This document shows positions 1 through 20,167 of a DNA stretch of 20,167 nucleotides, piece after piece (within the stretch, counting starts at the first letter, position 1; every line of letters begins with the position of its first letter). Origin of the DNA: a virus. Location of the stretch: positions 1 through 20,167 of the IMG/VR virus record IMGVR_UViG_3300037993_000261; one strand, given 5' to 3'. A program made the translations under genes and the position numbers. Under the pieces are notes generated by a model. The model saw only the letters and a program-made list of their open reading frames with translations. It was not told the origin of the DNA and did no database searches.

Positions 1-349
1 ACCACGCACAAACACCATTGACCGTGCCCAACGTCACGTACACCTGAATGTTGCGGGAGCCGGCGTGATCGGGGCACGTCGTCGCGGTCTCATACAGGTC
101 GAGATACCACTCGCACTTGCTCAACTTGGGCACGCTTACCGGGCTTGTCGGTTGCGGGCAGTTCCACCCTGGCTGACACCCGCTGTCATGCACCAGGTTG
201 GCCCAATCTGCCGCGTCAATCTCCACGCTCAGTGCGGCCGGGCTGTCCGCGTCGGCGAGATACTTGCAGTCGCATTGCGCGGGAGGGCAACAGCATGTAG
301 ACAACATGTGGTTGCGAGACAATAGAAGATGGTTTCTGGACCTGAGCAT
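1..349 (-). CDS. Cys-rich tail-tip protein, partial (runs off left edge)
   Basis: An open frame starts with ATG at 349 and stays open for 116 codons to the left edge without a stop, so the C-terminus is missing. The start overlaps the stop of the upstream gene in a TAATG junction, which argues for translational coupling; there is no clear Shine-Dalgarno sequence. A second ATG at codon 15 is possible but also lacks one. The visible part has ten cysteines, with a dense cluster near residues 19-28 (CCCPPAQCDC). No family is recognised. Its position as the third gene after the tape measure, and the shared Cys-rich composition with the two genes before it, suggest a tail-tip or host-contact protein. 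That role is inference from gene order. Confidence 0.6.
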   Translation of the reverse strand, partial: MLRSRNHLLLSRNHMLSTCCCPPAQCDCKYLADADSPAALSVEIDAADWANLVHDSGCQPGWNCPQPTSPVSVPKLSKCEWYLDLYETATTCPDHAGSRNIQVYVTLGTVNGVCAW

Positions 350-1473
350 TACGACGGATCCGGGCATGCGGAAAGTTGCATCACGATGTCGTCGCCATTT
401 TCGATCTTACCGATGAAGTGAATCGTCTTGGTCGGGATGTGCAAATAATCGACGTTATCCACCGTCACGATGGTCGGATTGCCGGACATCACGGTCAGCG
501 TCTGACAATCGTATCCCGAAGGAAACGTGAGTTGCTTGGCGCATCCCACGTCTTGCCATGACACGCAGGGCATGTTCGATGTCAGGTTGGCATGAAGATA
601 GTACCCGGTCAATCCAGCTACGGGGCCGTAGTCGATGCCCGGCCCTAGCATCAGGGGTTGGCTGGATGACGCCCCGAGTCCCCCAATAACATTCCCTGCA
701 CCGCACCCAGTCTGCAAGGTGAACCCGGTCCAATCAATCTTGTAGCCCTTGGTGCAATCGTAGCGGTCGATCTGGGTGACAGTCGTGGCATTGCCGGCGT
801 GGAGGTTCAGGTCAAACTTCAACACCCCGCCGCCAGCGTCGGTCCAAGTGAACCATCCACCGTCATCGTACAGGATCTTCGCGGTGTAGTGGTTCCCATT
901 CTCCGTGGTGTGCGTGCAGGGCCAGACGGTGAAGCCTTTCCAGCCGACAAGTGCCTTGCCTTGGCAGGTTGTGCCGTGGGCAGTATCTGACCCGGTGGTG
1001 AAGTCGCTGTCGTGGAACAGCAGGAACCCCGTGTCCTCCGTGGTGATGGTGTCGTCCCCTGAATAGGGGTGGGTACCGACCTTCAACTCCGGCATGGTGT
1101 TGACGATCTGACCCTCCATGTTCCCATCGCCATCAACCCGCACGAACTGCCAGCGGATGATATCGTTGTCGAGAATGACCCCGGCCAGACCGGCCTTGCT
1201 GCTGCTGTCACCCTCTACGCTCTTCATCCACACCTTGACGATTCGGTCGCTGATCAGGGTACCATCCTGCTTGCAGGGCTTGATGCTCACGTAGTTGTAG
1301 CAGGTGTCATGTGACTGGACCTTGCCCCACATGATGGAATCTGCGATGTCACCATAGGGGTCGCGGACTGCGACACCCACGCGGGTATCGGCCCTCCACT
1401 TGTTCACCTGGCGGATGGTGTCAGCAATGACCTTAATGGACTTGACGTCGAAATTGAAGGTGTCATCGGACAT
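349..1473 (-). CDS. Cys-rich putative tail-tip / minor tail protein (374 aa)
   Basis: The start at 1473 (MSDDTFNFDV) was chosen because AGGGG lies six bases upstream; the frame is open further upstream to 1560, but that part overlaps the preceding gene and has no ribosome site. The protein has about ten scattered cysteines and reads as beta-rich, with many short hydrophobic strands, Gly and Thr, and no signal peptide or membrane segment. An N-terminal stretch near residues 10-30 (VKSIKVIADTIRQVNKW) may be a helix. I recognise no family. It is the second gene after the tape measure, where siphophages encode distal tail, tail-associated lysin or receptor-binding proteins, so a tail-tip structural role is likely but unproven. 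It is translationally coupled to the partial gene downstream through TAATG. Confidence 0.75.
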   Translation of the reverse strand: MSDDTFNFDVKSIKVIADTIRQVNKWRADTRVGVAVRDPYGDIADSIMWGKVQSHDTCYNYVSIKPCKQDGTLISDRIVKVWMKSVEGDSSSKAGLAGVILDNDIIRWQFVRVDGDGNMEGQIVNTMPELKVGTHPYSGDDTITTEDTGFLLFHDSDFTTGSDTAHGTTCQGKALVGWKGFTVWPCTHTTENGNHYTAKILYDDGGWFTWTDAGGGVLKFDLNLHAGNATTVTQIDRYDCTKGYKIDWTGFTLQTGCGAGNVIGGLGASSSQPLMLGPGIDYGPVAGLTGYYLHANLTSNMPCVSWQDVGCAKQLTFPSGYDCQTLTVMSGNPTIVTVDNVDYLHIPTKTIHFIGKIENGDDIVMQLSACPDPS

Positions 1474-1481
1474 GGTTCCCC

Positions 1482-2429
1482 TTACGTGCAGGTGACGGTA
1501 CTCTGGCCGGCGAACAAGGCGGAGAAGTTGGTTTCGCTCTGGAGGTAGAAGGCCAGCCACACCGGGGTCGCGGTTGCTGACTTGTGGCCATTGCCATCCA
1601 GGAAAAACCCGCCATTAACCGGCCGGCCAATATCATCGTCCCTGATGGGGGTGAGTTTGCCGTTTATCAGTTCGTTGTAGCCGCTGTCCAGAACCTGTAC
1701 CGCCCAGCCAATCTCGCCGCCCTGGTTCGGGGCAGAGAACTTCTTCTGGCTCAGCTTCTCAAATGTGTACGAGCACACCTGGCAGTCGATGCCCTGCTCA
1801 ATTCTGTAGGCCATCGTGTATGCCTTGAATAACAATGTTCCCCGTGGGCAGGCGATGGTCCTGCCCTTGTAGGTCAGGGTACATGCAGCCGAATTCACCT
1901 TTCCAATCGCACCATCAATGGCGGTTGCCAGGGTGTTGTTGGGGAAGTCGGTGTAAAATGACATGTTGAAGACGCGGGTATAGAAGGTCTTCGATGGCGT
2001 GTTGGTGAATGCCTGTTTGGCACTGTTGACTATGGCAGCCCCAGTCAGCGCGTCACACTGGGCAGGCTCCTGGTATTCGCCCGGCCCCTCGTTCCATTCG
2101 ACATTCCAGACGACATCGGTTCCTTCAGGCTTTTTCTCCTTGCCGATAGCGACGACCGTGTCCCACCTGACGGTTACATTCCAGATGTTGGCGTTCTGCG
2201 TTTGAACTGGAGCGACAGACCTGCAGAACATCACACCGCTTGGGTGGATCGATCCGACGACGGGAATGGATACGGTGACACCACCAGTGGTAATGGATGC
2301 AGTTGCCACCATGTACGGTGTCACCTTGCATGAATCGTACTTGGCCTGGTAGATCCACGTCTCAGTGCAGCCAGTCGTGGTAACCTCACCTGTCTGTGTC
2401 GCCAGTTTTATGAGTGAGAGCAGTGACAT
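1482..2429 (-). CDS. Putative distal tail / minor tail protein (315 aa)
   Basis: The ATG at 2429 overlaps the tape measure stop by one base (TAATG), the position where siphophages normally place the distal tail protein. The protein has nine cysteines spread along its length, including a close pair (CQVC) around residue 217, and a predominantly beta-strand composition. No enzymatic motif, signal peptide or transmembrane helix is visible. No family could be assigned from the sequence alone; the distal-tail or minor tail call rests on gene order. The next gene starts nine bases past its stop, so the two are almost certainly co-translated. Cysteine content is unusually high for a phage tail component and is shared with the two following genes. 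Confidence 0.75.
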   Translation of the reverse strand: MSLLSLIKLATQTGEVTTTGCTETWIYQAKYDSCKVTPYMVATASITTGGVTVSIPVVGSIHPSGVMFCRSVAPVQTQNANIWNVTVRWDTVVAIGKEKKPEGTDVVWNVEWNEGPGEYQEPAQCDALTGAAIVNSAKQAFTNTPSKTFYTRVFNMSFYTDFPNNTLATAIDGAIGKVNSAACTLTYKGRTIACPRGTLLFKAYTMAYRIEQGIDCQVCSYTFEKLSQKKFSAPNQGGEIGWAVQVLDSGYNELINGKLTPIRDDDIGRPVNGGFFLDGNGHKSATATPVWLAFYLQSETNFSALFAGQSTVTCT

Positions 2430-3826
2430 TAGATCCCCAATTCTGACAGTGACACCGACTTTGCCCCGTCATTCATCTTCTGGAGTATGGCGTCAGCCGC
2501 AGTCGCCATTTTGGATTGCAGGTCCGTCTGCTGTTTGGCATAGTCCTCTTTGATCGTGGTGACCGTGGGAACGAACGATGAGAACATGCGGGCCGTGGCA
2601 TCAGGGAGTTTGGCGAGTTCAGCCCTGGGCATTGCCGCCTTGAGCTTTTCCATGGCTTCGGCCTTGCCACGGGCCATGAACTCAGGATTGAGCCCACTTG
2701 ACAGGAGTTCGTTCATCGTGTCCTTGAAGACCTCGAATGGGTTGCGGAGCGAATCATGGAGCTTCTTCCTCCGCTCATTGTCGCCGTCTTCGATTTCAGC
2801 AAGCGTCTCGTCAAACGTCTTGTTGAATTCGTTTAGGTCATCAAAGAACTTGTTATAGGTTTCATCGAATGCTTCATTTTTCCTGGCCTTGAACTCCTGA
2901 TCGCTCTCGTACTTCCTGGCTGCAGCATCACTCTGGTCACGCCCCGCTCGAAACAGGTCCGCCAACACGACGGGGTCAAGGTAGTCGGGTTTGGCCGTTG
3001 CGTTGATATCCGCGTCGAGTTTGGCTATGTCGATGTGCGCTCTAGCGATATTGTCCTTCAACGATGTGAACTCGGGGTTCACTACCCACTTGGGAGTCCA
3101 ATGGAGCACCTCCCAGCCCGTTCTGCCTTTGAGACCCAGGCTCCCCTTGTCGAACCCTTCGGGGGTAGTTGCCAACTTTGTGTTCCAGGCGTCACGTTGA
3201 GCGGCCAAGGCATCTCGCTTTGCCCTTAGTTCGTCCCTCCCCTTTTGCAGGGACTCATCTCGTCTTTCGGCGTCAAGCGCAGCCTTGTCTTCTGGGTCCA
3301 TATCGTCCGACCGGGCTTCGCGGACATGATCCCGTTTGAACTCTTCCCAGGCTTTTTTGGCTTCAGCGATGCCCTTAATGAACTTGGTGAGTTCCTCGGC
3401 ATGCGTGACAGAGGCGAGTGTCGCATTGATGAACTCTTGTTCACCAGTGATCATTTCCCTGATGTTGGCACCGGCAGACACGAAGCCGCCGATGACGGGT
3501 ATTGACCTGCCAATCTCCATTACGAACTCGCCGACCGATACACTTCCTGACTGGAACTGCTTCTGCATTTCGAGCATCTTCGCTGTGGTCTTCTCCAGTG
3601 CCGAGGCGACTGCGGTAATGCCCAGCACAGCACCGCCACCCTGGAGCATCCTCATGGTTTCATCAAGCTCCGAGCCTCTGCCTGCCCCTTGTTTCATCGC
3701 ACCGAAGAGCCCATGTTTGTTCCTGTCGGCAAAGGCTTTGATCTTGGCATCTCCCGCCTTGAGTTCTTTGGACAGGGTAACATCCTGACCTTCAAGCGAG
3801 ACGACTGCTGATCCTATTTGTGCCAT
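2429..3826 (-). CDS. Tail tape measure protein, short (465 aa)
   Basis: This is the first gene after the frameshifted tail chaperone pair, the invariant position of the tape measure. The sequence fits: largely alpha-helical and charged, rich in Ala, Lys, Glu and Asp, with long coiled-coil-like stretches at about residues 145-220 and 270-390. A small-residue hydrophobic segment occurs at about 62-75 (GGGAVLGITAVASAL) and another near 105-120 (IPVIGGFVSAGA), as expected for a protein that inserts into or near the host membrane. No peptidase or lysozyme motif is visible. At 465 residues it is short for the family. With the usual rule of about 1.5 angstrom of tail per residue, it predicts a tail near 70 nm. 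The stop overlaps the next start. Confidence 0.85.
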   Translation of the reverse strand: MAQIGSAVVSLEGQDVTLSKELKAGDAKIKAFADRNKHGLFGAMKQGAGRGSELDETMRMLQGGGAVLGITAVASALEKTTAKMLEMQKQFQSGSVSVGEFVMEIGRSIPVIGGFVSAGANIREMITGEQEFINATLASVTHAEELTKFIKGIAEAKKAWEEFKRDHVREARSDDMDPEDKAALDAERRDESLQKGRDELRAKRDALAAQRDAWNTKLATTPEGFDKGSLGLKGRTGWEVLHWTPKWVVNPEFTSLKDNIARAHIDIAKLDADINATAKPDYLDPVVLADLFRAGRDQSDAAARKYESDQEFKARKNEAFDETYNKFFDDLNEFNKTFDETLAEIEDGDNERRKKLHDSLRNPFEVFKDTMNELLSSGLNPEFMARGKAEAMEKLKAAMPRAELAKLPDATARMFSSFVPTVTTIKEDYAKQQTDLQSKMATAADAILQKMNDGAKSVSLSELGI

Positions 3827-3828
3827 GG

Positions 3829-4448
3829 TTATCCCAATTTCTCAGCTTCGGTTCGTGCTTCGCGTTCCTGTCGTTCAATTCTGTCGTCTTGAGTCTCCCA
3901 GGGATCGTGGTACGCTTCTTCCCACCTCGCTCCCTGGGCACATAGCAGTTGGGCAGTGACAAAACACTCGCGGGACGGGCCATCACCGATGATCTTGAAG
4001 CGTTCGTACCATTCCAGTAGTTCAGACAAATCCATCGTCGCCAGCAGTTCGCGCTTCGTACGACCTAGCTTTTCGGCGAGGTCGCAGAGGAATCTGTCCC
4101 ACTGGCTTCTGACTTTTTTGATGTTTCGGCTTGATCCTCCGTGCCCAGGTTGTGGAGTTTCATCGCCTCCTTGCGAAGCCGAAGAATAACCGTACACGAC
4201 TTGGCGGAGAGAATCCCCACCTGATGGTTGGCGATGATTCGCTTGCCCGATTCATCGACCATGCAGCGAATCAGGAACTCTTCGTTTGATCGCTCCGGGA
4301 ACTTCTCGCTTATACCAACCCACTCACTGTACTCGGCGGCAGTGAGCCGTTGGATAAATACGTCCCCGCCCCACTCGGGTACGGGGACGCGAATAGGAGC
4401 ATTGTCAGCCGCCGACTCAATGTCAGTCAATAGAAGAATCTTTGACAT
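3829..4448 (-). CDS. Tail assembly chaperone G-T, produced by -1 ribosomal frameshift (about 206 aa)
   Basis: Two overlapping frames lie between the tail tube and the tape measure, the standard location of the lambda G/GT-type chaperones. The second frame (down to the stop at 3829) has no credible start site of its own and is in the -1 register relative to G. At the slippery heptamer at 4113-4119, G residues 1-112 would be joined to 94 T residues, which begin VRSQWDRFLC and end in a charged helix (DRIERQEREARTEAEKLG). In lambda, the G domain coats the tape measure and the T domain recruits tail tube subunits; neither is in the virion. The T part here is helical and acidic-basic, as expected. 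The frameshift itself is inferred from sequence and the conserved arrangement. Confidence 0.85.
4065..4448 (-). CDS. Tail assembly chaperone G (127 aa, unshifted product)
   Basis: ATG at 4448 is preceded by AGGA eight bases upstream. The product is a small, soluble protein without membrane segments, with a globular N-terminal two thirds (residues 1-100, including LTAAEYSEW and an EEFLIRCMVDESGK stretch) and a low-complexity Ser/Thr/Lys tail of about 25 residues after the slippery site. That disordered tail, translated only when no shift occurs, is typical of G products. Most ribosomes should make this form and a minority the G-T fusion; the ratio matters for tail assembly in lambda. Family membership is inferred from position, size and the frameshift, since these chaperones diverge beyond simple recognition. 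It follows the tail tube gene after a 53-bp gap. Confidence 0.85.
   Translation of the reverse strand: MSKILLLTDIESAADNAPIRVPVPEWGGDVFIQRLTAAEYSEWVGISEKFPERSNEEFLIRCMVDESGKRIIANHQVGILSAKSCTVILRLRKEAMKLHNLGTEDQAETSKKSEASGTDSSATSPKS
4113..4119 (-). promoter_or_regulatory. Programmed -1 frameshift slippery site A_AAA_AAG
   Basis: On the minus strand the zero-frame codons are TCA AAA AAG TCA, so the heptamer A_AAA_AAG is in exactly the register required for a -1 slip. It is identical to the slippery site of E. coli dnaX. After slipping, reading continues GTC AGA in the T frame. An SD-like GGAGG lies 16 bases upstream (4136-4140), somewhat farther than the stimulatory element in dnaX. A clear downstream stem was not worked out. 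Confidence 0.85.
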
Positions 4449-4501
4449 GTGTCTTCCTGTCTGGTGATGTGGCGATGCACACCATACACGTCATACGCCC
4501 A

Positions 4502-4900
4502 TTACGTGCCAGGTGTGAAGACCACGCTGCTGGCATTGTCGGGAACGACTGAAAACGAGTACTCCATTGTTTTGTTGGTGTTCTCGACCGGCTCGGGGCC
4601 AATGTCGGTTACCCAACCGGTGAGGGCCAGTGTCGCCCCGTCAGGATAGGTGACGGTCCACGGCTTGGAAACACCATCGGCAAGGGCCACGACAGTGGCG
4701 TAGATGGTCTTGTCGTAGTCCGCCTGGACGGTGAGATTGCCCGAAACCGACTTCAGGCCACTGATTTTTTCCTCAGCGGTGGAATCGAGATTGGTTGAAG
4801 GGACTTCAGGATAACTCACCTTGGGAACGCCAAGTACCTTACATTTAGTGATCTTGGTGGTTCCCTGCTTGAGTGTTGAGCCTTTGCCGAGAATGGACAT
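4502..4900 (-). CDS. Major tail (tube) protein (132 aa)
   Basis: ATG at 4900 has a strong ribosome site (AAGGGG, seven bases upstream). The 132-residue protein is beta-rich with a Gly/Thr-rich N-terminus, a central ENLT-like region (SVSGNLTVQADYDK at about 52-65), and a loop with TYPDGATLALTGWVTDIG near 84-101, followed by a strand pattern EYSFSVVPD. This resembles small siphophage tail tube proteins of the lambda V N-domain and gp-TTP type, which form hexameric rings around the tape measure. No Ig-like C-terminal domain is present. Position between the tail terminator and the G/G-T chaperones is the canonical slot. The strong ribosome site fits a major structural protein. Confidence 0.85.
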   Translation of the reverse strand: MSILGKGSTLKQGTTKITKCKVLGVPKVSYPEVPSTNLDSTAEEKISGLKSVSGNLTVQADYDKTIYATVVALADGVSKPWTVTYPDGATLALTGWVTDIGPEPVENTNKTMEYSFSVVPDNASSVVFTPGT

Positions 4901-4925
4901 GATGAACCCCTTTGGTTATTGGTGG

Positions 4926-5324
4926 TTATGGTCTGTATGCGATGTCGCAGTCAAAGCTGCGAACGTAGTACGTGGTATCGTCGTCATCCACTGACACGTC
5001 TTCGATGCTCCCGCCAGTGACGATGACATTGAGAATGGTGGTGCCGCCCCAGTTATCAGCCTCGTTACCCAGGGCGGCTTTAACCAGGTCACCGAGCGTG
5101 TCGGTGGTATCGTAGTTCTGGGAAATGCAGGCGACTGAGACCTGTTGCGTGGCCAGGTCAGATGGCCCGTCCAGCGTGACTTCCTGATCGCCGTCGTTCA
5201 CCTTGAAGACGACCTGGGGGAGTGACGACCTCGCGGATGACGTATGGGGATACACTCGATCGCCAACAATGGCGATGATGGCTGTGTCAGTTGACAGAAG
5301 TTGATAGATTGCAGATCCGATCAT
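4926..5324 (-). CDS. Tail terminator / tail completion protein, DUF3168-like (132 aa)
   Basis: The N-terminus MIGSAIYQLLSTDTAIIAIV, followed by GDRVYPHTSS and LPQVVFKVNDGD, matches the layout of DUF3168 / gp17-family tail completion proteins: an amphipathic helix, a G-x-R-v-y/P turn, then a strand ending in a P-Q/Y-v motif. These proteins form a ring capping the head-proximal end of the tail tube and docking to the head connector. The rest alternates helix (DTLGDLVKAAL) and strands, ending IAYRP. ATG at 5324 comes just after the stop of the gp10-like gene (TAATATG), so it is probably translationally coupled; a free-standing ribosome site is weak. Position directly before the tail tube gene supports the call. 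Confidence 0.8.
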   Translation of the reverse strand: MIGSAIYQLLSTDTAIIAIVGDRVYPHTSSARSSLPQVVFKVNDGDQEVTLDGPSDLATQQVSVACISQNYDTTDTLGDLVKAALGNEADNWGGTTILNVIVTGGSIEDVSVDDDDTTYYVRSFDCDIAYRP

Positions 5325-5325
5325 A

Positions 5326-5853
5326 TTACGACCCGTAAGACCTCTTGTAGGCTTTCTTCGATTCCTTGGCGATCAGTTGCGACAGGCGGTTGATGATGGT
5401 GGTGACGACCGCCTCGGCGTTGTGCTTGAAACACTTCTCAAACCAGTGCTTGCCCGGAACTTCGTGACCTGGCGACCCGTCCTTCGGCCTGGTCTTGTGG
5501 CCGAACTCAACGAAGGCCATGTAGAACTTGTCGTCGTTGCCGGACCCCTTGATGCCCGCCACCTTGGCAAGGGAGCCGCCGAAAGCCTTGGGGCTCTTGA
5601 ACGTGGCATTTACCCACTTTTTGCTTATGGCAACCACGTACCTGTAGATGCCCTTCCAACCCCGTGGCTTCTTGCCGAGTTTCAGCTTGATCGACTCGGC
5701 GGTCAAACCACCCTTCTTCGGTGCTGCCATGACGGCACTGTTGAGCATTTGCCTTCCGCCGGCCCTCAGAGCGTCCTTTAGCCACTTGATCCGCAGGTCA
5801 TCCCCGAACTGCTTCAGGTTACCCAGCGTTTCCTTGATGCCAACGACGTCCAT
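5326..5853 (-). CDS. HK97 gp10-like neck / tail completion protein (175 aa)
   Basis: The protein matches the HK97 gp10 family pattern: an N-terminal helical segment (residues 5-40, basic and amphipathic, with LRAGGRQMLNSAVMAAPKKGG) leading into a beta region with YRYVVAISKKW, then FYMAFVEFGHKTRP around residues 109-122 and VPGKHWFEKCF near 132. The aromatic-E-F/Y-G-T/H motif followed by a P-x-x-F-(x)-P-like segment is the family signature. The protein is basic (many Lys). It acts at the head-tail junction between the closure protein and the tail terminator. Its start overlaps the previous stop by one base (TAATG). Length is slightly above the common 130-160 residues. Confidence 0.8.
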   Translation of the reverse strand: MDVVGIKETLGNLKQFGDDLRIKWLKDALRAGGRQMLNSAVMAAPKKGGLTAESIKLKLGKKPRGWKGIYRYVVAISKKWVNATFKSPKAFGGSLAKVAGIKGSGNDDKFYMAFVEFGHKTRPKDGSPGHEVPGKHWFEKCFKHNAEAVVTTIINRLSQLIAKESKKAYKRSYGS

Positions 5854-6185
5854 TATGGCACCTTGCGAGTAACCGAGCAGTAGATGATGTACCGCTCATG
5901 CTGTTCGTTCTCATCTACAACCCCGTGGATACTGAACACCCTGCCATCACTGTGGACCAACCGCATGGTGGGATCGACCGTGATCCCGTACCTGGTGAAG
6001 ATCCGATAGTCGCACTGGTCGCTGAAGGTCTGGGCGAGCACGATCGTGCGAACAGTGAGAGGCTCTATGGAACACCAGATGTTGCGTTCGGTCTTCCAGG
6101 TCACAATCTCCTGGCCAGCGGTCCCACGGGCAATGACCTTGGATTGCAGTGTGAGCCGATATTTGAGCTTCCGGCTGTCTGTCAC
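5853..6185 (-). CDS. Head closure / head-tail adaptor protein, SPP1 gp16-like (110 aa)
   Basis: The start is GTG at 6185, which overlaps the stop of the connector gene (GTGA) and has GAGGG about nine bases upstream. The sequence fits the phage head-tail joining family (SPP1 gp16, HK97 gp7 type): LKYRLTLQSKV at the start, then a loop, IWCSIEPLTVRT (the W-x-s/a-I/V-x-P/l hallmark near residues 36-45), a second half with DYRIFTRYG, MRLVHSDGRVFSIHGVVDENEQ, and a final strand YIIYCSVTR. This is the R-i-x-y-x-x-G-r-x-y/F-x-I-x-g-v-x-d pattern expected for a beta-barrel closure ring that plugs the connector after packaging. It lies between the gp6-like connector and the gp10-like protein, as usual. 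Confidence 0.85.
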   Translation of the reverse strand: MTDSRKLKYRLTLQSKVIARGTAGQEIVTWKTERNIWCSIEPLTVRTIVLAQTFSDQCDYRIFTRYGITVDPTMRLVHSDGRVFSIHGVVDENEQHERYIIYCSVTRKVP

Positions 6186-6457
6186 TTGCCATCCCTCACC
6201 TTCGCGATGAGGTTGAGGTAGGCATCCCTCAGATCTTCCCGGGCATCATGCTGGATTGCGACATAGACGTACACGAACCGTTTATCGAGTGGGGTCATGA
6301 GGACCTGGGTGGACGGATCGGTGACCGTGCCCACCATGGTTCTGGCCTTGAACTGCTGAAGGACAAAAATGGCTTCGTCAATGAGGTCCAGGAGGCGGGG
6401 ATCATCGTGATTCCCGTCGATTCGCAGTTCAGCTTTGACCCTTTCAAGCGAGATCAT
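6182..6457 (-). CDS. Head-tail connector protein, gp6-like (91 aa)
   Basis: ATG at 6457 was preferred over GTG at 6460 because the GGGGG ribosome site then has a usable five-base spacing. The small all-helical protein begins MISLERVKAELRIDGNHDD and continues LLDLIDEAIFVLQQF, the signature of HK97 gp6 / phage connector family proteins (i-s-l-x-x-v-K-x-x-L-r-I-d-x-d-x-D-D followed by L-I-x-x-A). These form a ring beneath the portal that bridges to the closure protein. The C-terminal helices (RFVYVYVAIQHDAREDL, YLNLIAKVRDGK) are also typical. It follows the capsid gene and its terminator, so it would be expressed by read-through or from a separate start. Confidence 0.85.
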   Translation of the reverse strand: MISLERVKAELRIDGNHDDPRLLDLIDEAIFVLQQFKARTMVGTVTDPSTQVLMTPLDKRFVYVYVAIQHDAREDLRDAYLNLIAKVRDGK

Positions 6458-6487
6458 CACTGCCCCCTGGTGCTAACTGACAGTTCC

Positions 6488-6523
6488 GAAAAGCCCTGCC
6501 GAGGCGGTTAGGCCCCGGCAGGG
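6488..6523 (-). terminator. Rho-independent terminator after the major capsid gene
   Basis: On the minus strand, 22 bp past the capsid stop, a 12-bp stem (CCCTGCCGGGGC paired with GCCTCGGCAGGG, including one G-U pair) closes a six-base loop (CTAACC) and is followed by CTTTTC. The stem is GC-rich and directional for leftward transcription; the U-tract is short, so read-through into the connector genes is likely. It would raise capsid mRNA relative to downstream genes. Confidence 0.75.
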
Positions 6524-6545
6524 GGAGATACTGGGAACCGGTCGG

Positions 6546-7571
6546 TTAGGCCTTGTAGCTGTAGCCGACGACGGCACTGGCATCGCGGACGGCGACGGCC
6601 AGACGAGGCTGAATCTCATACTGCCGGCCGGCACTGACTTCGAGGGTGAAGACGCGGACAGGGGTCTTCATGCCGATGCCGATGGCCTTGGTGACATTGG
6701 TGATGATCGTCATGCGGGCGGGAACATTCGTATCGATCACGATGTTCTCGGGCGTGAGGCTGATGGCATCGCACTGGGCCTTGGCTTCCCAGGTGATCAG
6801 GGCAAGCAGCTTGGCAGCACCGATTGCGTTCGTGAAGTACTTAATGCCCGGGGCGAGACGGTGACGATCGGGCAGGCCCATGAACTTGGCGGTGACGGCA
6901 GCCAGGGTGACTTCGCCAGAAGTGCTAGTCAGGTCGCCGGTGTAGGTGCCGGAACTGACCAGGGCCGCGACGGCGTCGGCGTCGAAGGCGACAGTGCTCT
7001 TCGACATGCCGAGCGAGGTGATGTCACCGCTGATGTCATAAGCAAGATCGTCCAACATCTCCTGCGAGACGGTGACTGCCTGCGAGCTGTACGTGGAGAA
7101 CGGGAAGGGCTGCAGGACGAGCGAGCTGCTGGTGTCGGCGGTGCCAGCGTTACCCTCGGTCTTCTTGTAGCCAGCCCCGCCGGGGGTCAGGACGTACAGG
7201 TTGAAAGCGTTTCCGGTGGTTTGGGTCTTGATGTTACCGTGATTCCGCCAGATGGGGCTCTCGGTCTCAAAAACCTTGACCACTTCCTGCACGAACGCCT
7301 GAGGGCCGACCTCGCTGCCGCCACGGGTCAGGCTGCGGAAGTAGGTGTTCGAGTCCATGTCGGCCGGGTTCTTGGTGAGCTGCGAGGCGATCACAGAACG
7401 CTTCTGGGTCTCGACATTGGCCTTGTCGGCCGCGATGGCGGTTTCCAGGGCGGCGATTTCGGTCTTGATCACGCCCAGACGGCTGTCCTCAGCAGCGGTC
7501 ATGGACCGCTTCTCGGTGGCGACGAGGTTGAGGATCGTGGCGGCTTCGGTCTTGAGTTGTTCGATGGTCAT
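6546..7571 (-). CDS. Major capsid protein, HK97 fold (341 aa)
   Basis: Residues 1-65 form a charged coiled-coil-like helix (MTIEQLKTEAATILNLVATE..., ETAIAADKANVETQKRS), equivalent to the HK97 delta/scaffold domain removed by the prohead protease. Then comes the start of the mature shell protein, with YFRSLTRGGSEVGPQAFVQE and a strand pair reading SPIWRNHGNIKTQ and FNLYVLTPGGAGYK. Later segments include QPFPFSTYSSQAVTVSQEMLDD (spine helix region), DADAVAALVSSGTYTG and a P-domain end RVFTLEVSAGRQYEIQPRLAVAVRDAS. This order is characteristic of HK97-type capsids. Cleavage around residues 65-80 is inferred. The ribosome site is weak (GAAAGCG nine bases upstream), unexpected for the most abundant protein. 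A hairpin terminator follows. Confidence 0.92.
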   Translation of the reverse strand: MTIEQLKTEAATILNLVATEKRSMTAAEDSRLGVIKTEIAALETAIAADKANVETQKRSVIASQLTKNPADMDSNTYFRSLTRGGSEVGPQAFVQEVVKVFETESPIWRNHGNIKTQTTGNAFNLYVLTPGGAGYKKTEGNAGTADTSSSLVLQPFPFSTYSSQAVTVSQEMLDDLAYDISGDITSLGMSKSTVAFDADAVAALVSSGTYTGDLTSTSGEVTLAAVTAKFMGLPDRHRLAPGIKYFTNAIGAAKLLALITWEAKAQCDAISLTPENIVIDTNVPARMTIITNVTKAIGIGMKTPVRVFTLEVSAGRQYEIQPRLAVAVRDASAVVGYSYKA

Positions 7572-7657
7572 GGTGTTTTCGCTTTCTTTGAGTTATCTGT
7601 GCTGTTCAGCCATTCGGTGTGCCTTCGCACCAACCCACCGACGTGAGTTGCGATTCC

Positions 7658-8275
7658 TTAAGGTTTGAACGTGTTGGTCAGTTCATTTACGTAATTCCAG
7701 AATTTCGTGCGAGCAGCGAGGTGAATCTTGTCCACCTCACTGGCGATGACATCCAATTCCACCTTGTCGATGCTCCGCATCATGATTTGTGACCCAACAA
7801 ACATGGGGTCCTTGGTGACTGCGAAGCCAACCAGGTTGGCACGGGAGAAGGTGCGGATGTAATCACCGCTTGGGGTCGTACTGTAAGATGGTTCCATCCC
7901 CGGAGGTGCCTGAAACTCGATTGAGAGCCCAGTCACCAGATTCCCCTTTACTCGCTTGGCTAGGTCCTGGGAGACAGTGTCATCCAGCCACGTCATGGTC
8001 ATGTAGACACCATCAGACTTGGCCTCAAGGACAATGTTGTTGCCCGTGGCCCCCAGGGTGAGCATCGATGAGTCACCTTCATGGTCGATGTTGGCCTTGA
8101 TAACTTGGCCAGCATTAATTGCGGCCACGCTGTCGGTGAAGGCACCAAAAGCAAACCGCTCATAGACCTTGCGGCCATTGGGCAGGTTGATAGGTTTAGA
8201 CAACTCACCATAGTGGATCAGACATCCACCTACGGTGGTGTCGGACCAAACAAGTTCGTCGCCCATCAATTTCAT
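7658..8275 (-). CDS. HK97-family prohead protease (205 aa)
   Basis: The family signature is clear: an early GGCLIHYGELSKPI segment, YERFAFGAFTDSV (the e-x-f-x-x-G-a-F motif, residues 38-50), ANIDHEG with the catalytic His at residue 65, LGATGNNIVLEAKSDGVYM, and GLSIEF with the presumed catalytic Ser at 118. This serine protease cleaves the scaffold part of the capsid protein during head maturation. The segment that normally reads L-x-E-v-S-v-V-t-x-P is NLVGFAVTKDP here, with Gly 150 where a conserved Glu usually stands. ATG at 8275 has GGGGGC five bases upstream. It sits between portal and capsid, as in HK97. Length is within the usual range. Confidence 0.9.
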   Translation of the reverse strand: MKLMGDELVWSDTTVGGCLIHYGELSKPINLPNGRKVYERFAFGAFTDSVAAINAGQVIKANIDHEGDSSMLTLGATGNNIVLEAKSDGVYMTMTWLDDTVSQDLAKRVKGNLVTGLSIEFQAPPGMEPSYSTTPSGDYIRTFSRANLVGFAVTKDPMFVGSQIMMRSIDKVELDVIASEVDKIHLAARTKFWNYVNELTNTFKP

Positions 8276-8294
8276 GGTGCCCCCACATTAGATA

Positions 8295-10130
8295 TTACGC
8301 CGCAGCCGGCACATGCCGCACCAGGTAGCACTCCGTGTCAACCTCATTGAGCGGCGGGTGCCTCATCTTCCCTGACCAGCAGTGCCCAATGGGGTTGATT
8401 TGACCCTCCATGTCACCGCCAACCCAACGGCACTGGCACGTAGCACCGTGAGCGATGGTCATTGCCTCCAGATTGACCGCGTTGACCATGCGGGACATTT
8501 CATAGTTGCGACTGAACCTGGGGTTATCAGCCATTCTCTCAGCGGCAAACCCGATGTAGGCCGCCCGGAAGGTTTCCAGCTTGGCCGGGTCAATGGAATA
8601 CATGTTTGCGACCTTGTTGGTCACGGCCTGCGAGATGGAACACAGGTCGGTGGCAGGGTCACCCAGCACGGCTTCATCAAAGATGTTTTGAAGTTGCTCT
8701 TCGGGCGAGAGGATCGGGGTAGCCGGGCCTGGATCTGGGTTGGCCGGCTCGGCGACGGGGTCGGTGGGTGTCGCCGGGCTGTCATCGTCGGTGGGATCAG
8801 CGACAGGATCGGCGACGGGATCGGGGGCAGGATCAGGGGCAGGAGCAGGAGCTTGGGGTGTCTCCAGAGCCTTGATTTGTGCGGCCACCAGCAGGTTGTT
8901 GAGCCGCAGGCCCTCAAGTTTTAAGGCTTCAGCCTGCTCGGTGTACGCGGCAGATTGTACATTGACGGGAACCTGCCGGAAGTTACCACCATCGACAGTC
9001 TGAAGGTTCAATCGCTCGCGAGCCTCATTGATGGAGGTGACACCGTTTTTGAGCTGCGTGTCCATCGTGGTGGCCATGGTCGCGGAGTCAATCTGAATGA
9101 TCTTCTCGCGGTTGAATTCCACGTATAGGAACTCACGTTCGATCCCGCTGAATAGCTTCGCATTCAGCTCACGCTCAATCTGGCACAGGTTGGGGTTGAG
9201 GGAGGACTGGAGATAGTCGCGGTTGGCAGTCTCAGATGATGCGTACTTGTACGCCTCGACCACGCCCAGTTTCCACAACGGCAGGTTAATGATCTTGGCC
9301 GTGTCCCTCGTGCAATCCAGCTTTTGTTCGGCCAGCATCATTTCCTGTGGCGTCAGGTTGAGCGATTGGAACTTTGTACCCAGATCCAGGAAGGACATCT
9401 TCATGTCGTTGCCGATGATCTCGGGCGACTTACGGGCGAGTCGGAACATCTTTTTGAACCACGTGATGTTCTCTTTCTTCTTCTCAACAGTGACCTCCTG
9501 GTCGGAGGTGAGGTAGCCCGCGACGACACCGCCCCGGTTGTAGATATTTGAGATATAGGTGATGGTGTCAGAGTGGAGCCCAAGCACGGACTTGAAGCGG
9601 TCGCGGAGTGGGATGACATTGCCATGTTCGTCCTGGCTCTGCCACAGGTGGAGAACCTGTCCGTAGGAGTAATCATCCTTGATGTGGAGGGTTCTGGGGT
9701 CAAGACCTTGAGCCTTGCATTCATCGTCGGTGAGCAGCACGGCATAGCGGACAGTGCCGTCCATGGCGGTATACCTGATCGTGTAGCCGAATGGCAACAT
9801 CTTGAGTTGACCATCGGGGCAGATCAGGATGAAACACTCTCCAATGACCATCTGCATGCAGGCAGTCCGCCAGAAGGAATACCCGTTCTGTCCGTCGTTG
9901 GGCTGAGTGAACAGACGCCAGGCCAGTTGGGTTTCCTGCCTGACTCGGCCACCCAGTGTCTTTGCGTAGACATTGAGGGGTATCTGGGCCAGGTCGTTGC
10001 ACTTGATGTCAAGGGCTTGACTGAATGCCGGGAGTGCGAGCAGGTCCAGGCGGATGTCGCTATCCCAGTCGCCCTCCAGATTGCGGGCGACCTTGAACCT
10101 TATGCCGTTGATCGTGAATTCGGTTTTCAT
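8295..10130 (-). CDS. Portal protein with C-terminal MuF-like extension (611 aa)
   Basis: Residues 1 to about 425 form an HK97-type portal: LALPAFSQALDIKCNDLAQI near the N-terminus (the s-a-v-x-a-c-i-x-x-i-a-x-l motif), WRTACMQMVIGECFI, LHSDTI..., then a central PLWKLGVV and the typical late segment NGVTSINEARERLNLQTVDGG with the G-v-x-t-x-N-E-x-R motif. The dodecameric portal is the DNA entry gate at one capsid vertex. A Pro/Asp-rich linker of about 47 residues follows (PAPDPAPDPVADP repeats), then about 139 residues with TCQCRW (565-567) and HPPLNEVDTEC (591-601). That arrangement recalls the C-terminal motif of Mu F / SPP1 gp7 minor head proteins. ATG at 10130 has AGGGGCAC upstream. Confidence 0.9.
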   Translation of the reverse strand: MKTEFTINGIRFKVARNLEGDWDSDIRLDLLALPAFSQALDIKCNDLAQIPLNVYAKTLGGRVRQETQLAWRLFTQPNDGQNGYSFWRTACMQMVIGECFILICPDGQLKMLPFGYTIRYTAMDGTVRYAVLLTDDECKAQGLDPRTLHIKDDYSYGQVLHLWQSQDEHGNVIPLRDRFKSVLGLHSDTITYISNIYNRGGVVAGYLTSDQEVTVEKKKENITWFKKMFRLARKSPEIIGNDMKMSFLDLGTKFQSLNLTPQEMMLAEQKLDCTRDTAKIINLPLWKLGVVEAYKYASSETANRDYLQSSLNPNLCQIERELNAKLFSGIEREFLYVEFNREKIIQIDSATMATTMDTQLKNGVTSINEARERLNLQTVDGGNFRQVPVNVQSAAYTEQAEALKLEGLRLNNLLVAAQIKALETPQAPAPAPDPAPDPVADPVADPTDDDSPATPTDPVAEPANPDPGPATPILSPEEQLQNIFDEAVLGDPATDLCSISQAVTNKVANMYSIDPAKLETFRAAYIGFAAERMADNPRFSRNYEMSRMVNAVNLEAMTIAHGATCQCRWVGGDMEGQINPIGHCWSGKMRHPPLNEVDTECYLVRHVPAAA

Positions 10131-10139
10131 ATTGTGCCC

Positions 10140-11768
10140 CTATGCAGTGACGATGGTTCCTCTGTTGCGGTTGGCGATCAACCGCACTTCCTCTGATCGC
10201 AGGATGGCGAGTGCGTTGATGGTTGCGTCGATGTTGTCGATGTGGCCCCGACCACCCTGACCCTTGGTGTTCGACCCCTGTTTGACGATCTTCTTACAGT
10301 CCTTGGCGGTGGTGTAGATGCAGGCACATGTGAGCTGCCAGTCCATGAGACTGTTGGCAGTGTGAATGATTCTCTGCTGCTTCACCCGGTCGGCATAATC
10401 GGTGATGATGGGGCTGAGCAGGGTGTTGTTGTTCTGGGCGATGTGGCTGACCTTGTGACCGTTGGCGGCCAGGGTCTCACAGATGTACTGGGCGGCGTAG
10501 GGATCGACGCCGACACCGACGATCTTCTTTCCCGCCAGCTTTTCGAGAAGCCACTTGCCGAGCCACTCATCGGCAACGGCGTCAGCGGGAATGACGGTGA
10601 GTTCACCACGATCGATGAACTGCTGATAGTCGATGTCATCCCTGTTGGACATCGCCTCAAGGCGATCTTCAATGGCGAAGGTGTAGTGCTCTTCGGCCGT
10701 GATTCCATCGGCAAGGTTGATGAGCAGGGTGACGGCGATCAGATCCCAGGCCCCGCCCGACTTGTCGATGCCCACAAAGGTTGGGCGGCCGGCAGTGTCA
10801 ATCGTCTCCCGCAGGCAGGTCTGGTACAGTTCATCGCTGATGTAGCACTCACCATCGGTGGGAGTCCACACCCCCAACCTGAACCGCTTCCACGCTCGGT
10901 CATTGCGGGCCATGCGGGCGGGTTGGATGTCCCGCCGGGCCTCTTCCAAACGGGCCGGGTCCTCACGAAGGACCGGGTTGGCGGCGATGAGCGAGTCGAT
11001 GGAATAGATCTGATCCAGCGTGTCCAGGGCACCGGTGAACTCATGGATGATGGGCAGAATGCTGACGTCGATGATTTCTCCCGACAACACCTTCTTCGCG
11101 TAGTCATATCTCTGCCAGGAGCGGTGGTTCTTGTCGCCGGTGCCAGCGGTAGAGATGATTATTTCAGTGGCACCGGGGATGTTGTTCAGGCAACCTCGCG
11201 TGATGTCATACAGGGAGTTGCTCATCAGGTGGAGTTCATCGACGATGAGCAGGTTGCCGACGTTGCCGTCGTTTTCGCTGTCGGCCAGGGCAACGTACTT
11301 GACATCGGTAATTGAGGTGAAGATTTCGCGGCGGGCGGGAGTGGCGTAAGTACGTATGGGGGCATCGGCCTTGCCCTTGCTAACATGCTTTTTGAGGGTG
11401 GGCGAGGCCTTGAAAAGTTTGATCGCGACGTCCAGGACCAGCCGGGCAGCTTTGCTGTTGTACGAAACGGAATAGATGTTGGATGACCTCAGCTCAAATA
11501 ACTTGAAAATTACGATGATGGAAATCAAAAACGACTTTCCGTTCTTCTTGGGGATCCAGACTGACAGCGTCTGATATCGATAACTTCCATCCGCCTTCCG
11601 CCAACCGAAGTAGTTTCGGAGAAGGTTCTCTTGCCACTGGTAAAGCCTGACGTCGAGGTTGGCGTGGATCCATGCCAGGGCAGCATCGGATTTCGCCTGA
11701 TCGTAGTAGTAGCCGGCCGCAACGGCGGCCTGGTCTGAGGCGGTGATGATGGACCCGGGTGTGTTCAT
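10140..11768 (-). CDS. terL: Terminase large subunit (542 aa)
   Basis: This is the packaging motor, an ATPase plus nuclease. The Walker A-type motif is WIPKKNGKS at residues 71-79, preceded by a Q-motif-like LYQWQENLLRNYFGW (42-56). Walker B with catalytic acid is LLIVDELH (173-180), and the coupling motif is IIISTAGTGDKN (203-214). The nuclease domain starts at about residue 329 with PTFVGIDKSGGAWDLIAV, where Asp 335 is the first metal ligand, and continues with GVGVDPYAAQY. The protein is the Terminase_1 (HK97-like) type and of normal length. ATG at 11768 overlaps the small subunit stop (ATGA), so the subunits are co-translated. It cuts concatemers and drives DNA through the portal encoded next. 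Confidence 0.95.
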   Translation of the reverse strand: MNTPGSIITASDQAAVAAGYYYDQAKSDAALAWIHANLDVRLYQWQENLLRNYFGWRKADGSYRYQTLSVWIPKKNGKSFLISIIVIFKLFELRSSNIYSVSYNSKAARLVLDVAIKLFKASPTLKKHVSKGKADAPIRTYATPARREIFTSITDVKYVALADSENDGNVGNLLIVDELHLMSNSLYDITRGCLNNIPGATEIIISTAGTGDKNHRSWQRYDYAKKVLSGEIIDVSILPIIHEFTGALDTLDQIYSIDSLIAANPVLREDPARLEEARRDIQPARMARNDRAWKRFRLGVWTPTDGECYISDELYQTCLRETIDTAGRPTFVGIDKSGGAWDLIAVTLLINLADGITAEEHYTFAIEDRLEAMSNRDDIDYQQFIDRGELTVIPADAVADEWLGKWLLEKLAGKKIVGVGVDPYAAQYICETLAANGHKVSHIAQNNNTLLSPIITDYADRVKQQRIIHTANSLMDWQLTCACIYTTAKDCKKIVKQGSNTKGQGGRGHIDNIDATINALAILRSEEVRLIANRNRGTIVTA

Positions 11769-12076
11769 GATTCGGGGAGGGCGACGTCGAATGATGCTTG
11801 CTGCTTTCGGGCGGATCTGACGGTGAGACCGAGCTGGACCGACAACTGAATCACTCCCTTCTGGGTGGTTGCGACCATGTTCACCAAATTGTACTTTTCG
11901 CGGTATGTCATCATCGTGGTGTCAACCATCTGCAGGGCGGTGAGGCTGGCCATGGCGTTGGAGTACATTTGGATGAGGCGGTCATACCTGGACACCTCGT
12001 CGGGAGTGAACAGCTTGACGGTTGCACGGTAGATGGCACGGGCATCGTCGCCATTCAGGAACTTTGGTTTTGCCAC
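11765..12076 (-). CDS. terS: Terminase small subunit, P27-like (103 aa)
   Basis: The start codon is GTG at 12076, with a very strong GGGGGAGGGG five bases upstream. The small helical protein has VSRYDRLIQMYSNAMASLTALQ in its first half and a C-terminal LGLTVRSARKQQ motif. This is the architecture of P27-family small terminases: a central helical oligomerisation region followed by L-x-x-x-L-G-L-T-p-x-s-R. A typical N-terminal DNA-binding region is short here. It recognises the packaging site and recruits the large subunit, whose start codon overlaps its stop by four bases. The HNH gene and small membrane genes lie upstream, matching the frequent HNH-terS-terL arrangement. Confidence 0.85.
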   Translation of the reverse strand: MAKPKFLNGDDARAIYRATVKLFTPDEVSRYDRLIQMYSNAMASLTALQMVDTTMMTYREKYNLVNMVATTQKGVIQLSVQLGLTVRSARKQQASFDVALPES

Positions 12077-12290
12077 GATACCCCTCCCCCTAACATCTGG
12101 TCCATACTCAGGGAACTCTTTGCATGATCAATTGACCGTAAAGGTGCGTTTTTATACCCCTAAGGGCGATTTCATAATTCGACAATGCCGGGGACGCCGG
12201 TTCCCTTCGACCACCCCGCCAACATTTGCCTACCCATACCCCTGCCATTTTGGCGGCCGATGCTCCGGTGCCGCCGTCACACCTGTTACC
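12077..12290. other. 214-bp noncoding gap upstream of the terminase genes
   Basis: No convincing gene is present. On the minus strand an AT-rich stretch at about 12129-12182 (around TATAAAAACG and TCAATTGATC) stands out from its GC-rich surroundings and could hold a late promoter, but I could not match a well-spaced -35/-10 pair. TCAATTGA is a palindrome at 12127-12134. A packaging (cos or pac) site often lies next to the small terminase gene, so this is also where one would look for it. The GGGGGAGGGG at its end is the ribosome site of the small terminase. Confidence 0.5.
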
Positions 12291-12494
12291 TCACCTCTCC
12301 TGGCGACATCTGTGAGTGTCATCGACAGGAACCTCTGATACCTGGACGGGTAGTTGCATGACTGGTTCCGTCTGGGTGGATGTCACTGGGGGAGTTGTGA
12401 ATGAGTGGGTCAGGTGACCGGCGAAGGTCGCCACCGCGAATGCGATCGTGGCGATGATGCAGAGCAACCCGACGTGTGCCGTGTGTCGTTTCAT
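12291..12494 (-). CDS. Small membrane-anchored or secreted protein (67 aa)
   Basis: ATG at 12494 overlaps the previous stop (ATGA) and has GAAGGGATC upstream. The N-terminus is basic (MKRHTAHVG) followed by a hydrophobic segment (LLCIIATIAFAVATFAG, residues 10-26), then a Thr/Pro-rich tail without helix character (TTPPVTSTQTEPVMQLPVQ). This is a signal-anchor or signal peptide layout with a short Pro-rich exported domain. It belongs to a run of three tiny membrane proteins before the terminase. Such runs often include holins and spanin-type lysis proteins, and a Pro-rich exported tail would fit an outer spanin, but no lipobox is obvious. No family is recognised; the lysis role is a guess. Confidence 0.7.
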   Translation of the reverse strand: MKRHTAHVGLLCIIATIAFAVATFAGHLTHSFTTPPVTSTQTEPVMQLPVQVSEVPVDDTHRCRQER

Positions 12495-12727
12495 TTTTGA
12501 TCCCTTCTAAGTTCTGTCAATGCGTTAATGATTTTTTCATCTCGGTCAGACATCCGCTGGTGGAGCGAGTCGATCGTCTCGCGAAACGTCTTGCGGTTTG
12601 ATTCCGACTCGCTCTGGAAAATGGAGGACAGCGCCGGTATGGTTCGCGTCAACAGGAACCAGAGGACGGCCGTGCATACGCCGAACGATCCCATCGACGC
12701 AATCCATTTGATCAGTTCAGGTTCCAT
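12491..12727 (-). CDS. Small membrane protein with coiled coil, holin- or spanin-like (78 aa)
   Basis: ATG at 12727 has AAGGG about seven bases upstream and overlaps the end of the previous small gene by 11 bp. The protein has one transmembrane helix at residues 12-32 (MGSFGVCTAVLWFLLTRTIPA), then a charged helical region (residues 35-78, SIFQSESESNRKTFRETIDS ... RDEKIINALTELRRDQK) that looks like a coiled coil. One N-terminal membrane span followed by a coiled coil is the plan of inner-membrane spanins and of some small holin-like phage proteins. With only one span it would not be a class I or II holin. Function is inferred from topology and neighbours; no endolysin is in view to support a lysis cassette. 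Confidence 0.75.
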   Translation of the reverse strand: MEPELIKWIASMGSFGVCTAVLWFLLTRTIPALSSIFQSESESNRKTFRETIDSLHQRMSDRDEKIINALTELRRDQK

Positions 12728-12836
12728 TGATTACCCTTCGCACTCTGGCGGTGAAACAACGAACGAACAGACGGGCGGCCCCCCAGGCCAGTTCCCAACC
12801 CGTGATCCCGATGATGACGCCCAGGGTGATGGTCAT
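12717..12836 (-). CDS. Tiny single-span membrane protein (39 aa)
   Basis: The start at 12836 (MTITLGVIIG) is favoured over the upstream start at 12908, because it overlaps the HNH stop as ATGA and has GGAG eight bases upstream. The product is a 39-residue peptide with a hydrophobic segment (residues 2-22, TITLGVIIGITGWELAWGAA) and a basic C-terminal tail (RLFVRCFTARVRRVINGT). That gives one membrane span with a positively charged cytoplasmic end. It overlaps the next gene by 11 bp. It is too small for family assignment. Conserved operon coupling on both sides is the main reason to think it is real. Confidence 0.6.
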   Translation of the reverse strand: MTITLGVIIGITGWELAWGAARLFVRCFTARVRRVINGT

Positions 12837-13159
12837 TGCATTTCTCCTGCCACGTACTTGCGGTTCCGCTGCTCCTCTACTGGTAGTTCCTCTATCAGTG
12901 CATGGCATCTACGGCATAGACACATTAGGTTATCCGGTTCGGTGGCCCCGCCCGCCGCCACCCCGACGATGTGGTGACACTCACTCATGGGTGTCGTCTC
13001 ATTATTGATCAGGCAAAGTTCACACAGGGGGTGGGTCGCTCGATACCCCTCGATGATCTTGCGGTGGATAGTGTTGTTCCGATGCCGCCGGATGAATATT
13101 CCACTATCCGCCGTCAGGTCTGTTCCTGTGACCCTCAGTTTGTGGTTGTGGATGATCAT
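12833..13159 (-). CDS. HNH endonuclease (108 aa)
   Basis: The motif set is complete: C46-x-x-C49 (CELC), the catalytic C61-H62-H63-I (SECHHIVGVAAGG), N77 in TEPDNLMCLC and C82-x-x-C85-H86. The four cysteines would bind structural zinc, and His 62 is the expected general base with the metal held by the later N/H positions. The small size and position just upstream of the terminase genes match phage HNH proteins such as HK97 gp74, which stimulate terminase cleavage at the packaging site. No intron or intein is evident around it, so a packaging role is more likely than homing. GGAGGCG lies about ten bases before the ATG at 13159. Confidence 0.9.
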   Translation of the reverse strand: MIIHNHKLRVTGTDLTADSGIFIRRHRNNTIHRKIIEGYRATHPLCELCLINNETTPMSECHHIVGVAAGGATEPDNLMCLCRRCHALIEELPVEEQRNRKYVAGEMQ

Positions 13160-13165
13160 GGTGGA

Positions 13166-13846
13166 CTACGCCTCCGTGTCCGCCGCGACACCCAGGAACG
13201 ATGAGTGGAGCGTGACGGTGTGCAGGTTGGCAAGCGTGGCCACGATCGTCAGTCTATATGACTCACTTCCTGATGCCAGTCCGGCGGTGAAGGTTGATGT
13301 CAGTTCGATGGTTACGGTACTCGCATCCGCCACGGTCATCGGTAGGGTTGTCGGGGGGCCCCCGAATATCGGTGTGACGACGAAGTTGACACTTGCCCCG
13401 ATCAATGAAGGCCAGGAGGTGTTGATGAACACCAGTTGACGGCCATCGGCGGCCAGGTAATCATCGCCCCGGATCAGTTCCACATCCCCAGTCTGGGTGA
13501 CCGGGCTCACCACCGTAACTGGGGTAGTGGCCAGCCGGGATAGAAGTGCGACACGGGTAGGTGTCAGGCCCTGGGCGGTGAGTGCGGCACCAATGTCCTG
13601 AGTGGTGACAGCGTTGATTTCCTCGGCCGCCAGTACCACAGTCGGAGCGGCATTGTCGAACCATTCAATGGCCCCGGCGAATGAGGGGTCAACAGAGATG
13701 GTGGCGATCCAAATGCCACTCCCCAGATGGCTGGGGGTGTGGTCGGTTCCCACCGTGGTCAATGCGGTATCCACAAGCCTGGCCCGAATGGCGTAGCTTG
13801 ATGTATACCTACTACCGAGGTTGGCCGTCAGTGTTCGGTTGATCAT
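13166..13846 (-). CDS. Putative fibre / baseplate-associated protein, BppU-like C-terminal part (226 aa)
   Basis: ATG at 13846 is chosen for its GAGG ribosome site; the frame is open upstream to 13993 but that part lies inside the preceding gene. Two beta-rich halves are visible. Residues 1-80 include YAIRARLVDTAL and SGIWIATISVDPSFAGAIEWFDN, a strand pattern like beta-sandwich repeats in phage fibre regions. Residues 125-215 carry VELIRGDDYLAADGRQLVF, then WPSLIGASVNFVV and a final strand-rich part; the RGDDY...GR.L followed by L-G-A-x-v-x-F resembles the N-terminal domain of BppU-type baseplate proteins. A structural role beside the fibre gene is likely. The start overlaps the preceding gene by 35 bp. 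Confidence 0.7.
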   Translation of the reverse strand: MINRTLTANLGSRYTSSYAIRARLVDTALTTVGTDHTPSHLGSGIWIATISVDPSFAGAIEWFDNAAPTVVLAAEEINAVTTQDIGAALTAQGLTPTRVALLSRLATTPVTVVSPVTQTGDVELIRGDDYLAADGRQLVFINTSWPSLIGASVNFVVTPIFGGPPTTLPMTVADASTVTIELTSTFTAGLASGSESYRLTIVATLANLHTVTLHSSFLGVAADTEA

Positions 13847-14156
13847 TGGCAGCCTCGTATGTGACAAGTGCCTGTATCGCAGTCTCCATTGCGGAGAACG
13901 CAGCGAGAAGTTCCGGTACGACCGCACCCTTGGCCAGGACGTCGGCAACCGGCACGTCCCGGGTGATGAGATTGCCAAGTTCATCAGTCGCAAATACCTT
14001 GTTGTCGTCGGTGTCGGTGAGGTAGTACGCCAGCCTCACCATCGCCTGCCACTTCTTCAGGGGCGGGGTGTAGGCGATGCTGATGGATATGGCCATCATC
14101 GAGTCGAATATTTGGGCCTGCGTTGCCGGTTTCACGATTGTCTGATTAGCAATCAT
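13812..14156 (-). CDS. Hypothetical helical protein next to the tail fibre (114 aa)
   Basis: ATG at 14156 (MIANQTIVKP) has GAGG nine bases upstream; an upstream start at 14261 would lie inside the fibre gene without a ribosome site. The product begins with a helical segment (ATQAQIFDSMMAISISIAYT), then WQAMVRLAYYLTDTDDNKVF, and a C-terminal amphipathic helix (LLAAFSAMETAIQALVTYEA). No motif, signal peptide or true transmembrane helix is seen. I do not recognise the family. Being sandwiched between the fibre and a baseplate-like gene, with a 35-bp overlap to the latter, suggests a fibre-assembly or structural accessory protein. Confidence 0.7.
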   Translation of the reverse strand: MIANQTIVKPATQAQIFDSMMAISISIAYTPPLKKWQAMVRLAYYLTDTDDNKVFATDELGNLITRDVPVADVLAKGAVVPELLAAFSAMETAIQALVTYEAANDQPNTDGQPR

Positions 14157-14172
14157 ATGTAGTCCTCGTGGT

Positions 14173-15213
14173 TTACGTTCCAACAAAAACTTGTCTGGTG
14201 TTGGGGTCCATCCATAGTTGGCATGTTCCATCTGCAGGATCTGAGCTGGGCAGGCCAGCAAGTTTCACGGGTCCATTGGCGGAGATGGCCTCGGTGGTCG
14301 TGCCCAGATGGGCGGAATAGCCGCTGCTCCCGCAATAGAACTGGCCGGCGATCACCGTGTTCGACAACGTCGCATTCGTGTTGCCGAGAGTCACGGAGAG
14401 CGTTCCACTGATGCCAGCAAATTTACCGGATGGGGCGATGGTCAGGTTGCCAAGCGCGTCAACGGCCATGTCCGTGTAGTTGGTTGCCGAGCCGTAACTG
14501 GCGTTGTTGCTTAATCGTAGACAGGTGCCAATGGCAGAATTGACCTCTAGCGACCTGGACGGGGCGGTGGTTCCGATGCCCACGGTGCCCTCAATTATCA
14601 TGTTGTTGGTTCCGGGGTCGAGGGCGTAATAATCGTGCCCAAACGAGAATCCACCGGTCGCCGATGTCCCCCACCGGTATGAATTGCTGGTCACGAAATA
14701 GAACGGATGGGCTGAAATAGTGCCCATATATGGCGAGGAACCCCACCCTGACCAGGCCGTCCAGGTTGAACCGTACCTCATGGACATGTTCGGAGCCCAG
14801 GTCCCAGTCGAATCCACATACCACATACGGGTGGTGTCGCTGTTGTTGCCGGCCAAAATGTCGGCAGCGATGCCGGAGGGCCAGGATGTTTTTGCGATTA
14901 GCGTTTTCGGGAATGTGAACGTCCCGATGGTGGTGTCGGGGATGGTTTGATCGCGGTGTAGGTAGATGCCGGTTGGAGCATCAGCACCGGCGGGACCAGT
15001 TGCACCCGTGGGGCCGGTTGCACCAGTTGCCCCGGTTGGACCGGTCAAACCTGTCGGACCTATCGGCCCCTGTGGGCCGGTGAATGATGATGCGGATGTG
15101 TTCACCCATTTTGCCAGCGTGGCCGAATAGGCGAGAAGTTGACCATCCGTGGGGGTGATCACGCCGACATCGCTGAGTCCGTCGATTCGATCAACTAAAC
15201 GGACTGCTGACAT
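14173..15213 (-). CDS. Tail fibre protein with collagen-like stalk (346 aa)
   Basis: The start at 15213 (MSAVRLVDRI) has AGGGGGC five bases upstream; the longer frame from 15432 overlaps the sigma-like gene and is rejected. Residues 1-44 form an N-terminal attachment segment (DGLSDVGVITPTDGQLLAYS, a motif frequent at the base of phage fibres). Residues 46-82 are a collagen-like Gly-X-Y run (GPQGPIGPTGLTGPTG...). The rest is a beta-rich shaft and tip with VGIGTTAPSRSLEVNSAIGT (about residues 225-245) and a terminal LWMDPNTRQVFVGT. Such proteins trimerise and bind the host surface. No S74 chaperone domain is present. Its place near the start of the late block, far from the tail genes, is unusual. 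Confidence 0.88.
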   Translation of the reverse strand: MSAVRLVDRIDGLSDVGVITPTDGQLLAYSATLAKWVNTSASSFTGPQGPIGPTGLTGPTGATGATGPTGATGPAGADAPTGIYLHRDQTIPDTTIGTFTFPKTLIAKTSWPSGIAADILAGNNSDTTRMWYVDSTGTWAPNMSMRYGSTWTAWSGWGSSPYMGTISAHPFYFVTSNSYRWGTSATGGFSFGHDYYALDPGTNNMIIEGTVGIGTTAPSRSLEVNSAIGTCLRLSNNASYGSATNYTDMAVDALGNLTIAPSGKFAGISGTLSVTLGNTNATLSNTVIAGQFYCGSSGYSAHLGTTTEAISANGPVKLAGLPSSDPADGTCQLWMDPNTRQVFVGT

Positions 15214-15292
15214 CGTGCCCCCTGGTGATAAAAGCGAACACAGCCGCCCCCCGGCGGCCATGTCTTCTAACTGATAGTACGCCAACCCCCCA

Positions 15293-15937
15293 TCACTCCA
15301 CGCCAGCATCGATGTCGACCGAGTCCATGATCCGCTGTCGAATCGCCGCCAGCTTCGCGGGGGTGCGATGTCGATGATGTATTCCACGCTCGGCACAAAT
15401 GGTCGACATACTCCGACCAGGGGCGACGTCAATCATCGCCCTGAATACCCTCGCCTGGTCCGCCGTCAGATACTTCTCAGGATTTGACCTAACATCTGCC
15501 GAGATGGCCTCGATGTTGCGATCTACACTGGTGTCGGTAGCGTGGAATGTTGATGTGTCGCCCGCCCGGAATTCAACCTCCCGATTCCTGGCTTCTGCCC
15601 TGGTTGCTGATCGAAGCTGGCTTGCGACAGCCCGGTTGATGACTGGATACAAATATGTGGCAACCTTCGTTTTGGCAGTTGCATCAAACCTGGGCAGTGC
15701 GTGTGTGGCCAGATGCACCCTTACCGCCTGGGCGACATCCTCGACCTGGTGCGGACACCTAATGTTTCGCCGCCTGATGGCCGCGTAGATCATGTCATCG
15801 ACGGATATGATCGCATCATTGATGGCGGCCCGGACCTTCTTCTCTTCGCCCGGCAGGGTGAGAAACGGAAAACGACGATCAGACATTGGTTTGAGCCGGT
15901 CCCCCGGTGGTACCTGTATTGATGTGTGAGTGGTCAT
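15293..15937 (-). CDS. Sigma-70 family-like RNA polymerase sigma factor (214 aa)
   Basis: The start at 15937 (MTTHTSIQVP) is preceded by AGGGG six bases upstream; the frame extends to 16081 but that overlaps the upstream gene. Residues 63-110 look like sigma region 2: VEDVAQAVRVHLATHALPRFD, then KVATYLYPVINRAVASQLRS, the D-v-x-Q-x-v-x-x-x-l...p-x-F-d...f-x-t-y-l-y-x-v-x-x-N-x-x-x-x-x-l-R pattern of ECF-type sigmas. Residues 157-205 form a region 4-like helix-turn-helix (LTADQARVFRAMI ... ICAERGI ... AIRQRIMDS). It could direct host polymerase to late promoters. The fit is by eye and divergent, especially in the region 4 recognition helix, which is rich in His. Confidence 0.7.
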   Translation of the reverse strand: MTTHTSIQVPPGDRLKPMSDRRFPFLTLPGEEKKVRAAINDAIISVDDMIYAAIRRRNIRCPHQVEDVAQAVRVHLATHALPRFDATAKTKVATYLYPVINRAVASQLRSATRAEARNREVEFRAGDTSTFHATDTSVDRNIEAISADVRSNPEKYLTADQARVFRAMIDVAPGRSMSTICAERGIHHRHRTPAKLAAIRQRIMDSVDIDAGVE

Positions 15938-15980
15938 TTTTTCCCCTATGATGTGGTGTAATGGTGTGATGATTACCAGC

Positions 15981-16340
15981 TCAAATGAGTGGGTGGACCG
16001 GGTAGGCCCATGACCACCGATACCCGCCGGCGGTTTGCAGCTTACCATTGGCGGCGAGTCGGATACTACCACGATCGACACCGGTGATCGCCGCCGCCTC
16101 GTTGATGGAGGCGTATCGCATTGTGATCAGGCCCTCTGAATCGAGTTGATATACCGCCTTCCTGCCGGGGCGGTTGTACTCGCGATGGATCAGATGATCG
16201 ATTTGAGCGGCCGGGGTTGGTGCCGGGGCCGCCGGTGCAAGAGGCGGGACAACGACCCCTGGTGTCGGCGGTGCCAGGTCCTCCAGATCGGTGGTGATGG
16301 TTTCGGTCACGGTGACGCGGGTGATCGTGGTGTGTTTCAT
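15981..16340 (-). CDS. NUMOD1-like DNA-binding protein without nuclease domain (119 aa)
   Basis: Residues 1-20 are Thr-rich (TTITRVTVTETITTD), followed by a Pro/Ala-rich linker (28-46) and a C-terminal domain at 62-111. The latter reads AVYQLDSEGLITMRYASINE, AAAITGVDRGSIRLAANGK, GGYRWSW, which is the NUMOD1 pattern (v-y-x-l-d-x-x-g-x-i-x-x-f-x-S-i-x-e-A-a-x-x-t-g-v-x-x-x-x-I-x-x-a-x-x-g-k-x-x-x-a-g-G-y-x-W). NUMOD1 modules are helix-turn-helix DNA-binding units normally attached to homing endonucleases. No HNH or GIY-YIG part is present here, so this may be a stand-alone regulator or a fragment. No clear ribosome site precedes the ATG at 16340. It lies just before the sigma-like gene. Confidence 0.75.
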   Translation of the reverse strand: MKHTTITRVTVTETITTDLEDLAPPTPGVVVPPLAPAAPAPTPAAQIDHLIHREYNRPGRKAVYQLDSEGLITMRYASINEAAAITGVDRGSIRLAANGKLQTAGGYRWSWAYPVHPLI

Positions 16341-16359
16341 GGATGATGATGTGACAACC

Positions 16360-16692
16360 CTAACTCACATTCATCATTAAATTTCTCATTTTATTTTGGG
16401 TGGCCCGCGACAACTCCCCCCTTGTCGCCTGGTGCCGGCGATGCTCCCATGCCCACATGGCGGCCAGGGCGACGATCATGGCGACCATCGGCCATTGGCT
16501 ATTGATGCTTGAAACCGCGAAACCCATTCCGACGCCCTGGACAGCACCATCAACTCGGGCCGGCATGGTTGCTGGTCCGAGCACTTTTCCGATTTCTGGA
16601 TCGACCCGAGCGGTGGCACGGAGCCCCGGTACACATCCAGGGATGTTGAGCGATATGGTCAGGACGATGAGAATGGTGGAGGCGATCCCCAT
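16360..16692 (-). CDS. Small membrane protein with lipobox-like N-terminus (110 aa)
   Basis: First gene of the leftward block. The N-terminus is hydrophobic (IASTILIVLTISLNI) and ends in NIPGC at residue 19, which is a lipobox-like sequence with an atypical Pro at -2. A second hydrophobic segment lies at about 68-86 (PMVAMIVALAAMWAW), followed by a basic helix (EHRRHQATRGELSRATQNKMRN). Either the protein is a lipoprotein with an extra membrane span or a two-span membrane protein. No ribosome site is visible before the ATG at 16692, so the start is uncertain. No family is recognised; a holin-like or envelope role is possible but unsupported. Confidence 0.55.
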   Translation of the reverse strand: MGIASTILIVLTISLNIPGCVPGLRATARVDPEIGKVLGPATMPARVDGAVQGVGMGFAVSSINSQWPMVAMIVALAAMWAWEHRRHQATRGELSRATQNKMRNLMMNVS

Positions 16693-16734
16693 GCATGATG
16701 GTACGGCGGCGATCAGTCAGGGCCGCCCGACATC

Positions 16735-16743
16735 TATATATAT
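16735..16743 (-). promoter_or_regulatory. Possible leftward -10 region of the late block
   Basis: On the minus strand this reads ATATATATA in CCATATATATATAGATG, about 43-51 bp before the first leftward start codon. It is a plausible -10 element, but no good -35 hexamer at 16-18 bp spacing was found, and the inverted repeat operator lies directly upstream. Confidence 0.3.
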
Positions 16744-16754
16744 ATGGTCAGCGA

Positions 16755-16782
16755 GAACACTCATTGGGAAATCTTTATGAGT
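16755..16782. promoter_or_regulatory. Inverted repeat, probable operator
   Basis: ACACTCAT (16755-16762) and ATGAGTGT (16775-16782) are perfect 8-bp inverted arms separated by 12 bases, so the half-site centres are 20 bp apart, or two helical turns. This is the geometry of a dimeric repressor site. It sits between the candidate leftward and rightward promoters. No T-run follows, so it is not a terminator. Confidence 0.5.
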
Positions 16783-16815
16783 GTCGATCAAAAATAATAG
16801 TGCGAATGCAATAAC

Positions 16816-16844
16816 TTGCGGATCATTTGCCCGAACAATATGGG
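16816..16844 (+). promoter_or_regulatory. Possible rightward promoter for the replication genes
   Basis: TTGCGG (16816-16821) and TATGGG (16839-16844) are separated by 17 bases, the ideal sigma-70 spacing, though each hexamer matches only partly. A transcript from here would have a leader of about 195 bases that includes the terminator hairpin before the initiator gene. This is a weak match in an AT-rich region. Confidence 0.3.
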
Positions 16845-16980
16845 GGTCTGATATCTGAGGTTGCGAAAACGTGATTGAAAAAAAGTGCGTAATTTGAAAA
16901 TGTTACCCAATAGCATCTAGTGAAAATCGAATAAATGAGCACCCGTGTGAGAGCGGGGGTCGAACCGAAACATCAATAGC

Positions 16981-17022
16981 ACCCGCCCGGACATGCCTCT
17001 CACCATGTTCGGGCGGGTTTTT
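16981..17022 (+). terminator. Intrinsic terminator / attenuator hairpin in the initiator leader
   Basis: A 15-bp stem (ACCCGCCCGGACATG with CATGTTCGGGCGGGT, one G-U pair) closes an eight-base loop (CCTCTCAC) and runs into TTTTT. It is a strong rightward rho-independent terminator. It ends 23 bp before the initiator ATG, with no gene between the hairpin and the candidate promoter, so it would either end a small leader RNA or act as an attenuator. It has no T-run on the minus strand. Confidence 0.85.
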
Positions 17023-17045
17023 CATTCCCGATTGGAGCGTGCAAC

Positions 17046-18515
17046 ATGAAACGTGATGAACTACTGGAGCCCGGGATGTTCGCCAGCGTCCCCAAAACCG
17101 TCCTGGCGGATAGACGACTGTCGTTCGCCGCGAAATGCACCTACGCCGCAATGCTAGACAGGATTGGGCAGAGTGAAAATGTCCACTACCCGGCCGAACA
17201 GTACGCAATGGACATCGGCGGCTGTCGGGAAACGGTGGTTATTGCCCTTGAGCAGCTCCGAAAATATCGCTATATCACCACCGGTGAGTTCACGCGACAC
17301 GGCACTGCGGTGTATGTGTTGATGCCGATTGAGCAGACCGGGGGGGTGATCTACACCAGCAAACGCGAACGATCCAGGCGGTCAGATGATGAAAAACCCG
17401 ACACACAGTGTGGAAAAACCCGACACCATCCACTGGAAATCAGTTGTGGAAAAACCCGACACACAGTGATGAAAAACCCGACACACAGTGATGAAAAACC
17501 CGACACACAGTGTGGAAAAACCCGACACACAGTGATGAAAAACCCGACCGTAACTAACGATATTACTAACGATAGTACTAACGAGGGAACTAACGAAGGA
17601 ACAATTTGCGGGCCTGCGGCCCCTCCTTCTCGCTCGTGCAATGATGAGATAGGAACACTAGAAAAGAGATCTCTGAGTATCACCCATCCAGATCTCATTC
17701 CACCCGCTCATCCCCAACAACCCGAAGGGCAGCATCCAGGTTCCATTCAACCCGCTCATCCCCAACAACCCGAAGGGCAGCATCCAGGTTCCATTCAACC
17801 CGCTCATCCCCAACAACCCGAAGGGAAGCAATTGCCGGTATTCACATCAACCATCACCACCCCCGCCTCACCAGCCGTGCGGGGGCAAACCCACAAGGCC
17901 GCCAAGGCCAGGAGGGCGGCCAAACCATCCCCATCCACCAATCCGCCGACAGTGGCCACCACATCGACCGGGGTGGCCATCCCATCTGGACCAGACGCTA
18001 GAATTATGGCCTGCCAGGATCTGGCTCATTTGGAACTCTATTTGAGATATGGTGCCATCGGGATGGTGGAGGTCGACAAATCCCGGCTCGCGGACCTGCC
18101 CGACAGTCCTGCACTCGGAAAATCGGTAACCGCCGATAGCACCCACAAACCCAGCCAGGTTTCCAAATACATTGTAACCATCACCAACCAGGCCCGGGTC
18201 GCCCGCGATCTGCCGATCATCCTACCCGACGATTGGGGCCGCGTGGTGAGGTCCGTTAAAACCCTGATCAATGAGATCGGCCCCACCGCGACGGCCGAAA
18301 GAGCTAGGAACATTTGTATATGGTGGGACCTAATCTCCTCCGAACTGCGATGGATGACACCACCACCCGAGCTTAACGAGCTGGTGTTGTCCAAAAAACC
18401 CATCATGGATGCCGCTAGGAGATACGAATCAATGCCGCCCGACACCATCAACGAGATGCTAGAGGTCGCCCAGGGTGATGGCGAAATTTCCGAGGAAGAA
18501 CTCTATAACTATTGA
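17046..18515 (+). CDS. Replication initiator-like protein with internal iterons (489 aa)
   Basis: ATG at 17046 has GGAG eight bases upstream. Residues 1-95 form a winged-helix domain: FASVPKTVLADRRLSFAAKC, then YPAEQYAMDIGGCRETVVIA, LEQLRKYRYITTGEF, as in N-terminal domains of phage replication (lambda O-like) proteins. Residues 115-167 are encoded by the 22-bp DNA repeats and are low complexity, as are NDITNDSTNEGTNEG (about 170-184) and the 16-residue repeats at 218-262. The C-terminal domain (about 320-489) is helical and acidic at its end (GDGEISEEELYNY), a possible helicase-loading surface by analogy to O proteins. The DnaB-like helicase gene follows after 22 bp. Initiator function is inferred from domain, neighbour and embedded repeats. 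Confidence 0.75.
   Translation: MKRDELLEPGMFASVPKTVLADRRLSFAAKCTYAAMLDRIGQSENVHYPAEQYAMDIGGCRETVVIALEQLRKYRYITTGEFTRHGTAVYVLMPIEQTGGVIYTSKRERSRRSDDEKPDTQCGKTRHHPLEISCGKTRHTVMKNPTHSDEKPDTQCGKTRHTVMKNPTVTNDITNDSTNEGTNEGTICGPAAPPSRSCNDEIGTLEKRSLSITHPDLIPPAHPQQPEGQHPGSIQPAHPQQPEGQHPGSIQPAHPQQPEGKQLPVFTSTITTPASPAVRGQTHKAAKARRAAKPSPSTNPPTVATTSTGVAIPSGPDARIMACQDLAHLELYLRYGAIGMVEVDKSRLADLPDSPALGKSVTADSTHKPSQVSKYIVTITNQARVARDLPIILPDDWGRVVRSVKTLINEIGPTATAERARNICIWWDLISSELRWMTPPPELNELVLSKKPIMDAARRYESMPPDTINEMLEVAQGDGEISEEELYNY
17388..17550 (+). repeat. Seven direct repeats with 22-bp period (candidate iterons / replication origin)
   Basis: AAAAACCCGAC begins at 17392, 17414, 17450, 17472, 17494, 17516 and 17538. 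Spacings are 22, 36, 22, 22, 22 and 22. The full unit is about GAAAAACCCGACACACAGTG plus two bases (AT or TG). Copies 1, 5 read DEKPDTQ; copies 2, 3, 6 read CGKTRH; copies 4, 7 read MKNPT, so one DNA repeat is used in all three frames. Some junctions form the 11-bp palindrome CACACAGTGTG. Confidence 0.9.
17551..17600 (+). repeat. Four AT-rich 12-bp direct repeats next to the iterons (possible unwinding element)
   Basis: ACTAACGA occurs at 17553, 17565, 17577 and 17589, exactly 12 bp apart, starting right after the last 22-bp repeat. The unit keeps the reading frame (TND, TND, TNE, TNE). In iteron origins an AT-rich repeated stretch commonly lies beside the initiator sites and is where strands open. 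Confidence 0.7.
17702..17829 (+). repeat. 48-bp direct repeats, 2.7 copies, in frame
   Basis: ACCCGCTCATCCCC begins at 17702, 17750 and 17798. The near-identical 48-bp units encode PAHPQQPEGQHPGSIQ twice plus a partial third copy. Because the period is a multiple of three, this could be a simple protein linker expansion rather than a DNA site. The near-absence of base differences suggests recent duplication. Confidence 0.85.
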
Positions 18516-18537
18516 GAACGCAAAAAGGGGAAAAATT

Positions 18538-20037
18538 ATGTCCGACACACAAACTCAATTTCGTCCCGTCATTGACGACAATCTATTCCTACGGGAGGAG
18601 GCACAATTGTACGCTCCGGGGTCGGAGCGTGCCATCCTCGCACTCATCGTCAAATGCCCGCAGCTAATTGTTGAGGTGGAGCGGCTGATACCCGTGGAAT
18701 GGTTCATGGGTGAACTCAACATCCGCATGTACAAAATTCTGCTGTTCGTATACGGGTACTGCACCACCAATGGATGGCCCCTCGCCTTTGACGCGGTGAC
18801 CGTCCTGAATGTCGCCCGGCAGATGGGGCCGCAATACGAGGCATCATTTTGTCGCAATATGGACGGTCTCGATAAGTGGAATCAGCTCGTCGAATTCGCG
18901 AAATATGTTGCACTCGATGCCCTTCCCCAGCATCTGGCCACATTGCGTGAGGCAGCGGCCCAGGTATTGACATTTCGGCTGCTCCGCGACACCCGTAAGA
19001 CCATCACCAGCGGCATTGACAATTTCATGGGGCCCCTAATGATGGGACTCGATAAAATTCGACAGGCCTGTGCCGGCGTGGCCGAACCGACGCTCCTGGA
19101 CGGTGCCAAGGCATTTTTGGACGACGACAGCTACTCCCGGCGGATATCCATATCAACATTCCCACGGTTCAGTCAACTACTGGGAGGATTCCGCCCTGGG
19201 TCATTGACGATCATGGCCGGCCGTACAAAGGCCGGAAAATCTGTGTTCATTGCTAAATCGTCGCTCGGCCTGGCCCGGAGCGGGATCCCCGTGTTATACC
19301 TAGATAGCGAAATGGATTCGCTACAGGTCGGCGGCAGGAAAATCCAAATGATTTCGGGGCTGACCGAGCGGGAATTGCACGACCCCGCCAATGCCGCCAG
19401 ACGCGATACGGCCCTCGCCCAGATGTCTGAAATCTCAAAGCTGGTTGACTACCGGGTGGTGGCCGGGATGACCACCGATCAGATTTGCATGGCCATAAAC
19501 GACTTCCGGCAGAAAATTGGAAACGGTACACGCGGGATCGTGATTTTGGACTGGCTCCGCGTCATGGACGCGAATGACACCAGAACACCGGAGCACGTGG
19601 CGCTGGGACGGATCACAACCGCCCTGAAAACGGTGGCGGGTCAAACGGGGTTGGCCATTATCGCCGCCACGCAACAATCCCGGGCGGCAATCGGAGCGAC
19701 CCACACACAGAAAAAAAACGATGCGGTCGGGTTCATCGCCGGCAGCGATCGAATCGCCCAATTGTCTTCAGCGCTGTGTCATATCAGAGCCGTTGATGAG
19801 GCGATGGCGGACGCAATACTGGAGAGGTTCGGATCGGTGAGGTTCACGACGATAATTTCCATTGATGCAAACCGTCATGGCGAGGGCCATTTGTCGGTAC
19901 CCGCGATGTTCGACGGATCACGAATGCTGCTTGAGGAAATTGATGATCCGGAGGTGACCGAGTTTCTTGCCACCTATTCGGAAAAGAAGAAGAAACAAAC
20001 TGTGAGGCTGAGGGCGATAGACGCTAACGGCATGTAG
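18538..20037 (+). CDS. DnaB-type replicative helicase (499 aa)
   Basis: ATG at 18538 (MSDTQTQFRP) is preceded by AAAAAGGGG; the longer frame from 18475 overlaps the initiator gene and lacks a ribosome site. The N-terminal part (residues 20-150) resembles the DnaB N-domain: APGSERAILALIVKCPQLIV, EWFMGELNIRMYKILL. The RecA-like core has Walker A GRTKAGKS (228-235), then LYLDSEMDS, Walker B GIVILDW with Asp 338, and AIIAATQQSR (sensor-like Q motif). The C-terminus is Lys-rich (SEKKKKQTVRLRA). It unwinds the replication fork as a hexamer, probably loaded by the initiator encoded upstream. Size and domain order are normal for DnaB-like phage helicases. Confidence 0.92.
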   Translation: MSDTQTQFRPVIDDNLFLREEAQLYAPGSERAILALIVKCPQLIVEVERLIPVEWFMGELNIRMYKILLFVYGYCTTNGWPLAFDAVTVLNVARQMGPQYEASFCRNMDGLDKWNQLVEFAKYVALDALPQHLATLREAAAQVLTFRLLRDTRKTITSGIDNFMGPLMMGLDKIRQACAGVAEPTLLDGAKAFLDDDSYSRRISISTFPRFSQLLGGFRPGSLTIMAGRTKAGKSVFIAKSSLGLARSGIPVLYLDSEMDSLQVGGRKIQMISGLTERELHDPANAARRDTALAQMSEISKLVDYRVVAGMTTDQICMAINDFRQKIGNGTRGIVILDWLRVMDANDTRTPEHVALGRITTALKTVAGQTGLAIIAATQQSRAAIGATHTQKKNDAVGFIAGSDRIAQLSSALCHIRAVDEAMADAILERFGSVRFTTIISIDANRHGEGHLSVPAMFDGSRMLLEEIDDPEVTEFLATYSEKKKKQTVRLRAIDANGM

Positions 20038-20148
20038 TTGACAAGGTGGGGCTGGCAGCCGCCGGGCTAGCCGTCAACGCCCAGCCCCGTTGAGCACCTG
20101 AGACGACACCCTGGTGGGGTGAGATTCCCGATCAGTCCTGGTGCGTCT
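20038..20148 (+). ncRNA. Possible structured leader RNA after the helicase gene
   Basis: No open gene is seen in the last 130 bp. TCAACG (20074-20079) and CGTTGA (20088-20093) form a 6-bp stem whose eight-base loop CCCAGCCC is complementary to GGGCTGG (20049-20055), so an H-type pseudoknot is possible. GTTGAC (20037-20042) can instead pair with GTCAAC (20073-20078), giving competing folds. A second stem pairs AGACG-A-CACC (20101-20110) with GGTGCGTCT (20140-20148). No U-tract follows either. No known riboswitch was recognised. Confidence 0.35.
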
Positions 20149-20167
20149 GGTGCCATCTGGCGGGCAT

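Follow-up and report, generated by a model that had tools for sequence, protein, structure and literature searches.

A 22-bp repeat translated in three reading frames within a phage initiator gene, a predicted replication origin

How does a gene come to carry seven exact copies of one DNA word that its ribosomes would read as three different peptides, and what does that word do? The question is raised by an ORF in the window analyzed here, one whole IMG/VR virus record of 20,167 bp. A preliminary description of this DNA had proposed that the repeats form a phage origin inside the gene of its own initiator, and we addressed this proposal by examining the array and the encoded protein, by surveying related initiators, and by comparison with replication systems already described.

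Results

A 22-bp array followed by unstable DNA

Direct reading, repeat finding, TRF, and scripts all returned seven exact copies of GAAAAACCCGAC, which lie on the + strand, span 17391-17548, and follow one another at 22, 36, 22, 22, 22, and 22 bp (Table 1); the coordinates, copy number, 22-bp spacing, single 36-bp gap, and three peptides initially described were right. Five of the seven copies extend to GAAAAACCCGACACACAGTG. GAAAAACCCGAC does not occur in the rest of the 20,167-bp record, and the 19-mer AAAAACCCGACACACAGTG, present five times, is confined to the array in the whole record even when three mismatches are allowed. The exact pair AAAAACCCGAC-N11-AAAAACCCGAC was absent from other IMG/VR contigs. 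Counted from the ORF start, the copies fall in all three reading frames, with EKP, GKT, and KNP as the three readings of the array core. Among 1000 Markov-1 shuffles of the ORF, none contained any 12-mer three or more times, and the seven-copy array is therefore not due to chance.

Of all 50-bp stretches in the ORF, the one immediately downstream of the last iteron is the least stable, and it ranks 38 of 20,116 for low stability in the record. It holds a 12-bp in-frame tandem array (3.7 copies at 17553-17596 by TRF) with four ACTAACGAnnnn repeats, and we presume it to be the DNA unwinding element. The 48-bp tandem repeat in the same linker probably does not belong to the origin; its copies are near-identical and, unlike the 22-bp array, it keeps one frame.

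Table 1 Features of the initiator gene and the adjoining helicase gene. Iteron starts are the starts of the GAAAAACCCGAC copies, and phases are relative to the initiator ORF start.
Feature	Position	Strand	Basis or reading
Initiator ORF, 489 aa: winged helix, repeat-encoded linker, C-terminal region	17046..18515	+	ORF call, PHROG
Winged helix-turn-helix, ~aa 10-92, presumed iteron-binding domain	17073..17321	+	hhalign, AF2, Foldseek
Iteron 1, GAAAAACCCGACACACAGTGTG	17391..17412	+	Phase 0 (EKP); DEKPDTQ
Iteron 2, partial, retains GAAAAACCCGACAC alone	17413..17426	+	Phase 1 (GKT); CGKTRH(H); interruption follows, giving the 36-bp interval
Iteron 3	17449..17470	+	Phase 1 (GKT); CGKTRHT
Iteron 4	17471..17492	+	Phase 2 (KNP); VMKNPTHS
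Iteron 5	17493..17514	+	Phase 0 (EKP); DEKPDTQ
Iteron 6	17515..17536	+	Phase 1 (GKT); CGKTRHT
Iteron 7, 12-bp core alone	17537..17548	+	Phase 2 (KNP); VMKNPT
Presumed DNA unwinding element, 12-bp repeats ACTAACGATATT/ACTAACGATAGT/ACTAACGAGGGA/ACTAACGAAGGA	17551..17601	+	Stability, TRF period 12
48-bp x3 in-frame tandem repeat PAHPQQPEGQHPGSIQ, same linker	17685..17830	+	Repeat finding, TRF
C-terminal region, aa 320-489, presumed helicase/primase contact	18003..18512	+	AF2 without alignment, mean pLDDT 37
DnaB-type replicative helicase	18541..20037	+	Pfam DnaB_C E 1.3e-16; phrog_19 E 1.8e-34

The encoded protein is a predicted, divergent winged-helix initiator next to a helicase gene

The array-bearing ORF matched two PHROG families, both through its N-terminal part: phrog_186, a DnaD-like helicase loader (E 2.5e-5), and phrog_270, a replication initiation protein (E 0.0099). 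Pfam and NCBIfam gave no match above their cut-offs. By hhalign, a profile of 20 phage/prophage initiators aligned with residues 10-78 (E 6.8e-6, probability 84.6), and AlphaFold (AF2) modeled the N terminus as a winged helix-turn-helix with block pLDDT of 80-92 over most of the HTH. Among the best named viral fold matches from Foldseek were a RepA-like replication initiator, proteins of the replication initiator A family, and a replisome organizer; its matches in the PDB, at modest E-values, included CodY and the N-terminal domains of the plasmid Rep/initiator proteins 5kbj (a Rep-DNA complex), 4pql, 4pt7, and 4pta. PHROG, hhalign, AF2, and Foldseek thus bear out the initiator-like winged helix first noticed from the letters. 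The domain is divergent; it is ~20% identical to the HTH_36-type family, below every Pfam cut-off, and 25 of the 27 alignment members match HTH_36 whereas the window does not. Pfam RepA_N scored 13 bits on the window protein against a gathering cut-off of 30.

We found no direct orthologs by tblastn in phages, using the whole protein or its N terminus up to E 10, and none in IMG/VR or in GTDB genomes. Four phages share the window's terminase at 46-49% identity and have no detectable copy of the initiator or of DnaB. In one of them (L048:6676-7914, - strand), a protein begins with LEPLERREFLA, a motif that resembles secretion/anchoring signals of planctomycetes and hints at a planctomycete host.

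The DnaB helicase gene expected after the initiator was there, with a start at ATG 18541 and GTG 18475 also possible. No helicase loader gene was identified. Cumulative GC skew peaks near 17.5 kb, but this peak coincides with the coding-strand switch, and we gave it no weight. Elsewhere in the record, a small - strand ORF (15981-16340) has weak NUMOD1 / I-HmuI NUMOD-like similarity below Pfam cut-offs, and a long - strand ORF (14173-15432) with a collagen-like GPTGATGATGPTG stretch and 18-bp repeats probably encodes a tail fibre.

A core word of the array recurs in the linkers of other phage initiators

We were concerned that the array might be nothing other than a recent neutral tandem duplication, a functionless 22-bp unit grown by slippage in a disordered and unconstrained linker. 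The copies are nearly identical, which fits recent expansion, and the 48-bp x3 in-frame and 12-bp arrays occupy the same linker, which indicates that slippage is active there. Against this, the repeats stayed exact across the 36-bp interruption. Because one genome cannot separate selection from recent duplication, we surveyed winged-helix initiators drawn from phage records found via TP901-1 Rep, 80 IMG/VR loci, 24 actinobacterial GTDB loci, and two PaV-LD-like loci. The resulting set comprised 43 non-redundant phage/prophage initiators with linkers <60% identical, and Streptomyces-like chromosomal homologs were treated as non-phage contrasts. The surveyed proteins share a layout of winged helix, linker with ENP, EKP, GKT, or DFP/GFP peptides, Thr/Asn-rich stretch, and C-terminal domain.

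We ranked all 9,835 observed linker words of the shape XXXXXNXX; both this shape and the core word itself had been picked out by eye in a few genes ahead of the ranking. The most widespread was GAAAANCC, found in 26 of 43 linkers but outside the linker in 4 of the 43 genes. Among the 31 such words in the window's unit it was far ahead of the others. It tied for first within actinobacteria and ranked second within the firmicute-like loci, behind ACTAANTA, a word of the unwinding block. In 300 shuffles, the actinobacterial count of 15 compared with a shuffle mean of 1.1 (maximum 5), and the firmicute-like count of 38 with a mean of 2.2 (maximum 8, and <=10 under either shuffle), although most of these firmicute copies share a single frame, so that conservation of the peptide could play a part, and the sequences are related. 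The exact word was absent from the linkers of the two PaV-LD-like (cyanophage-type) initiators, and the core was absent from the weakly scoring Streptomyces-like homologs. The repeat was not recognized in the preliminary description, but it is not wholly new, since many phage initiators share its core.

The word occurs in phase 0 (ENP/EKP) in 23 initiators, in phase 1 (GKT) in four, and on the opposite strand in four. Glu was encoded by GAA in 12 of 12 actinobacterial ENP/EKP copies, versus 119 of 297 Glu codons (40%) elsewhere in the same genes (Fisher p 2.5e-5). The same test on firmicute copies was not significant, as expected because GAA is already the common codon there. Since frames, strands, and peptides vary around GAAAANCC, we conclude that the DNA word itself is kept. 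The preliminary description had reasoned that protein-level selection could not produce the array and that DNA must be the conserved entity; the reasoning was incomplete, as neutral duplication mimics such a pattern in a single genome, but its conclusion agrees with a DNA word kept across the survey.

The low-stability block recurs as well. In 23 of 27 core-bearing initiators, the window included, the least stable DNA begins 0-90 bp past the last core, where 3.2 would be expected, and the firmicute sequences at that position are ACTAAATAATAATACTAAT-like. Neutral expansion gives no reason to expect, as the array's core, the most widespread linker word of other phage initiators, nor does neutrality sit well with the array's place directly before the least stable DNA, a placement shared with 22 other genes; we consider functionless slippage improbable.

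Spacing is less uniform. The window has seven GAAAANCC copies at 22/36 bp, whereas firmicute members commonly, though not invariably, space theirs by 15 bp in frame. The earlier suggestion that a period near two helical turns sets the copies on one face of the helix does not hold as a rule, with related initiators mostly using multiples of 15 bp and PaV-LD using 14 bp. In the Planktothrix phage PaV-LD, a 14-bp tandem repeat, ACGGACAAACCGTC x 3.4, lies at 477-524 of the initiator gene; its period is not a multiple of 3 and the array is followed by TNDELINDLS, as in the window. Two actinobacterial loci (L183 and L184) encode, in one ORF of ~507-538 aa, two tandem initiator-type winged helices with no GAAAANCC in the scanned linker.

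The region upstream of the initiator gene

Beyond the coding sequence, 16981-17025 holds a strong terminator-like hairpin, whose 15-pair stem at 16981-17018 leads into a T-run that stops ~20 bp short of the start codon of the initiator; it could reflect a short transcript from upstream or antitermination. Searches for Rfam families, tRNAs, and consensus sigma-70 promoters gave nothing that explains the region. Within the T-run, at 17014-17025, lies a reverse-oriented 12-bp iteron match, ATGAAAAACCCG. A site so close to the start codon could point to a different role for the repeats, in which bound initiator would chiefly serve autoregulation or the pairing of copies, the repeats being an operator or a site for incompatibility or copy control and not mainly an origin. 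However, the match overlaps an ordinary terminator, the word was found within 150 bp upstream in 0 of the other 43 surveyed initiators, and the low-stability block next to the array is a trait of origins. We therefore regard a mainly regulatory role as very unlikely, and autoregulation through an upstream reverse match was rejected as a family-wide explanation.

Comparison with known initiator-embedded origins

The traits of an embedded origin are found together in the window: direct repeats inside the ORF, an adjoining easily melted element, a DNA-binding N-terminal domain, and a helicase gene next door. Its closest points of comparison are phage initiators whose origins lie in their own genes. 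The 80alpha record annotates a rep_origin at 9674-9899 within the initiator gene, and for 80alpha ORF20 complementation in trans failed, while ORF20 together with ORF21 was necessary and sufficient for autonomous replication (PMC5499656). Like the window, ORF20 combines a winged helix, GGAAAAACC-type repeats, an AT-rich ACTAAT block, a C-terminal domain, and an origin in the gene, and its linker reads NGKTVNGKTNNGKTVNGKS. It differs in its 15/30-bp in-frame spacing, in using the GKT frame only, and in having a DnaC-type loader as partner rather than a DnaB helicase. TP901-1 ORF13 (Rep) and Tuc2009 ORF16 (Rep2009) bind direct repeats in their own genes, which are reported as ori (PMC8965321). 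TP901-1 resembles the window in having TTTTCC repeats (the reverse complement of GGAAAA) followed by a ACTAAATACTAATA block, whereas its copies are 15-bp, in-frame, and on the opposite strand.

The likeness to lambda O that had been drawn, an origin inside the initiator gene, stands: four annotated iterons (39034, 39054, 39078, and 39101) lie within O, which starts at 38686. Their spacings of 20, 24, and 23 bp put them in all three phases, and frame rotation alone is therefore not new. Lambda differs from the window in its iteron sequence and in its partner, the loader P, and the likeness seen here is one of layout. SPP1 oriL, with direct repeats and an AT-rich unwinding element inside gene 38 and the DnaB-type gp40 in the same module (PMC6316719), shares the layout of iterons plus unwinding element, as compared by published description; SPP1 differs in encoding a loader, gp39, and in having a second origin.

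Among plasmids, the winged helix of pSK41 Rep binds four boxes in its own rep gene, with the A+T tract of the box needed for full binding; the central segment encoded by the ori is a linker, and Rep from which this segment has been deleted in frame still sustains replication from a functional ori (PMC5703833). A dispensable linker of this kind would account for the translation of a 22-bp site in all three frames. It also weighs against the notion that selection keeps the repeats at the protein level, as a linker of repeated peptides. Many of the firmicute relatives do encode ENPxx-type peptides by 15-bp in-frame repeats, but the notion is scarcely credible here, where one DNA repeat yields three unrelated peptides, relatives carry GAAAANCC in differing frames and strands, and a synonymous codon position is invariant in the actinobacterial copies. 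RepA_N plasmid initiators differ in that the window is a phage and its RepA_N score is under the cut-off. The Rep_3 iteron plasmid type, with 22-bp iterons upstream of rep, was rejected, as there was no Rep_3 match and the repeats lie inside the ORF.

Discussion

Taken together, the repeats, the adjacent low-stability block, the DnaB gene, and the shared core and layout support the proposal of an origin within the initiator gene, as a prediction from sequence. We conclude that the array very probably constitutes the initiator-binding iterons of a phage replication origin situated inside the gene for that same initiator. The window is a divergent member of the known class of initiator-embedded origins.

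From this arrangement we infer binding, melting, helicase recruitment, and origin activity, which could proceed as follows. The N-terminal winged helix would bind each GAAAAACCCGAC(ACACAGTG) site, and the initiator would oligomerize along the seven-site array. The adjoining low-stability ACTAACGA repeats would then melt, and the C-terminal part, with host or phage loader factors, would place the DnaB-type helicase, the product of the adjacent gene, on the opened strand. In the protein, the repeats would be translated into a passive linker, which would leave one DNA site free to be read in three frames.

A broader reading, for which we see the case as evenly balanced, is that a single origin code of ancient date is common to winged-helix phage initiators of several phyla: a GAAAANCC core plus an ACTAA-type unwinding block located in the gene and independent of frame and strand, of which the window would be a 22-bp, fully frame-rotating version. 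We found no earlier description of an iteron core shared across phyla, in literature largely without subscription papers, and such a common core may be what is new here.

These results locate, to the base, the predicted origin of an uncultured and very divergent phage, and the survey suggests that a short DNA word and an adjoining unwinding block recur in the initiator genes of phages across phyla. If this is true, origins would be predictable from sequence alone for many uncultured phages, and the odd ENP/EKP/GKT repeats in phage proteins labeled 'DnaD-like' or 'HTH' would be explained as translated binding sites.
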